In this document: positions 1-64,000 of the stretch, one piece after another
Layout of the letters: every line of letters begins with the position of its first letter
How positions within the stretch are numbered: the stretch's first letter is position 1
From: Paenarthrobacter nicotinovorans
Lineage (GTDB): Bacteria; Actinomycetota; Actinomycetes; Actinomycetales; Micrococcaceae
Length of the DNA stretch: 64,000 bases
Assembly (NCBI RefSeq): GCF_021919345.1
Contig: NZ_CP089293.1
Location: forward strand, 372,001 to 436,000
Direction of reading: 5' to 3'
Notes under the pieces: generated by a model
The model's input: only the letters and a program-made list of their open reading frames with translations
The model's database searches: none
Told to the model about the DNA's origin: nothing
Program-made: the position numbers and the translations under genes

Positions 1-537
1 AGTCTGATCGTCACCGAAGTAATACGCCAACATCGAGGAGATCAGCTTCGGACTCCACCCGTCATCCATCCAGACGCCGACCAGCCGGCACAAACCCTCG
101 TCCTTGGCCAGCCTGAAGGGTTTGGGACGGCGCCTGTCCTGATGCGCTTTGGCGTGAGCGACCGAGGCGTAGTACTTCCCGTCCGCGCTCGTGTGGCGTT
201 TGACCTCCCGCCAAACTACGGACTTATCCCGCCCGATCAATGCGCCGATCTTCGCGTAACTGAGGCCCATCCGCACACCCATCTGGATCATGCCTCGCTC
301 TTCCAGACCCAACGCACGGCCAGGGCCCCCGACTGAAGGAGCAGGATCGGCAAGACCTCCGGTAGCACCCCGGTTCACGGTCATCATTAGGCCAGACTGA
401 ACCCACCAATTGTGCCCGGTAGCGTGCACCGCCCCGACACGCCGGGCAGCAGTACGAACAGGCATCCCCGCACACACCAAATCAAGAAACTCAGTACGCG
501 CAGCCTTGGGGAACAACTTGACCATAAAACGCTCCAT
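1..537 (-). CDS. IS30-family transposase (N-terminal part, cut by window edge)
   Basis: The first 179 codons of the transposase are visible, reading leftward from ATG at 537 (a TTG lies just upstream at 540). The section matches residues 1-179 of the complete copy at 10247-11443: an N-terminal helix-turn-helix region (about residues 76-115) that in this family binds the terminal repeats. The DDE catalytic core lies beyond the window edge. No frameshift or stop is seen in the visible part, so the copy could be intact. The gene points away from the hut block. Confidence 0.9.
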   Translation of the reverse strand, partial: MERFMVKLFPKAARTEFLDLVCAGMPVRTAARRVGAVHATGHNWWVQSGLMMTVNRGATGGLADPAPSVGGPGRALGLEERGMIQMGVRMGLSYAKIGALIGRDKSVVWREVKRHTSADGKYYASVAHAKAHQDRRRPKPFRLAKDEGLCRLVGVWMDDGWSPKLISSMLAYYFGDDQT

Positions 538-597
538 CAATCAGAGCGTTGCAACGACCCTATGACTTTGCCGCGCGAACATTGGCATTAACTGTCA
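1..597 (-). mobile_element. IS30-family element, copy 1 (partial, runs off window)
   Basis: This is the transposase 5' end and outer tip of an IS30-like element. It is the reverse complement of the element at 10187-11501: position p here aligns with 10784-p there, with no indel over 597 bases. The tip begins TGACAGTTAATGCC at 597 and differs from copy 2 at four of the outer ~25 positions, while the sampled transposase region looks identical. The element ends 16 bp from the stop codon of the permease gene. Its distal end lies outside the window, so completeness and target duplication cannot be judged. Confidence 0.9.
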
Positions 598-612
598 TAC
601 GGGCGTGGAAAA

Positions 613-2049
613 TCAGGCGGTTTCGTCTACCAATTCGGCCCGGCGCAGGCCACCACCGCGGACCCACAGTTTGTAGGCCACGAACAGGAGTACCAGCCAG
701 GTTCCGCCAACATACAGCGCAACCCGGGTGTCCTCGAAGACTCCGAGGATCACGATGACCATCGCCATGAACGCCATGGTCAGGATGGACGCAGCAGGCC
801 AGAGCGGCGAGCCGAATTCCGACGCCGGCAGGCCCTTGCGCTTGATCTCCCGCTTCATCGCGACGTGCGAAACCAGGATCATCACCCAGACCCACACGGT
901 GGCGAAGGTGGCGATCGAGGCAATGAGCACGAACACGTCTTCGGGGATGACGGCGTTCAAAACGACGCCCACCAGCAGGATGCAACCCATCATCACCACG
1001 GTCATCCACGGAACGCCGTGGCGGGAAATCTTGCTGAAGCTCTTGGGTGCGTGGCCCTGCTGTGCCAGACCAAACAGGATGCGCCCGGCCCCGAAAATGT
1101 CGCTGTTGATCGCCGAGAGCGCGGCGGTGATGACCACGGCGTTGAGGATGTGCGGAGCGGCCGGGATGCCCAGTCCGTCGAAGATCTGCACGAACGGGCT
1201 GCCGCTGCTGCCGATCTCGTTCCACGGGAAGATGCTCATCAGCACGCCCAAAGTCAGCACGTAGAACAGGAGCACCCGCACGGGCACGGTGTTGACGGCC
1301 TGCGGGATGACCTTTTTGGGGTCGGCGGCTTCGCCCGCGGTGATGCCAATCGTTTCGATTCCGCCAAAGGCAAACATCACGACGGCGAACGCTGCCAGGA
1401 GCCCTTCGAATCCGTTGGGGAACAAACCGCCGTGGTTCACGAGGTTCCCCAACCCCGGTGCCACGCCACCGCCGTCGCCCGTTTGGAAACCGAACACGAT
1501 GATCGCCGCACCGCCCACGATCATGGCGATAATCGCCACCACCTTGATCAGCGAGAACCAGAACTCAAGCTCACCAAACACCTTCACGCTGAGCAGGTTC
1601 ATGGCGCCCAGGAACAGGATGATCGCCAGCACCCAGATCCATCTGTCCACCTGTGGGAACCAGAAGCCCATGTAGATACTGAAGGCCGTGACGTCGGCGA
1701 TTGCCACGATCGCCATTTCGAACACGTAGGTCCACCCGGTTACGAAACCGGCGAAAGGCCCCAGGTAGCGGCTCGCGTATTGGCCGAACGAGCCGGACAC
1801 GGGGTGTCGGACGGCCATTTCGCCGAGGGCGCGCATCACCATGAACACGGCCGCGCCGCCGATGATGTAGGCGAGCAGGACGGCCGGTCCGGCCTTTTGG
1901 ATGGCCGACGCCGAGCCGTAGAACAGGCCGGTGCCGATCGCGGATCCGAGTGCCATGAAGCGGATGTGACGGACGTTGAGGCCTCGGCTGAGCGCCGTAC
2001 CTGCGGCCTGGAGGACAGAGCTCTCCACAGCCAGCTTGGTTTGTTGCAT
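613..2049 (-). CDS. APC/AAT-family amino-acid permease, probable histidine transporter
   Basis: This is a 478-residue inner-membrane permease of the amino acid-polyamine-organocation superfamily. It has the AAT signature near the N-terminus ([13 protein letters not shown], then [13 protein letters not shown]) and about 12 hydrophobic segments. ATG at 2049 is chosen because GAGAAGG sits 8 nt upstream; an in-frame start further up at 2124 lacks a site. AAT permeases import amino acids by proton symport. Location beside hutU/hutH and an upstream palindrome (2132-2155) of the same TGTC-N10-GACA type as other hut genes suggest histidine as substrate. That is inference, since proline, GABA or aromatic amino-acid permeases look alike. 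Confidence 0.88.
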
Positions 2050-2131
2050 AGTAAAACCTTCTCGTCTTTGGGAGGGGATCGCTATCCAGCAGATCACTTT
2101 TGACGGCCTTGTGATCGGACTCACGGGTGAT

Positions 2132-2155
2132 TGGTGTCTTTGATCGCAGACACCA
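2132..2155. promoter_or_regulatory. Palindromic operator upstream of the permease
   Basis: Arms TGGTGTCT and AGACACCA are perfect 8-bp inverted repeats around 8 bases. The 18-base core at 2135-2152 is TGTCTTTGATCGCAGACA, i.e. TGTC-N10-GACA, as at the IclR and hutU promoters. It lies 86 bp upstream of the permease ATG and 155 bp upstream of the divergent ALF-repeat gene, so it could control either. Confidence 0.6.
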
Positions 2156-2310
2156 TGCTGTGGGTCTCATCAGAGGGTGGTAAAAGTCATAGTTCCCGGT
2201 CGGATATGATGACCGCGGACAGCTCTTCAACACGGTCAGGCATCCCTCGCATTTCGCGTCGCCCCCTTTGAACTCTGTGCTGACTCTTGCATCTGTTACT
2301 TGGGGGACTC

Positions 2311-4359
2311 ATGATTTCCGTAATCCGCGCTACCCGACGCCGTTGGGCAGCTGCCGTTGTTGCCGTAGTGGCCGGGGCATCCTTGCTCTTTGCCGCACCC
2401 GCGCAGGCCTATGACGTGCCGAATTTTGAGGTTCCGAACGCCTCGCAAGCTCCCGTGCCTTTCGTGGAACGGGTGAGTGACGCCGCTGGCGTGGTTGAGC
2501 TCTGGAAGACCGGCGGTCCCGCAATCCGCACCGCCGCCGCTGCCGCCTTGGTGGGTGGGCCGGACGCGGTCCAGGCATTCCTCGACGGCGGCCAGGACGT
2601 CGCGCTGGCAGCTGACCGGAAGCAGTTGGTCACCGAGCTGACGACACGGGGGAGCGAACATGTCAGGGAGAGCGCGGTCAGGATACTGGCCACTAACGAC
2701 CCCAGCGTGATCACGAGCTTCCTGTCAAAGGGCTGGGCCGGCGCCTGGGATCTCGACCTGCGGATAACGGCCACTCGGTTCCTCAACTACTCGGGTCCCA
2801 TCCGGATGGCTGCTTCCAAGAGCCTGGACAACGGCAGTGAGGCTGTCGAGAAGTTCGTTCTCGAAGGCTGGCAAAAGACCGCTCAGGGCCAGGACCGTGA
2901 GGCGGTAGCCTACCTGACCAATTCGCCCATTGCCGCCGTCACTCGCGGAGCGCAGGCTGCTCTGGACACCTACGACCCTGAAGTCCTTGCTACATACCTG
3001 CGCTACGGTCAGTTCGTTGCCGCAGCGCAGGACCAAAAATTGACTACGGTCACCAAATCACTCGACGCTGTGAGGGCAGATATCGCAGCCAACCCTGCTG
3101 GCTCGGCAGCCGTGGCGGATCGCGCGAAGACTGCTCTGGAGAACGCGCGACACGCCGTTGATGGCCCCAAGAAGACCGACCTGAGGCGCTTGCTGGAAGA
3201 GCGGGACTATCGCTTCTCGCAGGCTTGGCCCAAGCAGGCCATAGACAAAGCCCGGCTCGCATCCCAAGAGCCCGCCAAGGCTGCATTCAAAAAGGCCGCC
3301 GCCGAGCTTCCGGCTTTGCTGTCGACGCTAACGGCCCCTGGTGCTGATCTTGATCCTCTGATCATGGAAGCCCGCCAGGCCACACTGGACCTCGCATTGG
3401 TGGGTACGCCTGAAGTGCGGAAGGCAGCTGAGGCTGCTCTGCTGGGTGGGGACTCTGCCGTCAAGGACTTCATTGCCGATGGTCACGGTCTCGCGAGCGA
3501 ACAGGACAGTGCAGCCTTTGTTAACGACAGGCAGCGTGCTTTCCAGCACATGGCCGCGGGCGGCGTGCACGTGGTCCAGGCTGCTAAGGACGCTGTTAAG
3601 TCCGTCAACCATGCAGATGTCCGGTACTTCCTCGAGTACGGACACTCCGACGCGCAGTACTTGGATAACTCGGAATTGGCCGACGGTCTCATAAGGCTCG
3701 ATTCTCCGGAGCTCCAGACTGCTGCTGGCGTAGCGATGGCGGGCGGGCGAGCGGAACTTCAGGCATTTGCATCAAGCGAACAGTTCACTGCTGCCGAAAA
3801 GGACGCGGCGAATGCCCGGCATACCGCCGCCGTAAACACCGCTCTCGCAGAGCTGTCGCGGCTCACTGACCAGGCAATCCTCGACGCCGGTAGGGCGGCT
3901 GACGCTGCGAAGGCCGCTGAAGCCGCACGCCAAGCCGAGGCCGCGCGCCAGGCCGAGGCCGCGCGCCAGGCCGAAGCCGCTGGTGGGCAGCTTGCGGCCG
4001 GCAGCGTTGATGCATCGCAGCAATCGGGAACAGGAGCAGCCCCGATCGTCATTCCGTGGCCGCGCGAGTACGCTCCCGCCGTCGGACTGGCTGAGACCGG
4101 AGCTGTCACGGAGTCCGTAGAAAAGCCCGCAGCAACGCCTTCGGCCGCACCGAGCATTTCCGTGCCGCCGACGACCTCGGCAGCAAAGGGCTCCACTTCG
4201 GTGGATTCCCAGTCACAGGAGGCGGCTGCTCCGATGGCTGCTTCTTCTGCGGGCATGAGTGGCTGGACCATCGGCCTCATCGTGGCACTGGTCCTGGCAG
4301 CAGCTGGAGCCATCACGTTCCTGTTGCGCCGCAAGGGTCCCTCCCCAGCCGAGGGATAG
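2311..4359 (+). CDS. Secreted, membrane-anchored ALF-repeat protein
   Basis: This 682-residue exported protein is of unknown function. Residues 1-33 form a signal peptide ending APAQA. The body carries at least seven ALF-type short repeats (pattern: A-A-x-x-A-L followed by D/E-A-V-x-x-F-L-x-x-G), e.g. around IRTAAAAALVGG, VRESAVRILATN and VRKAAEAALLGG. Near residue 535 is a tandem A-R-Q-A-E repeat, then a Pro/Ser/Thr-rich stalk and a C-terminal membrane helix (GWTIGLIVALVLAAAGAITF) with an RRK tail. No sortase LPxTG is present. ATG at 2311 has GGGGGA just upstream. ALF repeats are known in actinobacterial secreted proteins but have no established function. Confidence 0.85.
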   Translation: MISVIRATRRRWAAAVVAVVAGASLLFAAPAQAYDVPNFEVPNASQAPVPFVERVSDAAGVVELWKTGGPAIRTAAAAALVGGPDAVQAFLDGGQDVALAADRKQLVTELTTRGSEHVRESAVRILATNDPSVITSFLSKGWAGAWDLDLRITATRFLNYSGPIRMAASKSLDNGSEAVEKFVLEGWQKTAQGQDREAVAYLTNSPIAAVTRGAQAALDTYDPEVLATYLRYGQFVAAAQDQKLTTVTKSLDAVRADIAANPAGSAAVADRAKTALENARHAVDGPKKTDLRRLLEERDYRFSQAWPKQAIDKARLASQEPAKAAFKKAAAELPALLSTLTAPGADLDPLIMEARQATLDLALVGTPEVRKAAEAALLGGDSAVKDFIADGHGLASEQDSAAFVNDRQRAFQHMAAGGVHVVQAAKDAVKSVNHADVRYFLEYGHSDAQYLDNSELADGLIRLDSPELQTAAGVAMAGGRAELQAFASSEQFTAAEKDAANARHTAAVNTALAELSRLTDQAILDAGRAADAAKAAEAARQAEAARQAEAARQAEAAGGQLAAGSVDASQQSGTGAAPIVIPWPREYAPAVGLAETGAVTESVEKPAATPSAAPSISVPPTTSAAKGSTSVDSQSQEAAAPMAASSAGMSGWTIGLIVALVLAAAGAITFLLRRKGPSPAEG

Positions 4360-4394
4360 CCGGCTACGCCTCCGGGCAGTCGGAAAACGTCGTC

Positions 4395-4420
4395 GGAGTG
4401 TCCGGTATACCGGACACTCC
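4395..4420. promoter_or_regulatory. Perfect 26-bp palindrome, probable IclR autoregulatory operator
   Basis: The sequence 4395-4420 equals its own reverse complement. Its core TGTCCGGTATACCGGACA (4399-4416) is the best example of the TGTC-N10-GACA motif in this region. It lies 106 bp upstream of the IclR-family gene and downstream of the ALF-repeat gene, so it could also act as a terminator stem. Its recurrence at other hut genes favours an operator. Confidence 0.7.
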
Positions 4421-4465
4421 CGGCGGCCCGGTGCTGGTCAATGCCTTGTGAAAGGTGCACGCTTG

Positions 4466-4483
4466 AGTACGGGATACCGGACA
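4466..4483. promoter_or_regulatory. Second, degenerate operator copy before the IclR gene
   Basis: AGTACGGGATACCGGACA matches the upstream palindrome core at 15 of 18 positions, with the right half (ATACCGGACA) perfectly kept. It lies 43 bp before the IclR ATG, where a repressor would block transcription. Confidence 0.55.
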
Positions 4484-4526
4484 GTATGCTCCGGCGCCCC
4501 TCAAGATCCCCCAGCAGCGAGGAACC

Positions 4527-5336
4527 ATGACCACCACGCCCACCGCGCCCGGCAAGGCCACGTCCAAAGTCCCGGCTGCCGAAAACACCTTGCGCATCCT
4601 GAAACTGTTGGCTTCGCGGCGAGGGCCGATGGCGGCGTCGAATATCGCCACGGCACTGGGCCTGCCGCGGTCCAGTGTCTACCACCTTCTGGGCGTTATG
4701 GAGGCGAACGGCTTCGTCCTCCATCTGCATGAGGAGCAGCGCTACGGGCTCGGCATCAGTGCCTTCGAACTCAGCTCCGCCTATTCGCGGCAGGAGCCGT
4801 TGTCACGGCTGGGTCGCCCCATGCTGGCGTCGCTGGTCGACGTGATCGGCGAGAGCGCACACCTGGCTGTGCTCCATGGCCGCGATGTCCTTTACATCGT
4901 GGAAGAACGTGCCAAGAACCGCCCAAGCCTGGTGACCGACGTCGGGGTTCGGCTTCCCAGCCACCTCACCGCGTCCGGTCGGGCAATCCTCGCCGCCTTG
5001 CCCAAGTCGCAGGTCCGCGCCCTCTACCCGAACGCTGCGGCCTTCACGTCCCGGCACGATGTCGAGTTTCCCATCATGAAGTACTCCGCCTTGTCGTCCC
5101 ATTTGGACCAGGTGCGCCAGCGTGGCTACGCCACGGAAAACGGCGAAATCACTCCCGGGTTCGGCTCCATCGCCGTCGCCGTGACTGACCACGTTGGATG
5201 GCCGACGGCGGCAGTCGCCGTCACGTTCCTGGAGGACAAAGTGCCGGCTGAGCAATGGCCCGTACTGGCCGCGCGGATCAGGAAAGCCGCCGACGAACTG
5301 TCGGTCCGGATCCATGGTCGCCCGACGGCGGGCTGA
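4527..5336 (+). CDS. IclR-family regulator, probable hut repressor
   Basis: This 269-residue transcription factor has an N-terminal winged helix-turn-helix at about residues 15-75 (TLRILKLLASRRGPMAASNI, then GLPRSSVYHLLGVM). A C-terminal IclR effector domain follows, with HLAVLHGRDVLYIVEE, LPSHLTASGRAILA and FGSIAVAVTD. Two operator-like sites lie directly upstream. Similar sites precede the permease, hutU and hutG, so the simplest model is a histidine- or urocanate-responsive repressor of the hut regulon. The effector is not shown by the sequence. The gene is tail-to-tail with the SRPBCC gene. Confidence 0.88.
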   Translation: MTTTPTAPGKATSKVPAAENTLRILKLLASRRGPMAASNIATALGLPRSSVYHLLGVMEANGFVLHLHEEQRYGLGISAFELSSAYSRQEPLSRLGRPMLASLVDVIGESAHLAVLHGRDVLYIVEERAKNRPSLVTDVGVRLPSHLTASGRAILAALPKSQVRALYPNAAAFTSRHDVEFPIMKYSALSSHLDQVRQRGYATENGEITPGFGSIAVAVTDHVGWPTAAVAVTFLEDKVPAEQWPVLAARIRKAADELSVRIHGRPTAG

Positions 5337-5359
5337 CGCTTAGTAAGCGCCGATGCACC

Positions 5360-5803
5360 CTAGCGGCTGCCCGGCCCGGGGGAGTCGCGTTCAACCATGG
5401 CGCGGAAAGCTTCCAGCTCGCCCCGGAAACTGCCCCGGTAGGATCCCGTGGCGAAGAGTCGTCCCACCACCGTGGACACCAGTCCGCGTGTTTCGAACAG
5501 CTGCTGGATGCGCGTGCCACCACTTTCCGGGGTGAACGTGACATCCGATTCCCCTTTGAGGATCGCGTTGCCGAAGCGGGTGCGGATGTGCCGCGGCCGT
5601 TCCGCGGCGATGACTTCCGTGGGACTTGCCATCCGGCCGAACCACACCGTATAGCTGCTGCCGGCCTGGTCGGTGGAGCCAACGAGATCGGTCACGCGTG
5701 TGACGCCGCCGATCCACTCAGTAAACCTGTCAGGATCCGTCCAGGTGTCGAAAACCCGCTCCGGCGGCGCGGCGACCAAGGTGGACACTCGATACGTTGC
5801 CAT
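5360..5803 (-). CDS. SRPBCC-family (START-like) protein
   Basis: A 147-residue helix-grip-fold protein of the polyketide cyclase/AHSA1-like type. It starts with the typical strand and helix (MATYRVSTLVAAPPERVFDTW), has a middle FGNAILKGESDVTF strand region, and ends with a long amphipathic helix (FRGELEAFRAMVERD). Such proteins bind hydrophobic ligands; none can be named here. It is divergent from hutU, and the hutU operator-like site lies 47 bp upstream of its ATG, so the two may be co-regulated. The reading frame stays open for a further 1.5 kb upstream opposite hutU; that extension is an antisense shadow. Confidence 0.75.
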   Translation of the reverse strand: MATYRVSTLVAAPPERVFDTWTDPDRFTEWIGGVTRVTDLVGSTDQAGSSYTVWFGRMASPTEVIAAERPRHIRTRFGNAILKGESDVTFTPESGGTRIQQLFETRGLVSTVVGRLFATGSYRGSFRGELEAFRAMVERDSPGPGSR

Positions 5804-5849
5804 GGGTCCAGCATGCGCGCATCCGGGCGCGAAAGCGAGAGCATCCGCA

Positions 5850-5867
5850 TGTCTGTAATCCCGGACA
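5850..5867. promoter_or_regulatory. Operator-like site between the SRPBCC gene and hutU
   Basis: TGTCTGTAATCCCGGACA keeps both TGTC and GACA ends of the hut palindrome (14 of 18 matches to the site at 4399). It lies 98 bp upstream of the hutU ATG and 47 bp upstream of the divergent SRPBCC gene. Confidence 0.6.
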
Positions 5868-5965
5868 GCACCGCCCGAAAAGCCGTTCCGGCCGCTTGGT
5901 AAAGGGGCTTTAGTAGAAGCAGAAGATCTTTCCACCACACACTTCCCACAGACGAAGGAGTCACC

Positions 5966-7693
5966 ATGGCACCCGCCGATTTCACTACTGGTGCCCGTCC
6001 GGTCAAGGCCGCCCGGGGTACTGAGCTTACTGCCAAGTCGTGGCAGACCGAGGCGCCGTTGCGCATGCTGATGAACAACCTCGACCCCGAGGTCGCCGAG
6101 CGTCCGGACGACCTGGTCGTCTACGGTGGCACCGGACGCGCAGCGCGTTCCTGGGCTGCGTTCGATGCGATCACCCGGACCCTGGAAACCATGGAGAAGG
6201 ACGAAACCCTGCTGGTGCAGTCGGGTAAGCCGGTGGGTGTCTTCCGCACGAATGAGTGGGCGCCCCGTGTTCTCCTCGCCAACTCCAACCTCGTCGGTGA
6301 TTGGGCTACGTGGCCTGAGTTCCGCCGGCTCGAGGCTGAGGGCCTGATGATGTACGGGCAGATGACGGCCGGGTCCTGGATTTATATCGGCACCCAGGGC
6401 ATCCTGCAGGGCACCTACGAAACCTTTGCCGCCGTCGGAAATAAGCTCGCTGCGGAGGGCCGCCACCCCGCGCCTGCCGCTGAAGGTTCCACGGAAGGGC
6501 CGCTCGCCGGTACCTTGACCCTGACCGGTGGCTGCGGCGGCATGGGCGGTGCTCAGCCGCTGGCCGTGACGTTGAATGATGGCGCGTGCCTGATTGTTGA
6601 TGTGGACGAGTCCCGGCTGCGTCGGCGGGTGGGTAAGCGGTACCTGGACGAGGTCGAAACCGATCTGGACACCGCGATCGCCAAAGTTCAGGCCGCCAAG
6701 GACGAGCGCCGTGGCTGGTCCGTCGGTTACGTGGGCAACGCCGCTGAAGTCTTCCCCGAATTGCTGCGTCGTCATAAGGCCGGCGAAGTCACTTTTGATG
6801 TGGTCACGGACCAGACCAGTGCGCATGACCCGTTGTCTTACCTGCCGGAGGGCATCACCGTGGCTGAGTGGCACACCGAAGCCGAGGCGGATCCGGAAGG
6901 GTTCACCAAGAAGGCCCAGGCTTCCATGGCCCGGCATGTGCAGGCGATGGTGGAGTTCCAGGACGCCGGAGCTGAGGTCTTTGATTACGGAAACTCGATC
7001 CGTGACGAGGCCCGTAAGGGCGGGTATGACCGGGCGTTCGAATTCCCCGGTTTCGTTCCGGCGTACATTCGTCCCTTGTTCTGTGAGGGTTTGGGCCCGT
7101 TCCGCTGGGTCGCGCTCTCGGGCGATCCGGAAGACATCCGCGTCACCGATGAAGCCATCAAGGAGTTGTTCCCGGAGAACAAGCACCTCCACAAGTGGAT
7201 CGACGCTGCCGCGGAGCGGGTGGAGTTCGAGGGCCTGCCGGCACGTATTTGCTGGCTCGGGTACGGCGAACGCGCCAAGGCCGGGTTGTTGTTCAACCAG
7301 CTCGTCGCCGAGGGCAAGGTCAAGGCCCCGATCGTGATCGGCCGTGACCACCTGGATTCAGGGTCCGTGGCGTCCCCGTACCGTGAGACCGAGTCGATGA
7401 AGGATGGCTCGGACGCGGTCGCTGACTGGCCGCTGCTGAACGCACTGACTGCTGCATCCTCGGGCGCTACCTGGGTGTCCATCCACCACGGTGGTGGTGT
7501 CGGTATTGGCCGGTCCATCCACACTGGCCAGGTTTCCGTCGCTGACGGCACGGAACTGGCAGCCCAGAAACTGGAACGGCTCCTGACCAACGACCCCGGC
7601 ATGGGCGTCATCCGCCACGTCGACGCCGGCTACGACCGCGCCATCGAGGTCGCCAACGAACGCGGCGTCCGCATCCCCATGAACGAGAAGTAG
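5966..7693 (+). CDS. hutU: Urocanate hydratase
   Basis: A 575-residue cytoplasmic enzyme converting urocanate to imidazolonepropionate with tightly bound NAD+, the second step of histidine degradation. The length is slightly above the usual ~555. Recognisable family blocks are [20 protein letters not shown], the Gly-rich [16 protein letters not shown]-binding section, [24 protein letters not shown] and [23 protein letters not shown] at 5966 follows GAAGGAG at good spacing. hutH follows after 9 bp, so the two form an operon. Confidence 0.97.
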
Positions 7694-7702
7694 GCAACAA
7701 AA

Positions 7703-9295
7703 GTGACTATTACTACCCACGAACCCCTGACCGTCACCCTCGGCTCCAGCGGCGTGACCCCGGAAGACGTGGTCGCCGTCGCACGCCACGACGCCAAGGT
7801 GACCATCTCCCAGGAAGCCCTGGACAACGTCGCCAAGGTCCGCGCCCACATCGATGACCTCGCTACCAGCGATGTCCCCGCCTACGGCATTTCCACGGGC
7901 TTCGGCGCCCTGGCCAACCGCCACATCCCCAACGACCTCCGCACGCAGCTGCAAAAGTCGCTGATCCGCAGCCACGCCGCCGGCATGGGCCCGGCCGTGG
8001 AACGCGAAGTGGTCCGCGGCATCATGTTCCTCCGCGCCAAGACCCTGGCATCGGGCCGCACCGGCGTCCGTCCGGTGGTCCTGCAGACCATGGTGGACGT
8101 CCTCAATGCAGGCATCACCCCGCTGGTCCGCGAGTTCGGTTCGCTCGGTTGCTCCGGCGACCTCGCACCGCTGTCCCACTGCGCGCTGGTCCTCATGGGT
8201 GAAGGTGAAGCAACGGGCCCCGACGGCGAGCTCTACGGCGTTGCCGGAAAGGCGCCCGTTGCTGAGCTGCTCGCCCAGCACGGCATCGAGCCCGTCACGC
8301 TGGCTGAGAAGGAGGGCCTGGCCCTCGTCAACGGCACCGAAGGCATGCTTGGCATGCTGCTGATGGCCATCGCCGACATCCGCCTGTTGCTCGCGACGGC
8401 GGACGTCACCGCAGCGCTCAGCGTCGAGGCACTGCTGGGCACCGACCAGGTGTTCCTGCCGGAACTCCACGCAGCACTGCGTCCGCACCCCGGCCAGGCC
8501 GCCAGCGCCGACAACATGCTCCGTGTGCTGTCCAACTCGCCAATCGTTGCCTCCCACAGGATCAACGACACCAAGGTGCAGGACGCCTACTCGCTTCGTT
8601 GTGCCCCACAGGTTGCCGGCGCCGTCCGCGACACCGTGGACCACGCCGCGCTGGTGGCGTCCCGCGAACTTGCTGCCGCCATCGACAACCCCGTGGTCCT
8701 GCCCGACGGCCGCGTCACCTCCAACGGCAACTTCCACGGCGCCCCCGTGGCGTACGTCCTGGACTTCCTGGCCATCGCCGTCGCGGACCTCAGCTCCATC
8801 GCCGAGCGCCGCACGGACCGCATGCTGGACCCGGCCCGCTCGCACGGACTCCCGGCCTTCCTCGCCGGAGACCCCGGAGTGGACTCCGGCCTGATGATCG
8901 CCCAGTACACGCAGGCAGGCCTGGTCTCGGACAACAAGCGCCTGGCCGTTCCGGCATCGGTGGACTCCATCCCGAGCTCCGCCATGCAGGAAGACCACGT
9001 GTCCATGGGCTGGCACGCAGCCCGGAAGCTTCGCAAGGCCGTGGAGAACCTTCGCCGCGTGCTCGCCGTCGAACTCGTCACCAGCGCACGCGCCATTGAC
9101 ATGCGTACGCAGATGTCCGACGGCGAACTCACCCCGGGTCCTGCCGGCACGGCAGTACTTGAGGTGCTTCGCGAAGTGGTGCAGGGACCGGGAACCGACC
9201 GGTTCCTGTCGCCCGAACTCGAAGCGGCTGACCGTTTGGTTGGCTCCGGCGCGGTCCGTGCGGCCGCCGAATCCGCCGTCGGGATTTTGGCCTGA
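7703..9295 (+). CDS. hutH: Histidine ammonia-lyase
   Basis: A 530-residue enzyme that deaminates histidine to urocanate and ammonia, the first step of the hut pathway. The MIO-forming motif is FGSLGCSGDLAPLSHC, with Cys150-Ser151-Gly152 in place of the textbook Ala-Ser-Gly. Other family blocks are YGISTGFGALANRHI, LVNGTEGM, NPVVLPDGRVTSNGNFHGAP and the C-terminal SVDSIPSSAMQEDHVSMG. The start is GTG at 7703, 9 bp after hutU, without a strong ribosome-binding site, so it is probably translationally coupled. Confidence 0.97.
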   Translation: MTITTHEPLTVTLGSSGVTPEDVVAVARHDAKVTISQEALDNVAKVRAHIDDLATSDVPAYGISTGFGALANRHIPNDLRTQLQKSLIRSHAAGMGPAVEREVVRGIMFLRAKTLASGRTGVRPVVLQTMVDVLNAGITPLVREFGSLGCSGDLAPLSHCALVLMGEGEATGPDGELYGVAGKAPVAELLAQHGIEPVTLAEKEGLALVNGTEGMLGMLLMAIADIRLLLATADVTAALSVEALLGTDQVFLPELHAALRPHPGQAASADNMLRVLSNSPIVASHRINDTKVQDAYSLRCAPQVAGAVRDTVDHAALVASRELAAAIDNPVVLPDGRVTSNGNFHGAPVAYVLDFLAIAVADLSSIAERRTDRMLDPARSHGLPAFLAGDPGVDSGLMIAQYTQAGLVSDNKRLAVPASVDSIPSSAMQEDHVSMGWHAARKLRKAVENLRRVLAVELVTSARAIDMRTQMSDGELTPGPAGTAVLEVLREVVQGPGTDRFLSPELEAADRLVGSGAVRAAAESAVGILA

Positions 9296-9331
9296 CGTCG
9301 AATAAAACGCTCATTTCATGGGCAGATTTGT

Positions 9332-9372
9332 CACGCCCCGGTCTTTGTTCGCAACGCAGGCACCGGGGCGTG
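9332..9372. repeat. Inverted repeat downstream of hutH
   Basis: CACGCCCCGGT and ACCGGGGCGTG form an 11-bp perfect stem around a 19-base loop, 36 bp after the hutH stop. No clear T-run follows, so it may be a weak terminator, an RNA 3'-end stabiliser or an operator for the next gene. Confidence 0.5.
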
Positions 9373-9492
9373 GCAAATGTAGTAGAACTTATGGTGTACG
9401 TCACGTCCACGCCGAAGATGTCGTGGGCTTGACGGTCAACCGTTCACAACTCAATACACAACAGAGAACATCCACAAAGGGGTAGAAGTTCA

Positions 9493-9741
9493 ATGAAGGC
9501 ACGCGGAGCAGTCCTGTCCAGGCGAAACGCTCACTCGGCTACGGTTTCCGATTGGAAGACGCTGAAGGCCGGCGACACGGTGGAAGTGGTCAAGTACGCC
9601 CACGTCATCGCAGCCGGTCGGGTTGAGGAGGTTTCCAGCAGCGGAAACGTTGTGTGGCTTGAGCACTCAGGGCCCGGCGTCACCGAAGAGGGCAAGGAAT
9701 TGTTCATGAAGTCCGACGGCGTCACTCTCCGCCGGGCGTAG
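9493..9741 (+). CDS. Small conserved-looking protein of unknown function (82 aa)
   Basis: Not recognised. The protein is 82 residues with no signal peptide or membrane segment. Its centre (DWKTLKAGDTVEVVKYAHVI, then GRVEEVSSSGNVVWLEH) alternates hydrophobic and polar residues like a small beta-barrel. It has its own 197-bp upstream region and is followed directly by a strong terminator, so it looks like a real single-gene unit. It sits between hutH and the IS30 copy. Confidence 0.65.
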   Translation: MKARGAVLSRRNAHSATVSDWKTLKAGDTVEVVKYAHVIAAGRVEEVSSSGNVVWLEHSGPGVTEEGKELFMKSDGVTLRRA

Positions 9742-9750
9742 CTTAAACAG

Positions 9751-9811
9751 AAACCGGGGCTCGTCCCCTTCCGCGGGTAGTAGATGCGGAAGGGGACGGG
9801 CCCCGGTTTTT
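9751..9811 (+). terminator. Strong intrinsic terminator
   Basis: A long GC-rich inverted repeat starts AAACCGGGGC and pairs CGTCCCCTTCCGC with GCGGAAGGGGACG, then GCCCCGGTTTTT. The final T-run on the plus strand and the A-run on the other side suggest it works in both directions, serving the 82-aa gene and the convergent gene at 9847. Confidence 0.85.
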
Positions 9812-9846
9812 GGCGTCGCTGCCAGTGATGCCGTCAGGGGTGGCAA

Positions 9847-10068
9847 TCAGGCAGCGAGTACTTCGTGGGTCTGACCGAAGGGAACGGATTCGTCCAGCGC
9901 CACGGTGTAGGTGCCGGGCTCGTGCCTGGTCACCAGAATGCCGCAGTTGGCGTCTGCCGCTGCGTTCTTGATCAATGCATCCACGGCCTGCTCGAGTCCG
10001 TCGTGGATTTCGTCCGCCCTGGAAAAGGACAGGCGGATTTCGCGTTCTGCAGTCATTGCAGGGGTCAT
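9847..10068 (-). CDS. Small hypothetical protein (73 aa)
   Basis: Not recognised. A 73-residue acidic protein starting MTPAMTAEREIRLSFSRADE, with an amphipathic helix (IHDGLEQAVDALIKNAAAD) followed by strand-like GILVTRHEPGTYTVALDE. The ATG at 10068 is preceded by GGAGG at 7-nt spacing, which decides this start over the longer frame. Located between the shared terminator and the left tip of the IS30 copy. Confidence 0.65.
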   Translation of the reverse strand: MTPAMTAEREIRLSFSRADEIHDGLEQAVDALIKNAAADANCGILVTRHEPGTYTVALDESVPFGQTHEVLAA

Positions 10069-10186
10069 TTGGGGGCCTCCTATTACTTGCCGCATGCGAG
10101 GGCGACCCATCAATCATAGTCGGAGCTTGCCGATTATTTGTAAGATGACTGGCAACGGAGTGACCCGGGTCTCAGGCGTGCCGAGG

Positions 10187-11501
10187 TGGCAGTTAATGCC
10201 AATGTTTGGACGGCAAAGTCATAGGGTCGTTGCAACGCTCTGATTGATGGAGCGTTTTATGGTCAAGTTGTTCCCCAAGGCTGCGCGTACTGAGTTTCTT
10301 GATTTGGTGTGTGCGGGGATGCCTGTTCGTACTGCTGCCCGGCGTGTCGGGGCGGTGCACGCTACCGGGCACAATTGGTGGGTTCAGTCTGGCCTAATGA
10401 TGACCGTGAACCGGGGTGCTACCGGAGGTCTTGCCGATCCTGCTCCTTCAGTCGGGGGCCCTGGCCGTGCGTTGGGTCTGGAAGAGCGAGGCATGATCCA
10501 GATGGGTGTGCGGATGGGCCTCAGTTACGCGAAGATCGGCGCATTGATCGGGCGGGATAAGTCCGTAGTTTGGCGGGAGGTCAAACGCCACACGAGCGCG
10601 GACGGGAAGTACTACGCCTCGGTCGCTCACGCCAAAGCGCATCAGGACAGGCGCCGTCCCAAACCCTTCAGGCTGGCCAAGGACGAGGGTTTGTGCCGGC
10701 TGGTCGGCGTCTGGATGGATGACGGGTGGAGTCCGAAGCTGATCTCCTCGATGTTGGCGTATTACTTCGGTGACGATCAGACTATGCAGGTGAGCCACGA
10801 GACGATCTACCAGGCCCTTTACGTCCAAACCCGCGGGAACCTGCGGGCGGACCTGGCCGAAAAGCTCAGCCTGAAACGCAAACAACGCATCCCCCACGGC
10901 ACTGACCGGCGCGCCAACAGCCCCTATAAAGAGGCCTTCAAGATCAGCCAACGTCCCGCCGAGGTCCAGGACCGGGCAGTGCCCGGGCATTGGGAAGGTG
11001 ACCTCATCATCGGCGCCAACGGGACAGCGATCGGAACCTTGGTGGAACGCTCAACCCGGTTCACGATCCTGCTGCACCTGCCAGGGGACCACACCGCGGA
11101 AACCGTTGCCGCCGCGATGATCCGGGAGATGGCCTCCCTCCCGGATCACCTGCGCCGGTCGATCACCTGGGACCGCGGCACCGAGCTGGCCGACTACGCA
11201 AAAATCCAGACCGCTCTCGATACGACGATGTACTTCTGCGACCCGCACTCGCCCTGGCAGCGCGGCACCAACGAAAACACCAACCGGCTCCTGCGGTTCT
11301 GGTTCGAGAAAGGCACTGACTTTTCAGTGCACACCCCCGAGGACATCCGCCTGGTCGCAGCGAAACTCAACCGCCGCCCCAGACCAACACTGAACCTCGA
11401 GACCCCAGCCAACCGGCTAAACCAGCTGCTACAAGCGGCCTAACCCCCAGCGTTGCTCCCACCAATTGACTTTGCCGACAAAACACCCGCATTAACTGCC
11501 A
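10187..11501 (+). mobile_element. IS30-family insertion sequence, copy 2 (complete, 1315 bp)
   Basis: The ends are imperfect 35-bp inverted repeats at 10187-10221 and 11467-11501, matching at 30 of 35 positions; both begin TGGCAGTTAATGC and end CGGCAAAGTCA. One transposase gene fills the interior. No 2-3 bp target duplication is evident (left flank ends GAGG, right flank begins ATTC), which could mean rearrangement after insertion. The right tip is 28 bp from the 3' end of tRNA-Cys. A second copy in inverted orientation lies at 1-597. Confidence 0.93.
10247..11443 (+). CDS. IS30-family transposase
   Basis: A 398-residue DDE transposase. Residues ~76-115 contain the helix-turn-helix of the IS30 class (GLSYAKIGALIGRDKSVVWREV). 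The catalytic core follows the IS30 pattern: Asp252 in GHWEGDLIIG, Asp309 in ITWDRGTELADY and Glu343 in SPWQRGTNENTN. All three residues are present and the frame is uninterrupted, so the enzyme should be active. Starts at TTG 10244, ATG 10247 or ATG 10259 are all possible; the first ATG is used here. Transcription runs outward relative to the hut block. Confidence 0.95.
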   Translation: MERFMVKLFPKAARTEFLDLVCAGMPVRTAARRVGAVHATGHNWWVQSGLMMTVNRGATGGLADPAPSVGGPGRALGLEERGMIQMGVRMGLSYAKIGALIGRDKSVVWREVKRHTSADGKYYASVAHAKAHQDRRRPKPFRLAKDEGLCRLVGVWMDDGWSPKLISSMLAYYFGDDQTMQVSHETIYQALYVQTRGNLRADLAEKLSLKRKQRIPHGTDRRANSPYKEAFKISQRPAEVQDRAVPGHWEGDLIIGANGTAIGTLVERSTRFTILLHLPGDHTAETVAAAMIREMASLPDHLRRSITWDRGTELADYAKIQTALDTTMYFCDPHSPWQRGTNENTNRLLRFWFEKGTDFSVHTPEDIRLVAAKLNRRPRPTLNLETPANRLNQLLQAA

Positions 11502-11528
11502 ATTCGGAGGACGATCGCCGGGACCGAT

Positions 11529-11602
11529 TGGACGTGGTGGCGGGATTCGAACCCGCGTACGCTGCTTTGCAGGCAGCTCCCTGGCCTCTTGGGTACACCA
11601 CG
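11529..11602 (-). tRNA. tRNA-Cys (GCA)
   Basis: A cloverleaf on the minus strand: acceptor CGTGGTG pairs with CACCACG, the anticodon stem GCTGC/GCAGC holds loop CTGCAAA (anticodon GCA), and the T-arm is GCGGG-TTCGAAT-CCCGC. The discriminator base is T at 11532, followed by an encoded CCA (11531-11529). The IS30 right tip lies just downstream. Confidence 0.95.
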
Positions 11603-11653
11603 TGCAGTCGACACTAGGTGCGTGGGTCAGGGGCTTACAACATTCGTTGCGCA

Positions 11654-11693
11654 GGCTTTCGCAGGGCTACGCGGGCTTTCGCGCGGCTACGCA
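11654..11693. repeat. Two tandem 20-bp imperfect repeats
   Basis: GGCTTTCGCAGGGCTACGCG (11654-11673) is followed at once by GGCTTTCGCGCGGCTACGCA (11674-11693), 17 of 20 identical. It overlaps the 3' end of the membrane-protein gene that stops at 11687 and is probably a local duplication. Confidence 0.6.
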
Positions 11694-12154
11694 GTATTGC
11701 CCTTGGTTGCCGTCAATGACACGCGTTTGAGTAGTCCTGTGACCCCGGCAGCAACCATGAGAGTCAGGATGGCTGCGGCCATGTGCGTATAGAGCATGAT
11801 GTGTGGCGAACCACCGCTGAAGCCAGCCGCTGCCGGCGGATCACCTGGACCTGGTGCGGCGCTGTGGAGGTGCTCCACCCATCCACTCCCGGGGTAGTAA
11901 CCGCCGAATGCAGCGAACCCAAAGTGCAGCAGTTGCTGCGCCACACCTGACACCAGCAGCAGGATCAATGGCCCTTGGACCCAGCGGGCCAGGAGTTGGG
12001 CCCCCAGGCAGCACAGTGCGGCGAAGCCAAGCAGAACGGGAAGGGCCGGAGCGCTGCCGCCCGCCGTCAGGTGCGCCGCCAGTCCCAGGCCGACGGCCAG
12101 CAGCCCGGAGACCCAGGCCCACTTGTCCTGCACAGGAACTGCGCGCATCGCCAT
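11687..12154 (-). CDS. Small integral membrane protein (about 155 aa)
   Basis: Function not recognised. Hydropathy suggests four membrane helices (WVSGLLAVGLGLAAHLTAG; LPVLLGFAALCCLGAQLLA; GPLILLLVSGVAQQLLHFGF; MAAAILTLMVAAGVTGLL). A loop between helices 3 and 4 has His residues (HLHSAAPGPG, PHIMLYTHM) that could bind a metal, which is speculative. ATG at 12154 has GGAGG five bases upstream; in-frame starts at 12166 (GTG) and 12148 are alternatives. Confidence 0.7.
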   Translation of the reverse strand: MAMRAVPVQDKWAWVSGLLAVGLGLAAHLTAGGSAPALPVLLGFAALCCLGAQLLARWVQGPLILLLVSGVAQQLLHFGFAAFGGYYPGSGWVEHLHSAAPGPGDPPAAAGFSGGSPHIMLYTHMAAAILTLMVAAGVTGLLKRVSLTATKGNTA

Positions 12155-12208
12155 CCTTCCCTCCACACAGGCTAAGCGGCGAAGGCCGGAGGGAAAAGGG
12201 GCGGGCGA

Positions 12209-13156
12209 CTATCCCAGGAGCGTGTTCACCAAACGTGCTGCAACTTTCGCAGTCCGGGAATCAACGTCGAATTCCGGATTCAGTTCGGCGACATCAACGT
12301 GCAGCAACTTCCCGCTGGCGGCAACCTGCCGGCAAACCGCGCTGATCACGGGCAGCGGGACGCCATAGGCCGCAGGAGCGCTCACCCCGGGTGCCACCGA
12401 GGCCGGCATCACGTCGAGGTCGATCGTGAGGTACAGGACATCCACGCCAGCCAGGAAATCCGCTACAAAAACCTCCACGGCTTCCGGTGAGCATTGCTCG
12501 TCCAGCAGATACTTCACGCCGAGGCGTTGCGCCGTGTCAAAAAGGGTCCGGGTATTGTTCGGCTCGGAAATTCCGACGACGGCGTACTGCAGTTCGCGTC
12601 CGGCGGCGGCCTCCGCCCGGGCCATCTGAAGGAACGGCGTGCCCGAGCTCGGTGTGGGCTCATCCCTTAGGTCAAAGTGGGCATCAAGATTCAGCACACC
12701 CAGCCGCTTGCCCTGGACCACGTCCGAGCCGGCGACGCCCAAGTAGCTGGCAAACGCGGTCTCGTGGCCTCCGCCCAGCACCACGGTGAGGTTACCGGCG
12801 TCGAGCAATCCCGAGATGGCATGGCCGGCGCGCTCCTGGCCCGCTTCCAGCGAGTCGCCCTCCACAACCACATCGCCGGCGTCGAACACGTCCCGTTCCA
12901 GGTGGTAAGCCAGCGGTCCCAGTACCGAACGGATGGCGGCCGGCGCCGCGGCGGCACCCGTGCGGCCCTTGTTGCGTCGAACGCCGGCGTCACTGCAGAA
13001 CCCAAGCACGACGGCGGGACGCGAGGCGGTGCTGGCCGTTGCGGGCGTGTGCGGGGTGACGGCCTGCCACCAGCGGCGGTGCGCAACGCCGTCGCCGTCG
13101 AAACGGCCGGTCCACGGGGCGGGGCTGACATCTACAATTACGGCGCGTGTTTCCAT
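12209..13156 (-). CDS. hutG: Formimidoylglutamase (arginase/ureohydrolase family)
   Basis: A 315-residue enzyme that would hydrolyse N-formimidoyl-glutamate to glutamate and formamide, the last hut step. The binuclear Mn site is visible: GGGHETA, LNLDAHFDLR (Asp-x-His-x-x-x-Asp type) and TIDLDVMPAS. Assignment as formimidoylglutamase rather than agmatinase or arginase rests on the hut context and the upstream operator-like site at 13210-13227. The gene is separated from hutUH by the IS30 copy, tRNA-Cys and a membrane-protein gene. hutI is not in the window. Confidence 0.88.
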   Translation of the reverse strand: METRAVIVDVSPAPWTGRFDGDGVAHRRWWQAVTPHTPATASTASRPAVVLGFCSDAGVRRNKGRTGAAAAPAAIRSVLGPLAYHLERDVFDAGDVVVEGDSLEAGQERAGHAISGLLDAGNLTVVLGGGHETAFASYLGVAGSDVVQGKRLGVLNLDAHFDLRDEPTPSSGTPFLQMARAEAAAGRELQYAVVGISEPNNTRTLFDTAQRLGVKYLLDEQCSPEAVEVFVADFLAGVDVLYLTIDLDVMPASVAPGVSAPAAYGVPLPVISAVCRQVAASGKLLHVDVAELNPEFDVDSRTAKVAARLVNTLLG

Positions 13157-13168
13157 GCTTTAAGCAGA

Positions 13169-13207
13169 CCGGACCCGGACTGCCAATACCAGCAGTTCCG
13201 GGTCCGG
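13169..13207. terminator. Strong hairpin between the NCS2 permease and hutG
   Basis: CCGGACCCGGA (13169-13179) pairs perfectly with TCCGGGTCCGG (13197-13207), extended by CTG/CAG. Reading leftward it follows the permease stop, so it probably terminates that gene. It would also fall in the hutG leader if hutG transcription starts upstream of it. Confidence 0.6.
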
Positions 13208-13209
13208 GG

Positions 13210-13227
13210 TGTCTGAAATACCGGAAT
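13210..13227. promoter_or_regulatory. Degenerate hut operator upstream of hutG
   Basis: TGTCTGAAATACCGGAAT matches the site at 4399 at 13 of 18 positions, including TGTC and ATACCGGA. It lies 53 bp upstream of the hutG ATG and just past the permease stop codon. Confidence 0.5.
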
Positions 13228-13229
13228 GC

Positions 13230-14672
13230 CTACTTGACGCCCAGGAGTTCCTCAACGGTTCCGATGCCGAAGAAGAGCAGGAACGCAGCGGCCACAGCCC
13301 ACATCAAGGGGTGGACTTCGCGGGCGCGGCCCTGGAAGGTGCGGATCAGCACGAACGAGATGAACCCGGCACCCAGGCCGTTGGCGATGGAGTACGTGAA
13401 CGGCATCAAGGCGATGGTCAGGAACGCGGGAATCCCGACTCCCCAGTCCTGCCAGTCGATCTTCCCCACCTGGGACACCATCATGAAGCCCACAACCACC
13501 AGCGCGGGGGCCACGGCTTCGAACGGCACCAGGTTGATCAGCGGTGTGAAGAACATGGCAATAAGGAAGAGAACGCCGGTCACGATCGACGCCAGGCCGG
13601 TGCGGGCACCCTCGCCGATGCCCGCACCGGATTCAACGAAGATCTGGTTGGAGGAAACCGAGGCCCCGCCGCCGACGATGGCACCAAGGGCGTCCACCTG
13701 CAGCACGCGGTCCACGTTCGGGATGTTGCCGTCCTTGTCCACCGTTCCGGCCTCATTGGCCAGGCCCACCATGGTGCCCATGGCGTCGAAGAAGATGCTC
13801 AGCAGGATCACGAATGCCAGCAGCGCCGCGGCGATGAAGCCGAGGTGTTCGAAGGCCCCGAAGGGGTTGGCCTTGCCGATCAGGGAGAGGTCCGGAGCGC
13901 CCCACTCCGACAAAGTGGGGGCCACCAGGGACCAGCCACGGGGGTTGACGTTCTTGCCATCGAAGCTGGGGCCGATGTGGAGCGTGAATTCGAGGATCGC
14001 AGCCAGAGCGGTGGAGACCACGATGCCGATCAGGATGGCGCCTCGGACCTTGCGGACCACCAGGGCGATGGTCAGGATCAGACCGACGGCAAACACCAAA
14101 GTGGGCCAGCCCATGAGCTTCCCGTCAACACCGAGTCCCAGCGGAACCGTCGTGCCCGCAGCGTCCGGGATGCGCCGGACGAAACCGGCGTTCACCAGGC
14201 CGATCAGGGCAATGAACAAGCCGATGCCCACCACGATCGCCGTCTTCAACGCCTCCGGCACAGCCTTGAAAACCGCGGTGCGGAAGCCGGTGAGCACCAG
14301 GATGAGCATCGTGACGCCGGAGAGGACAACAAGGCCCATCATGTCGGGCCACGTCAGCTGCGGGTGCGAGGCCACGGTAACCGCGACGAACGCATTCACG
14401 CCCAGCCCGGTGGCCACAGCGAAGGGGTGCTTGGCCCAGGCGCCCATGAGGATGGTCAGGATGCCGGCGACGAACGCCGTGGTGGCTGCGACCGCGGTGA
14501 AGCCCAGGGAAGCTCCGCTGGAGTCTGCCCCCGAGAGGATCAGCGGGTTCAGCACAACGATGTAGCTCATGGCGAAGAATGTCGCGAAGCCGCCACGGAT
14601 TTCCCGTGAGTACGTGGAGCCACGTTCGGAAATCTTGAAATAGCGGTCCACTGCAGAACCTTGTTTAAGCAT
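13230..14672 (-). CDS. NCS2-family purine permease (AzgA/PbuG-like)
   Basis: A 480-residue membrane transporter with about 12-14 hydrophobic segments. The N-terminus (FKISERGSTYSREIRGGFATF, then SYIVVLNPLIL) is typical of the AzgA/PbuG branch that imports hypoxanthine, guanine or adenine by proton symport, rather than the uracil/xanthine branch. Mid-protein blocks include GLGVNAFVAVTV and GGGASVSSNQIFVESGAGIG. ATG at 14672 has GGAGA about 8 nt upstream. It may feed purines to nitrogen metabolism beside the hut genes; exact substrate unknown. Confidence 0.88.
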   Translation of the reverse strand: MLKQGSAVDRYFKISERGSTYSREIRGGFATFFAMSYIVVLNPLILSGADSSGASLGFTAVAATTAFVAGILTILMGAWAKHPFAVATGLGVNAFVAVTVASHPQLTWPDMMGLVVLSGVTMLILVLTGFRTAVFKAVPEALKTAIVVGIGLFIALIGLVNAGFVRRIPDAAGTTVPLGLGVDGKLMGWPTLVFAVGLILTIALVVRKVRGAILIGIVVSTALAAILEFTLHIGPSFDGKNVNPRGWSLVAPTLSEWGAPDLSLIGKANPFGAFEHLGFIAAALLAFVILLSIFFDAMGTMVGLANEAGTVDKDGNIPNVDRVLQVDALGAIVGGGASVSSNQIFVESGAGIGEGARTGLASIVTGVLFLIAMFFTPLINLVPFEAVAPALVVVGFMMVSQVGKIDWQDWGVGIPAFLTIALMPFTYSIANGLGAGFISFVLIRTFQGRAREVHPLMWAVAAAFLLFFGIGTVEELLGVK

Positions 14673-14786
14673 GAAGGTCTCCGGGTATTGGGGGGAGTGT
14701 GCTCTCAAATCCTATGCCGTTGAATGTGGGAGCTTCGGACCATTCCCCTAGTCTGTAAGGAAGCCAACACTAGGAGAAACCGCCCC

Positions 14787-15419
14787 ATGCGTACCATCCG
14801 CCCGCTTCTGGCCGCCGTCGTCGCCGCCCTTGCCCTCGCGTCTGCCCTGCTGTTTTCCGCGGCTCCGGCGTCCGCGCACGACGTCGCGGAATCCACAGCG
14901 CCGGCGAACGGTGCAACCGTGGCTGAAGTGCCGGCGTCGGTCTCCATTACGTTCAACAACCGGCCGCTGGCCATCGGATCGGGCGTCTCCGTAACCTCAG
15001 GCGGCGAGAACTGGGCAGACGGGCCGGTCGAGATCATCGACAGCCAGGCCGTGCAGAAGCTCCGGGCCGGCGCGCCGGCGGGGGAGTACACGGTGGTGTG
15101 GCGCGTTGTCAGCTCCGATTCGCACCCCATTGAGGGCACCTTCAAGTTCACGGCCACAGCGGGAAGCACGACGGCGGCAAGCGGCTCGGCGGCACCTTCG
15201 GCGTCCGCTTCGGCCACCTCGGGAACGGTGCCGTCCGCGGGTACGGCGCCTCCGGGAACAGCCAGCAGTTCGCCCGCGGCAGATGCGTCCCAGCCATTCC
15301 CCTGGAGCATTGTTGTCATTGCGGTTGTTGCGGTTGCGCTCGTGATCTTCCTCGCCGTTACAGCCCGCAGGAAACTTGCCGGATCGGACGACGAAAACCG
15401 CCCGGAAGCCGCAGAATAG
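14787..15419 (+). CDS. Secreted CopC-domain protein with C-terminal membrane anchor
   Basis: A 210-residue exported protein. The signal peptide (~1-33) ends PASAHD, placing a His at the mature N-terminus, as in CopC copper-binding proteins where that His is a Cu(II) ligand. The CopC beta-sandwich covers residues ~33-130 (AHDVAESTAPANGATV, VSITFNNRPL, VVSSDSHPIEGTFKF). A Ser/Ala/Pro-rich stalk and one membrane helix (WSIVVIAVVAVALVIFLAV) follow. AGGAGA precedes ATG 14787. A periplasmic-side copper-binding role is likely from the family; no CopD partner is adjacent. Confidence 0.85.
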   Translation: MRTIRPLLAAVVAALALASALLFSAAPASAHDVAESTAPANGATVAEVPASVSITFNNRPLAIGSGVSVTSGGENWADGPVEIIDSQAVQKLRAGAPAGEYTVVWRVVSSDSHPIEGTFKFTATAGSTTAASGSAAPSASASATSGTVPSAGTAPPGTASSSPAADASQPFPWSIVVIAVVAVALVIFLAVTARRKLAGSDDENRPEAAE

Positions 15420-15599
15420 CGGGCTTTTCTACGTAGCTGCGAATATCTCGGTTCGGTTACCGCGACACGCCAAAGCCGCAGTCCTCGTTACTTAAATGTG
15501 ACTTCGACGGGATCATCGCGTACGGTAGTACCTGTGCCTGTTCCACGTAGCGGGCACTTCCGGCCTGATTGCCTAGCTCTGCCGCAGTCCGGAATCCGT

Positions 15600-15757
15600 T
15601 CGCAGACAAACCTACGGCAGAGACGGGGAACCCATTTTGGGCCGCTTTCGAGCGTGCCTTGGGGTGAAGTCACGAAGCTTCCGCTGAACAGCGGGGGATA
15701 GTGGCCGGGTGACTCCCATCCGAATCCGACAGCTAACCTCGCAGGCATCGGGAGAGG
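15600..15757 (+). promoter_or_regulatory. c-di-AMP (ydaO/yuaA-type) riboswitch
   Basis: The leader of the NlpC/P60 gene contains the ydaO signature blocks in order: GGCAGAGACGGGGAACCCA, then TTGGGGTGAAGTCACG, then GGGTGACTCCCATCCGAATC, and CCGACAGCTAACCTCGCAGG close to the end. Actinobacterial ydaO switches typically precede cell-wall hydrolase genes and turn them off when c-di-AMP is high. The 5' boundary is approximate. The rest of the gap (15420-15599) shows only unassigned leader and promoter sequence. Confidence 0.88.
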
Positions 15758-15764
15758 CTCTTTC

Positions 15765-16556
15765 ATGTCTTCACGCATTCTTCGCGGCCGTCGTAAGGCG
15801 GACAGCGTACGTCCTAATCCGTTCATCTCCATCTCCAAGGCAGTTGCGAGCAACGCTTCCGGCGCTGGCCGCCAGGCAGCTGTTATCGCAGCAGCTTCCG
15901 GACTCGTTCTGACCGGCTCTGTCGCTGCACACGCTGCAGAGGCTCCGGTCCAGCGCGATGCCAGCCCCGCCACGGTCGCCGAGACCGCTTCCGAGGCCCC
16001 CACCAAGGTTGTTACCGCTCTTTCTACGGCTACCATCAACTTCGAGCGTCCGGCTGTTGCTTCCGTTGCAGCTCCGGTCATCGAAAAGCCGGCTCCTGTA
16101 GTTGAAGCCCCCGCTGCCAAGCCGGCTGCCGTTACCGCTGCCGCAGCTGCGGCTCCCGTAGCTGCCCAGGCTGCAGTTGCAGCTCCGGCCGCTGTTGCAC
16201 CTGCTGCTGCTCCTGTAGCTGCTGCTCCCGCTGCCGGCGGCGTCAACGCTGCCATGGTTGCCTCGGCTTACGCCCAGATCGGCATCATGCAGGACTGCAC
16301 CGCCATGGTTGAGCGGGCCCTCGGTTCCGCCGGCATTCCGGTTGGCGACCTCGCCCCCATGCAGTTCATGAACTACGGCAAGGTTGTCAGCGACCCGCAG
16401 CCGGGCGACATGATCGTCCAGTCCGGCCACGTCGCCATCTACATCGGCAACGGCCAGGCAATCAGCGGTGGAATCAACGGCAATCAGACGGGCATCCACC
16501 CGATCAGCTGGTTGACCGCTACTGGTCCCATCACGTACGTACGCGCTGGCGCATAA
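15765..16556 (+). CDS. Secreted NlpC/P60-type (C40-like) cell-wall peptidase
   Basis: A 263-residue exported protein: signal region ~1-58 (ending AAHAAEA), a long Ala/Pro/Val-rich linker (~60-158) suited to crossing the wall, and a C-terminal compact NlpC/P60 domain (~160-263). Cys178 (in QDCTAMVERALG) and His222 (in SGHVAIYIG) fit the catalytic dyad. The family cleaves peptidoglycan stem peptides. Control by the upstream c-di-AMP riboswitch ties it to growth and osmotic state. An intrinsic terminator follows. Confidence 0.88.
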   Translation: MSSRILRGRRKADSVRPNPFISISKAVASNASGAGRQAAVIAAASGLVLTGSVAAHAAEAPVQRDASPATVAETASEAPTKVVTALSTATINFERPAVASVAAPVIEKPAPVVEAPAAKPAAVTAAAAAAPVAAQAAVAAPAAVAPAAAPVAAAPAAGGVNAAMVASAYAQIGIMQDCTAMVERALGSAGIPVGDLAPMQFMNYGKVVSDPQPGDMIVQSGHVAIYIGNGQAISGGINGNQTGIHPISWLTATGPITYVRAGA

Positions 16557-16572
16557 GCCTCACGCTTCAACG

Positions 16573-16626
16573 CAAAGGCCGGTGTCTCCGAAGATCATCT
16601 TCGAGGACACCGGCCTTTGGCGTTTA
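16573..16626 (+). terminator. Intrinsic terminator after the NlpC/P60 gene
   Basis: AAAGGCCGGTGTC pairs with GACACCGGCCTTT around a loop that itself contains a small hairpin (GAAGATCATCTTC). It lies about 15 bp after the stop codon, with T-rich sequence on both strands. Confidence 0.85.
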
Positions 16627-16660
16627 AACTTCGTGTTGCGGCTGCCGTGAATGATGCCGG

Positions 16661-17341
16661 CTAGGCGATGGCGATACCCGGGCCGCCCGGGAGCGCCACT
16701 TTGGTGGAGATTGCCTGGCCCACTGCCTTGGCTTGCCGCAGGACTTCCTTGGGGCTGGGCGTAATGAGCTCGCCCACGCCCACCAGGTGCATTCCCACTG
16801 CCCGCATCGCGGAGACCAGGTTCTGCCCGACGGCGATTCCAAGTTCGGCCAGCATGCGGCGCAGCTGGCTCTGGGCGCAGCGTGTGACCACAATATGGTC
16901 TGCCAGGAGAACCCCGTTGGCGGTGTGGACTGCCCACTGTCGCGGGGCGGATTCGAGGGGGCCAGAGGCATGGAGACCGCTCCGGGTCATGCTTGCGGCG
17001 AGCCCGTACCCGATGTGCTGGGTTGGGTCCGCGCCCAGGAAATCCAGGCGGACGGCCCTGGTGGTGCTGCGTACGTCCAGATGGTGGCTGGCCGCGTAAT
17101 TGCGTAAGTGGCGGAGGATTTCGTTGCGTTCCTGGATGGACGCGGGATCGGTGACCTCGCAGCGTTGAAGCATGCCTGTGTGGACCGCCGGGCCGGTGGC
17201 TGACAGGGCACCGAAACCATCCACCACTATGGAGCCCACGCCGTAGCGGCTGAGTTCACTGGCAACTGCCAGGCCGGACAAGCCGGTTCCTATGACCACG
17301 GTGGTTGTGCGTTCCGTGCCGGAATCAGGCGCGTGTGACAC
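16661..17341 (-). CDS. Short FAD/NAD(P)-binding oxidoreductase-like protein (226 aa)
   Basis: The N-terminus is a Rossmann dinucleotide-binding motif (VVIGTGLSGLAVASELSRYG, GxGxxG pattern) followed by an acidic strand end (IVVDGFG). The remainder includes GVLLADHIVVTRCA and VGVGELITPSPKEVLRQAKA, echoing the second half of a pyridine nucleotide-disulphide-type flavoprotein. At 226 residues it lacks the substrate and interface domains of full-length members, so it may be a minimal nucleotide-binding protein or a decayed enzyme. GTG at 17341 is chosen for GGAGG nine bases upstream. Function unknown. Confidence 0.65.
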   Translation of the reverse strand: MSHAPDSGTERTTTVVIGTGLSGLAVASELSRYGVGSIVVDGFGALSATGPAVHTGMLQRCEVTDPASIQERNEILRHLRNYAASHHLDVRSTTRAVRLDFLGADPTQHIGYGLAASMTRSGLHASGPLESAPRQWAVHTANGVLLADHIVVTRCAQSQLRRMLAELGIAVGQNLVSAMRAVGMHLVGVGELITPSPKEVLRQAKAVGQAISTKVALPGGPGIAIA

Positions 17342-17758
17342 TGCTTGGTTCCTCCTTGACGTGTGTGCCTTGCGGCATCGCGTGGGATCGCGTCCGAGTT
17401 CCCCAAGCGGCCGCAAATAAATGGCCGGAGTGTGCTGTAGGACACGTTCGCCGGCCATTCGGTGACTCGAACACTACCGAACTTTTTCGCGCATGGATAG
17501 CCTTCCCTGACAGCGTGTTCCGTGTGTTCATCAGCAGCACAAAAACGGGGTCCGGAAACCGAGCCCCGACCGTTATACACATACAGCCGAGCCACCTTGA
17601 TTCGGCCCTGCCGACCGAGAATAGTGGGCATTGGACAGGGAAATTCCGGATTTCCCTGCCCCTGGCCATTGACAATCGAGCCCTCGAGGAATCCGATGCG
17701 GAAAACCTCTGGCAGAATGGCCGGAACATCAAGCAGTAGGTGGAGAGGCGGGCCCCAA
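17342..17758. other. 417-bp divergent intergenic region
   Basis: No gene is supported here. The region must hold the divergent promoters of the Rossmann protein and the universal stress protein; the only clear structure is the palindrome at 17636-17658. Confidence 0.6.
17636..17658. promoter_or_regulatory. 23-bp palindrome upstream of the universal stress protein
   Basis: Perfect arms CAGGGAAAT and ATTTCCCTG flank TCCGG, 100 bp before the USP ATG. The symmetry and lack of a following T-run favour an operator for a dimeric regulator that is not identified. Confidence 0.55.
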
Positions 17759-18796
17759 ATGGACCAGCACGGCAGACACAGTGAAGAGCCACAGGACGGC
17801 GAGGGCCTGACAGTGGCACCGGGCGGCATCGTCGTGGGAGTGGACGGCTCGGAACACGGGCAGTGCGCCCTGGTGTGGGCAGCACGTGAGGCCGAACGCA
17901 GGCAGCTTCCGCTGCACATCGTCACGGCGTACTCGGTTCCTATTTTCGCCGCCTCAGGACTCGACGGCGGATACGCCACCGTGGACGATTCGGTCATTCG
18001 TGAGGGCGCGGAAGCCATTGTCAAGCAGGCCATGGACAAGGTCGCCCGATACTCCATCGACGTTGATGCTTCCGTCGAAAACGGCGACGCAGCAGGCGTG
18101 CTGCTGGATCTTTCCGCAGAGGCAGCGCTGCTGGTTTTCGGAAGCCGTGGCCGCGGCGGTTTCGTAGGTCGTCTGCTGGGTTCAGTCAGCAGCGCCTTGC
18201 CCGCCCATGCCAAGTGCCCCACAGTAACTGTCCCGCTCTATTGTGCTGACCGCCTCGGCGAGAATACCGAGGACAAACACATCAAGGCCGAGCACGCCAA
18301 GGCCGGCCCCCGCATCGTGGAAAACGTGGTTGCAGTGGGCGTGGACGGCTCGGAGCAGGCGCGGGTCGCTGTGCTCGAAGCAGCTGAGCAGGCCCAACGC
18401 ATGGGAGCCAAGCTCCGCGTCATTTGCGCTGTCCCGCAATACAGCGGTTCCTTGGCCTGGGTCCCCGCTCCCTTGGACCGGGACGCCTTGTTTGCCGATA
18501 TCAAGGTTCAGCTGGACGCGGGGGTTGCCTGGCTGCAGAGCCATTTCCCGCAACTGACCATCGAGACGGACCTCAGGGACGGCTCGCCTGTTGACGTTCT
18601 GGTGGAAACCAGCCGCAGCGTGGAATTGGTGGTTTTGGGCACCCGTGGCCGCGGCGGGTTTGCGGGCATGCTGTTGGGATCCACATCGGATGGCGTCCTG
18701 CACCATGCGAAGGGACCCGTGTTGGTTGTTCCGGACCGCGAGGATCCCCGTCTGGCAGACCGCGACAAGTTTGGTCCGATGCTCGGCGCGGTGTAG
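17759..18796 (+). CDS. Universal stress protein with two tandem USP domains
   Basis: 345 residues forming two UspA domains (~20-160 and ~185-335). Each ends in the ATP-binding G-x2-G-x9-G-S/T type loop: GSRGRGGFVGRLLGSVSSAL in the first and GTRGRGGFAGMLLGSTSDGV in the second. Each begins with a VGVDGSE strand. Tandem ATP-binding USPs in actinobacteria are linked to hypoxia and stationary-phase survival. ATG at 17759 has GGAGAGG upstream. The PEP-utilising enzyme gene starts 20 bp after the stop and is probably co-transcribed. Confidence 0.93.
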   Translation: MDQHGRHSEEPQDGEGLTVAPGGIVVGVDGSEHGQCALVWAAREAERRQLPLHIVTAYSVPIFAASGLDGGYATVDDSVIREGAEAIVKQAMDKVARYSIDVDASVENGDAAGVLLDLSAEAALLVFGSRGRGGFVGRLLGSVSSALPAHAKCPTVTVPLYCADRLGENTEDKHIKAEHAKAGPRIVENVVAVGVDGSEQARVAVLEAAEQAQRMGAKLRVICAVPQYSGSLAWVPAPLDRDALFADIKVQLDAGVAWLQSHFPQLTIETDLRDGSPVDVLVETSRSVELVVLGTRGRGGFAGMLLGSTSDGVLHHAKGPVLVVPDREDPRLADRDKFGPMLGAV

Positions 18797-18816
18797 GAAA
18801 AGGCGCAGGAAAAGGG

Positions 18817-21534
18817 ATGCCGGTGTTCACGCTGCAGCTCACGGATATTCGTGGACCCATGCTTCCCGAGGTGGGCGGCAAAGCAGCGAACCTCGGCGAG
18901 CTTGCAGCCGCCGGCCTACCCGTGCCGCCAGGCTTTTGCCTGACCACGGATGCTTATCGGCGTGCGCTGTCATCGAGCGGCCTGGATGACATTTGTGCGG
19001 CCCTGGAATCGACAAGCACGGTTGACCTTACAGGGCTGAACCGGTTGGCCGGGCGGGCCCGTTCCCTGGTCCTCGACGCCGGGGTCCCGGCCGACATCGC
19101 TGAAGCAGTGCGGTCCGCCTATGACGCCCTGGGCAGCAACGTCCCTGTCGCGGTCAGGTCCTCGGCAACAGCCGAAGACCTTCCCTTCGCGAGTTTCGCC
19201 GGCCAACAGGACACTTTCCTGAACGTGGTGGGCGCGGACTCTGTCCTGGATGCCGTGAGCCGCTGCTGGGCTTCCTTGTGGACTGACAGGGCGGTGACGT
19301 ACCGGGCTACCAACGGCATTGAGCATGCTGGTGCCGCCCTGGCTGTCGTTGTCCAGGAGATGGTCGATTCGACGGCTGCCGGTGTTATGTTCACGGCCAA
19401 TCCCGTGACGGGCAAGAGGCACGAGACAGTGATCGACGCGAGCCCCGGTCTGGGGGAGGCCGTGGTATCCGGCGCCGTGAATCCGGATCAGTACGTTGTT
19501 GATATGGCCGGCGGTGCCATTGTGAAACGCACCCTGGGGGACCGGCGGGTGGAGATCCATGCCGTGCCGGGCGGCGGCACGCAACGGACCCAACGGTCCC
19601 TCAACGAAAGTCCGGGGGACCCGGAAGGCGCCCGGGATGCAGCTGTTCAACCGTGTCTCAGTGACCGGCAGATCAAGGAGCTGGCCGAACTTGGCCGCTT
19701 GGTGGAGAGACACTATGGAGCTCCACAGGACACCGAGTGGGCCATGGATCCCAACGGAAAACTGTGGCTGACCCAGGCCAGGCCCATCACCACCCTTTAC
19801 CCGCAAACCACCCGCACCCCACAGGTCCCTGGCATCCACGCCTTTCTGAATTTCAGCCTCGCGCAGGGCCTCACACGGCCACTGACGCCCATGGGTTTGG
19901 CCGGGATTCGCCTCATAGCCTCCTGTGTAGGCAAAACGGCGGGCTTTGCCGTCCCGGATCCCCGGTCAGGACCCTCGCCCTATTACGAGGCCGGCCAGCG
20001 CATCTTCTTTGATCTCACCCCGGTATTGCGGAGCCGGATCGGGCGGAAGATCGTGCCCCGGGTCTTCGATGTCATGGAAGCCCGGTCCGCCATGCTGATA
20101 CGGAGTTTGTTCGATGACGCCCGCTTTTCGGTGACCATCAAAACGCCGCTGAAACTCATCCGCCACGTGGCTCCAGTTGCTGCAAAATACCGCGTCCCCG
20201 AATCGTTGCTCCGGGGTCTGTTCCGTCCGGAGGCGGCCTTGGAACGGGTAGAGCGCCACAGTTCTGACCTCCGCAAAGCCATAGCCGTCCCCGGGGAAGC
20301 CACCGCCCATCAACGGGTAGCCCACGTGCAAAGAATCCTGGGTTCGGAGCTCTTCGCCACCGTCCCGCAAATCCTGCCATTGCCGGCGCTCGGCTTTGCC
20401 CTGCTGGCGCTCGTAGGCCGGATACTCGGCGACCAGGCATCCTACGCTGAACTGCAGACCGTGATCCGCGGGCTGCCCAACAACGTCACCACTGAAATGG
20501 ACCTGGCCCTGTGGCAGCTCGCCTCGCAGATCAGGGAAGATGACGACGCCGCTGCCTCCATGGCTGGCCAAACGGCGGAAGCGCTGCTGGAACGGTACAG
20601 GGACGAGGGGTTGCCTGCCATTGCACAATCCGGCCTCGATGGGTTCCTGCGCGCCTACGGGCACCGGGCCGTGGCTGAAATCGACCTTGGCATGCCCCGG
20701 TGGGGAGACGATCCCACCCACATTCTTGGCGTCCTGGCCAATTATCTGAGACTGCAGCCCGGTGCGGGGGCTCCCGACGAGCAGTTCCGCAGGGCAGCTG
20801 AAGAGGCCGAAGAACAGGTGGCGAAGTTCATCGCCCGGGCCCGGGCCATCAGTCCGCTCCACGCAGTGGTGGTCCGCGCAGCGCTGGACCGAACGCGCAG
20901 GTTCGCTGGTCTGCGCGAGTTGCCCAAATACAACCTCGTGCTGGGCCTCGCCGTGGCCCGGCAACAACTGCTTTTGGTGGGAAACGAACTGGCAGCATCA
21001 CATCGGATCGAGCGCCCGGAGGACATCTTCTTCCTGGATCTGGACAGGGTGGAAAATGCGCTTGCGGGGCAGGATTTCGGCGAGGAAATTGCACAATACA
21101 GGGCGGCCTACGAACACGAACTCCGGCGCAGGCACATTCCCCGGGTGCTGCTCTCAGACGGCACGGAGCCGGAAGCGACGGCTGCGGGCGATGCCGATCC
21201 GCGCCCGGGAACATTGTCCGGCAGCCCGGCGTCGACGGGTCAGGTGAGCGCGCCTGCGCGCGTCATCATGGACCCGGTCGGGGCACATCTGGAGCCGGGT
21301 GAGATCCTCGTGGCTCCGTCCACGGATCCCGGGTGGACCCCGCTGTTCCTCACAGCGGGAGGCCTGGTCATGGAGATGGGCGGGCCAAACTCGCACGGCG
21401 CCGTGGTGGCACGCGAGTACGGGATCCCTGCGGTCGTCGGCGTCCCGGACGCAACCATCCGGCTACGTACGGGCCAGCGCATCACCGTGGACGGTTCAGC
21501 GGGGACAGTCAGTACGGAAGACCCGGACGGCTGA
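18817..21534 (+). CDS. PEP/pyruvate-utilising phosphotransferase (PEP synthase / rifampin phosphotransferase-like)
   Basis: 905 residues in the order of dikinases: an N-terminal ATP-grasp PEP/pyruvate-binding domain (EVGGKAANLGELAAAGLPVP; VAVRSSATAEDLPFASFAGQ; MFTANPVTGKRHETVIDASP; QDTEWAMDP), a ~400-residue central helical domain, and a C-terminal swivelling domain with phospho-His860 in EMGGPNSHGAVVAREYGIP. True PEP synthases end with a PEP/pyruvate TIM barrel. Here the chain stops about 45 residues after the catalytic His, so the layout (ATP domain, middle domain, His domain) matches rifampin phosphotransferases and their relatives. The real substrate is unknown. Confidence 0.85.
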   Translation: MPVFTLQLTDIRGPMLPEVGGKAANLGELAAAGLPVPPGFCLTTDAYRRALSSSGLDDICAALESTSTVDLTGLNRLAGRARSLVLDAGVPADIAEAVRSAYDALGSNVPVAVRSSATAEDLPFASFAGQQDTFLNVVGADSVLDAVSRCWASLWTDRAVTYRATNGIEHAGAALAVVVQEMVDSTAAGVMFTANPVTGKRHETVIDASPGLGEAVVSGAVNPDQYVVDMAGGAIVKRTLGDRRVEIHAVPGGGTQRTQRSLNESPGDPEGARDAAVQPCLSDRQIKELAELGRLVERHYGAPQDTEWAMDPNGKLWLTQARPITTLYPQTTRTPQVPGIHAFLNFSLAQGLTRPLTPMGLAGIRLIASCVGKTAGFAVPDPRSGPSPYYEAGQRIFFDLTPVLRSRIGRKIVPRVFDVMEARSAMLIRSLFDDARFSVTIKTPLKLIRHVAPVAAKYRVPESLLRGLFRPEAALERVERHSSDLRKAIAVPGEATAHQRVAHVQRILGSELFATVPQILPLPALGFALLALVGRILGDQASYAELQTVIRGLPNNVTTEMDLALWQLASQIREDDDAAASMAGQTAEALLERYRDEGLPAIAQSGLDGFLRAYGHRAVAEIDLGMPRWGDDPTHILGVLANYLRLQPGAGAPDEQFRRAAEEAEEQVAKFIARARAISPLHAVVVRAALDRTRRFAGLRELPKYNLVLGLAVARQQLLLVGNELAASHRIERPEDIFFLDLDRVENALAGQDFGEEIAQYRAAYEHELRRRHIPRVLLSDGTEPEATAAGDADPRPGTLSGSPASTGQVSAPARVIMDPVGAHLEPGEILVAPSTDPGWTPLFLTAGGLVMEMGGPNSHGAVVAREYGIPAVVGVPDATIRLRTGQRITVDGSAGTVSTEDPDG

Positions 21535-21539
21535 GCTTT

Positions 21540-22460
21540 TCAGGCGTGCTGGTGCGATTCGTGCTCGGAATGGCTGACGGGCTCCAGTTGGAACGTGCAG
21601 TGCTCGGTGTCGAAGTGCCGGCCAAGGCAGGAGCCCAGCTGGTCCAGGATGCTGTCCGCGCCAGTGGCATTGAGCACCTCGTCCTGCACCACCACGTGGG
21701 CGGAGAACACCGGTACGCCGGAAGTGATGGTCCAGATGTGGATGTCGTGTGCTTCCACCACACCGTCCACGGCCATGATGTGCTCGCGGATCATGTTCAC
21801 GTCCACGCCCTTGGGGGTGGCTTCAAGAAGTACGTCCACCACGTCGCGGAGCAGATGCCATGCACGGGGAATGATCATCAGGGCGATGAGGACCGAGGCG
21901 ATGGGGTCGGCAGCCGAGAACCCGGTGGTCATGATCACGATTGCTGCCACGATGACCGCGATGGAGCCCAGGAGGTCGCCCAGCACCTCAAGGTAGGCGC
22001 CGCGGACGTTGAGGCTTTCCTTTTGCGCTCCCTGCAGGATGAGGAGGGAAACCAGGTTGGCGACGGCGCCCAGGACTGCAGCCCACAGCATTACGCCGGT
22101 CTGGATTTCGGTGGCTTCGCCGAACCGACGGATCGCTTCGATCATGATCACTACGGCGATCACAATGAGGATCAGAGCGTTGGCCAAGGCAGCCAAAACC
22201 TCTGCGCGCTGGTATCCGTAGGTCCGCAGATCGCTGGCCGGGCGGGTGGCAATCCATGCGGCCATGAGCGCAATGAAGACACCTGCAGCGTCGGAGAGCA
22301 TGTGCCCGGCATCCGCCAGCAGCGCCAGGGAACCGGAAACGACGGCACCGACCACTTGGATGCCCACGACGCCCAAGGTGATGCCCAGGACGGCGATCAG
22401 GCGTTTGCGGTGCTTTCCGGTTGCGGTAACGCCGTGCGAGTGGTTGTGATCATGCCCCAT
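21540..22460 (-). CDS. Cation diffusion facilitator (CDF) metal exporter
   Basis: 306 residues, an inner-membrane metal/H+ antiporter of the CzcD/ZitB type. It has a His-rich N-terminus (MGHDHNHSHG), six helices with the A-site motif LLADAGHMLSDAAGVFIAL in helix 2 and LGDLLGSIAVIVAA in helix 5, and a C-terminal cytoplasmic metal-binding domain with HIWTITSGVPVFSAHVVV. ATG at 22460 fixes the His-rich start. It lies 10 bp downstream of the metallopeptidase gene and is convergent with the PEP enzyme. Zinc is the likeliest substrate. Confidence 0.92.
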   Translation of the reverse strand: MGHDHNHSHGVTATGKHRKRLIAVLGITLGVVGIQVVGAVVSGSLALLADAGHMLSDAAGVFIALMAAWIATRPASDLRTYGYQRAEVLAALANALILIVIAVVIMIEAIRRFGEATEIQTGVMLWAAVLGAVANLVSLLILQGAQKESLNVRGAYLEVLGDLLGSIAVIVAAIVIMTTGFSAADPIASVLIALMIIPRAWHLLRDVVDVLLEATPKGVDVNMIREHIMAVDGVVEAHDIHIWTITSGVPVFSAHVVVQDEVLNATGADSILDQLGSCLGRHFDTEHCTFQLEPVSHSEHESHQHA

Positions 22461-22470
22461 GCATACAAGG

Positions 22471-22932
22471 CTAGCCCCAGCCGAGCTCGTGCAAGCGATC
22501 GTCATCTATCCCGAAGTGGTGTGCGATCTCGTGAACCACGGTGATGGCAACCTCATCGATGACTTCCTGGCGGCTGCCGCAGATATCCAGGATGGGCTGG
22601 CGGAAGATTGTGATGCGGTCCGGCAGGGAGCCCGCATCCCACCAGGAATCCCGTTCCGTCAGCGGCACGCCCTCGTACAGTCCCAACAACACTGTGCCCG
22701 GGTCTTCCCCCGGCTGCGGGGTGTAGTCGTCCTCAATGAAAATTGCCACGTTGTCCATGGCATGGGCGGCTTTGGCCGGGATCAGCTGCAGGGCGTCGCT
22801 GACGGCTTCTTCAAACTCCTCGGGTGACATTTGGAAGGGCAGCCTGTGCGGCGCGTCCCGCTCCGGCAGCGGCGAAGAGGGACGCTCGCCGTCGGGAACG
22901 ATGGGAAGTCCGGGAGGAAGATTCGCGGGCAT
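22471..22932 (-). CDS. Small zincin-like metallopeptidase-family protein
   Basis: 153 residues with the zinc-protease signature in VVHEIAHHFGIDDDRLHELGWG: HExxH plus a downstream His/Asp region at the very C-terminus. This matches the compact one-domain metallopeptidase family common in actinobacteria and proteobacteria, whose substrates are unknown. The N-terminal ~45 residues are Pro-rich. The family motif LFIEDDYTP-like is seen as IFIEDDYTPQPGEDP. It is the first gene of a two-gene unit with the CDF exporter. Confidence 0.85.
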   Translation of the reverse strand: MPANLPPGLPIVPDGERPSSPLPERDAPHRLPFQMSPEEFEEAVSDALQLIPAKAAHAMDNVAIFIEDDYTPQPGEDPGTVLLGLYEGVPLTERDSWWDAGSLPDRITIFRQPILDICGSRQEVIDEVAITVVHEIAHHFGIDDDRLHELGWG

Positions 22933-23022
22933 GACTCGACTTTAGTCCGCCACGGCTGTATTAGCGCCCCATGTCATGAGGGATACTGATCTCAGTCCCT
23001 TTCCGATAGACACAGGAACCGC

Positions 23023-23946
23023 ATGACTTCCACCGCTTCCCCCATGTCTGAACCCCTCGACGTCGTCGTTGTGGGCGAGGCGCTGATCGACATCGTGCAG
23101 TCGCCCGACGGCCAGGCCGAATACCCCGGCGGTTCGCCGACCAACGTTGCTTACGGGTTGGGCCGGCTGGATGTGAAAGCCGGACTTTTGACGGCGATCG
23201 GCCGGGACCCCCGGGGCGACGCCATCGCAGCGCACCTCCAGAGCGCGGGAGTGGTGCTGCTGCCCGGGTCCCAGTCCATGGGAAAGACCGCGACGGCGAC
23301 AGCCAGGATCGCTGCAGACGGTTCGGCCGCTTACACCTTCGACATTGAGTGGGCCCTGGCCCCCTTGGCGCTGCCGTATGCGCCGCGCATCCTGCACACC
23401 GGTTCCATTGCTACGTTCCTTGAGCCCGGCGCCGGAGTGGTCCGGAGCTTGTTGGAGCAGGCGCAGGGAGGCTGCATGGTCACCTACGATCCCAACATCC
23501 GCACTGATCTCCTGGGCAGCCATCACGAAGCACTTGCCCTCTTTGAGGAAATTGTGCCGCTGACGGATGTCGTGAGGATGAGTGCCTCGGACGCCCACTG
23601 GCTCTACCCGGGCAAGGCACTGGAGGATATCGCGAGCCATCTTCTGACGCTGGGTACCACCCTGGCGGTCATGACCGAGGGTGCGAAGGGCTCATTGATG
23701 GCCACGCGCCACTTTCAGCTCCGGGTCCGCGCCGTGCCGTCCACCGTGGCGGACACCATTGGCGCGGGCGATTCCTACATGTCGGCGCTCATCATGGGCC
23801 TTTTGTTGCGTGGCAGCGACGGGCTGGCGCCAACCGTGCTGGAGCGGATCGGCAGCATCGCGTCGATGGCAGCCGCCATCACTGTCGGGCGTCCGGGGGC
23901 CAACCCGCCCACGCACCGTGAACTCCTGGCAGAGATGGCCCGCTAG
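23023..23946 (+). CDS. PfkB-family sugar kinase (fructokinase-like)
   Basis: 307 residues. It has the N-terminal ribokinase motif (GEALIDIVQSPDG, then YPGGSPTNVAYGLGRL) and the C-terminal ATP/anion-hole signature DTIGAGDSYMSALI with catalytic Asp. The length suits fructokinase or 2-keto-3-deoxygluconate kinase; the substrate cannot be decided. It is convergent with the EamA transporter, with an 8-bp gap. Confidence 0.9.
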   Translation: MTSTASPMSEPLDVVVVGEALIDIVQSPDGQAEYPGGSPTNVAYGLGRLDVKAGLLTAIGRDPRGDAIAAHLQSAGVVLLPGSQSMGKTATATARIAADGSAAYTFDIEWALAPLALPYAPRILHTGSIATFLEPGAGVVRSLLEQAQGGCMVTYDPNIRTDLLGSHHEALALFEEIVPLTDVVRMSASDAHWLYPGKALEDIASHLLTLGTTLAVMTEGAKGSLMATRHFQLRVRAVPSTVADTIGAGDSYMSALIMGLLLRGSDGLAPTVLERIGSIASMAAAITVGRPGANPPTHRELLAEMAR

Positions 23947-23954
23947 CGGCAGGT

Positions 23955-24896
23955 TCAGCTGGTCCGACGCCGCGTGAGCCCAACGCCCACCAGGCACACC
24001 ACTCCACCGATCAGGCCCCAGATGGTTGGTACTTCCTGAAGGACGGCCCAGGAGATCAGGATCGTTGTTCCCGGCACCAGGTATGTCGTGGCAGCCAGTT
24101 TGCCGGCCGAGATCAGCGACAGGGCGTACGCCCACGTGGTGAAGGCGATGGCGGTGGGGAAGATGCCCAAGTACACCAGGCCGAGCGTGGCCGGAAGAGG
24201 CGCTGCCTGGATTTCGGTCACCAACTGACCTGCCCACGGCAGGCAGCAAAGCGCTCCGACCATGATGCCGAACCACGTTGCCTGGCCTGCTGAGAATTTC
24301 CGGAGCACGGGCTTTTGCAGGATTGCGCTCACTGAGGCGAGCACAGCAGCGAGGAGGCACAACAGCACTCCGGCGACATCCGCCGTCGAACGTTGCCCCG
24401 AACCCAAGGCGATCATCGCCACACCGCAGAAAGCCACCCCGCTGCCGATCAGCAGCCACCGCGGGAAGCCCTCCTTGAGGAAGATTCCCGCCAGGATGGC
24501 GATGAGGATGGGCGAGACGTTGATCAGCATGGCGCTGGTGCCGGCGTCGAGCATGTGTTCCGCGGCGTTCAGGGCGACGTTGTAGCCGCCGAACCACATC
24601 ACCCCGTAGGCCACGATCGGAAGCCACTCCCGGCCTTTCGGCCAGACCTTCAGCGTCGGCAGCACCACAATGCCAAGAACGACGGCGGCAACCGCCAAAC
24701 GCCCGAGCGTCAACGACCCGGGGGAGAAGCTGGGGCCGACCGCCCGGATGCCCACGAACGCGGATGCCCACAGGACAACGGTAACGATGACCGCAGCGAT
24801 GCCCAGTTTGCTGATGGCCGCTCCCGGCGCGGGGGTGGTGCGCGGGGGCAGGCTCGGGGATGGCTGGCCGGGTTCGGCCGGGGAAGTGGTTGTCAT
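23955..24896 (-). CDS. EamA/DMT-superfamily transporter
   Basis: 313 residues with ten predicted helices in two EamA repeats of five (first repeat GIRAVGPSFSPGSLTLGRLA; second LGIFPTAIAFTTWAYAL and LVPGTTILISWAVLQEVPT). The family exports metabolites or amino acids; the substrate is not predictable. The N-terminus is Pro/Thr-rich and cytosolic. The C-terminus ends with a basic RRRTS. Confidence 0.9.
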   Translation of the reverse strand: MTTTSPAEPGQPSPSLPPRTTPAPGAAISKLGIAAVIVTVVLWASAFVGIRAVGPSFSPGSLTLGRLAVAAVVLGIVVLPTLKVWPKGREWLPIVAYGVMWFGGYNVALNAAEHMLDAGTSAMLINVSPILIAILAGIFLKEGFPRWLLIGSGVAFCGVAMIALGSGQRSTADVAGVLLCLLAAVLASVSAILQKPVLRKFSAGQATWFGIMVGALCCLPWAGQLVTEIQAAPLPATLGLVYLGIFPTAIAFTTWAYALSLISAGKLAATTYLVPGTTILISWAVLQEVPTIWGLIGGVVCLVGVGLTRRRTS

Positions 24897-25212
24897 GTGC
24901 CAAATCTATCGGGGCATCGGCCGGGACGGCTGGCGGTTTTCGGACGCGTCAGGGCAAGATCCTGCCAATGTTCGCGGGCCTCCCTTCTCGGGTCTCGCGA
25001 GGGGTTACCTTTCGACTCTTAGGAAGCCTCCAAAAGGGTGGGTTCCAACCCCTCGGCGCGTTCGCAAGCGGGGGCCCGGGATGGTCCTCCAACCTCGATT
25101 TGGGAATATCGGCATCTATGCTCTAAAGTTTTAGAGTCCAGTTCGGACGAGCGAGACACGGAAAGAACGCGTAAAGCGTCCCTTTTCTTTGCAAAATCCG
25201 AATTGAGTTCAG
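24897..25212. other. Intergenic region before the tRNA cluster
   Basis: No gene is supported. It should carry the tRNA promoter. The only structure seen is an A/T-rich near-palindrome CTCTAAAGTTTTAGAG at 25121-25136, 77 bp before tRNA-Glu. Confidence 0.5.
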
Positions 25213-25285
25213 GCCCCCATCGTCTAGCGGCCTAGGACACCGCCCTTTCACGGCGGCGGCACGGGTTCGAATCCCGTTGGGGGTA
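25213..25285 (+). tRNA. tRNA-Glu (TTC)
   Basis: Acceptor GCCCCCA pairs with TGGGGGT (terminal G-T wobble). The anticodon arm CCGCC-CTTTCAC-GGCGG gives anticodon TTC, and the T-arm CGGG-TTCGAAT-CCCG is canonical. No CCA is encoded. Confidence 0.97.
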
Positions 25286-25369
25286 CGCAAGGAAGTGGTA
25301 AATCGGACTGAAAAAGTCTGGTAAGCTAGAAGCCTTGAAAAAAACGCGGTAGAGATACTGCAAACGCAA

Positions 25370-25443
25370 GGCCCTGTAGCGCAGTTGGTTAGCGCGCCGC
25401 CCTGTCACGGCGGAGGTCGCGGGTTCAAGTCCCGTCAGGGTCG
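25370..25443 (+). tRNA. tRNA-Asp (GTC)
   Basis: Acceptor GGCCCTG pairs with CAGGGTC (terminal wobble). The anticodon arm CCGCC-CTGTCAC-GGCGG gives GTC, with T-loop TTCAAGT. No CCA is encoded. It lies 84 bp after tRNA-Glu, probably in one transcript. Confidence 0.97.
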
Positions 25444-25489
25444 CTCTGAGCGCCGAAGAAATTCGGTTCTCAAGGTGACATGTCACCTA

Positions 25490-25565
25490 GGCTCTGTAGC
25501 TCAGTTGGTAGAGCGTTCGACTGAAAATCGAAAGGTCACCGGATCGACGCCGGTCGGAGCCACCA
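25490..25565 (+). tRNA. tRNA-Phe (GAA)
   Basis: Acceptor GGCTCTG pairs with CGGAGCC. The anticodon loop CTGAAAA gives GAA; the T-loop region reads CCGG-ATCGACG-CCGG. Unlike its two neighbours it has an encoded 3' CCA (25563-25565). A terminator follows 7 bp later. Confidence 0.95.
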
Positions 25566-25571
25566 CTGGGA

Positions 25572-25606
25572 AGCATCAGTTCTTTGGAACTGGTGCTTTT
25601 CTTCTT
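25572..25606 (+). terminator. Intrinsic terminator of the tRNA cluster
   Basis: AGCATCAGTTC pairs with GAACTGGTGCT (one wobble) around TTTG and is followed by TTTTCTTCTTTT. Confidence 0.88.
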
Positions 25607-25889
25607 TTAAGGCCCAGGATCTCCGTTGAAGACGCGGCTTCTCCGTCCCCGCGTACCGCCGCCACCCACTTTGAAACTGTGAGGGATCCAACACGCCGTG
25701 TTTGGGTGTGTTGCCGGGCTGTCCGCCCTCAACTTGGGTGGTGGGGGTACAGGGGTTTCCGCAAGATTCGACGTCGGCACCTGGGTGGTGTGGCTTTGTG
25801 ACCTTGTTTGAGGCCGTTGAGCGCGCTTTTCCCGCGGTTTCGAGCTGTTTCGGGTTCAAAACGGGTCAGGAAGCTACTGTTCCGAGGCC
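25607..25889. other. Intergenic region between the tRNA terminator and the PKD-like gene
   Basis: Nothing beyond low-complexity G/T-rich sequence is seen. Short frames here lack ribosome-binding sites and family features. This is the 3' flank of the gene ending at 25890. Confidence 0.5.
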
Positions 25890-27508
<1,619 letters not shown>

Positions 27509-27684
27509 GGCGAGCTCCCCAGCTGCTGTTTCAGGTGATGTGTCGGCCAGTCTAGGCAGGGTTCCCAGTCGCCTCCCAGCCTGGAAACGGGCCTTGTGGA
27601 TAACTCGTCTCTGGCCTCGGGGCGATGGCCGAAGTATTCTTGGCCTGCCAGCTTGTCATCGCACGCATCTTTTTGGGGGAATTC

Positions 27685-28194
27685 ATGGTCGCCATCGAAC
27701 GTTCACGCCTGTCCTTTTCCGGCCGCCTGGCAGCAGCTGCCGGTCTCGTCGCAATGCTGACGCTCAGCGCCTGCTCCTCACCATCGCCGGCAGCTCAAAA
27801 CACCCCGGCGGCGTCCGAAACCCCCGCCGCGGAAGTGGGTTCAAGCTCCGCTTCCGCCAGCGCGCCCAGCCCGGACGGCTCGGCAGGAACCGACGGTGTA
27901 TACGGCCAATTCACCTCAATGTCAGAGGCTTGCCTGTCTGTCAGCGCCACCATGCTGAGCGTCACCATTCTCCCCCTGGCAGCCATGACCGGCGGAAATG
28001 CTGAGGACATCCAGAAGGCCAAGGATGAGTTGTCGAAAATGCAGGGCAAGGTGCCGGAAGAGCTGAAGCCGTCGTTCGAGAAACTGCGGGCCTTCACTGA
28101 GTCCGCGGGGTCGGATTTCAGCAAGTACGGCGATGGCCAGTTCGAGGAACTCATGAAGCCCATCCAGACGTGGACAGAGAAGAACTGCTCCTAG
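27685..28194 (+). CDS. Lipoprotein of unknown function (169 aa)
   Basis: The signal peptide carries a lipobox (LVAMLTLSACSSPSP), then an Ala/Ser/Pro-rich linker to about residue 70. A mostly helical domain follows (YGQFTSMSEACLSVSATMLS; AEDIQKAKDELSKMQGKVPE; LRAFTESAGSDFSKYG) and a terminal Cys (TEKNCS). ATG at 27685 has GGGGGA upstream. Not assigned to a family; it could be a surface solute- or ligand-binding helical bundle. Confidence 0.75.
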   Translation: MVAIERSRLSFSGRLAAAAGLVAMLTLSACSSPSPAAQNTPAASETPAAEVGSSSASASAPSPDGSAGTDGVYGQFTSMSEACLSVSATMLSVTILPLAAMTGGNAEDIQKAKDELSKMQGKVPEELKPSFEKLRAFTESAGSDFSKYGDGQFEELMKPIQTWTEKNCS

Positions 28195-28274
28195 GGCACC
28201 GCCGCGCGCACCCCTTGTCTCCAAAGCGTCGTAGCTAGACGCTAGGGTGGTACTCAAGAGAAGGGGAGTGCTCC

Positions 28275-28721
28275 ATGGAAGTCCAGAACGTGCAGCCGGA
28301 TCCTGTGCCTGGGGGCGAGATTCCCGGTACCGGACGCACCATCATCTCCGAGGCCGCGGTGGCGAAGGTGGCAGGTGTCGCCGCCCGCACAGTGCCCGGT
28401 GTCTACTCTCTTGGTTCAGGTCCTTCCCGCGCTCTTGGCGCGATCCGTGACGCTGTCGGCAGTTCAGACCACGCAGCGGGCGTCCGCGCCGAGGTGGGCG
28501 AAACCCAAGTGGCAGTGGACATCACCTTGGTTGCCCTCTACGGCCATCCTTTGCATGGCGTCGCCAATCAGGTCCGGGCGGCGGTGTACCGCGCTGTCGA
28601 AGAACTGGTTGGCCTTCAGGTGATCGAAGTGAACATAGAGATTACCGACGTTTTCATCGCGCCGCCGGCAAAACAGCCCGGGGCCAAGACCGTCGTGGTG
28701 GAAAGGGAGGCACTCCAGTGA
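28275..28721 (+). CDS. Asp23/Gls24-family envelope stress protein
   Basis: 148 residues with the Asp23 fold signature: TIISEAAVAKVAGVAARTVPGVYSL, then VDITLVALYGHPLHGVANQV and RAAVYRAVEELVGLQVIEVN. In Staphylococcus, Asp23 is anchored to the membrane by AmaP and responds to alkaline and cell-envelope stress. It is the first gene of a five-gene overlapping operon; AGGGGAG precedes the ATG. The following GTG start overlaps this stop by four bases. Confidence 0.92.
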   Translation: MEVQNVQPDPVPGGEIPGTGRTIISEAAVAKVAGVAARTVPGVYSLGSGPSRALGAIRDAVGSSDHAAGVRAEVGETQVAVDITLVALYGHPLHGVANQVRAAVYRAVEELVGLQVIEVNIEITDVFIAPPAKQPGAKTVVVEREALQ

Positions 28722-28909
28722 GCATGACCGTAGTGGGAATCGCGATCGGAGCCTTCGTGGCGTTCATGTCGTTCTCGTTCGGGCTGTGGGGTTTCCTCAT
28801 CTCACTGCTTTTCATGGGAATCGGAGCGTTGTTGGGGCGGGCCGCCGAAGGGAAACTGGATCTTAGAAGTGTCCTTGACGCCATTACGGGCCGGCGCTCT
28901 TCGTCATGA
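28718..28909 (+). CDS. Small membrane protein of the Asp23 operon (DUF2273-like, 63 aa)
   Basis: 63 residues, almost entirely two membrane helices (VVGIAIGAFVAFMSFSFGLWG; FLISLLFMGIGALLGRAAEG) with a short basic tail. The GTG start overlaps the previous stop (GTGA). Size and position match the DUF2273-type protein that normally accompanies Asp23 and AmaP. Confidence 0.82.
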   Translation: MSMTVVGIAIGAFVAFMSFSFGLWGFLISLLFMGIGALLGRAAEGKLDLRSVLDAITGRRSSS

Positions 28910-29289
28910 GCGTGGCTGAGGCTGTGGAGTACACCACCACCAGCCTGGCCGGCCATAACCGGATCAGTACCCAGGCTTTGACTTCCCTGGCCCGCGCCGC
29001 TGCCGCCGAGGCGCTCGGCGTTGAGGCCAGCGACATCCGCGCGGATTGGGCGGACGACGACGGCCTGCTGGCTTTGTCGATTGTCGCACCCATCAGCGTC
29101 CCGGCTTTGACGGAAGTGCTCCGGGATCCCAGGCGTGTCCAAGGTTTCGGGGGCTCCATCTGGGATCGCACCGTAGCTGCCAAATCCAGAGTCCTCGAGA
29201 CGGTGACCCGGCTCAGTGGTTCCCAGCTGAGCAGGGTGGATATCAGGATCAGTGGGGCCCAGGTCAGGGAGGGAGGCCGCGTTCAATGA
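28906..29289 (+). CDS. Asp23-operon protein, divergent Asp23-like (127 aa)
   Basis: A soluble 127-residue protein. A helix-strand pattern (NRISTQALTSLARAAAAEAL; LALSIVAPISVP; RVLETVTRLSGSQLSRVDIRI) loosely resembles the Asp23 fold, but identity to it is low by eye. ATGA overlap with the upstream gene and TGA/ATG overlap with the next show tight coupling. Probably a partner subunit in the membrane-proximal Asp23 assembly. Confidence 0.75.
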   Translation: MSVAEAVEYTTTSLAGHNRISTQALTSLARAAAAEALGVEASDIRADWADDDGLLALSIVAPISVPALTEVLRDPRRVQGFGGSIWDRTVAAKSRVLETVTRLSGSQLSRVDIRISGAQVREGGRVQ

Positions 29290-29933
29290 CACAGGACCAG
29301 GAAACCGGGAAGTTCATGGCCGTGGGCCTGGACAACGACGCCGCGCCGGTGGCGGGGGAGGACCCGGCGATGAGCCGTATCCTCCGTCGCGAGACCCATT
29401 CATCACGGGCCGGCGCCGCCGTCATTGCTGCGGTGCTCGTCATTATTCTCTGCGTATACGCGTTGCTGGAAGCCGGAGTCCGTGCGGTCGGCCAGCCTCC
29501 TTGGTTGGTTGATCCCACCACTGCTGCCGAACGCATCATCGCCCTACCTGAGGGCATTTCACCCCTCCTGCTGGGAGCGAGCGGTGCCGTGGTCGCCATG
29601 GTGGGGCTGTTCTTCCTGCTCCACGCAGTGCTGCCTGGCAGGCGGGCCCGCCATCTGCTCCGGGACCCGCGGACCGCCGTCGTGGTTGACGACGAAGTCC
29701 TGGCCTCCGCACTTGCCCGTCGTGCCCGGATGGCAGCGAACGTTACCCAGGAGCAGGTGATGGTGGTGGTTTCCCGACAGACAGTGGTGGTCAATGTGCG
29801 GCCAACATCCGGGAGCCGCGTGAGCCACGACGCCGTACTCGCGGCTGTGCAGGCTGAACTTGAGGAGATGTCGCCGGTTCCCATGCCCACGGTCCGGGTC
29901 AACCTGGCGTCGTCGGGGGTGATTGGGGCGTGA
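29286..29933 (+). CDS. Asp23-operon membrane protein (DUF6286-like, 215 aa)
   Basis: 215 residues. A polar ~45-residue cytosolic N-terminus is followed by two membrane helices (AGAAVIAAVLVIILCVYALLE and LLLGASGAVVAMVGLFFLLH), then a soluble domain with RRARHLLRDPRTAVVVDDEV and strand-rich VMVVVSRQTVVVNVRPTSG. Such proteins are a regular member of actinobacterial Asp23 operons. The start overlaps the previous stop. Confidence 0.8.
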   Translation: MTQDQETGKFMAVGLDNDAAPVAGEDPAMSRILRRETHSSRAGAAVIAAVLVIILCVYALLEAGVRAVGQPPWLVDPTTAAERIIALPEGISPLLLGASGAVVAMVGLFFLLHAVLPGRRARHLLRDPRTAVVVDDEVLASALARRARMAANVTQEQVMVVVSRQTVVVNVRPTSGSRVSHDAVLAAVQAELEEMSPVPMPTVRVNLASSGVIGA

Positions 29934-30541
29934 ACGGAACACCCCGGGCACTCAACCGCGTCTTGCTCTTCATCATCGGGATCAAACTCTTGGCGGTGGG
30001 TCTTCTGCTCCTGCTGCTGGCGACTGTCCCTGCAGTGGCCGCCTGGTGGCGTGGATGGGCTGCCGGCGTCTGGGCCGGAGCTGAGAATGCCTTCCGGCAG
30101 ACGCGGTTTCCCGGACGCGAAGAGAGCTGGCTGTGGATTGTGGCGGGTGTGGTCCTGGTGGCCCTCATCGTCGCCATGATTGCGTGGCTGTCACAGCAGG
30201 GCAAAGGACGGGCCAACCTCCTGGTCGCCAGTGATGATGACAGCAATGTCGACGGCGAAGTCAGGATTGGCGGTGGCGTCGCCGAACAGGCACTGAGGGC
30301 TGCGTTGACGGAAAGAACCGACCTTGCCGGGGTGTCAGTGGCAACCTATGAGTTCAAGGGGCAACCGGGTCTGCGGATACGCATCCAACCGCGCCAGGGC
30401 GTGGCACCCCACCTCCTGGCTGCGGAGGTCTCACAACTGGTCGAAGCACTGGACCTCGTCATCGGACAGAAGACGCCGGTGCTGGTGCACATGGTTTCGG
30501 GGGCGCGCTCAAGATTCACGAAAGCCGAACGGGTGCGCTGA
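29930..30541 (+). CDS. amaP: AmaP-like alkaline-shock membrane anchor protein
   Basis: 203 residues: two N-terminal membrane helices forming a hairpin (LLFIIGIKLLAVGLLLLLLA and WLWIVAGVVLVALIVAMIAW), then a cytosolic domain with VDGEVRIGGGVAEQALRAAL and LRIRIQPRQGVAP, the usual AmaP layout that tethers Asp23 to the membrane. A GTG start overlaps the preceding stop. The name is by architecture and operon position. Confidence 0.8.
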   Translation: MNGTPRALNRVLLFIIGIKLLAVGLLLLLLATVPAVAAWWRGWAAGVWAGAENAFRQTRFPGREESWLWIVAGVVLVALIVAMIAWLSQQGKGRANLLVASDDDSNVDGEVRIGGGVAEQALRAALTERTDLAGVSVATYEFKGQPGLRIRIQPRQGVAPHLLAAEVSQLVEALDLVIGQKTPVLVHMVSGARSRFTKAERVR

Positions 30542-30633
30542 CGTTGCGTAATTCCGCTGCTGCAAATAGTTTGAAGCCAGAGGGGGAAACCTCCTTTGAT
30601 GCGCAAAGCCACAACCCGACAGAGGAGTTCGTC

Positions 30634-30942
30634 ATGACTGAGGAAAACACTGGAGCCGACGCGGTGAATGACGGGGCATCGAACGCGAAGAACGCCACAG
30701 GCGACGCACTTGAAAATGCCAAGGAATTTGCTGGTGACGCTGTGGAGAATGTCAAGGAATTCGCTGGTGAAGCCGCAGAGAACGTGAAGGAGTTCTTCTC
30801 CGGTGACGTTGGAGAGAATGTCAAGGAATTGGCCGGTGACGTCGCGGAGAAGTCAAAGGAAATTGCCGGGGACGTAGCCGAAAACGTGAAGGACCTCGGC
30901 GCTAAGATTGCCGGACTGTTCAAGGACGGCAATCAGCAGTAG
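30634..30942 (+). CDS. Repetitive amphipathic-helix protein (LEA-like, 102 aa)
   Basis: 102 residues, soluble and acidic. Residues ~23-90 are six 11-residue repeats of the form G-D-x-x-E-N-V-K-E-F-A (GDALENAKEFA, GDAVENVKEFA, GEAAENVKEFF, GDVGENVKELA, GDVAEKSKEIA, GDVAENVKDLG). Such 11-mer helices are seen in LEA group 3, apolipoprotein-like and YtxH/CsbD-type stress proteins that coat membranes or protect against desiccation. GAGGAG precedes ATG 30634. It lies 92 bp behind amaP and probably belongs to the same stress locus. Confidence 0.8.
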   Translation: MTEENTGADAVNDGASNAKNATGDALENAKEFAGDAVENVKEFAGEAAENVKEFFSGDVGENVKELAGDVAEKSKEIAGDVAENVKDLGAKIAGLFKDGNQQ

Positions 30943-30971
30943 TTTCTGCCATCGGAGGACAGGAGACAGCA

Positions 30972-31658
30972 GTGGCAGGATCAATGGCGCCCGAATCTTC
31001 CCTGGACGCGGTCCTGGCGGAGCTTGCCGCCTTGGAGGATCCCCGGGCCCGCGAGGTCAATGAGAAGCACGGCGACGATCACGGGGTGAATCTCAGCAAG
31101 CTTCGTGCTGTAGCCAAGAGGCTCAAAATCCAGCAGGATCTGTCCCGCGAACTGTGGTCCACGGGCGACACCGCTGCGCGTCTTCTGTCACTTCTGATCT
31201 GCCGTCCCAAGGACTTCGGAAAGAACGAACTCGACGCCATGCTCCGGGAAGCCAAGCGACCCAAAGTACATGACTGGTTCGTCAATTACGTCGTCAAGAA
31301 AAGCCCGTTTGCTGAGGATTTGAGGGTGGCATGGTTTGCCGACCCTGATCCTGTGGTGTCCAGTGCTGGCTGGGCACTGACCGCCGAGCGTGTGGTCAAA
31401 CGCCCCGAAGGCCTGGACCTCGGAAAACTGCTGGACATTATCGAAGCAGAAATGAAGGACGCCCCGGACCGCCTGCAGTGGGCAATGAATAACTGTCTGG
31501 CGCAAATTGGGATTGAACACCCGGAGTACCGTCCGCGTGCCCTGGACATCGGCGAGCGGTTGGAAGTGCTGAAGGACTATCCAACGCCACCCAACTGCAC
31601 TTCTCCGTTCGCCCCGGCCTGGATCAATGAAATGGTCAGGCGCCAAGCCGGAAACTAA
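30972..31658 (+). CDS. AlkD-like HEAT-repeat protein (DNA alkylation repair family, tentative)
   Basis: 228 residues, almost all helical. Segments such as GVNLSKLRAVAKRLKIQQDL, LARELW-like LSRELWSTGDTAARLLSLLI, WFVNYVVKKSPF and LQWAMNNCLAQIGIEHPEYR resemble AlkC/AlkD HEAT-repeat DNA glycosylases that remove alkylated bases. The catalytic Asp/Trp set cannot be confirmed by eye, so activity is uncertain. GTG at 30972 has AGGAG upstream, and the gene follows the LEA-like gene by 29 bp. Confidence 0.7.
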   Translation: MAGSMAPESSLDAVLAELAALEDPRAREVNEKHGDDHGVNLSKLRAVAKRLKIQQDLSRELWSTGDTAARLLSLLICRPKDFGKNELDAMLREAKRPKVHDWFVNYVVKKSPFAEDLRVAWFADPDPVVSSAGWALTAERVVKRPEGLDLGKLLDIIEAEMKDAPDRLQWAMNNCLAQIGIEHPEYRPRALDIGERLEVLKDYPTPPNCTSPFAPAWINEMVRRQAGN

Positions 31659-31679
31659 TGCCCGGGCAGCTTCGGGTGC

Positions 31680-32042
31680 CTATGCCGCGGATGTCTTGTC
31701 CCTGCGCTTCTGGGCGATGTAGAGGACAAGGGCGGCGACAACCAGGATCGCGGCAGCAATGCCTACGGCCAGGGGAGCGTTGTCATCGTTGGGCTTAACC
31801 TGTTCCGGTGTGGTTTCAGTCGCCGGGGCAGGGGTGCTGGACGGCGAAGTCGCTTCGGGCGTCGGCGATGGTGTCGCGGTGCGGGCTTGGGCAGGGTTTT
31901 GGACGGTGATGGTCTCCCTGGTCGGAAACACCGCTTCCGCGGCGGCGTGTGCCTGCGCCGGAGCTGCGGCGACCGCAGGGGAAAGGACGACGGCGGCAAT
32001 CACCAAGCGGATGCGCAGGAGTCGCGTTGTAAAGAGTTTCAT
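31680..32042 (-). CDS. Small exported protein with C-terminal membrane helix (120 aa)
   Basis: 120 residues: a signal peptide (LVIAAVVLSPAVAAAPAQAH), a Thr/Pro/Ser-rich extracellular stretch (ARTATPSPTPEATSPSSTP) and a C-terminal helix (APLAVGIAAAILVVAALVLY) with a basic tail. It looks like a tiny surface stalk. No family recognised. ATG at 32042 is preferred because it gives a normal signal peptide, although no good ribosome-binding site is visible; a longer frame begins at 32120. Confidence 0.6.
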   Translation of the reverse strand: MKLFTTRLLRIRLVIAAVVLSPAVAAAPAQAHAAAEAVFPTRETITVQNPAQARTATPSPTPEATSPSSTPAPATETTPEQVKPNDDNAPLAVGIAAAILVVAALVLYIAQKRRDKTSAA

Positions 32043-32159
32043 CGAAGTGTTCTGCAATTCTGCTGGTCGGCCAGGGACAGGTAGGCGCCTAAGCCGCTCC
32101 CGGGCGTCTGCCCGGGGCAATCCGGGGCAATGACAACGGGCCGCTTGGCGGGTGGTCAG

Positions 32160-32849
32160 CTATTTCACGGCATCGGCTACGAGCTGACGGAATTGTGCCT
32201 CGGTGTCCAGGGTGAGCATCTCACCGTTGAGGAAGAACGTCGGTGTTCCTTTCACTCCCAGGGTTGTACCGTCCGCGATGTCCTTCTTGATCCGTTCCTT
32301 GGTCTTGTCGTCCGCCACAGCAGCGTCGTAGGCACTCAGATCGAGGCCCAGTTCCCCGGCGAATGTGCGGAACAGGGGTGCTTGGGACTCCGTCTTCTCG
32401 CCCCACTGCGCCTGGGTTTCGAACATTTTTGCGTACATTTGCTCATATTTGCCCTGTTGGGCGGCTGCTTCTACAGCGAGGGCTGCCGTGGCCGAATTGC
32501 GGTGTGCCGGCAATGGGAAGTAGCGGTGGACGAAGGTGACGCGGTCTCCGAATTCCTTCTTCAGTTCCTCGACCACCGGCTGCGCGGCGAGGCAGGCTTC
32601 GCACTCGAAGTCCAGGAACTCCACCAGTTGTGCCTTTTCGACAGCCGGGGAGGTGACTCGATGGCTGTCGTCACGGACCACTTGGGCTTCAGCAGCAGGC
32701 GTAGGTTCTGTCGGAGCGGGTTTGTTCAGCGTAAATACGGTGTACCAGATCACTCCAACGGCGACGAGGACAGCCAGCAGGACCCAGATGAATACGCGGA
32801 CCTTCTTTGCCTTGTCCATGGGCTGGGGCAGTGTTTTGCTGTGCGTCAT
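32160..32849 (-). CDS. Membrane-anchored DsbA-family thiol oxidoreductase
   Basis: 229 residues: one N-terminal membrane helix (~19-40), then a thioredoxin-fold DsbA domain facing outside. The active site is Cys83-Glu-Ala-Cys86 in LDFECEACLAAQ, and the cis-Pro loop is GVKGTPTFFLNGE. It resembles actinobacterial DsbA/BdbD proteins that form or shuffle disulphides in exported proteins. Its ATG overlaps the CDF exporter stop (TGATG), an unusual pairing suggesting thiol chemistry tied to metal handling. Confidence 0.9.
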   Translation of the reverse strand: MTHSKTLPQPMDKAKKVRVFIWVLLAVLVAVGVIWYTVFTLNKPAPTEPTPAAEAQVVRDDSHRVTSPAVEKAQLVEFLDFECEACLAAQPVVEELKKEFGDRVTFVHRYFPLPAHRNSATAALAVEAAAQQGKYEQMYAKMFETQAQWGEKTESQAPLFRTFAGELGLDLSAYDAAVADDKTKERIKKDIADGTTLGVKGTPTFFLNGEMLTLDTEAQFRQLVADAVK

Positions 32850-33760
32850 CAGTGGTGGATGCTTTCCTGGTCGCGGTGGGATGCTGGTTCGATCTGGAAG
32901 GTGGAATGTTCGACGCTGATGTCGAAGTCCTGGGCGAGGCATGCCTGCAGCTGAGCGAGGATGCCGGCCGCGTGGCCGTCGGTCATACAGCTGTCTTCCA
33001 CTGCAACGTGCGCCGAGAGCACCGGAGTTCCGGAGGCCACAAGCGAAGCATGAAGGTCGTGAACATCGATGACGTGCGGGAGAGCCAGGATGTGGTCGCG
33101 CACCTTGGCCAGGTCCAGTCCTTCGGGAGTGGATTCCATCAGCACGTTCACGGTGTCGCGGAGCAGCTTCAGGGTCCGCGGGATGATCAGGACGCCGATG
33201 ATCAAGGACACGACGGCGTCGGCCTGAAGCCAGCCGGTGACGGCTATGACGATGGCCGCCGTGATGACCGCTACCGATCCGAGGGCGTCGTTGAGGACCT
33301 CAAGAAAGGCGGCCTTCATGTTGAAGTTGTGGTTCCGGCCGGAGGCCAGAATTATCAGGCCTACGGCGTTGCCGGCCAGGCCGATGACGCCGAACCAGAG
33401 CATCGTGGACCCGCCGATTTCGGGTGGTTCGAAGAGCCTGCGGATGCCCTCGACGATGACGAAGCCGCCGACGGCGAGCAGCAATGCCGCCTGTCCGGCC
33501 GCGGCGATGATCTCGGCGCGCTTATAGCCCCAGGTCCGTTTCAGCGTGGCGGGCTTCATGGCCAGCGACGCGGCGACGAGCGCTATCAACAGCCCGGCGG
33601 AATCGGTGAACATGTGCCCGGCATCCGCCAGCAGCGCCAGGCTCCCGGTAAGTGCGGAGCCGATGATTTCGGCAATCATCACAGTGAAGGTGATGGCGAA
33701 GACCGTGATGAGTTTGCTGCGCCGAACAGTCGCTTCGGAAGCGTGATCGTGACCGCTCAT
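32849..33760 (-). CDS. CDF metal exporter (second in window)
   Basis: 303 residues with CDF layout: N-terminal MSGHDHASEA, metal site LLADAGHMFTDSAGLLIAL in helix 2, FLEVLNDALGSVAVITAA in helix 5, and a C-terminal domain with DVHDLHASLVASGTPVLSAH. It is related to the exporter at 21540 but clearly distinct. ATGA overlap with a 45-codon frame upstream and TGATG overlap with the dsbA-like gene downstream make a three-frame coupled unit. A divergent ArsR sensor suggests control by Zn, Co or Ni. Confidence 0.92.
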   Translation of the reverse strand: MSGHDHASEATVRRSKLITVFAITFTVMIAEIIGSALTGSLALLADAGHMFTDSAGLLIALVAASLAMKPATLKRTWGYKRAEIIAAAGQAALLLAVGGFVIVEGIRRLFEPPEIGGSTMLWFGVIGLAGNAVGLIILASGRNHNFNMKAAFLEVLNDALGSVAVITAAIVIAVTGWLQADAVVSLIIGVLIIPRTLKLLRDTVNVLMESTPEGLDLAKVRDHILALPHVIDVHDLHASLVASGTPVLSAHVAVEDSCMTDGHAAGILAQLQACLAQDFDISVEHSTFQIEPASHRDQESIHH

Positions 33761-33894
33761 GCGCGGGCCTGCCGGATGGCGGGCAGGACAGCAGCACCGT
33801 CCGCCATCACAGCCGTCCCGCCCGACGCGATCAGGAACGGCAGTCCCGGGGAAATGGCCGGGCTGCCTCCTGCAAGTGCGGCTTTCAAAGTCAC
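33757..33894 (-). CDS. Putative 45-codon leader ORF in front of the CDF exporter
   Basis: The GTG at 33894 has AGGAG seven bases upstream and the frame ends in TGA overlapping the exporter's ATG (ATGA). The peptide begins MTLKAALAGGSPAI (GTG read as Met) and is mildly hydrophobic, with no Cys or His. It could be a real small protein or a leader whose translation sets that of the exporter. No family is recognised. Confidence 0.45.
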   Translation of the reverse strand: MTLKAALAGGSPAISPGLPFLIASGGTAVMADGAAVLPAIRQARA

Positions 33895-34109
33895 GATGGC
33901 TCCTAGGTGCTGATCCCCGGCCCGGTCCCTCAGCCCGGGGCCGGGTGGTGCCAGGCATTCCGGCACCACTCCAGAATATATGTAGAGTTGTTCAGACGTT
34001 AATTCGTGGCCACGCCAAGCACGGCCGGACTCTGTGTCCGTCATCCTTTCGACGGCCGCTTAAGGCAAGACAAATGCGACGCATTCGCAGGTAGGGGTAG
34101 TCTTGATGG

Positions 34110-34535
34110 ATGACTGGAACAGCACGGGCACGGCAGGCGACGCCCCGTCGGGCCGGCAGCGATTGCGCAGTCCGTGTGGTCGACGCCGACCGGGTCGAGG
34201 AGGTCAGGGCGCGGATGCCTGCCGAGTCGGACGTGAACGATCTGGCCGTGATCTTCGGGCTGCTTTCGGACCCGGGCCGGGTGCGGATCCTCATTGCCCT
34301 CCTCGACGGGGAAATGTGCGTGTGCGATCTTGCTGCCACCACCGGGCTGAGCGAATCAGGAGTCTCCCATGCGCTGCGGCTGCTGCGCGGACCGCGTGTA
34401 GTGCAGGTCCGTCGGGCCGGCCGGATGGCGTATTACTCCCTGGCGGATTCGCATGTGCGGATGTTGCTCGACCTCGGGCTCACGCACGTCGGACACGCGG
34501 GCCAGGACAGGCTCCAAGCGGTCAGCAACGGCTAA
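34110..34535 (+). CDS. ArsR/SmtB-family metal-sensing repressor
   Basis: 141 residues with winged-helix core (LLSDPGRVRILIALLDGE; LAATTGLSESGVSHALRLLR). Two candidate metal sites are visible: Cys70-x-Cys72 (MCVCDLA) in the DNA-helix region, and the alpha-5 set Asp113, His115, His126, His129 (ADSHVRMLL...THVGH), whose spacing equals the zinc/cobalt site of CzrA-type sensors. It is divergent from the CDF exporter, which it most likely represses until Zn or Co rises. A short palindrome AATGC-GAC-GCATT at 34073-34085 may be its operator. Confidence 0.9.
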   Translation: MTGTARARQATPRRAGSDCAVRVVDADRVEEVRARMPAESDVNDLAVIFGLLSDPGRVRILIALLDGEMCVCDLAATTGLSESGVSHALRLLRGPRVVQVRRAGRMAYYSLADSHVRMLLDLGLTHVGHAGQDRLQAVSNG

Positions 34536-34580
34536 ACAGCACCCCGGTACACGGCGCGTTCACCAAGTGGGCGTGCTGAG

Positions 34581-35549
34581 ATGGGCGAGCCTGGAATCGA
34601 GGGCCCCGTCTGGCTTCCCTCGCTGCCACCCTCGCTGGGTGAGTACCTCGCGCCGAACCTTCAGCCGGTTCCGCTGATTCCAGCCATGACACTGCTGGCG
34701 GCGGTGTTCTACCTCGCCGGTGCCATCAGCCTCTGGCGCAAGGGCCGGCACTGGTCGCCGGTCAGGACGGCGTCGTTCCTGCTCGGCTGCGTGGCCATTA
34801 TCGTTGTGATGGGCGCCGGGATCGAGGGCTACGGACTGCGGATGTTCTCCGTCTTCATGTTCCAACAGCTGACCCTGATGATGGCCGTGCCTCCGCTGCT
34901 GGTCATCGGCTCTCCGGGCACCTTGCTGCTGCGGGCAACCCCTCATGGCCGCTTCGGCCGGCCCGTCTTGAGGATGGCCATGTGGGGGCTGCGTTCACGC
35001 TGGGGCAGATTGGCCATCCACCCGGCTTTCATGGTCCCCCTGTTCCTGCTGAGCTTCTACGGTGTCTATTTTTCCGGCCTCGCGGACCTGCTGCTGCCGA
35101 ATTGGTACGGGCATGTGTGGCTGGAACTGCTGTTCCTCGCTGCGGGCGTCCTGTTCACCGTGCCGCTGATCTCGGCAGACCCGCTGCCCACCCGGCAGAC
35201 GCACTTCGGTCGTATGCTCGACATCTTTGCCGAGATGCCGCTGCACGCCTTTTTCGGCGTGGTCATCATGATGGCAACGGCTCCGATGGTCAAATTCTTC
35301 GCCACCCCGCCGGCAAGTTGGAGCCTCGACCCCATGGCGGACCAGGGCATGGCCGGAGGTTTGGCCTGGTCATACGGGGAACTGCCGGGAGTGCTGCTGC
35401 TCATGTTCATTCTGGTGCGCTGGCAGCGGGACGAGGCCCGGGGGTGGGTCGCGGCTGCCCGTAAGTCCGCCGTGGCCGGAGACCCTGAGCTGGACGCCTA
35501 CAACGAATATCTGCAGCAACTGGCCAACCGTCCGATGCGCCGACACTGA
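34581..35549 (+). CDS. CtaG-type cytochrome c oxidase assembly protein
   Basis: 322 residues, about seven membrane helices, matching the caa3-type CtaG family: PLIPAMTLLAAVFYLAGAIS, MFSVFMFQQLTLMMAVPPLL with the LLVIGSPGTLLLRA loop, GHVWLELLFLAAGVLFTVPL and a His in AEMPLHAFFGVVIMMA. In Bacillus CtaG is needed for copper insertion in caa3 oxidase. In actinobacteria it often occurs beside copper genes. It follows the ArsR gene by 45 bp and may be in its transcript. Confidence 0.87.
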   Translation: MGEPGIEGPVWLPSLPPSLGEYLAPNLQPVPLIPAMTLLAAVFYLAGAISLWRKGRHWSPVRTASFLLGCVAIIVVMGAGIEGYGLRMFSVFMFQQLTLMMAVPPLLVIGSPGTLLLRATPHGRFGRPVLRMAMWGLRSRWGRLAIHPAFMVPLFLLSFYGVYFSGLADLLLPNWYGHVWLELLFLAAGVLFTVPLISADPLPTRQTHFGRMLDIFAEMPLHAFFGVVIMMATAPMVKFFATPPASWSLDPMADQGMAGGLAWSYGELPGVLLLMFILVRWQRDEARGWVAAARKSAVAGDPELDAYNEYLQQLANRPMRRH

Positions 35550-35608
35550 AGGAGCGCCGACAGAGAAGATCCGCCGGAATGAAGGAGCGCCGGCGAAGAA
35601 CAGGGCAT

Positions 35609-36010
35609 TCAGCCCCTGTTGCGGTGCATCATCCGGTAGGTGAGCTCTGCGAGGAGTTCCTCGTCGGAAAGATGTGAGGCCCGGGCGACGGGTGCCGCGG
35701 GAACGGCAATGCGGGGTGGTCCTTGCCTTGAGTCGTCCCCGGAGCGCATGTCGTCCGGCGTGATCATGTCCGGTGCGAAGTTCGATTTGCCCTTGAGGAC
35801 TTCGGACACCGATCCTGCACGCCACCCCAGGGCGTGCTCGAGTTTGCGTTGGTTGATTTCCTGCGTGCGTCGCGTGCCCGACTCCAGTGTCCGCACTGTC
35901 TTGATGGCGGTTCCTGCTTGTTTGGCCAGCTGCACCTGACTGAGACCTTGCGCGAGACGCTCTTCCTTGATGAGCCGTCCAATGGTCTGCAGTGCTTCGA
36001 GTTCATCCAC
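35609..36010 (-). CDS. XRE-type helix-turn-helix regulator
   Basis: About 133 residues. An N-terminal HTH_XRE domain (IGRLIKEERLAQGLSQVQLA, then AGTAIKTVRTLESGTRRTQE) is followed by a Cro/C1-style capping helix (LEHALGWRAGSVSEVLKG) and a polar tail. The start is uncertain: GTG at 36010 or 36019, or TTG at 36043. It looks like a cellular single-copy regulator; there are no phage genes nearby. It is divergent from the sugar ABC operon but separated by a LacI-type operator. Confidence 0.8.
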   Translation of the reverse strand: MDELEALQTIGRLIKEERLAQGLSQVQLAKQAGTAIKTVRTLESGTRRTQEINQRKLEHALGWRAGSVSEVLKGKSNFAPDMITPDDMRSGDDSRQGPPRIAVPAAPVARASHLSDEELLAELTYRMMHRNRG

Positions 36011-36164
36011 GCTTCCCACTGTTCCATAGGCAATAGTGGGCAATCAAATCGACTCCAGGCCACGGCCATCCCAAAACGCATCCATGTCGGCGGAAAGACC
36101 CCTCGTTGCCAGGGTGGTGAGCGTGAATAATCAGGCTACTTTGTATCGTTGTGGTCACGACGCG

Positions 36165-36178
36165 TGTAAGCGCTTGCA
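36165..36178. promoter_or_regulatory. LacI-family operator upstream of the sugar ABC operon
   Basis: TGTAAGCGCTTGCA has the central CG dyad and AAGCGCTT core typical of LacI/GalR operators. It lies 87 bp before the binding-protein ATG. The LacI-family gene at 39968 is the obvious candidate to bind it. Confidence 0.72.
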
Positions 36179-36265
36179 TTTTGCTTCATCCCGTGACTAT
36201 TGTGAGCCTCACCACATCAACCGCACCGCGGAAAAACCTGGTCCACTCACCGAGGAGTTCCCAGC

Positions 36266-37558
36266 ATGAAATCCAAAAAGTTCCTGCTTCCGGCAGCTGT
36301 AGCCGGAGTCCTGGCTCTGTCCCTGACCGCCTGTGGTGGCGGCGGGGGTGGCGGCGGCACCAGTTCCGGAGGTGCCAGCGGCGACGCAGCCAACAACCTT
36401 GACGGCCGCGGGCCGATCACCTACGTCCAGGGCAAGGACAACAGCAACGTTGTCCGGCCCCTCATCGAAAAGTGGAACGCCGCCCATCCGGACGAGAAAG
36501 TAACGTTCAAGGAGCAGTCGGACCAGGCCGACCAGCAGCACGATGACCTGGTCCAGAACTTCCAGGCCAAGAACGCCAACTACGACGTCATGAGCGTCGA
36601 CCTCATCTGGGTTGCTGAGTTCGCTGCCAAGGGCTGGCTGCAGCCGCTCAAGGACAAGACCGCAATCTCCACGGACGGGATGCTCGAGTCCACCGTCAAG
36701 AGCGCCACCTACAACAACACCCTCTATGCAGCCCCCCAAAGTTCGGATGGCGGCATCCTCTACTACCGTGGTGACCTTGTTCCCAACCCGCCCAAGACCT
36801 GGGACGAGATGATGGGAATGTGCGAGATCGCCAAGCAGAACAACATCGGCTGCTACGCAGGCCAGTTCCAGAAGTATGAGGGCCTGACGGTCAACGCTGC
36901 TGAAGCCATCAACTCGGCAGGCGGCAAGATCGTTGATGATTCCGGCAAGGCTGCCGTGAACTCCAGCGAAGCCAAGGCCGGCCTCACCAACCTGGTGAAC
37001 GCCTACAAGGATGGCAACATCCCCACCGAAGCAATCACCTTCCAGGAAGAGCAGGGACGCCAGGCCTTCGAAGCCGGCAAGCTGCTGTTCCACCGCAACT
37101 GGCCGTACGTGTACAACCTGGCCAAGACCGACGGTTCCTCCACTGTGAAGGACACGTTCAAGATGGCACCCCTCCCGGGCAAGGACGGCCCCGGCGCCTC
37201 CTCGCTTGGTGGCCACAACATCGCTATGAGCGTCTACTCCAAGAACAAGGCAACTGTTGCGGACTTCATCAAGTACATCACCAGCGAGGAAACCCAGCGC
37301 TTCTACGCTACCCAGGGTTCGCTGGCCCCGGTCCTGACCAAGCTGTATGACGATCAGGAACTCGTGACCAAGCTGCCGTACCTCCCGGTGCTGAAGACGT
37401 CCATCGAGAACGCGGTTCCGCGTCCCGTGACGCCGTTCTACCCCGCCGTCACCAAGGCTGTGCAGGACAACGCCTACGCTGCCCTCAAGGGAGAGAAGAC
37501 CGTGGATGCGGCAATCTCCGACATGCAAGCGGCTATTGAGTCGGCCGGAGCTAAGTAA
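36266..37558 (+). CDS. Sugar ABC transporter solute-binding lipoprotein
   Basis: 430 residues. The lipobox is LALSLTACGGGG, with an unusually long Gly run after the Cys. A family-1 extracellular binding protein fold follows (ITYVQGKDNSNVVRPLIEKW; YDVMSVDLIWVAEFAAKGWL; FEAGKLLFHRNWPYVYNLAK; SLGGHNIAMSVYSKNKATV). By type it belongs with maltose, trehalose or alpha-glucoside binders. It is first in an operon with two permeases; a strong hairpin after the stop would favour excess binding protein. Confidence 0.93.
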   Translation: MKSKKFLLPAAVAGVLALSLTACGGGGGGGGTSSGGASGDAANNLDGRGPITYVQGKDNSNVVRPLIEKWNAAHPDEKVTFKEQSDQADQQHDDLVQNFQAKNANYDVMSVDLIWVAEFAAKGWLQPLKDKTAISTDGMLESTVKSATYNNTLYAAPQSSDGGILYYRGDLVPNPPKTWDEMMGMCEIAKQNNIGCYAGQFQKYEGLTVNAAEAINSAGGKIVDDSGKAAVNSSEAKAGLTNLVNAYKDGNIPTEAITFQEEQGRQAFEAGKLLFHRNWPYVYNLAKTDGSSTVKDTFKMAPLPGKDGPGASSLGGHNIAMSVYSKNKATVADFIKYITSEETQRFYATQGSLAPVLTKLYDDQELVTKLPYLPVLKTSIENAVPRPVTPFYPAVTKAVQDNAYAALKGEKTVDAAISDMQAAIESAGAK

Positions 37559-37570
37559 CCACCCGGGCTA

Positions 37571-37611
37571 CAGTCCGGCTGCCTGTCCCTGAGGGGCGGG
37601 CAGCCGGACTG
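37571..37611 (+). repeat. Intercistronic hairpin between binding protein and permease
   Basis: CAGTCCGGCTGCC and GGCAGCCGGACTG form a perfect 13-bp stem with a 15-base loop, 12 bp after the stop codon. No T-run follows, so partial termination or 3' mRNA protection is likelier than a full terminator. Confidence 0.75.
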
Positions 37612-37646
37612 CCGGCCACGGCCTTCTCCCTGACAGGAGTCTTGAC

Positions 37647-38666
37647 ATGTCAACAGAACTACAAAAACCAGACGCGACGGCGGCTTCCGGACACACGATG
37701 CCCAGCCGCGAAAGCGCCGACCGGAAGCAGCTTACGCAGGGCCGTTGGGCATACACCCTCCTGGCGCCGTCGCTCATCCTGCTGGCGATCGTCATCATCT
37801 ACCCGGTGCTCAACGCCATCATCATGTCCTTCCAGAAGGACTCCGGCCTCGACCCGGCCACGGGGTTCTTCTCCGAGGGCGGCCCGGCCGGCTTTGAAAA
37901 CTACACGCACTGGCTGCTGCAGCAATGCACGGCCCCCGGCGGCGGCTCGCTGGCCTGCCCTCCGGGCACACTCGGAGCCCAGTTCTGGGACTCCATGGGC
38001 ACTACCTTCTTCTTCACGGTGGTTACCGTGGCCTTCGAGACCGTTCTTGGCTTCTGGATGGCAATCATCATGGCCCGCGCCTTCCGCGGACGCAGCCTGA
38101 TCCGCGCAGCCGTCCTGGTTCCGTGGGCCATCCCGACGGCCGTTACCGCCAAACTCTGGTTCTTCATCTTCGCTTTCGAAGGCATCGCCAACAAGCTGTT
38201 CGGTACCCAGATCCTGTGGACCGGCTCGGAATGGCCGGCCAAGTGGGCAATCATCATTGCCGACGTCTGGAAGACCACGCCCTTCATGGCCCTCCTGATC
38301 CTGGCGGGCCTGCAGCTGATTCCGGACGAAGTCTACGAAGCCGCCAAGGTTGACGGCGCGTCCACCTGGCAGCGGTTCCGCCTGATCACCCTGCCGCTGG
38401 TGAAGCCGGCGCTGATGGTGGCCATCCTGTTCCGTGTCCTCGACGCACTGCGCATGTACGATCTCCCCGCCATCATGACCCAGGGCGCGAACGGCACCAC
38501 CACGCTGTCCATCCTTGTTGTCCAACAAATCAGGCAAGGGTTCAATACAGCGGCGGCGCTATCGACCATTACATTCCTGGTGATCTTCCTCGTGGCGTTT
38601 ATCTTCGTCCGCTTCCTCGGGGCGAATGCCGTGGACGCGGCCACATCTTCCGGAAAGGCCAAGTGA
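37647..38666 (+). CDS. Sugar ABC transporter permease (MalF type)
   Basis: 339 residues with six main helices. The ATPase-coupling loop EAA motif is seen as VYEAAKVDGASTWQRFRLIT followed by LPLVKPAL. A ~40-residue insertion after helix 1 has two Cys (QQCTAPGGGSLACPPG). This is the membrane partner of the downstream MalG-type permease; stop and next start are separated by one base. Confidence 0.93.
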   Translation: MSTELQKPDATAASGHTMPSRESADRKQLTQGRWAYTLLAPSLILLAIVIIYPVLNAIIMSFQKDSGLDPATGFFSEGGPAGFENYTHWLLQQCTAPGGGSLACPPGTLGAQFWDSMGTTFFFTVVTVAFETVLGFWMAIIMARAFRGRSLIRAAVLVPWAIPTAVTAKLWFFIFAFEGIANKLFGTQILWTGSEWPAKWAIIIADVWKTTPFMALLILAGLQLIPDEVYEAAKVDGASTWQRFRLITLPLVKPALMVAILFRVLDALRMYDLPAIMTQGANGTTTLSILVVQQIRQGFNTAAALSTITFLVIFLVAFIFVRFLGANAVDAATSSGKAK

Positions 38667-38667
38667 G

Positions 38668-39552
38668 ATGAGCACAGCCACAGCTTCGAAGACCTCCGCC
38701 GACTCCGTGGAACGGCCCAAACGGCCCTTCAACTGGGGGTCGCTGCGCACCTACATCAGCGCCGCCATCATCCTCGTCTGGTGCATGGCACCCTTCTACT
38801 GGATGCTGGTCACCGCCTTCCGCGACGTCGGATACACGTTCGACACCACGCCGTTCTTCACCCACTTCACATGGGACAACTTCGCGACGGTGTTCGACGA
38901 GAGCCTTGGCAACCACTTCGGCCGCAACCTGTTGAACAGCCTGATCGTTGGCGCCGTGACGACTGTCGTAGCGCTGCTGGTCGGTGTGTTTGCGGCCTAC
39001 GCCCTGGCCCGGTTGAATTTCCGGTTCAAGTTCGTGGTCCTCGGCTTCATCCTGGGCGCATCGATGTTCCCCGGCGTTGCCTTGGTTACCCCGCTGTTCC
39101 AGTTGTTCACCAACATCGGCTGGTTCGGCACCTACCAGGCACTGATCATTCCGAACATCTCCTTCGTTCTTCCGCTCACGGTCTACACGCTGACCTCCTT
39201 CTTCCGCGAGATGCCGTGGGAGCTCGAAGAAGCCGCAAGGATCGATGGCTGCACGCAGGGACAGGCGTTCCGGAAAGTGATCCTTCCGCTGGCGGCCCCG
39301 GCAACGTTCACTACCGCGATCCTGGCGTTCATTGCCTCCTGGAATGAATTCCTCATCGCCAGCCAGTTGTCGAATGACGCCACCAAGACCGTCACGGTAG
39401 CCATCGCGTACTTTGCCGGTGCGCAGCCGCACCAGGAACCGTACACAGCCGTTATGGCCGCAGGTACCGTGGTGACCATTCCGCTGGTTGTCCTTGTGCT
39501 GATCTTCCAGCGCAAGATCGTGGCCGGCCTCACGGCAGGCGCTGTCAAGTGA
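38668..39552 (+). CDS. Sugar ABC transporter permease (MalG type)
   Basis: 294 residues, six helices, EAA loop seen as ELEEAARIDGCTQGQAFRKV followed by ILPLAAP. It starts with a Thr/Ala-rich cytosolic tail. Together with the MalF-type protein it forms the channel. No ATPase gene is present in the operon, so a shared MsiK-type ATPase encoded elsewhere is presumably used, as in other actinobacteria. Confidence 0.93.
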   Translation: MSTATASKTSADSVERPKRPFNWGSLRTYISAAIILVWCMAPFYWMLVTAFRDVGYTFDTTPFFTHFTWDNFATVFDESLGNHFGRNLLNSLIVGAVTTVVALLVGVFAAYALARLNFRFKFVVLGFILGASMFPGVALVTPLFQLFTNIGWFGTYQALIIPNISFVLPLTVYTLTSFFREMPWELEEAARIDGCTQGQAFRKVILPLAAPATFTTAILAFIASWNEFLIASQLSNDATKTVTVAIAYFAGAQPHQEPYTAVMAAGTVVTIPLVVLVLIFQRKIVAGLTAGAVK

Positions 39553-39821
39553 CAAGTTACGGAAATCGACGTCGGGAGTCCCCCGCAGCGAAGCCCGACC
39601 CGGGCACCAAACGGGTACGGTCCGCGGAGGACTTCGACATCATCATCGGGTTCCTCGCCTTCTGGGGCCTGGTGCTCCTGGTGGCCACCATCTCGATGGA
39701 GGTCACCGGCCAGCCCGCCCTCGGCTGGGCGTTGGGGCTCCTGGCCGTTGTCCTCGCCCTCTGGGGAATGCTCCGCTTGCGGCGCAAGCTACCGCGCCGT
39801 ACGACACGACGGATTGGTTGA
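39549..39821 (+). CDS. Small two-helix membrane protein ending the sugar ABC operon (90 aa)
   Basis: 90 residues: a basic, Pro-rich cytosolic N-terminus (~32), two helices (FDIIIGFLAFWGLVLLVATI and LGWALGLLAVVLALWGMLRL) and a very basic tail (RRKLPRRTTRRIG). The GTG start overlaps the permease stop (GTGA), so it is translationally coupled. It is not a known transporter subunit. Confidence 0.75.
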   Translation: MTSYGNRRRESPAAKPDPGTKRVRSAEDFDIIIGFLAFWGLVLLVATISMEVTGQPALGWALGLLAVVLALWGMLRLRRKLPRRTTRRIG

Positions 39822-39967
39822 GGCGGCCCATGGAGAACACCAGTACCTGACCGGCGTCGCAATAACTTGTGCGAAATCGGCGAACAGCAGGCAGGCGGAA
39901 TAGGCTGGAAGGTGCCGTCCGGGAACGAGCCCTCGGCTTTCGGCATGCACCAAAAAAGGGGGCTTGA

Positions 39968-41041
39968 GTGGCAAAGACGAACGAGCGGTCCCAACGCGGC
40001 GGCCACACCGGCGTCAGCATCGAGGACGTTGCCGCAGCAGCGGGAGTCTCGACGGCGACCGTCTCCCGTGCAGTGCGGGGACTGCCGCGGGTATCTCCCG
40101 CAACCCGCGAGAAGATCCTCGAAGTAGCAAGTTCATTGGGATATGTGGCGTCGTCGTCGGCCTCCGGGCTGGCGACGGGCCGCACCCGGACCATAGGCGT
40201 CCTGGCTCCTTTCGTCAGCCGGTGGTTCTTCTCGAAAGCCATCGAAGGCGCCGACCGTGAGCTGCACTCAAGGAAATACAACCTCTCCTTGTTCAACCTA
40301 GGCGGCCACGGCAGCAACCGTGAACGCCTCTTCAGTTCCACCATGGTGTACAAGCAGATCGACGCCCTGCTGGTGCTCTGCATGTCCTTGACTGAGGACG
40401 AACTGGAGCATCTCCACAAGATCGACATTCCGTTGGTGGTGGTGGGTGGCCACGTCGAGGACTGCCCTTACATCGGCATCAATGACTACGACGCCGCATC
40501 CACCGCCGTGAAGCACCTGCTGGATCTGGGACACAAGGACATTGCCCTGCTGCACGGCGATGACGAAACGGATCTGAACTTCGACGTCCCCCGGGTGCGG
40601 ATCCAGGCGTTCCAGGAAGTCATGTCCGACGCCGGGCTGGAAGTCCGCCCTGAGTGGGACCAGTGGGGTGACTTCACCGTCGCCAGCGGGCAGCAGGCCT
40701 TCAACCGGCTGTGGAGCCAGCCCGGCCGGAAACCGACCGCGATCTTCTGTTCCTCCGATGAGATGGCGATGGGCGTGATTTTTGAAGCCGGCCGCCACGG
40801 GGTGAGGGTCCCGGAGGACCTCTCCGTGATCGGCATCGATGACCACGATTTCTCGTCCTCGCTGGGCCTGACCACAGTCGGCCAGCGCCCGGACAACCAA
40901 GCCGAACTTGCGACCAAGATGCTGTTGGACGAACTCGACGGCAACGTCGGAGCGGTGCACTCCGCCGTGGCTCCCCACCAGTTGATTGTCCGCGAGACTA
41001 CAGCGCCGCCGAACGGGAAATTCACCAACAGCCCCAACTAA
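39968..41041 (+). CDS. LacI/GalR-family transcriptional regulator
   Basis: 357 residues. The N-terminal LacI helix-turn-helix and hinge are clear (VSIEDVAAAAGVSTATVSRA, then RAVRGLPRVSPATREKILEV). The rest is a periplasmic-binding-like effector domain (IGVLAPFVSRWFFSKAIEGA; DIALLHGDDETDLN; DLSVIGIDDHDFSSSLGLTT). The start is GTG 39968. It lies 146 bp after the ABC operon, which it most likely represses through the site at 36165. Confidence 0.93.
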   Translation: MAKTNERSQRGGHTGVSIEDVAAAAGVSTATVSRAVRGLPRVSPATREKILEVASSLGYVASSSASGLATGRTRTIGVLAPFVSRWFFSKAIEGADRELHSRKYNLSLFNLGGHGSNRERLFSSTMVYKQIDALLVLCMSLTEDELEHLHKIDIPLVVVGGHVEDCPYIGINDYDAASTAVKHLLDLGHKDIALLHGDDETDLNFDVPRVRIQAFQEVMSDAGLEVRPEWDQWGDFTVASGQQAFNRLWSQPGRKPTAIFCSSDEMAMGVIFEAGRHGVRVPEDLSVIGIDDHDFSSSLGLTTVGQRPDNQAELATKMLLDELDGNVGAVHSAVAPHQLIVRETTAPPNGKFTNSPN

Positions 41042-41084
41042 GGACGCAGGAGCCCGCACAAGCGGGAGCCTGGAAACCGTGAAG

Positions 41085-41969
41085 CTACGAAGCGCGCGCC
41101 AACTGCCGAATGGGAATCCAGCGGGAAGCCAGGCGCCGGTACGCGGCCGCGGCGCCTGTCATGTCGCCTTCGGCCAGGCACTCGATGCCCAAGCGGACAT
41201 CCATGGGGGAGTCGTCCGGGTACACCTTGTCTGCAACGGCGCCGTAATCGAGCTCCACCATCGACTGGACGTGGAACAGCTCAAGCCACTCAGTGAGCTG
41301 CGTCAGGTCATCCAGCATGTCCAGGTCCGGAGCGGCCAGCGCCAGATGGGCCACGGAAAACCGGGCCCTTTCCAAGGCTTCAGTCAGTGGGGTCCATACC
41401 CGCACCGTCAGGATGCGGCCGTCGGACTCGACGACGTCTTTGCGGTCCGATTCGGCAAACAGCGAGAACCAGCTGAACGGGATACCCCAGGTTGAGGCCC
41501 GGGTGTGGACGCGTTTGGCGTCTTCGCGGGCGTTGATCCGGTCGATCCGCATCTGGTGTTTGTCCCTTTGCGAAACCGGAATGAGCAGGTCGGCCAGCGG
41601 ACTGTGGACTCCGTCCATGAGCGCGTTGGCCGCCAAGCCGGCCCGAATCACCAGTTGGCTGGGGCAGTAAAGCAGCCGTCCGGCGTCGTCCTCATCATTG
41701 CCGGGAGCGGCGTGCCGTCCCATGGGGACCCGCGTCATGCGGACAAGATCGGTGCGGCCGGTGGGGAACGGATCGCCGCCGGAGCGGGTGATGCGTCCCA
41801 GCGAGGCCTGGAGCTCCGCATTTTCGACGGCGGCCCGGGAACCTGCCTTGCTGCCCTCCGCCACAATTTGGCGCTGTTGCTCGGGAGGGAACGCCTCAAG
41901 CGGCTCGTAAATGCGCAGCGACGAAGAGAACGGCAGTCCCGCCTGGCCCCGGTACAGACTACCCGCCAT
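41085..41969 (-). CDS. Conserved-looking hypothetical protein (294 aa)
   Basis: Not recognised. Soluble, 294 residues, no signal peptide. Features: LRIYEPLEAFPPEQQRQIVA near the N-terminus, GRLLYCPSQLVIRAGLAANA mid-protein, a Trp-rich STWGIPFSWFSLFAESDRK region and a helical C-terminus (GIECLAEGDMTGAAAAYRRL). The opening resembles actinobacterial proteins of unknown role. It ends 42 bp before the exonuclease III gene's stop side and reads in the same direction. Confidence 0.75.
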   Translation of the reverse strand: MAGSLYRGQAGLPFSSSLRIYEPLEAFPPEQQRQIVAEGSKAGSRAAVENAELQASLGRITRSGGDPFPTGRTDLVRMTRVPMGRHAAPGNDEDDAGRLLYCPSQLVIRAGLAANALMDGVHSPLADLLIPVSQRDKHQMRIDRINAREDAKRVHTRASTWGIPFSWFSLFAESDRKDVVESDGRILTVRVWTPLTEALERARFSVAHLALAAPDLDMLDDLTQLTEWLELFHVQSMVELDYGAVADKVYPDDSPMDVRLGIECLAEGDMTGAAAAYRRLASRWIPIRQLARAS

Positions 41970-42011
41970 GTCCAGCCACCCCTTTCGTCAATGAGTCATC
42001 AGGTGCAGTGC

Positions 42012-42824
42012 TCAGTCGGCGAGCTCCACGATCACGGGAGCGTGATCCGAGGCGCCCTTCCCCTTGCGTTCCTCGCGGTCGATGGACGCACCCGTGACGC
42101 GGGAAGCCAGTGCCGGGGAGGCCAGGCAGAAGTCGATCCGCATGCCCTCCTTCTTGGGGAACCGCAGCTGCGTGTAGTCCCAGTACGTGTAGACCCCCGG
42201 CCCCGGCGTATAGGGACGTGCGACGTCGGTAAATCCGGCGGTTTCGAACGCGTGGAACGCTGCGCGCTCGGGTTCGCTGACGTGCGTGTAGTTGTTGTCG
42301 CGGAAGAGCTGGATGTCCCAGACGTCGTCGTCGAACGGGGCGATGTTCCAGTCACCCATGAGGGCGATCTGCGCGTTGGGGTCGGCCTTGACCCATTCGG
42401 CTGCCTGGTCCCGCAGGACTTCGAGCCATTTGATCTTGTAGGGCATGTGTTCGTCGTCCAGGGAGCGGCCGTTCGGAACGTAGAGGCTCCAGACGCGGAT
42501 TCCGCCGCAGGTGGCAGCGATCGCGCGGGCTTCCTGGGCGGGGTCCTTGCCGGCTTTGCCGAAGGCAGGCTGGTCCACGAAGGTGCGCTCAACGTCTTCC
42601 AGGCCCACACGGGAGGCAATGGCCACGCCGTTCCACTGGTTCACGCCGAAGTGCGCTACCTCGTATCCCATGCGTTCAAAGAGTTCCCAGGGGAAGTTCT
42701 CGTCCTTGCACTTGGTCTCCTGGATGGCCAGGACATCGCAGTCGCTGCGCTCAAGCCACGCTTCAACACGGTCGGCTCGGGCACGGAGGGAGTTCACATT
42801 CCAGGTAGCTATCTTCACAGCCAC
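42012..42824 (-). CDS. xthA: Exodeoxyribonuclease III (AP endonuclease)
   Basis: 270 residues, the ExoIII/EEP fold. Catalytic blocks are complete: ATWNVNSLRAR, LAIQETKCKDENFP (Glu), GDWNIAPFDDDVW (Asp/Asn) and GASDHAPVIVEL (Asp-His). It cleaves abasic sites and 3'-blocked ends in base-excision repair. Single-gene promoter upstream. The exact paralogue (ExoA versus XthA branch) is not distinguished. Confidence 0.95.
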   Translation of the reverse strand: MAVKIATWNVNSLRARADRVEAWLERSDCDVLAIQETKCKDENFPWELFERMGYEVAHFGVNQWNGVAIASRVGLEDVERTFVDQPAFGKAGKDPAQEARAIAATCGGIRVWSLYVPNGRSLDDEHMPYKIKWLEVLRDQAAEWVKADPNAQIALMGDWNIAPFDDDVWDIQLFRDNNYTHVSEPERAAFHAFETAGFTDVARPYTPGPGVYTYWDYTQLRFPKKEGMRIDFCLASPALASRVTGASIDREERKGKGASDHAPVIVELAD

Positions 42825-42881
42825 TAACTTACCGAACTTGGGGCTGAGCGCATCCCCCTGCGGCTTTTTACCGAGCCGAAG

Positions 42882-43448
42882 CTAGTGGCCATACAGCGGC
42901 TGGGTGTTGGCCAGCTTGCGGAGACCGATGCCCGAAGCGATCAGGAGCAGGCCGGTCACAATGGCGAAAGCTGCGAGCATTCCCATCAGGCCGAGGAGCC
43001 CGATGCCCGGATTGACCAGGACCACAATTCCGAACACCGTGGTGATGAGGCCGGTGAGCAGCCATAGTCCCCAGCTGCGGATGAAGCTGCGGGCGGCAAG
43101 GGCCAGGATGATCTGCGAGATCCCCAGTACCAGGGCCCACAAGCCAATGATCACGCCAATGACGGCAGCGGTAATGCCGGGCCAGGCGATGGCCAGTATG
43201 CCGGCGGCGATGGAGATGAATCCACCCACAACGCTCCAGCGCGAGCGGCCGGCGGGGTCGTAGAAGTAGTGGGCCACGCTGGTGATGCCGTCGATGATGG
43301 CGAAGAAGCCGAACACCACCACCACTGCAAACGCCGTGGCGCTGGGCAAGACCAGGACCAGCAGTCCGAAAACGATGGCGAGGGCTCCCCGGACCAACAA
43401 AGCTGTCCCTGGAGTTGTGAACATTCTGCGACCCGTTGTGTCCGACAT
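42882..43448 (-). CDS. HdeD-family (DUF308) membrane protein
   Basis: 188 residues, six short helices in three repeated pairs (GALAIVFGLLVLVLPSATAF; GGFISIAAGILAIAWPGITA; TGLITTVFGIVVLVNPGIGL), the hallmark of HdeD/DUF308. In E. coli HdeD is linked to acid resistance at high density; here the role is unknown. It sits 27 bp from the response-regulator gene, same strand, so could be in that transcript. Confidence 0.88.
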   Translation of the reverse strand: MSDTTGRRMFTTPGTALLVRGALAIVFGLLVLVLPSATAFAVVVVFGFFAIIDGITSVAHYFYDPAGRSRWSVVGGFISIAAGILAIAWPGITAAVIGVIIGLWALVLGISQIILALAARSFIRSWGLWLLTGLITTVFGIVVLVNPGIGLLGLMGMLAAFAIVTGLLLIASGIGLRKLANTQPLYGH

Positions 43449-43475
43449 ATGGTCAGCGTAACCAACCGTGTGCCT

Positions 43476-44102
43476 TTACCGCATCCCCTCGCGCCGGATG
43501 GCTGTTGCGATGGCTGCTGCACGCGTCTCGACACCTAGTTTGGCGTAGATGTGTGCCAGGTGTGTTTTGACCGTGGCCTCGGAGATGAAGAGGCGTTTTC
43601 CGAGGTCCCGGTTGCTGAGTCCCTCGGTCAGCAGGCTGAGCAGCTCGGCTTCCCTCGGAGTAAGGATGTCGTCCGGATTCCGCATTTGCTGGAACAGCCG
43701 TGAGGCGACCGGTGCGCTCATCACGCTCTTGCCCTGCACAGCACCACGGACGGCTGCGAAGATTTCCTCCGGCGCGGCATCCTTGAGCAGGTACCCCATG
43801 GCTCCGGCGTCCACGGCGCGGACGATGTCGGCGTCGGAGTCGTAGGTGGTGAACACGATCACCGCTTGCTGCGGGTTGCGTTGCCGGAGCTGCTTGATGG
43901 CTTCGATGCCGTCCATCCCGGCTCCCATGGCCAGATCCATCAGCACAACCGCCGGCGAGTGCACCCGGGCCGCTTCCAGAGCGTCTTCGCCGGAGGAGGC
44001 TTCACCGACGACGGCGATATCCGCCTGGGTGCCCAACAGCGCCTTGAGTCCGCTCCGGACCACGGTGTGGTCGTCAACGAGCAGAACGGAAATGGCGGTC
44101 AC
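43476..44102 (-). CDS. NarL/LuxR-family response regulator
   Basis: 208 residues: receiver domain with phospho-Asp56 (VVLMDLAMG), acidic pair Asp10-Asp11 and Lys in YLLKDAAPEE, then a LuxR HTH (LTPREAELLSLLTEGLSNRD; LFISEATVKTHLAHIYAKLG). Its ATG overlaps the kinase stop (ATGA). With the upstream kinase and the divergent secreted haem-binding-like protein it resembles the SenS-SenR-HbpS arrangement of Streptomyces. Confidence 0.94.
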   Translation of the reverse strand: MTAISVLLVDDHTVVRSGLKALLGTQADIAVVGEASSGEDALEAARVHSPAVVLMDLAMGAGMDGIEAIKQLRQRNPQQAVIVFTTYDSDADIVRAVDAGAMGYLLKDAAPEEIFAAVRGAVQGKSVMSAPVASRLFQQMRNPDDILTPREAELLSLLTEGLSNRDLGKRLFISEATVKTHLAHIYAKLGVETRAAAIATAIRREGMR

Positions 44103-45259
44103 AGGCCCTCCTTGGACGACCGGGCAGGCTGGCTGAGCGGCAGCTGCGCCGCGATGATGGTGCCTTCACCCGGCGAGCTCTCCACTGACAATTCTCCACC
44201 CAGCTGCTCAACCCGTTGCCGCATGGCCCGCAGGCCGTACCCTCCGGTTTCCGACGGCGCAGGTACCGCTGCGGGATCAAAGCCGCGTCCGTCGTCGTAC
44301 ACGTCCAAGGTGACCGACTCCGGGAGGTACCCAAGCGTCACGCTGGAGTGGTCCGCGTGCGCGTGGAGCTTGATGTTGGCCGCTGCGCTTTGGGTCACCC
44401 GGATCAGGGCATGGCGGACCTCTGCGGGGAGCGGCCGTTCATCGCCGGTGATGTGGACCTGGATGGTATCCACATATTGGCTCGCGGCGTGCTGCAGGGC
44501 TTCCGGAAGCGGGCCTGATTCGAGACCTGGCGCGGAAAGTTCGTGCACCAGGCTGCGGGTGTCGGCGAGGTTCCGCCTCAACAGGCCGGACGCCTTGGCA
44601 ACGTCCCGCTGGGCCGAACCATCCGGCCAGGAGCGCTGCGCCGCCTCCAGCAGAAGCAGGCTGCTTGCCAGGCCTTGGGTCACGGTGTCGTGGATTTCCC
44701 GGGAGACGCGCTCGCGTTCGGTGGCGATCCCGGCCTGCCGTTCGGTTGCGGCCAACTGCTCCTGGTCGCGTTCGATCTTGTCGTAGATCAAGGTCAGGAG
44801 GGCACCCGTGGCGAGCGGGCCAAGCAGCATGGCAACGTCCGTCCAGCCGCTCATCCGGAAGAGCCCGACGGCGGTGGCCGCTGCGGTCACGCTGCTGGCC
44901 GCGTATCCGGCCCAGCCGCGGAAAGCCCTGCGCGCAAGGAAGAAGATGGCGAACGAGCACCACGCAAAGCTCGGAGCCACGATCACCAGGGCGGCCCACG
45001 CTGCCACAAGGGCGATCATCCACGGGATCCAGTGGCTGCCCCGGGCCGGGCGTCGATGTGCCAGGAGGGCGGTGATGGCGTAGAGCCCGCACACTGCCGC
45101 CGCCAAAGCCACCGTCCACAGGTTGTCCGCGGGGGAGTGCCGCATGACGTACCGGACCCCGGAGGCCACCATCAGCACGGCGAAGCCCACATGCACCACG
45201 GCATCGATGCGGCCGTCGAAGCGGCTGCTGGGCCCTGGCTGTGGAGGAGCAGTTGGCAT
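44099..45259 (-). CDS. Sensor histidine kinase (NarL-class, SenS-like)
   Basis: 386 residues: about five or six N-terminal membrane helices (20-160) with short loops, then a HisKA_3 dimerisation domain with phospho-His190 (EIHDTVTQGLASSLLLLEAA), and a HATPase_c domain (NIKLHAHADHSSVTLGYLPE; VYDDGRGFDP; GGYGLRAMRQRVEQLGGELS). No large sensor domain faces outside, so it may sense through a partner protein. ATG at 45259 is used; upstream reading is low-complexity. Confidence 0.92.
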   Translation of the reverse strand: MPTAPPQPGPSSRFDGRIDAVVHVGFAVLMVASGVRYVMRHSPADNLWTVALAAAVCGLYAITALLAHRRPARGSHWIPWMIALVAAWAALVIVAPSFAWCSFAIFFLARRAFRGWAGYAASSVTAAATAVGLFRMSGWTDVAMLLGPLATGALLTLIYDKIERDQEQLAATERQAGIATERERVSREIHDTVTQGLASSLLLLEAAQRSWPDGSAQRDVAKASGLLRRNLADTRSLVHELSAPGLESGPLPEALQHAASQYVDTIQVHITGDERPLPAEVRHALIRVTQSAAANIKLHAHADHSSVTLGYLPESVTLDVYDDGRGFDPAAVPAPSETGGYGLRAMRQRVEQLGGELSVESSPGEGTIIAAQLPLSQPARSSKEGL

Positions 45260-45483
45260 GGATGGTTCCCGGTTCCGTTCCTGGCTGTGGCGGCTTCTTG
45301 CTGTGGTGGGCGATCTTTCCATGCTAGGTCCCGGGCGGTTATTGGTCTCTCCACCTTTTGGCTGATACAGCGTGCGGAAAGGATGAGCCCGGGGCCTGCT
45401 TCGGGCCGATGTGGCAACGGGGCCGTCCGGGAAGCATGGATGTGTACTCGGAATGTCCATGCAGTCCCGAAGGAGAACCCCCC

Positions 45484-46047
45484 GTGAAGAAGTCCAACAA
45501 GATGATTGCCGCCGCTGCTGCCGGAGCGCTGTTGCTCACCGGCGGAATCACGGCTGTGGCCAACGCCGTGGCACCTGAGGCCGCGCCTGCAAAGGTTGCC
45601 GCGGATGTGCAGCCTGCCCCCGAGAACGTCGTAGCGCAGAACCGCATCACCGTGGGCGCTTCCAGCAAAGCCGTGAATGCCGCACTGGCCAAGTGCCAGG
45701 CGGACAAGCTGCCATTCGTTACCGTCGCTTTGGTGGACCGCTTCGGCACCGTCCAGGCGGTCCTCCGCGGTGACAACGCCGCCGAGCACACCATCGAAGC
45801 TGCCAAGCAGAAGGCCTACACGGCTGCCGCGTTCGGTGCTCCCACCAGCGAGCTGGCCAAGCGCATCAACGGCAACGGTCCCTCGATCGCCGACCTCCCC
45901 GGCACACTGTTCCTGGCCGGAGGAGTTCCGCTGAAGGTCAACGGCGTTTCTGTTGCCGGCATCGGTGTTGGCGGTGCTCCCGACGGTGCCCTCGACGAGG
46001 CCTGCGCCACCGCCGGTGCAGAAGCCTTGGCCGCAGCGGCGAAGTAG
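45484..46047 (+). CDS. Secreted HbpS/GlcG-family haem-binding-like protein
   Basis: 187 residues. Signal peptide (MIAAAAAGALLLTGGITAVA), then a GlcG/HbpS domain (~57-185): VNAALAKCQADKLPFVTVAL, VDRFGTVQAVLRGDNAAEHT, AKQKAYTAAAFGAPT, LFLAGGVPLKVNGVSVAGIG and GGAPDGALDEACATAG. Streptomyces HbpS is an extracellular haem-binding octamer that controls the kinase SenS. Here the gene is divergent from a NarL-class kinase/regulator pair. GTG at 45484 has GAAGGAG upstream. Haem-binding residues were not mapped. Confidence 0.88.
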   Translation: MKKSNKMIAAAAAGALLLTGGITAVANAVAPEAAPAKVAADVQPAPENVVAQNRITVGASSKAVNAALAKCQADKLPFVTVALVDRFGTVQAVLRGDNAAEHTIEAAKQKAYTAAAFGAPTSELAKRINGNGPSIADLPGTLFLAGGVPLKVNGVSVAGIGVGGAPDGALDEACATAGAEALAAAAK

Positions 46048-46056
46048 CCTCGACCC

Positions 46057-46854
46057 ATGACCACCCGCGCCCGCTTTTTTGTACACGTGATGCCCTTATG
46101 GGAGCGTCTTAAGGGCGATATCTGGACAAAAACTCGGGTGGTGGGGGCGGGGTTGGTGCTGGTCGGGCTCGTGGCCGGGTGCGCGCCGTCGTCGCCCGGG
46201 CCGTCAACTACACAGAGCTCGACGGCGGCCGCCTCACCTTCCGCCGCCTCACCTTCCGACCAAACGCCGACTCATTCAGCCCCCACCTCAGCCGAACCAT
46301 CGGGGGCGGGTCCCGGCCCGACGTCGTCGGCTGCCGTGCCGCCCACCCTGACACCGGAGGCCCAAATGGAAACCGACCGACTCCTGATCCTCGCCGCGAA
46401 GGCCAACGACGTTGCCAGGGTCCGGGAGCTGATCGCGGCCGGCGGAAACGTGAACGCCAAGGACGACATCCAGGACTCCGCGTTCCTGTACGCCGGCGCG
46501 GAGGGCTTCAACGAAGTCCTGGAGCTGACCTTGGCAGCAGGGGCGGACGTGCGCAGCACCAACCGCTACGGCGGCACCGCCCTGATCCCCGCGAGCGAAC
46601 ACGGACACACGGAAACAGTGAGGATCCTCATCGCCGCCGGCGTGCCCGTGGACCACGTCAACAACCTGGGCTGGAGCGCCATGCAGGAAGCCATCCTGCT
46701 CAATAACGGCGGCCCCAAGCAGCAGGACGTGGTCCGGCAACTCCTCGCGGCCGGAGCCAACCCGGACATCCGCGATCCGCAAGGCCGAACCGCCCTGCAA
46801 AATGCAGAGCGGCTCGGATTTACGGAGATCGCGGCGCTGATCAGGTCCCGCTGA
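46057..46854 (+). CDS. Ankyrin-repeat lipoprotein
   Basis: 265 residues from the first ATG; ATG at 46090 would give a more typical lipoprotein signal (TRVVGAGLVLVGLVAGCAP). After a Ser/Thr/Pro-rich linker (to ~100) come four to five ankyrin repeats: LLILAAKANDVARVRELIAA, GFNEVLELTLAAGADVRSTN, HGHTETVRILIAAGVPVDHV, VVRQLLAAGANPDIRDPQGR. Extracellular ankyrin lipoproteins are protein-binding; the partner is unknown. It follows the haem-binding-like gene by 9 bp and is probably co-transcribed. Confidence 0.87.
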   Translation: MTTRARFFVHVMPLWERLKGDIWTKTRVVGAGLVLVGLVAGCAPSSPGPSTTQSSTAAASPSAASPSDQTPTHSAPTSAEPSGAGPGPTSSAAVPPTLTPEAQMETDRLLILAAKANDVARVRELIAAGGNVNAKDDIQDSAFLYAGAEGFNEVLELTLAAGADVRSTNRYGGTALIPASEHGHTETVRILIAAGVPVDHVNNLGWSAMQEAILLNNGGPKQQDVVRQLLAAGANPDIRDPQGRTALQNAERLGFTEIAALIRSR

Positions 46855-46864
46855 CGTAGATGGA

Positions 46865-48076
46865 CTAGACGGCTTCCAGCACGCTCACATAATTGGCGAT
46901 GCCCACGCCGCCCATGTTCTGGACGGCTCCGCGACGGGCGTTGGGCAACTGCATGTCGCCGGCGGTTCCGCTGAGCTGCATAGCGGCGATGACATGCTGC
47001 GACACACCGGTGGCGCCCACAGGATGGCCCTTCGCCTTCAGGCCGCCGGAGACGTTGATGGGGAGCTTGCCGTCCTTGTAGACCCAACCCTCCGTGATGG
47101 CCCGCGATCCTTCACCGCGGGGAGCCAGGCCCATGGCCTCGTACATGACGAGCTCGGCGATCGTGAAGCAGTCGTGAACCTCGGCGAAGTCCAGCCCCTC
47201 AATGCCGACCCCGGCCATGGCGAAGGCGCGCTCCCACGACGCCCGGGTGGCAGCGAATTCGGTGGGATCGCGGCGTTCTGCGGGGAAGAAATCGTTCGCG
47301 TGGCCGAACCCGGCCAGGCGCACGGGAACAGTTACGCCCCCGGTCGCCGACGTTGACAGCACGACGGCGGCAGCTCCGTCCGAGACCGGCGAACAGTCGG
47401 TGCGGCGCAAGGGTTCGGCCACCATGGGGTTCTTGTCCGAAATGGTCCGGCAGAATTCCTCGCCGAAGTCGCGGTGCATCTGGGCGTAAGGGTTGTCCAT
47501 GCCGTTGCGGTGGTTCTTGGCGGCGATGGAACCCAGGACATCGCCGAGGCCTTGGACACCGGGACCGGTGATGCCTGCGCCGTAGCGCTTGTCGTAATGC
47601 TTGGCGACCTCAGCGAAGAGGCCCGTGAATCCGGTGCTGGAGGCTTTACCAGCCATTTCGTAGGAAGCGCCGAGCAGCGCTGCCCCCACGACGTCGGCTC
47701 CGGCGTCGGTCATCTTTTCCGCACCGATCACCAGCACGTTCCGGGCAGTCCCGGCCAGCACGGCTTTGACGCCTTGCTGGAAGGCGGCGGACCCGGAAGC
47801 GCAGGCGTTCTCCGTCCGGGTCGCCGGGACGTTGGCCAGGTCCGCGGAGAGCTGGAGTGCCAGGGACGACGTGAAGCCCAGCGGCTGCATGCCGGAGTTG
47901 AACTGGCCGAGGTAGATCTCGTCGATGTCCTTGGGGTCCAGCCCGGAGTTGCTGATGGCCTCCCCGGCCACCTGGACGATCAGGGATTCCAGGGTCTCAT
48001 CGGTCAACTTCCCGAACTTGCTGTGTCCCCACCCCGTGAGCAGGATGTCTTTGCCGAACTGGTCTTTGAGGCTCAT
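46865..48076 (-). CDS. Thiolase (acetyl-CoA acetyltransferase, SCP-x-like)
   Basis: 403 residues. Nucleophile Cys in [14 protein letters not shown], His in [19 protein letters not shown] and the C-terminal [14 protein letters not shown]. The HDCF variant is typical of SCP-x/lipid-transfer thiolases rather than classic AtoB. It would cleave a beta-ketoacyl-CoA with CoA. Its ATG overlaps the CoA-transferase B stop (ATGA), so the three minus-strand genes form an operon for beta-keto acid use. Confidence 0.9.
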
Positions 48077-48768
48077 GCGTTGGCTCCTTCGAGGGTGTGT
48101 TCAACAGAGGCGAGCGCTACCGCGAACCCGGCCCCGGTCTTGTCGCGGAGCTCTTCCACGGTGACGCCCGGGGCGAGTCGGGTCAGCAGCAGGCGGGTGC
48201 CGCCGTCGTTCCCTTCCGTAACCGGCACGATGTCGAATACGGCGAGGTCCGTGATGATCCGGTCCACGCAGCGGAGCCCCGTGAGGGGGAGGGTGCATTC
48301 GGTGACGATCTTGGCCGAACCGTCCTTGGCGTTGTGCTCGGTCAGGACGACGACGCGCGGTGTGCCGGCCACCAGGTCCATGGCACCGCCCATGCCCTTC
48401 ACCATCTTGCCGGGGATGGTCCAGTTGGCGAGGTCGCCGCTGCCGGACACCTGCATGGCGCCAAGGATGGCTACCTTCACGTGCCCGCCACGGATCATGC
48501 CGAATGAAGTTGCAGAGTCGAAGATGCTCCCGCCGGGGGTGATGGTGACTGTTTGCTTGCCTGCGTTGATAAGGTCGGCGTCTTCCTCGCCCTCATAAGG
48601 GAACGGACCCATGCCCAGTAGCCCGTTCTCGCTCTGGAGGACTACCCGCACGCCATCGGGCAGGTTGTTGGCCACCAGCGTGGGAATGCCGATGCCGAGG
48701 TTGACGTAGTCGCCGTCGTTCAGTTCTTCTGCCGCAATCGCGGCCATCTGGTCTCGTGTCCAAGCCAT
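48073..48768 (-). CDS. scoB: 3-oxoacid CoA-transferase, subunit B
   Basis: 231 residues, beta subunit of the family-I CoA transferase. Motifs: [20 protein letters not shown] and the active-site Glu in [14 protein letters not shown], then [20 protein letters not shown]. With subunit A it moves CoA between succinyl-CoA and acetoacetate or 3-oxoadipate. The name follows the succinyl-CoA:acetoacetate type; an oxoadipate (pcaJ) role is an alternative. Confidence 0.9.
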
Positions 48769-48785
48769 GGTTTGCTCCTTCTGCT

Positions 48786-49517
48786 TCAGACCGTGAGGGG
48801 TTCGGCGTGGTGCGCTTCAGCGCGCTGGCGGACTGTTCGCTGTTCGATGTCCTTGACCCTGTTGCTTGCCTGGACAAGCCGTTGGACGTAGACGCCCGGG
48901 GTGACAATGTGGTTGGGGTCCAGCTCGCCCGGTTCCACGATGACCTCGGCCTCGGCAATAGTTACGGTGCCTGCCGTGGCCACCACCGGGTTGAAGTTCC
49001 GTGCGGTGTAGCGGTAAATCAGGTTGCCGTCCGTGTCCGCGGTGTGGGCGTGGACCAGTGCGACGTCGGCGGTGATGGCGCGCTCGCGGACGTACGTGAC
49101 GCCGTCGAACTCTTCCAGCGGCTTGCCTTCGGCAACCAAGGTGCCCACGCCCGTCCGCGTGTAGAAAGCGGGAATGCCGGCGCCGCCGGCGCGAAGGCGC
49201 TCGGCCAGCGTGCCCTGCGGGGTGAACTCGACCTCGAGCTGGCCAGCCAAATACTGCTCAGCGAAGAGCTTGTTCTCGCCCACGTAGGAAGCAATGACCT
49301 TCCGGACCTGGCCCGCCTCGATCAGCACGCCCAGTCCCTTGCCGTCCACGCCCATGTTGTTGGAAACAATGGTCAGATCCGTGGCGCCCGACGCGCGAAC
49401 GGCGTCGATCAGGTCGGCGGGGATGCCGCTGAGGCCAAAACCTCCGACGGCGATGGTCAAGCCGTCTGCCATCAGGTCATGGAGCGCTTGGGCTGCGCTC
49501 GCGTGGATCTTGGACAT
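48786..49517 (-). CDS. scoA: 3-oxoacid CoA-transferase, subunit A
   Basis: 243 residues, alpha subunit. The GxGGF-type CoA loop is seen as [19 protein letters not shown], then [20 protein letters not shown] and [19 protein letters not shown] at 49517 has GAGGAG upstream. It is the first gene of the scoA-scoB-thiolase operon; a 13-mer operator-like site lies 44 bp upstream, and its twin lies before the divergent IclR gene. Confidence 0.91.
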
Positions 49518-49560
49518 GGTGGACTCCTCGTTGAGTGATGTTGAGTGTTGCTGAGTGGCA

Positions 49561-49573
49561 TCCACTTTGTGGA
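49561..49573. promoter_or_regulatory. Operator-like 13-mer before scoA
   Basis: TCCACTTTGTGGA is a perfect 5-bp-arm palindrome, 44 bp upstream of the scoA ATG, nearly identical to the site at 49671. Confidence 0.6.
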
Positions 49574-49670
49574 CGACCCGTTCTTTCCTTGGAGCCTAGA
49601 TTTCTTGAGGGGGCGGGTCAACGCTCCCTCCCATTGGCTACTCACCCTATGGACGCTATGGTGGATGGTG

Positions 49671-49683
49671 TCCATATTGTGGA
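49671..49683. promoter_or_regulatory. Operator-like 13-mer before the IclR gene
   Basis: TCCATATTGTGGA matches the site at 49561 at 11 of 13 positions and lies 21 bp before the IclR ATG, fitting autoregulation. Confidence 0.6.
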
Positions 49684-49704
49684 TGAAATCTTCGGGAGGC
49701 CACT

Positions 49705-50469
49705 ATGGCGGTACAGGGAGCGCAAGTGGTGGGGCGCGTAGCGCTGCTGCTTCGGCTGGTGGGACGGAAGCCCGAGGGCACCTCGTTGGCGGGTTTGGTT
49801 CGTGAATCCGGGCTGACCAGGCCAACTGTGCACCGGCTACTGACCTCGCTGGCTGCGGAGGGCCTGCTGGAACACGATTCAAACTCCGGTAAATGGGTGT
49901 TGGGGCCGGAAGTCTTTCTGTTGGGGTCGGTGGCGGCGGCCCGTTTTCCCATGGAAGACATTGCCCGCCCGTCATTGCGCCGCTTGGCAGCCGAAACCGG
50001 GGAGAGCGCGTTCTTCTCCATCCGCCGGGGCAATGAAACAGTGTGCGTGCTGCGTGAAGAAGGTTCGTTCCCTGTGAGGTCGTTCGTGCTGCACGAGGGC
50101 GTCCGCTTTCCGCTGGGCATCGCTTCGGCAGGAACGGCGATCATGGCTTTCCTGCCTCTTGAGGAGCAAGAGTCCCTCCTGGCGGATTGGCCGGCACATG
50201 CGGGCGACTTCGCTTCCGGACACCCCGCGGACGTGGTGCGGGACAACCTGGAGCAGACCCGTTTGACCGGCTACTCCGTGAATCCCGGACTGATTCTTGA
50301 AGGCAGCTGGGGCATGGGGGCTGCGGTGTTTGACCCCCAGGGCCGGCCGGCGTGGGCTTTGTCCCTGACGGGGATCGAGCCACGGTTCCGCCCTGACCGG
50401 CAGGAGTTCCTGGGCAAGCTGCTGCTCGAGGAAGCGCACCGGATGACGGCGCGGTTACAGGGCATCTAG
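49705..50469 (+). CDS. IclR-family regulator of the CoA-transferase/thiolase operon
   Basis: 254 residues: N-terminal winged helix (VVGRVALLLRLVGRKPEGTS; ESGLTRPTVHRLLTSLAAEG) and IclR effector domain (GESAFFSIRRGNETVCVLRE; FPLGIASAGTAIMAFLP; SWGMGAAVFDPQGRPAWALS). It is divergent from scoA with paired palindromes in the shared 187-bp region, so it most likely controls scoA-scoB-thiolase and itself. Confidence 0.91.
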   Translation: MAVQGAQVVGRVALLLRLVGRKPEGTSLAGLVRESGLTRPTVHRLLTSLAAEGLLEHDSNSGKWVLGPEVFLLGSVAAARFPMEDIARPSLRRLAAETGESAFFSIRRGNETVCVLREEGSFPVRSFVLHEGVRFPLGIASAGTAIMAFLPLEEQESLLADWPAHAGDFASGHPADVVRDNLEQTRLTGYSVNPGLILEGSWGMGAAVFDPQGRPAWALSLTGIEPRFRPDRQEFLGKLLLEEAHRMTARLQGI

Positions 50470-50480
50470 TTGGATGGTTT

Positions 50481-51053
50481 TCAGCGCAGGTCCAGGCGCA
50501 TGAGCACCCGGGGGAAACCGTTGAGCACGGACGTCGTCTCGGCCACCTTCTTGAAGCCGGCCTTCTCGAAGAGCTTTCGCGTACCCACATAAGCCATGGT
50601 CAGGTCCACTTTGCCGCCCTGGTTGTCCACGGGATAGCCCTCAATGAATGGGGCGCCATGGCTCTTGGCGAATTCGATGGCTCCGCGCAGCAACTCGTGG
50701 GAGATGCCCTTGCCGCGATGCCCGGGCCGCACACGGATGCACCACACGGACCACACCTTGGCATCGTCCACCTGCGGGATCTTTCGGTTCGTCGCGAAAC
50801 TGGTGTCCGCGCGCGGGTGCACCGCTGCCCACCCAACTACTTCGTCGCCGTCGTACGCCAACACCCCGGGAGGCGGGTCTTCGGCGACCAGCTTCTCGAC
50901 GTACTTCCCGCGCTCCTGTCTTTGGAGGCTTTGGTTCAGCCTGGACGGGATCCTGTAACTCAGGCACCAGCACACGTTGGAATCGGGGCGCTTGGGACCG
51001 ACCATGGTCTTCACGTCATCGAACACCGTCGCCGGTCTCACCTCGATAGCCAT
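50481..51053 (-). CDS. GNAT-family N-acetyltransferase
   Basis: 190 residues. Acetyl-CoA-binding motif A is visible as VWCIRVRPGHRGKGISHELL (Arg/Gln-x-x-Gly-x-Gly/Ala pattern), followed by GAIEFAKSHGAPFIEGYPVD. The N-terminus (VGPKRPDSNVCWCLSYRIPS) is unusual, with two Cys and a Trp, as in a subgroup of actinobacterial GNATs. Substrate unknown. It is convergent with the IclR gene. Confidence 0.87.
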   Translation of the reverse strand: MAIEVRPATVFDDVKTMVGPKRPDSNVCWCLSYRIPSRLNQSLQRQERGKYVEKLVAEDPPPGVLAYDGDEVVGWAAVHPRADTSFATNRKIPQVDDAKVWSVWCIRVRPGHRGKGISHELLRGAIEFAKSHGAPFIEGYPVDNQGGKVDLTMAYVGTRKLFEKAGFKKVAETTSVLNGFPRVLMRLDLR

Positions 51054-51305
51054 GCCGCCCATCCTGTCACCCGGGCCGGTGGTGGGCAACGGACGACGGC
51101 GGGTGGGCGGGTTTTGGGGCGACGGCGGGAAATATGCCAGGACTGCCGCGAGGCTCAGGTAGGCTTGCGGTCGTGATGACCGGATCGGGCTTCTGCCCTG
51201 CACGGATCGGCTACCCGGCCGACCTCTGACGCGCCAGCGTGCTCCGCCTTGTGGATCGATGACCCAGCAATTCATCGAAACGAACCCACATAAAAGGAGT
51301 CATGA

Positions 51306-51680
51306 ATGCCAGCGCTTTTCAACCACACCATCATCGCGTCCCTTGACCGCGAAACTTCTGCCAGGTTCTACCGGTCCATCCTCGAAGCCGACGAAGCTCC
51401 CGGCTGGGGGCCATTCAGCAACCTCACTTTGGCTGGAGGAGTGATGCTCCAGTTCGCTGAGCCGCCGGTGGAGATCCAGATGCAGCACTATGCGTTCCTC
51501 GTGGACGACGCACACTTCGACCGCGCCTATCAGCGGTTGCTGAGTGCCGGCGTCGAACATTGGGCCGATCCGCAGATGACCCGCCCGGGTGAGACGAACA
51601 CCGAGCACGGCGGCCGGGGGGTCTACTTCAAAGACCCTTCGGGCCACGCGCTCGAACTCATCACGCGGCCGTACTTGTAA
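51306..51680 (+). CDS. VOC-superfamily (glyoxalase/bleomycin-resistance fold) protein
   Basis: 124 residues, two beta-alpha-beta-beta-beta modules: the first with LFNHTIIASLDRETSARFYR and the second with QHYAFLVDDAHFDRAYQRLL and VYFKDPSGHALELITRPYL (His and Glu of the usual metal site; an N-terminal His in FNHT). Such proteins are dioxygenases, isomerases or binding proteins; no assignment is possible. An AAGGAG ribosome-binding site lies upstream. Confidence 0.87.
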   Translation: MPALFNHTIIASLDRETSARFYRSILEADEAPGWGPFSNLTLAGGVMLQFAEPPVEIQMQHYAFLVDDAHFDRAYQRLLSAGVEHWADPQMTRPGETNTEHGGRGVYFKDPSGHALELITRPYL

Positions 51681-51904
51681 AAACGGGGTTCACTTATGGC
51701 CCGGCATGGCCTCACCGCGGGCCATGAGTGGACCCGGTTTCAAAGTGTTCGAAAAACTTTTTCAATCCGCACCCATCCACCCTGCCCCATCCTCCGAATA
51801 GTTGGTGAGACACAAACCGGAGGTACAGCAAAAGCGGTACCTGCAGCCCGTGTCCCACCACCCAATGGACCCAACGCCCTGGTTCCAAAAACAAGGAGAA
51901 TGAC

Positions 51905-52597
51905 ATGTTGTCCACAAAGCGCCCCGCCCTCGCCTTCGTTGGCCTCACTGCAGCCACCCTTCTCGGGCTCACTGCCTGTGGTGGATCCAGCACCTCCAGC
52001 TCGCCCTCTTCTTCGTCACCCGCCCCGATGAGTTCCTCCGCGGCTCCGTCGTCGATGGCACCGTCGCCGTCGTCGTCCCCCATGAGCAGCGCCGCCATGG
52101 ATCCCGCCGCCAACCTTGTAGGCCCCGGCTGCGCCGGCTACGCCGCACAGGTTCCGGACGGTGCCGGTTCGGTCTCAGGAATGGCCAAGGACCCGGTAGC
52201 AACCGCTGCTTCCAACAACCCGCTGCTCAAGACCCTCACCGCCGCCGTCTCGGGCAAGCTCAACCCCAAGGTTGACCTGGTCTCCACCCTGAACGGCAGC
52301 GAATTCACGGTCTTCGCACCGGTTGATGACGCTTTCGCCAAGATCGACCCGGCCACCATCGAAACGCTCAAGACCGATGACGCCCTGCTGAGCAAGATCC
52401 TCACCTACCACGTAGTCCCCGGCCAGCTGTCCCCGGACAAGATCGTCGGCACCCACAAGACTGTAGAGGGTGGCGAAGTGACTGTTGCAGGCACCAAGGA
52501 CGCCCTCACCGTGAATGGTGCCAACGTCATCTGCGGTGGCGTCCAGACCGCCAACGCCACGGTGTACCTGGTCGACTCGGTGCTGATGCCCAAGTAG
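51905..52597 (+). CDS. Fasciclin-domain lipoprotein
   Basis: 230 residues. Lipobox [11 protein letters not shown], a ~45-residue Ser/Pro linker, then one FAS1 domain (~95-230): [60 protein letters not shown] and a final [14 protein letters not shown]. It is similar in type to mycobacterial MPT70/MPT83 surface proteins, which mediate adhesion or binding. Confidence 0.92.
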
Positions 52598-52606
52598 GCC
52601 CAGGCC

Positions 52607-52643
52607 CCACAGCAGTACAAACAGCTCCACAGCAGTACAAACA
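52607..52643. repeat. 17-bp direct repeat, period 20
   Basis: CCACAGCAGTACAAACA occurs at 52607-52623 and 52627-52643, between the fasciclin stop and the terminator. Probably a local slippage duplication. Confidence 0.8.
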
Positions 52644-52677
52644 AAAGCAGGCGCCGGAAGAATCCGGCGCCTGCTTT
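52644..52677. terminator. Bidirectional intrinsic terminator
   Basis: A perfect 15-bp stem, AAAGCAGGCGCCGGA paired with TCCGGCGCCTGCTTT, with a 4-base loop. It serves the fasciclin gene on the plus strand. On the minus strand it is followed by TTTTGTTTGT, so it also ends the small gene at 52695. Confidence 0.92.
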
Positions 52678-52694
52678 GCTGTTAAGTTGCGGTG

Positions 52695-52871
52695 CTAGTT
52701 GTTCAAGTCGCTGTCGACGTAGGAACCGGGGCGGCTGTGTTCCGAGCCGCAGGGACAACGGTCAACCTCGATGCGCAGTGTCATGGGCTTGGAGGCGTCC
52801 AGGGTGAGGGTCACGTCGTTTGCCTGGTGGCTGAGCCGGAGGGTTCCGTCGGTGGTTGAGATGTAAGACAT
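52695..52871 (-). CDS. Small protein with Cys-Pro-Cys motif (58 aa)
   Basis: A 58-residue frame: MSYISTTDGTLRLSHQANDV, a strand-rich VTLTLDASKPMTLRIEVD, then RCPCGSEHSRPG with two Cys and one His that could bind metal or form a disulphide, ending DSDLNN. Its stop lies just before the bidirectional terminator in the correct orientation, which supports it as real. No family is recognised. Confidence 0.5.
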   Translation of the reverse strand: MSYISTTDGTLRLSHQANDVTLTLDASKPMTLRIEVDRCPCGSEHSRPGSYVDSDLNN

Positions 52872-52944
52872 GCGGGCCCTAACTATGTGGGATGAACTGT
52901 GCAGGTGAAGAACTGTGCAGGTGAAGTGCTTGGGGCGGAGCCGG

Positions 52945-54963
52945 TCACTTGTCTTCGGAGTTCAGCTGGGGTTTGCCGACGAGCGGTATGGTCCCTGTGG
53001 CCGTTCCTCCGGGGCAATCGGACTCGTTACATTTCCCGGCGCACTCATGCTTGGTGACGAGGTCGAACTGGACGCCGCCGTGTTGCTCGACACCGGTCCG
53101 GATGGCTCGTTCAACCACCGAGGTGGCAAGTCGCTTATGCAGCGACAGGGGATCGCGCCGCAGGTCCTTGGTCAGGGCGAAACAGAGCAGCAGCATGACG
53201 ATCACGAACGGCAGCGCCGCCACGATGGTGACTCTTTGCAATCCGGCCAGGGCTTCGGATGGTTCATCACCACCAGCCAGCAGCATGACCGCTGCAACAG
53301 CACCGGTGAGGCTTCCCCAGAAGATGACCACGGCACGACGGGGGTGCTCAGCACCGTTGGAGCTGAGTGAGCCCATGACGATGGAGGCCGCGTCGGCACC
53401 GGTGATGAAGAAGATCGCCACGAGCACCATGGCCAGGACAATGACGGCGGCCGTGGCCCAGCCGGGCATTCCCAGGTTCTTGACGAGGTCGAAGAGTGCG
53501 CCGTCGAAGTTGACGGAAGGGACCCCGTTGGTTGTGGTCACCAGGCCGGGCGTACCGGCCTTGTCTGCTTCCTGCTGGACGTGGAATGCGGCTCCGCCGA
53601 AGATGCCGAACCAGATCACGCTGACAACGCTGGGGACCAGAAGCACGCCGGTAACGAATTGGCGGATGGTGCGGCCGCGGCTGATGCGCGCGATAAAGAG
53701 GCCAACGAAGGGCGTCCAGGAGATCCACCAGGCCCAGTAGAAGATGGTCCAGCTGGTCATCCAGCTGCGCAACGCGTCGTCGCCCACGGCTTCTGTCCTG
53801 GACGACATCTCCGCGAGGTCGCGGGCGTAGTCGCCGATGGCCGAGGGGATCAGGTTGAGGATGAACAGGGTGGGGCCGGCAACGAAGACGATGAGTGCAA
53901 GCACCACGGCCAGGACCATGTTGATGTTGGACAGCCACTGGATTCCGCGGCTGATGCCGGAAACCGCTGATGCTACGAAGCAGAACGTCAGGACGGCCAC
54001 GATGACCACCAGCACGGGAGTGCCGATCTCACCCGCCCAGCCGTTGGACGTCATGCCGCTGCCGATTTGCAGGGCGCCGAGGCCCAGGGAAGCAGCGGTT
54101 CCGAAGAGGGTGGCAAAGATGGCAAGGATGTTGATGAACTTTCCGATCGGCCCTTCGACCATCCGGATGCCGAACAGCGAAGTGAACGCTGCGGAGACCA
54201 GCTGTTTGCGGCCGAGGCGGTAGGTCCCGTAGGCCATGGCGATGCCAACCACTGCGTACATGGCCCACGGGTGGAGGGTCCAGTGGAAGATCGAGGTGGC
54301 CATGGCGGTCTGGATGGCGGCGGGCGTGCGGCCGTCCACGGTTCCTGGCGGGGGCGAGATGTAGTGGTAGAGAGGCTCAGCCACGCCGTAGAACATGAGG
54401 CCGATGCCCATGCCCGCGGCGAACATCATGGCCACCCAGGAGACGGTGCGGAATTCGGGCTTCTCGCCGTCCTTGCCCAGCGGGATGTTGCCGAATTTGC
54501 CCAGGGCCAGCCATAGGACAAAGACGACGAACAAGGAGGCGAGGACCATGAAGAGCCAGCCTGTGTATTCCATGACCCAGTTCAGGGCCCCTTTGGATGT
54601 TTCCGAAAGGCTGTCGCGTCCGACAAAGCCCCAGACCACGAAGGCGACGGCGATGGCGCCCGTGATCCCGAAGGTGACTTTGTCGAGGGTAAGTTTCTGG
54701 TTCCGGCGGGCGGAGACGGCCTGCTCGGTCTTGGCGTTGCGCAGTTCCACCAGGATCTGATCGTATTCTTCAGAATCGGGGAGAGTCTCTGCGCCTCCAT
54801 CCTCGTCGTTGAGGGCTGCCGGGTTTGTTGCATCGGGGGAGCTGCTGATGACTTCTTCAGGAAGCTCCACGTGGGCGGGTCGGGTTGCTGGACTGCCTGC
54901 CGGACGATCGTCGGCAGGCAACTCCTCAGGTGTTAACGGTTTTATGTCACTGTTTGTAGCCAT
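52945..54963 (-). CDS. BCCT-family betaine/choline/carnitine transporter
   Basis: 672 residues with 12 helices. BCCT hallmarks are GIGLMFYGVAEPLYHYISPP, HWTLHPWAMYAVVGIAMAYG (Trp of the substrate box), SWMTSWTIFYWAWWISWTPF and VGLFIARISRGRTIRQFV. Long polar N- and C-terminal tails (~100 and ~90 residues; the C-tail has two Cys pairs) may regulate activity. It imports quaternary-ammonium compounds with Na+ or H+. ATG at 54963 has AAAGGA upstream. Beside C1-oxidation genes it probably feeds betaine or choline for catabolism. Confidence 0.93.
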   Translation of the reverse strand: MATNSDIKPLTPEELPADDRPAGSPATRPAHVELPEEVISSSPDATNPAALNDEDGGAETLPDSEEYDQILVELRNAKTEQAVSARRNQKLTLDKVTFGITGAIAVAFVVWGFVGRDSLSETSKGALNWVMEYTGWLFMVLASLFVVFVLWLALGKFGNIPLGKDGEKPEFRTVSWVAMMFAAGMGIGLMFYGVAEPLYHYISPPPGTVDGRTPAAIQTAMATSIFHWTLHPWAMYAVVGIAMAYGTYRLGRKQLVSAAFTSLFGIRMVEGPIGKFINILAIFATLFGTAASLGLGALQIGSGMTSNGWAGEIGTPVLVVIVAVLTFCFVASAVSGISRGIQWLSNINMVLAVVLALIVFVAGPTLFILNLIPSAIGDYARDLAEMSSRTEAVGDDALRSWMTSWTIFYWAWWISWTPFVGLFIARISRGRTIRQFVTGVLLVPSVVSVIWFGIFGGAAFHVQQEADKAGTPGLVTTTNGVPSVNFDGALFDLVKNLGMPGWATAAVIVLAMVLVAIFFITGADAASIVMGSLSSNGAEHPRRAVVIFWGSLTGAVAAVMLLAGGDEPSEALAGLQRVTIVAALPFVIVMLLLCFALTKDLRRDPLSLHKRLATSVVERAIRTGVEQHGGVQFDLVTKHECAGKCNESDCPGGTATGTIPLVGKPQLNSEDK

Positions 54964-55129
54964 GAGCGGGTCCTTTGCTCGGCGAGTCATGGGTTTTGCG
55001 TTGATGCACGGCCTTGGGCTGTGCGTTCGGAGAAGGTTAGGAACGTTCCGCATGAATCAACAACATTCGCGCTAAGCAACAGAGTGCGCCCCGTCACACA
55101 TCAAAGTCAAGGCTTTTCCCGTCTTTGAC

Positions 55130-55153
55130 GGCCACTTGATATATCAATTGGCC
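55130..55153. promoter_or_regulatory. 24-bp palindrome upstream of the BCCT gene
   Basis: The centre TTGATATATCAA is a perfect 12-bp palindrome, extended by GGCCA/TGGCC with one mismatch pair. A wider inverted repeat GTCAAGGC/GCCTTGAC (55106-55113 and 55151-55158) overlaps it. It lies 167 bp before the transporter ATG and about 80 bp beyond the IclR gene's stop. Confidence 0.55.
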
Positions 55154-55230
55154 TTGACGTGGGGTGTTGCCTATCATGATGACCGTTGCGCCAAGAGCGC
55201 CACGGGGGAAGAGCTGGTTACGGGTCCGGG

Positions 55231-56037
55231 CTAACGGGGCCTGTAGCCCATCCTGGCGCTGATACTCAGCCCGGCCTCGCGCAGTCCATCGATGAGGCCC
55301 GGCTGCTCTTCTGGCGAAAAACGGAACGCCGGACCGGAGATGCTCACGGCGGCAATGACACTGCCGGTGTGGTTGAAAATGGGCACAGCCACGGCGGTGA
55401 GGCCGATCTCAAACTCTTCGTGGACCGTGGCGTATCCGTTGCGGGCCACGTCCAGCAGTTGCTTCTCCAGCTCTCCGCGGTTCGTCACCGTGCGGGGCGT
55501 TCGTGCAGGCAGCCCCACCGCCTTGAAAACCTGGGTTCTTTCGTCTGCCGTCAGTGCTGCCAGGAGAACCTTGCCGCTCGACGTGGCATGCAACGGCGTC
55601 AGGCTCCCCACCCAGTCATAGGTGGCCAAAGTCGACGGTCCCATCGCCTGGTCCACGTTGACCGCATAGTTGGACCTCAGGACAGCCAGATTGACCGTCT
55701 CCTTGTACTCGTGAGCCAGGGCCTCCAGCACTTCCCGTGCCTCGTGGACAACACTCAGCCTGCCGGGGATGGATGACGCCAGGCGGAGGATGCCGAAGCC
55801 CAACTGGTACTTGCCACGTTCGCTGTTTTGCCGGACGAGGTCGCGGCCAACCAGGGAGCCCACAAGCCGGGACACGGTGGATTTGTGGACGCCCATCTCC
55901 TCGGCGATTTCGCTCACTCCGGCGTCGCCTTCCCGGGCCAGGATTTCCAGGATCTGGAGGGCGCGGTCCACTGACTGGACGCCTCCGCCCTGGGCGTCCG
56001 CGTCCTTGTCGAAGTCCGGGTTGTTGCGTGCGGCCAT
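55231..56037 (-). CDS. IclR-family regulator of the C1/betaine cluster
   Basis: 268 residues from ATG 56037 (GAGG five bases upstream). DNA-binding part: SVDRALQILEILAREGDAGV, then EIAEEMGVHKSTVSRLVGSL. Effector part: YAVNVDQAMGPSTLATYDWV, LHATSSGKVLLAALTADERT and AVAVPIFNHTGSVIAAVSIS. It lies between fdhD and the BCCT gene on the same strand, so it probably governs the formaldehyde/formate genes, the transporter, or both. Confidence 0.9.
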   Translation of the reverse strand: MAARNNPDFDKDADAQGGGVQSVDRALQILEILAREGDAGVSEIAEEMGVHKSTVSRLVGSLVGRDLVRQNSERGKYQLGFGILRLASSIPGRLSVVHEAREVLEALAHEYKETVNLAVLRSNYAVNVDQAMGPSTLATYDWVGSLTPLHATSSGKVLLAALTADERTQVFKAVGLPARTPRTVTNRGELEKQLLDVARNGYATVHEEFEIGLTAVAVPIFNHTGSVIAAVSISGPAFRFSPEEQPGLIDGLREAGLSISARMGYRPR

Positions 56038-56165
56038 GCTGCCTCGTGTCGTTGTCCAGGCAGGCGGCCCTGGGCCTGGTAGCCCTGAACGGCCTGCACC
56101 CTCGTCTTTCCTCATCCTAGACGGAGTTTTACACGGACTCTTTCACATCATGGGGCACTCGTAAC

Positions 56166-57044
56166 TTATGCGCTGACGGCCACCTCCGGGACGTTGGCCC
56201 GTGAATCGATGAGTCGTTCCCTTCCTGCATAGACGTTCAGGCTGTGGCCACGGCTGAAGCCCACCAGGGTCAGGCCGGTCCCCACTGCAAGATCGGCCGC
56301 CAGGCTCGAGGGTGCGCTGACTGCTGACAAGACGGGTATTCCGGCCAGCGCGGCCTTCTGGACGAGTTCGAACGATGCCCTGCCGGAGACCTGCAGGACC
56401 AGGCCCGTCAGCGGCAACAGGTCCTGGCGGAGTGCCCACCCCACCACCTTGTCGACGGCGTTGTGGCGCCCCACGTCCTCGCGAAGGCACAGGAGCTCCG
56501 GCTCGGAACCATCCACCCTGAAGAGTCCCGCAGCATGGACACCGCCGGTCCTGTCGAAAACGGCCTGGGCCTCACGGAGGCGGTCCGGCAGCCCGGCCAG
56601 GAGATCGACGGGAACCCGCAGCCCATCCAGGGACGCGTCGTAGTGGATGGTCTTGCGCACGGCGTCGATCGAGTCGGTTCCGCAGATGCCGCACGAGCTG
56701 GACGTGTAGACGTGGCGTTTGGTGTCCGGCAGGGGCACGTCCGGGCGCAGCTGGGCGTCGACGACATTGAAGGTCTGTGTCCCGTCCTTTTCGCCGGCAC
56801 AGAACCGCAGGGAGAGCAGTTCCGATGGGTTCCGGATGATGCCCTCGGACACCAGGAACCCGGCCACAAGATCGAAGTCGTCCCCGGGTGTCCGCATTGT
56901 CACTGCGAAGGAGGTCCCACCGATCCTGATTTCCAGTGGCTCCTCGGCAGCCAGGACGTCCTCTTTGTAACGAACAGGGTGCTCGCCGCCCGTCCCATCG
57001 AGTTGGAAGCGGTGGATTTTCCTGCGCTGCGTCATGCGGGCCAT
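56166..57044 (-). CDS. fdhD: Formate dehydrogenase accessory sulfurtransferase FdhD
   Basis: 292 residues. The sulphur-carrying Cys118-x-x-Cys121 lies in TSSSCGICGTDSIDAV, with family blocks TPGDDFDLVAGFLVSEGIIR, EDVGRHNAVDKVVGWAL and VSGRASFELVQKAALAGIPV. FdhD hands sulphur to the bis-MGD cofactor of formate dehydrogenases. It overlaps moeA by 13 bp. The client is presumably the molybdoenzyme at 59772-62090. Confidence 0.95.
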   Translation of the reverse strand: MARMTQRRKIHRFQLDGTGGEHPVRYKEDVLAAEEPLEIRIGGTSFAVTMRTPGDDFDLVAGFLVSEGIIRNPSELLSLRFCAGEKDGTQTFNVVDAQLRPDVPLPDTKRHVYTSSSCGICGTDSIDAVRKTIHYDASLDGLRVPVDLLAGLPDRLREAQAVFDRTGGVHAAGLFRVDGSEPELLCLREDVGRHNAVDKVVGWALRQDLLPLTGLVLQVSGRASFELVQKAALAGIPVLSAVSAPSSLAADLAVGTGLTLVGFSRGHSLNVYAGRERLIDSRANVPEVAVSA

Positions 57045-58297
57045 ACGGTGGGCCTTCCTGGCTGGTTCTGGCCCGGGTTACCGATGGGCGCTGTCCACGG
57101 CAGGGGCAGCACGGGAACCGGCTCGCCGGCCACTGCTCCTTCCGGAGGCACCGCCATATACGCGTCGGCCCACGCGAGCCCGCGCATCATCCCGGGACCA
57201 GCGTGTGCGGCCGGGAACACCAGCCCGTGGATGAGCCGGCAGGGTATGAGGCGCGTCTTTCCCTGGACGGGTTCGATGTCGGCGCCGGAAAGCAGCGGAG
57301 TGGCCTCCTGGAAGGGGCGGTTTCCCAGGGCGGCGAGCAGGGGTTCGCCCAGGGTCATGAGGGTCAGCATGGCTGCCAGCGGATTGCCCGGCAGCCCGAT
57401 GATGAAGTGACCGTCCGGCAGTTCGGCCATGACGGCGGGATGCCCGGGGCGCATGGCTACCCCGTCCAGCAGGAGCCGCCCGCCGAGCGCCGCAACGGCG
57501 GCACGGAAGTGGTCTGTACCGGATTTACCGGTGCCTCCGGTGGTGATCGTCACCTCGGGACGCCGCCCGTCACCGGCGCCGTCCAGTGCCGCCAGCCACT
57601 CTCCGTACGAGTCGCCGATCCGTAGCTGCCCATCCGGCACTCCGCCCAATTGCGGGATGACGGCATTGAGCTGCGGACCAAAAGCATCGCGCACCTGTCC
57701 GGGCGCGGGGTCACCTGAGGTGACCACTTCAGAACCGGTCATGACGACGGCGACCCTCGGCTTGCGCTGTACCTGCAGCTGATCGTGGCCGGCCACCGCG
57801 GCCAGGGCAAGGTGGGCCGGATTGAGGAGGGTGCCGGCGGGTATGAGGACGTCGCCTGCGGTGGCTTCTTCGCCGGCCGGGCGGATATGGCGGCCGGGAA
57901 GTGTTTCGCCCGGTTTCACCTCCGGCCCCAAGGTGAGGTGCCCGTCGTCGGACACCTGTCCGCTTTCCTTGCGGAGCACGGTGGTGGCTCCGGCAGGAAT
58001 GAGGCCTCCGGTGGCAATGACACTGGCTTCTCCGGCAGAAAGGCGCCGCCCGGGCCCGGTGAGTGCCCAGGGCCCTTCACCGCTGATGGCCCAGCCGTCC
58101 ATGGCTGATGACGCGTAATGGGGAAGGTCCTGTCGGGCGACAACATCGCGGGCCAAAGTGCAGCCGATCGCCGCGTCGAAGCCTGTTGGTGCGGAGGGGA
58201 GGGGAGCTGCGCAGTGGTACGCCAGTTGCCGGGCTTCGGCCCACGTCATGGCATGGTTCCGCTGGAGGCCGGCTGTTAACTCCTCTTGTGCAAGCAT
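57032..58297 (-). CDS. moeA: Molybdopterin molybdenumtransferase MoeA
   Basis: 421 residues. MoeA blocks: LPHYASSAMDGWAISG, VAVVMTGSEVVTSGDPAPGQ, TITTGGTGKSGTDHFRAAVA (GGTSxG-type) and HFIIGLPGNPLAAMLTLMTL. It inserts molybdate into adenylated molybdopterin. It is locally paired with fdhD and a molybdoenzyme, as a dedicated copy for this cluster. ATG at 58297 has AGGAA ten bases upstream; an in-frame ATG also lies at 58252. Confidence 0.93.
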   Translation of the reverse strand: MLAQEELTAGLQRNHAMTWAEARQLAYHCAAPLPSAPTGFDAAIGCTLARDVVARQDLPHYASSAMDGWAISGEGPWALTGPGRRLSAGEASVIATGGLIPAGATTVLRKESGQVSDDGHLTLGPEVKPGETLPGRHIRPAGEEATAGDVLIPAGTLLNPAHLALAAVAGHDQLQVQRKPRVAVVMTGSEVVTSGDPAPGQVRDAFGPQLNAVIPQLGGVPDGQLRIGDSYGEWLAALDGAGDGRRPEVTITTGGTGKSGTDHFRAAVAALGGRLLLDGVAMRPGHPAVMAELPDGHFIIGLPGNPLAAMLTLMTLGEPLLAALGNRPFQEATPLLSGADIEPVQGKTRLIPCRLIHGLVFPAAHAGPGMMRGLAWADAYMAVPPEGAVAGEPVPVLPLPWTAPIGNPGQNQPGRPTVWPA

Positions 58298-58338
58298 GGA
58301 TGTCCGTTTCCTGGGTGGTGCTTCCGGTGTGGAAGGCA

Positions 58339-58385
58339 CCGGGGACTGCACGGCCTTCCCGTAATTACTGCCGCGCAGTCCCCGG
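58339..58385. terminator. Hairpin between fdhA and moeA
   Basis: CCGGGGACTGC (58339-58349) pairs with GCAGTCCCCGG (58375-58385), starting 9 bp after the fdhA stop on the minus strand. No T-run follows, so it may attenuate rather than end transcription. Confidence 0.55.
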
Positions 58386-58394
58386 TAGCTGTTG

Positions 58395-59612
58395 TCAGGC
58401 CTTCACGTAGCCGTTGGGGTTCAGTACGAACTTGGTTGCGGCTCCGGCGTCGAATTCGGCGTAGCCGCGGGGCGCGTCTTCGAGCGGGATGGCCTGGGCG
58501 TTGACCGCCTTGGCGATCTGGACCTTGTCGTGGAGGATGGCCATCATCAACTGGCGGTTGTACTTCATCACGGGGCATTGACCGGTGGTGAAGGACAAGG
58601 ACTTGGCCCAGCCCGTCCCCAACGACAGGGAGAGCGAACCGTGCTTGGCGGCGTCGTCGATTCCGCCCGGATCGCCGGTCACGTAGAGGCCCGGGATGCC
58701 CAGGGCGCCGCCGGCCGCGGTGATGTCCATGAGTGAGTTCAGCACGGTGGCCGGGGCTTCGTGCGAGGCGTCCTTTCCGTGTCCCCGGGCTTCGAAGCCC
58801 ACAGCGTCAACGCCGCAGTCCACTTCGGGAACGCCCAGGATCTGCTCGATCTGGTCCTTGGGATCGCCTTGGGAGACGTTGACGGTTTCGCAGCCGAAGG
58901 ATCGGGCCTGGGCCAGGCGGTCCTCGTTCATGTCGCCCACAATCACGACGGCGGCCCCCAGCAGTTGGGCGCCGACCGCGGCAGCGATGCCCACGGGACC
59001 GGCACCGGCAACGTACACGGTGGACCCGACGCCGACACCGGCTGTGACTGCGCCGTGGAAGCCGGTGGGGAAAATGTCCGAGAGCATGGTCAGGTCCATG
59101 ATCTTCTCCAGGGCCTGGTCCCGGTCCGGGAAGCGCAGGAGGTTCCAGTCCGCGTACGGGACCAGGACATACTCCGCCTGTCCGCCGACCCAGCCTCCCA
59201 TGTCCACGTAGCCGTAGGCGCTGCCGGGGCGGTCGGGGTTGACGTTGAGGCAGATGCCGGTCTTCTGTTCCTTGCAGTTCCGGCAGCGGCCACAGGAGAT
59301 GTTGAACGGTACCGAGACGATGTCACCTACCTTGATGAATTCGACGTCGGGTCCCACCTCCACCACTTCACCGGTGATTTCGTGGCCAAGGACAAGGTTC
59401 TGCGGTGCGGTGGTGCGTCCGCGGACCATGTGCTGGTCCGAACCGCAGATGTTGGTGGTCACTGTCCGCAGGATGGCCCCGTGCGGGACCTTCCTGCCGA
59501 CGTTGGCCGGGTTGACGCCCGGTCCGTCCTTGAGTTCAAACGTTGGGTAGTCGGTGTCGATGATTTCGACGACACCGGGTTCCTTGTAGGCGACTGCTCT
59601 GTTTCCTGACAT
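58395..59612 (-). CDS. fdhA: Glutathione-independent formaldehyde dehydrogenase
   Basis: 405 residues, zinc-dependent medium-chain dehydrogenase. Catalytic zinc: Cys in TNICGSDQHMVRGR and GHEITGEV. Structural zinc: CGRCRNCKEQKTGIC. NAD site: VYVAGAGPVGIAAAVGAQLL. The long insertions and C-terminal part (TGQCPVMKYNRQLMMAILHD) match the Pseudomonas-type formaldehyde dismutase/dehydrogenase with tightly bound NAD. It oxidises formaldehyde to formate, feeding the neighbouring formate dehydrogenase. The 159-bp upstream region holds three copies of a 15-mer. Confidence 0.94.
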   Translation of the reverse strand: MSGNRAVAYKEPGVVEIIDTDYPTFELKDGPGVNPANVGRKVPHGAILRTVTTNICGSDQHMVRGRTTAPQNLVLGHEITGEVVEVGPDVEFIKVGDIVSVPFNISCGRCRNCKEQKTGICLNVNPDRPGSAYGYVDMGGWVGGQAEYVLVPYADWNLLRFPDRDQALEKIMDLTMLSDIFPTGFHGAVTAGVGVGSTVYVAGAGPVGIAAAVGAQLLGAAVVIVGDMNEDRLAQARSFGCETVNVSQGDPKDQIEQILGVPEVDCGVDAVGFEARGHGKDASHEAPATVLNSLMDITAAGGALGIPGLYVTGDPGGIDDAAKHGSLSLSLGTGWAKSLSFTTGQCPVMKYNRQLMMAILHDKVQIAKAVNAQAIPLEDAPRGYAEFDAGAATKFVLNPNGYVKA

Positions 59613-59647
59613 GGTTACTCCCTGTTCCTTGCTGTTGTTGAACTGAG

Positions 59648-59760
59648 CTGTCCAACGGTCCGAAAGCGGTGCTTCGATGAGGAATACCTCCCCAGGTTTC
59701 AGGCCACCGAAGCACCATTCACGGACAGTTGGACATATCGATAAACGGACAAATGGACAG
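59648..59760. promoter_or_regulatory. fdhA promoter region with three 15-mer operator-like copies
   Basis: CGGACAGTTGGACAT (59722-59736) and CGGACAAATGGACAG (59746-59760) are direct repeats 24 bp apart. CGGACCGTTGGACAG is the reverse complement of 59648-59662. Between them, GGTGCTTCG (59668-59676) and CGAAGCACC (59708-59716) form a 9-bp inverted repeat. The arrangement in the fdhA upstream region suggests binding by a regulator, most simply the IclR protein at 55231. Confidence 0.6.
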
Positions 59761-59771
59761 TTGTGGTGCGG

Positions 59772-62090
59772 CTAGGCCTTTTCCAGCCGGATGATCACGG
59801 ACTTCGAGGTCGGGGTGCCGCTGGTGTCGGCGACGGAATCCAGCGGCACCAGGACGTTGGTTTCGGGGTAGTACGCGGCGGCGCAGCCTTTCGGCGTCGA
59901 ATAGGAAACGATGCGGAAGTTTTCGGCCCGTCGCTCTGTCCCGTGGAACTCTGAGACCAGGTGGACCATGTCCCCATCGGCAAAGCCGAGCTCGCTGATG
60001 TCCCCTGCGTTGATCAGCACCACCCGACGCCCGCCGTGGATGCCGCGGTACCGGTCGTCCTTGCCGTAAATGGTGGTGTTGTACTGGTCGTGGGAGCGCA
60101 GGGTTTGGAGGACCAGCTTGCCCGGCGGGACTTTGATGAACTCCAGTTCATTGCCCGTGAAGTGCGCTTTCCCGGAGGCCGTGTCGAACTTCCTGGCGTC
60201 GCGGGGCGGGTGGGGCAGCACGAAGCCGCCGGGATGCTGGATCCGGGCTTCGAAGTCTTCGAAACCGTCGAAGACCGCCTCGATGTGTTTCCTGATCAGG
60301 GTGTAGTCGTCCCTCATGGCGAGCCAGGAAGCCCTGGGGGTGTTGGGCAAGCGCTGGTACCCGTCGGTGAAAAGCTTGTCCGCGAGGTTGCAGACGATCG
60401 CGACTTCGGAGTGGAGGTGCTCGCTTGCAGGCTTCAGGCGGCCACGTGAGGCGTGGACGGCACTCATGGAATCTTCCACGGTGACCCGCTGGTCACCGGT
60501 TCGCTGGGTGTCCTTTTCGGTGCGGCCGAGGGTCGGCAGGATCAGTGCCCGCCGGCCGGTGGACAGGTGCGAGTGGTTCAGCTTGGTGGAGATCTGGACG
60601 GTCAACCGGGTGTTGGCCAAGGCGTGCTCGGTGACCTCGGAGTCGGGGGCGGCCCGCACGAAATTGCCGCCCATTCCCATGAAGAAACGGACTTTCCCGT
60701 CCCGCATGGCACGGATGGCCGCAACAGTGTCATAGCCGTGGTCCCGGGGCGACCGGAATTCGAATTCCTGGTCCAGTCGGTCGTGGAATGCTTCCGGCAT
60801 CTTCTCAAAGATGCCCATGGTGCGGTCGCCCTGGACATTCGAGTGGCCACGCACAGGGCAGACGCCGGCGCCGGGCTTGCCGATGTTTCCTTGGAGCAGC
60901 AGGACGTTCACCACGTCGCGGAGCGTGGGCACGGAGTGCTTGTGCTGCGTCAGGCCCATGGCCCAGCAGACAATGGTGGCGCTGGAAGCCAGAAGCCGTT
61001 CACCGGTGGCGTGGATCTGTTCCAGGGTGAGCCCCGTTGCCTCCACGATGTCATCCCATTCCACCTTCTCCAGAAAACGGAGATAGTCGTCGATGCCCAC
61101 GGTGTGGTCATTGATGAACGCGTGGTCAAGAACGGTTTCCAGGCCCGGGGTCTTGCGGCCCTCGGCTTCGGCTTCCAGGAGGTATTTACCCAGGCCCTGG
61201 AAGAGAGCCTGGTCGCCACCGGCACGGATCTGCAGGAAATCGTCCGTCAGCTGCGTTCCTTGGATCATTCCTGCCACATGCTGCGGGTTTTCGAAGTGCA
61301 GGAGTCCGGCTTCGGGAAGTGGATTGACGGACACGATGACCGCACCGTTCTTCTTGGCCTTCTCCAGCGCACTGAGCATGCGAGGGTGGTTGGTTCCGGG
61401 ATTTTGCCCGGCGACGAAGATCAGCGACGCCGTTTCCAGATCGGTGAGGCTGACGGAGCCTTTACCGATACCGATCGTTTCCACCAAGGCGGAACCGGAG
61501 GATTCGTGGCACATGTTGGAACAGTCGGGCAGGTTGTTCGTGCCGATTCCGCGGACCAGGAGCTGATATACGAAAGCTGCTTCGTTGGACGTCCGGCCCG
61601 AGGTGTAGAACACCGCTTGGTCCGGGCTTTCCAGCTCCCTGAGTTCCCGGGCCATCAGCTCGTAAGCGTCGTCCCAGTCGATCGGGGTGTAGTGGGTGGC
61701 TCCTTCTTCAAGGACCATGGGATGCGTCAGGCGCCCCTGTTGGCCCAGCCAGTAGTCGTCGCGGGTCTTCAGTTCTTCCACTGAGTACTTGGCGAAGAAT
61801 TCGGGAGTGACGCGCCGGCGGGTGGCTTCCTCAGCAACGGCTTTGGCGCCGTTCTCGCAGAACTCCGCCGCGTTCCGCTTTTCATGTTCGGGCCAGGCAC
61901 AGCCCATGCAGTCGAAACCGTCCAGCTGGTTTACGGCGAGCAGGGTCTGGACGCTGCGCACCGGACCCATCTGTTCCAGCGAGATTTTCAACGCGTTGGC
62001 GACGGCCGGGATGCCCACCGCCTTGGTTTTGGGTTTGGTGACGGTCAGCTTTGACTCATCAATATTTCCGTCGGGGGCTTTGGTAGCCAT
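59772..62090 (-). CDS. FdhF/YdeP-family molybdopterin oxidoreductase, probable formate dehydrogenase
   Basis: 772 residues. N-terminal Cys61-x-x-Cys64 (GFDCMGCAWPEH) is only part of a normal four-Cys [4Fe-4S] motif, typical of the YdeP branch. The molybdenum ligand is probably Cys194 in NMCHESSGSAL. Cofactor blocks: LIFVAGQNPGTNHPRMLSAL, CWAMGLTQHKHSVPTLRDVV, GVCPVRGHSNVQGDRTMGIF, and a C-terminal molydopterin-dinucleotide domain. Neighbouring fdhD, moeA and fdhA support formate oxidation, though YdeP-type enzymes are poorly characterised. It starts 11 bp after folD. Confidence 0.85.
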   Translation of the reverse strand: MATKAPDGNIDESKLTVTKPKTKAVGIPAVANALKISLEQMGPVRSVQTLLAVNQLDGFDCMGCAWPEHEKRNAAEFCENGAKAVAEEATRRRVTPEFFAKYSVEELKTRDDYWLGQQGRLTHPMVLEEGATHYTPIDWDDAYELMARELRELESPDQAVFYTSGRTSNEAAFVYQLLVRGIGTNNLPDCSNMCHESSGSALVETIGIGKGSVSLTDLETASLIFVAGQNPGTNHPRMLSALEKAKKNGAVIVSVNPLPEAGLLHFENPQHVAGMIQGTQLTDDFLQIRAGGDQALFQGLGKYLLEAEAEGRKTPGLETVLDHAFINDHTVGIDDYLRFLEKVEWDDIVEATGLTLEQIHATGERLLASSATIVCWAMGLTQHKHSVPTLRDVVNVLLLQGNIGKPGAGVCPVRGHSNVQGDRTMGIFEKMPEAFHDRLDQEFEFRSPRDHGYDTVAAIRAMRDGKVRFFMGMGGNFVRAAPDSEVTEHALANTRLTVQISTKLNHSHLSTGRRALILPTLGRTEKDTQRTGDQRVTVEDSMSAVHASRGRLKPASEHLHSEVAIVCNLADKLFTDGYQRLPNTPRASWLAMRDDYTLIRKHIEAVFDGFEDFEARIQHPGGFVLPHPPRDARKFDTASGKAHFTGNELEFIKVPPGKLVLQTLRSHDQYNTTIYGKDDRYRGIHGGRRVVLINAGDISELGFADGDMVHLVSEFHGTERRAENFRIVSYSTPKGCAAAYYPETNVLVPLDSVADTSGTPTSKSVIIRLEKA

Positions 62091-62101
62091 GAGGTTTCCC
62101 T

Positions 62102-62989
62102 TCAGATCCGGGCGGAGGAGGTGGCGGTGGCCAATTGGGCCGGCTCCTGCTGCCGTGCGGCTTCAACCGTGTGCAGGAGCAACAGGGCTGTGGTGACTGA
62201 GCCTACGCCGCCGGGCACCGGGGTCAACCCGGCCGCGATACCGGTGACGCTCGCCTCGTCAACGTCCCCCACCAGTGAGCCGTCGGGCAGGACGTTGGTT
62301 CCGACGTCGACCACTACCGTCTCCGGTGAGATGTGGCTGCCTTTAAGCAGGCCCGTCCTGCCGGCGGCAACAACCACGACGTCGGCCGGCAGGGTATAGC
62401 GCTCCAGCGGCCCCGACCTGGAATGGCAGATGGTGACAGTCGCGTCCCGCTCCAGGAGGAGCAAGGCCAGCGGCTTGCCCACTACTGCGGATCGTCCGAC
62501 GACGGCCACGTTGCGTCCCGCGACGGGCACATCAAAGTGGTCCAGCAGTTCCACCACGGCTTGCGCTGTTGCGGGGGCGAAGGCGGGTTGGCCTACAGCC
62601 AAGCGGCCGAGGCTGAGGGGATTGGCGCCGTCGATGTCCTTTTCCGGGGCGATGAGGCCCACCAGCGAATCAGCCTTTACGCCCACCGGCAACGGCGTCT
62701 GCAGGATGATTCCGTTGACCGAAGGTTCAGTGCTGAGATCCCCGAGGACGCTTGCCAATACCTGCTCGGTGGCCTCGGGTCCCAGGTCCACGATCCTGCA
62801 ACCGATGCCCAGCCGTTCGGCTGCACGTTCGATGGAGCGGACGTACCAAAGCGTCGACTCGTCATCGGTGGCAACCACCACGGCCAGGACGGGATGGCGC
62901 CCGCTGTTCTCCAGGGCGCGGGCTTCTTCCCCGGCGCGCTGTTGAATGAGGGTTGCCAGCTGCTTGCCGGAAAGCACTTGGGTGTTCAC
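62102..62989 (-). CDS. folD: FolD-family methylene-THF dehydrogenase, cyclohydrolase Lys missing
   Basis: 295 residues. Family blocks: GIILQTPLPVGVKADSLVGL, PEKDIDGANPLSLGRL, VAVVGRSAVVGKPLALLLL and GLTPVPGGVGSVTTALLL. The catalytic block aligns without gaps to E. coli FolD (LAVVLVGSNPASQIYVASK): here it reads LAVVVATDDESTLWYVRSI, so the Lys after Tyr (YVxxK) is Ile53. That Lys is needed for cyclohydrolase chemistry, so this protein may keep only dehydrogenase activity. Its ATG overlaps the stop of the cyclodeaminase-family gene (ATGA). Confidence 0.92.
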   Translation of the reverse strand: MNTQVLSGKQLATLIQQRAGEEARALENSGRHPVLAVVVATDDESTLWYVRSIERAAERLGIGCRIVDLGPEATEQVLASVLGDLSTEPSVNGIILQTPLPVGVKADSLVGLIAPEKDIDGANPLSLGRLAVGQPAFAPATAQAVVELLDHFDVPVAGRNVAVVGRSAVVGKPLALLLLERDATVTICHSRSGPLERYTLPADVVVVAAGRTGLLKGSHISPETVVVDVGTNVLPDGSLVGDVDEASVTGIAAGLTPVPGGVGSVTTALLLLHTVEAARQQEPAQLATATSSARI

Positions 62990-63612
62990 GAGAGGATCCT
63001 TTCGCGGACGCGCTTGACCAGGGAATCGGCTGCGAGGACCACTTTGTCCTCAAGTCCGTCCGTCTGCCCTGCCAGGCGGCTGCGGGCGGCGCTGTCCTTG
63101 ATGGCCACGACATTGATGTCGATGTTCACGCGCGCTGTCGTGGCGGCAGCGCGGGCGGCATCTGCAGCCGCGGCGACATCGCTGATGACGTTGGGGTTTG
63201 CCGCATCCAGGAGATCGGTGGCGAGGCTGACGACCTCACCGGCGACCCGGATGAGTTGCGCGGGAGTTTGGGCTGCCTGGACCAGGGCATCCTGGATGGC
63301 TGCGCTGCGGGCACTCTTGAGTTCGTCCGTGTCCGACGGGAGTTTGTAGGAGTCAATGACAGCCTGGAAGGCGTGCTCATCGGCGTCGGCCAGGCGCAAG
63401 GCTTCCACTACAAGGTGGTCGGCGGCGCTGGTGATCCGGGCTACGAGCGCGGCATGCTGCTCAAACTTCGCGCCTGTGGTGTACCGGGCCACCATGGCAA
63501 CCAATGCGGCTCCTTGTGCCGCGTGCAGCGCAGCGGCAGCACCGCCGCCCGGTGTGGGCTGGCGGGAGGCCAGCCTGGAGAGGTAGTTATTGATGGTTTC
63601 AGAGCTGATCAT
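62986..63612 (-). CDS. Cyclodeaminase/cyclohydrolase-family (FTCD C-domain, FchA-like) protein
   Basis: 208 residues, helical. The N-terminus has the family signature RLASRQPTPGGGAAAALHAA, followed by GAALVAMVARYTTG and DADEHAFQAVIDSYKLPSD. Members are formimino-THF cyclodeaminases or methenyl-THF cyclohydrolases. Immediately before a FolD lacking its cyclohydrolase Lys and translationally coupled to it, the natural reading is that this protein provides the methenyl-THF hydrolysis step. ATG at 63612. Confidence 0.9.
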   Translation of the reverse strand: MISSETINNYLSRLASRQPTPGGGAAAALHAAQGAALVAMVARYTTGAKFEQHAALVARITSAADHLVVEALRLADADEHAFQAVIDSYKLPSDTDELKSARSAAIQDALVQAAQTPAQLIRVAGEVVSLATDLLDAANPNVISDVAAAADAARAAATTARVNIDINVVAIKDSAARSRLAGQTDGLEDKVVLAADSLVKRVRERILS

Positions 63613-63668
63613 GTGCCGTCCTGGCTGAACTGGGTAAGACGCTGAACTGGATGTGAAGGCCGGAAACA

Positions 63669-63715
63669 GCGGCCCGGACCCTGGTCTGTCGGGAGAGGGG
63701 AAGGGCCCGGGCCGC
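63669..63715. terminator. GC-rich hairpin after the oxidase gene
   Basis: A 14-bp stem, GCGGCCCGGACCCT with AGGGCCCGGGCCGC (one mismatch), starting 44 bp after the stop at 63760 on the minus strand. No strong T-run, so it is probably a leaky terminator between the oxidase and the cyclodeaminase-family gene. Confidence 0.5.
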
Positions 63716-63759
63716 ATGTCCTGGCTTCCGGGTCGTTGACGGACCCGCAGTGCGCGGGG

Positions 63760-64000
<241 letters not shown>

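Follow-up and report, generated by a model that had tools for sequence, protein, structure and literature searches.

In this work we describe a set of palindromic sites, in Paenarthrobacter nicotinovorans, that are very probably the HutR-binding operators governing histidine uptake and breakdown genes. In the reading that we consider probable, the product of the local iclR gene would be the counterpart of HutR at the operators of the permease, iclR, hutUH, hutG and hutI, activating the structural genes and limiting its own synthesis. The features of the window (the whole stretch of 64,000 nucleotides that was analysed) are summarized in Table 1.

Table 1. Genes, candidate operators and promoter elements of the hut region (window coordinates)
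Feature	Position	Strand	Basis
Amino-acid permease (APC, ProY-like), probable histidine permease	613..2049	-	AA_permease 398 bits; substrate inferred
-10-like hexamer TCTGCT of permease, 41 bp from operator	2088..2093	-	relatives' alignment
Candidate permease operator, degenerate, TGTCTGCGATCAAAGACA	2135..2152	-	motif match
Perfect 26-bp palindrome holding 18-bp operator O1 (4399-4416), upstream of iclR	4395..4420	.	O1-type site in relatives
O2, second candidate iclR operator, AGTACGGGATACCGGACA, proposed autorepression site	4466..4483	+	relatives' alignment
iclR, proposed hutR, IclR-family histidine-utilization regulator	4527..5336	+	HTH_IclR and IclR_C above Pfam cut-off
Candidate hutUH operator	5850..5867	+	motif match, conserved
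-10-like hexamer TTTAGT of hutU, 41 bp after operator	5909..5914	+	relatives' alignment
hutU, urocanate hydratase	5966..7693	+	TIGR01228 above cut-off
hutH, histidine ammonia-lyase, second gene of hutUH unit	7703..9295	+	TIGR01225 above cut-off
hutG, formimidoylglutamase	12209..13156	-	TIGR01227 above cut-off
-10-like hexamer TCTGCT of hutG, 6 nt before ATG	13163..13168	-	relatives' alignment
Candidate hutG operator, TGTCTGAAATACCGGAAT, right after stop of upstream ncs2	13210..13227	-	motif match

Candidate operators and their conservation

All five operator sequences proposed in the initial annotation were found where it had placed them, and the palindrome around the 4399 core is indeed perfect over 26 bp. 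The TGTC-N10-GACA core said to be common to the five sites is exact at 2135, 4399 and 5850, but has two mismatches at 4466 and 13210, each of these two sites being two letters off the searched pattern; the permease and hutG operators are degenerate. The loose pattern TGTCNNNNATNNCNGACA, with at most two mismatches, matches the window 26 times against 13.4 (sd 4.3) expected, so that by itself the loose motif is weak evidence, and this roughly twofold enrichment is what could be invoked to regard the palindromes as chance matches or as coding or repeat artefacts. That explanation, which we judge to have practically no chance of being correct, is contradicted by the strict pattern TGTCYGNNATNCCRGACA, for which 0.01 matches with at most one mismatch were expected in the window and four were counted (two places, both strands), by conservation, for which the same loci supply negative controls, and by the hold-out spacing described below. 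The five sites look like genuine operators and, as far as sequence can tell, their reality is settled by conservation in relatives.

The regulon first proposed, with the permease, iclR, hutU(H) and hutG under an IclR regulator and with approximately the consensus then suggested, is conserved in relatives. When their promoters were compared, the motif was present with at most two mismatches upstream of iclR in 109/109, of hutU in 98/98 and of hutG in 39/39 unique genus loci, counts that are not independent because the loci are near kin. Upstream of the permease it was found in 36 of 81 genus loci with at most two mismatches and in 77 of 81 with at most three. A search allowing up to three mismatches found the motif upstream of hutH in 0/91 genus loci and upstream of ncs2 in 0/29, and letter-shuffled upstream regions, with at most two mismatches, gave 1/545 for iclR, 2/490 for hutU, 0/195 for hutG and 0/405 for the permease. 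For these counts duplicates were removed (from 121 to 109 genus loci), upstream regions truncated by the end of the locus were dropped (permease 2, hutU 3, hutG 2, hutH 1, ncs2 7) and low-identity permease paralogues were left out. The permease itself, whose best NCBIfam match is ProY (612 bits, under the cut-off of 736), is divergent from iclR and precedes it in 81 of the 109 unique genus loci. Where it adjoins iclR, the best permease match can be the O1 site of iclR.

The hutI and hutG genes are distant from iclR, and binding of HutR to the sites is a prediction; a different regulator might bind the conserved sites, iclR merely adjoining them. This is very improbable, given that the site is present before iclR itself in every one of the 109 genus loci, that the iclR orthologue and the operator co-occur across the class, and that the published HutR motif is nearly identical. 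Among the 80 class loci carrying an iclR orthologue, a hut gene lies within the fetched stretch in 76 and not in the other four, and in one Corynebacterium genome, assigned by protein matches, hutG, iclR, hutU, hutI and hutH are found together. The iclR product is 42–45% identical to four named Corynebacterium homologues, a set that does not include the C. resistens protein, and the helix–turn–helix residues P47, R48, S49, Y52, L54 and L55 are invariant among them, the first three lying in the recognition helix region.

Genome scan and the remote hutI gene

One hit of a whole-genome scan set up without hutI was a site upstream of this gene, which lies 1.1 Mb away. According to the initial annotation, random occurrence of the motif genome-wide would refute the regulon. 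The hutI site is one of nine places outside the window with at most one mismatch; of the others, two are within an alanine racemase gene and six within long open frames. Allowing two mismatches gives 76 + 83 matches in the genome, compared with 27 + 27 when a backward version of the pattern serves as control, and many of these matches must be chance. The hutI operator is kept in 30/30 relatives; it falls in the last part of the oxidoreductase gene upstream, and some of this conservation may therefore come from coding constraint. The racemase gene is followed by an amino-acid permease gene, and its two near-exact sites (C1:1203126 and 1203341) were considered for the regulon and rejected. Of 28 genus loci, seven have both sites (at most two mismatches), and these seven all belong to the 11 loci with the racemase gene (0/17 without it); these sites track the racemase coding sequence and not the permease behind it, and were therefore not counted.

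Promoter geometry and mode of control

In the four structural-gene promoters (permease, hutU, hutG and hutI), the distance from the operator to the start of a -10-like hexamer is exactly 41 bp. The hexamer is at this offset in every genus row retained: 98 rows for hutU (TTTAGT 89, TCTACT 8, TGTACT 1), 58 for the permease, selected by a half-site filter (TCTGCT 57, TGTGCT 1), 36 for hutG, left after a position filter and removal of cut rows, and 30 for hutI. The hutG operator begins at -71 from the homology-inferred start in 35 of the 36 loci and at -70 in one. The common-offset score of the four promoters of the window genome was reached by 6/5000 dinucleotide shuffles and 5/5000 independent slides, or by 20/5000 and 32/5000, respectively, with equal weights. 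The spacing also held as a prediction fixed in advance: T....T was present at 41 ± 1 in 33 of the 35 scored hold-out class loci (T...AT in 32 of these) and absent there from two, while other offsets had a mean of 1.6 and a maximum of 9. In the first class set the hexamer was absent at 41 ± 1 in 4/33 scored sites, and pooling both sets gives 62/68 scored loci with it. Pairs whose best site had more than two mismatches were not scored (4/37 in the first set, 1/36 in the hold-out), loci lacking a divergent hut partner were left out (3/40 and 4/40), and in a few pairs the hut gene lies 2–3.7 kb from iclR, the best site being sought over the whole gap. Of eight extra loci, just four have a hut gene preceded by a site with T....T at 41. 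Where the spacing is exactly 41 (26 hold-out loci), the -10 is mostly TGnAAT, a T is present at -35 in 22, and the start codon follows the hexamer by 6 nt in 20 and by 7 nt in five. Both hutI and hutG start 6 nt past the hexamer and are apparently leaderless.

Promoters of the class I activator type have a site upstream of the -35 at a fixed distance and a weak -35, and the activator exerts a positive effect via the polymerase alpha subunit. The hut promoters match the layout of such promoters, a site at a fixed distance upstream of a weak -35, with starts inferred from the hexamer. If the hexamer is taken as -12 to -7, HutR at the structural genes would sit around -62.5, and this position together with the weak -35 fits activation, while the fixed distance suggests switching on rather than mere blocking. 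We propose that operators of the type TGTCYGnnATnCCRGACA are bound by HutR at hutUH, hutG, the remote hutI and the permease gene, and at two places before iclR itself. At the structural genes, whose promoters have a weak -35, HutR would activate RNA polymerase in the manner of class I activators, probably in the presence of histidine or one of its breakdown products. It is purely the geometry that suggests activation by HutR, and most IclR-family sites are reported to have their centres between -20 and -80 relative to the gene start, the distribution peaking at -22, which counts against this reading.

The same regulon might instead be under a classical repressor, HutR acting by upstream contact, looping or polymerase holding and being released by urocanate or histidine. 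The IclR family includes repressors, activators and dual regulators, the Pseudomonas hut regulator HutC is called a repressor, and autorepression is plausible at iclR; nevertheless the operator lies outside the core promoter, with its end 41 bp ahead of the -10, this distance is fixed (41 ± 1) in the 62 of 68 class loci mentioned above, and the -35 elements are weak. We consider repression of the structural genes unlikely.

Under the activator model, HutR bound over or beside its own start would restrict its own synthesis, and the positions of the operators at iclR fit autorepression. O2 was found in 40/40 of the loci listed, and the O1–O2 distance is 67–68 bp in 35 of the 39 listed loci with both sites (65, 66, 66 and 78 in the others); a separate alignment of the region covered 105 loci. 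O1 has no good -10 at 41 bp. Of 50 adjacent divergent pairs in the class loci, 19 have a candidate iclR start 15–24 nt after the operator centre, and the other 31 have none at that distance. Placement of O2 within a TTGAGT/TATGCT promoter was dropped, TATGCT not being conserved in relatives. For the class as a whole, it seems on balance likely that HutR is a rigidly phased, self-repressing activator sitting near -62.5 at promoters that are for the most part leaderless (operator, 41 bp, TGnAAT, 6 nt, ATG), acting without derepression.

For Arthrobacter-type soil bacteria, these results map the histidine regulon, remote hutI included, in a form that can be checked, and one spacing rule (operator + 41 bp = -10) predicts hut transcription starts across many genera. 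If HutR is an activator, the leaderless hut promoters could become histidine-responsive expression parts.

Relation to known regulators

An IclR-type hut regulon is not new as a kind, a HutR with nearly the same operator having already been published. For the IclR-family HutR of Corynebacterium resistens DSM 45100 (Schroder et al., 2012), Table 1 of PMC8222616 gives the motif GTCTGWWATWCCAGAC. As far as these sources go, the regulator is encoded with hut genes in both systems, and the palindromes are almost identical, with a common core GTCYG..AT..CRGAC. The best sites of the window are 2 to 4 letters off the strict published form, which is found exactly in 7/121 iclR upstream regions of relatives (duplicates included). 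In contrast with C. resistens, hutI is here 1.1 Mb off yet has a site, iclR has two operators, the permease is included and the half-sites are often of the CCGG type. The GTNCG-N5-6-CGNAC motif class in PMC8222616 groups HutR with IclR regulators of the PobR/PcaU/MhpR type, which differ in serving aromatic-compound pathways. HutC of Pseudomonas is likewise a local regulator of histidine utilization, but it belongs to the GntR family and is described as a repressor, so that the sign of control would be opposite if the activator model is true. Compared with the published HutR of C. resistens, the 41-bp promoter geometry may be new.

Probable operators before the hut genes

All five sites of the palindrome that the initial annotation proposed as a shared operator are present in the window, those at 2135, 4399 and 5850 as exact TGTC-N10-GACA and those at 4466 and 13210 with two departures each. 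A loose form of the motif is only twofold enriched (26 matches against 13.4 expected), and a tighter form is far over chance (4 matches, at 2 places, against 0.01 expected).

Genes of the hut region, assigned from profile matches
Gene	Coordinates	Strand
Amino-acid permease	613-2049	-
ALF-repeat protein	2311-4359	+
IclR regulator (proposed hutR)	4527-5336	+
SRPBCC protein	5360-5803	-
hutU	5966-7693	+
hutH	7703-9295	+
IS30 transposase	10244-11443	+
hutG	12209-13156	-
NCS2-type permease (ncs2)	13230-14708	-

Relatives sharing the IclR gene are, in named records, mainly Paenarthrobacter, Arthrobacter and Pseudarthrobacter. From 121 such loci, 109 unique ones were kept (those with identical iclR sequence being dropped as duplicates), and the best site between -300 and +60 of each gene was counted in these genus loci, which are close kin. 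A site with at most two mismatches precedes iclR in 109/109, hutU in 98/98 (3 more cut off) and hutG in 39/39 (2 cut off), so that the motif holds in orthologous promoters, the comparison that the initial annotation had suggested. The permease operator is degenerate, with 77/81 at up to three mismatches and 36/81 at two (2 cut off). In loci with neighbouring permease and iclR genes, the match that scores best for the permease can be O1, the iclR operator at 4399. In the same loci no site was found upstream of the controls hutH (0/91, 1 cut off) and ncs2 (0/29, 7 cut off), even at three mismatches, and letter-shuffled upstream regions reached two mismatches in 1/545 (iclR), 2/490 (hutU), 0/195 (hutG) and 0/405 (permease) cases.

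The genome scan proposed at the same time recovered a further target. AGTCCGGAATCCCGGACA, at C1:1473486 in the window's own genome, is one of nine one-mismatch places outside the window; hutI, which the window lacks, was located by a separate search at C1:1473641, and the operator stands directly upstream of it. This operator (1501-1518 of L007, the own-genome stretch with hutI) is contained in the 3'-terminal part of a gene for a FAD-dependent oxidoreductase (463-1560), which ends a few bases short of hutI. All 30 genus loci examined, from 60 genomes with a hutI match, have a site of at most two mismatches before hutI.

Two other HutR-like sites, 215 bp apart at C1:1203126 and C1:1203341, fall within a gene for alanine racemase that precedes an amino-acid permease. 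Of 28 genus loci 7 keep both, and each of these 7 belongs to the 11 that carry the racemase gene. The ALF-repeat and SRPBCC genes belong to the hut cluster in a minority of genus loci (13/109 and 14/109). Parts of two IS30 copies form inverted arms (1-597 and 10187-10783; 597 nt, 99% complementary) flanking the permease-hutUH block, with hutG outside, and this block could be invertible or movable as a unit.

Operator to -10 spacing

When promoters were aligned on their operators, with start codons assigned from homology, a conserved block appeared at a single distance, a -10-like hexamer starting 41 bp from the operator. It reads TTTAGT (89), TCTACT (8) or TGTACT (1) at hutU (n=98), TCTGCT (57) or TGTGCT (1) at the permease (n=58, rows passing the half-site filter), TGAGCT (27), TGTGCT (6) or TCTGCT (3) at hutG (n=36), and AAGAAT (16) or AACAAT (14) at hutI (n=30); no common hexamer was found 41 bp from O1 in the genus loci. 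For the four unrelated promoters of the window genome, the common-offset score with weighted -10 letters was reached by 6/5000 dinucleotide shuffles and 5/5000 independent slides, and with equal weights by 20/5000 and 32/5000. The hutG and hutI promoters of this genome have the full layout of operator, 41 bp, hexamer, 6 nt and ATG.

Between the permease operator and its -10 lies the CRP/FNR-like palindrome CGTGAGTCCGATCACA (2110-2125, minus strand), centred about -36.5 from the inferred start; its letters are largely prominent in the consensus of 57 aligned loci.

In a class-wide draw, an IclR match with an E value no worse than 1e-50 was found in 94/296 genomes, of which 3 belong to the same genus as the window; 80 of the remaining 91 were fetched (identities about 43-64%), and 76/80 carry a hut gene within the fetched stretch. 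Divergent pairs have a site with at most two mismatches in 68/73 cases, 38 of them without any mismatch. Because the 41-bp offset was first seen post hoc, the prediction was fixed in advance and 40 further class loci were drawn as a hold-out; for 14 of the genomes, short fragments had already come with the class-wide draw, unexamined. Among its 36 divergent pairs, 35 have a site with at most two mismatches, and T....T stands at 41±1 in 33/35 (32 as T...AT), against a mean of 1.6 and a maximum of 9 at other offsets. The hexamer is at 41±1 in 29/33 of the earlier class set, in which the rule had been noticed, and in 62/68 of both sets together; among 8 extra Corynebacterium-family loci only 4 have a site with such a hexamer. 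In the 26 hold-out loci with a spacing of exactly 41, the -10 is mostly TGnAAT, with T at -35 in 22, and the hut mRNAs look leaderless, since the start codon comes 6 nt (20) or 7 nt (5) past the hexamer. The literature listings and paper passages covered by the analysis make no mention of this distance.

Proposed roles of HutR

Class I activators have a dimer site at about -62.5, fixed phasing and a poor -35. The operator centre near -62.5, the fixed phasing and the poor -35 match this layout, and we therefore propose, from sequence, that HutR may activate the structural genes: its induced form would recruit polymerase to the hutUH, hutG, hutI and permease promoters, with activity presumably depending on an inducer.

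At hutR itself, the second operator, O2 (4466), was found in all 40 genus loci listed, 67-68 bp from O1 in 35/39 with both sites. In 19 of 50 pairs in which hutR and a hut gene are divergent neighbours, a candidate hutR start falls 15-24 nt past the centre of the operator; the remaining 31 have candidate starts at other positions or yielded no candidate. The conservation of O2 and this proximity fit a possible negative autoregulation weakly. In aligned relatives O2 (4466-4483) is better conserved than O1 and retains a non-palindromic AGTAC left half.

Relation to Corynebacterium HutR

The window's IclR protein is 42-45% identical to four named Corynebacterium proteins other than C. resistens HutR, and the helix-turn-helix residues P47, R48, S49, Y52, L54 and L55 are invariant in their alignment. 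One genome, assigned to Corynebacterium by named protein matches, clusters hutG, iclR, hutU, hutI and hutH and has a one-mismatch site upstream of hutU, with TACATT at +41. Corynebacterium hut clusters include hutR, an IclR gene (PMC3350403), and the HutR motif is tabulated as GTCTGWWATWCCAGAC (PMC8222616). That palindrome also describes the window motif, which allows C/T and A/G alternatives.
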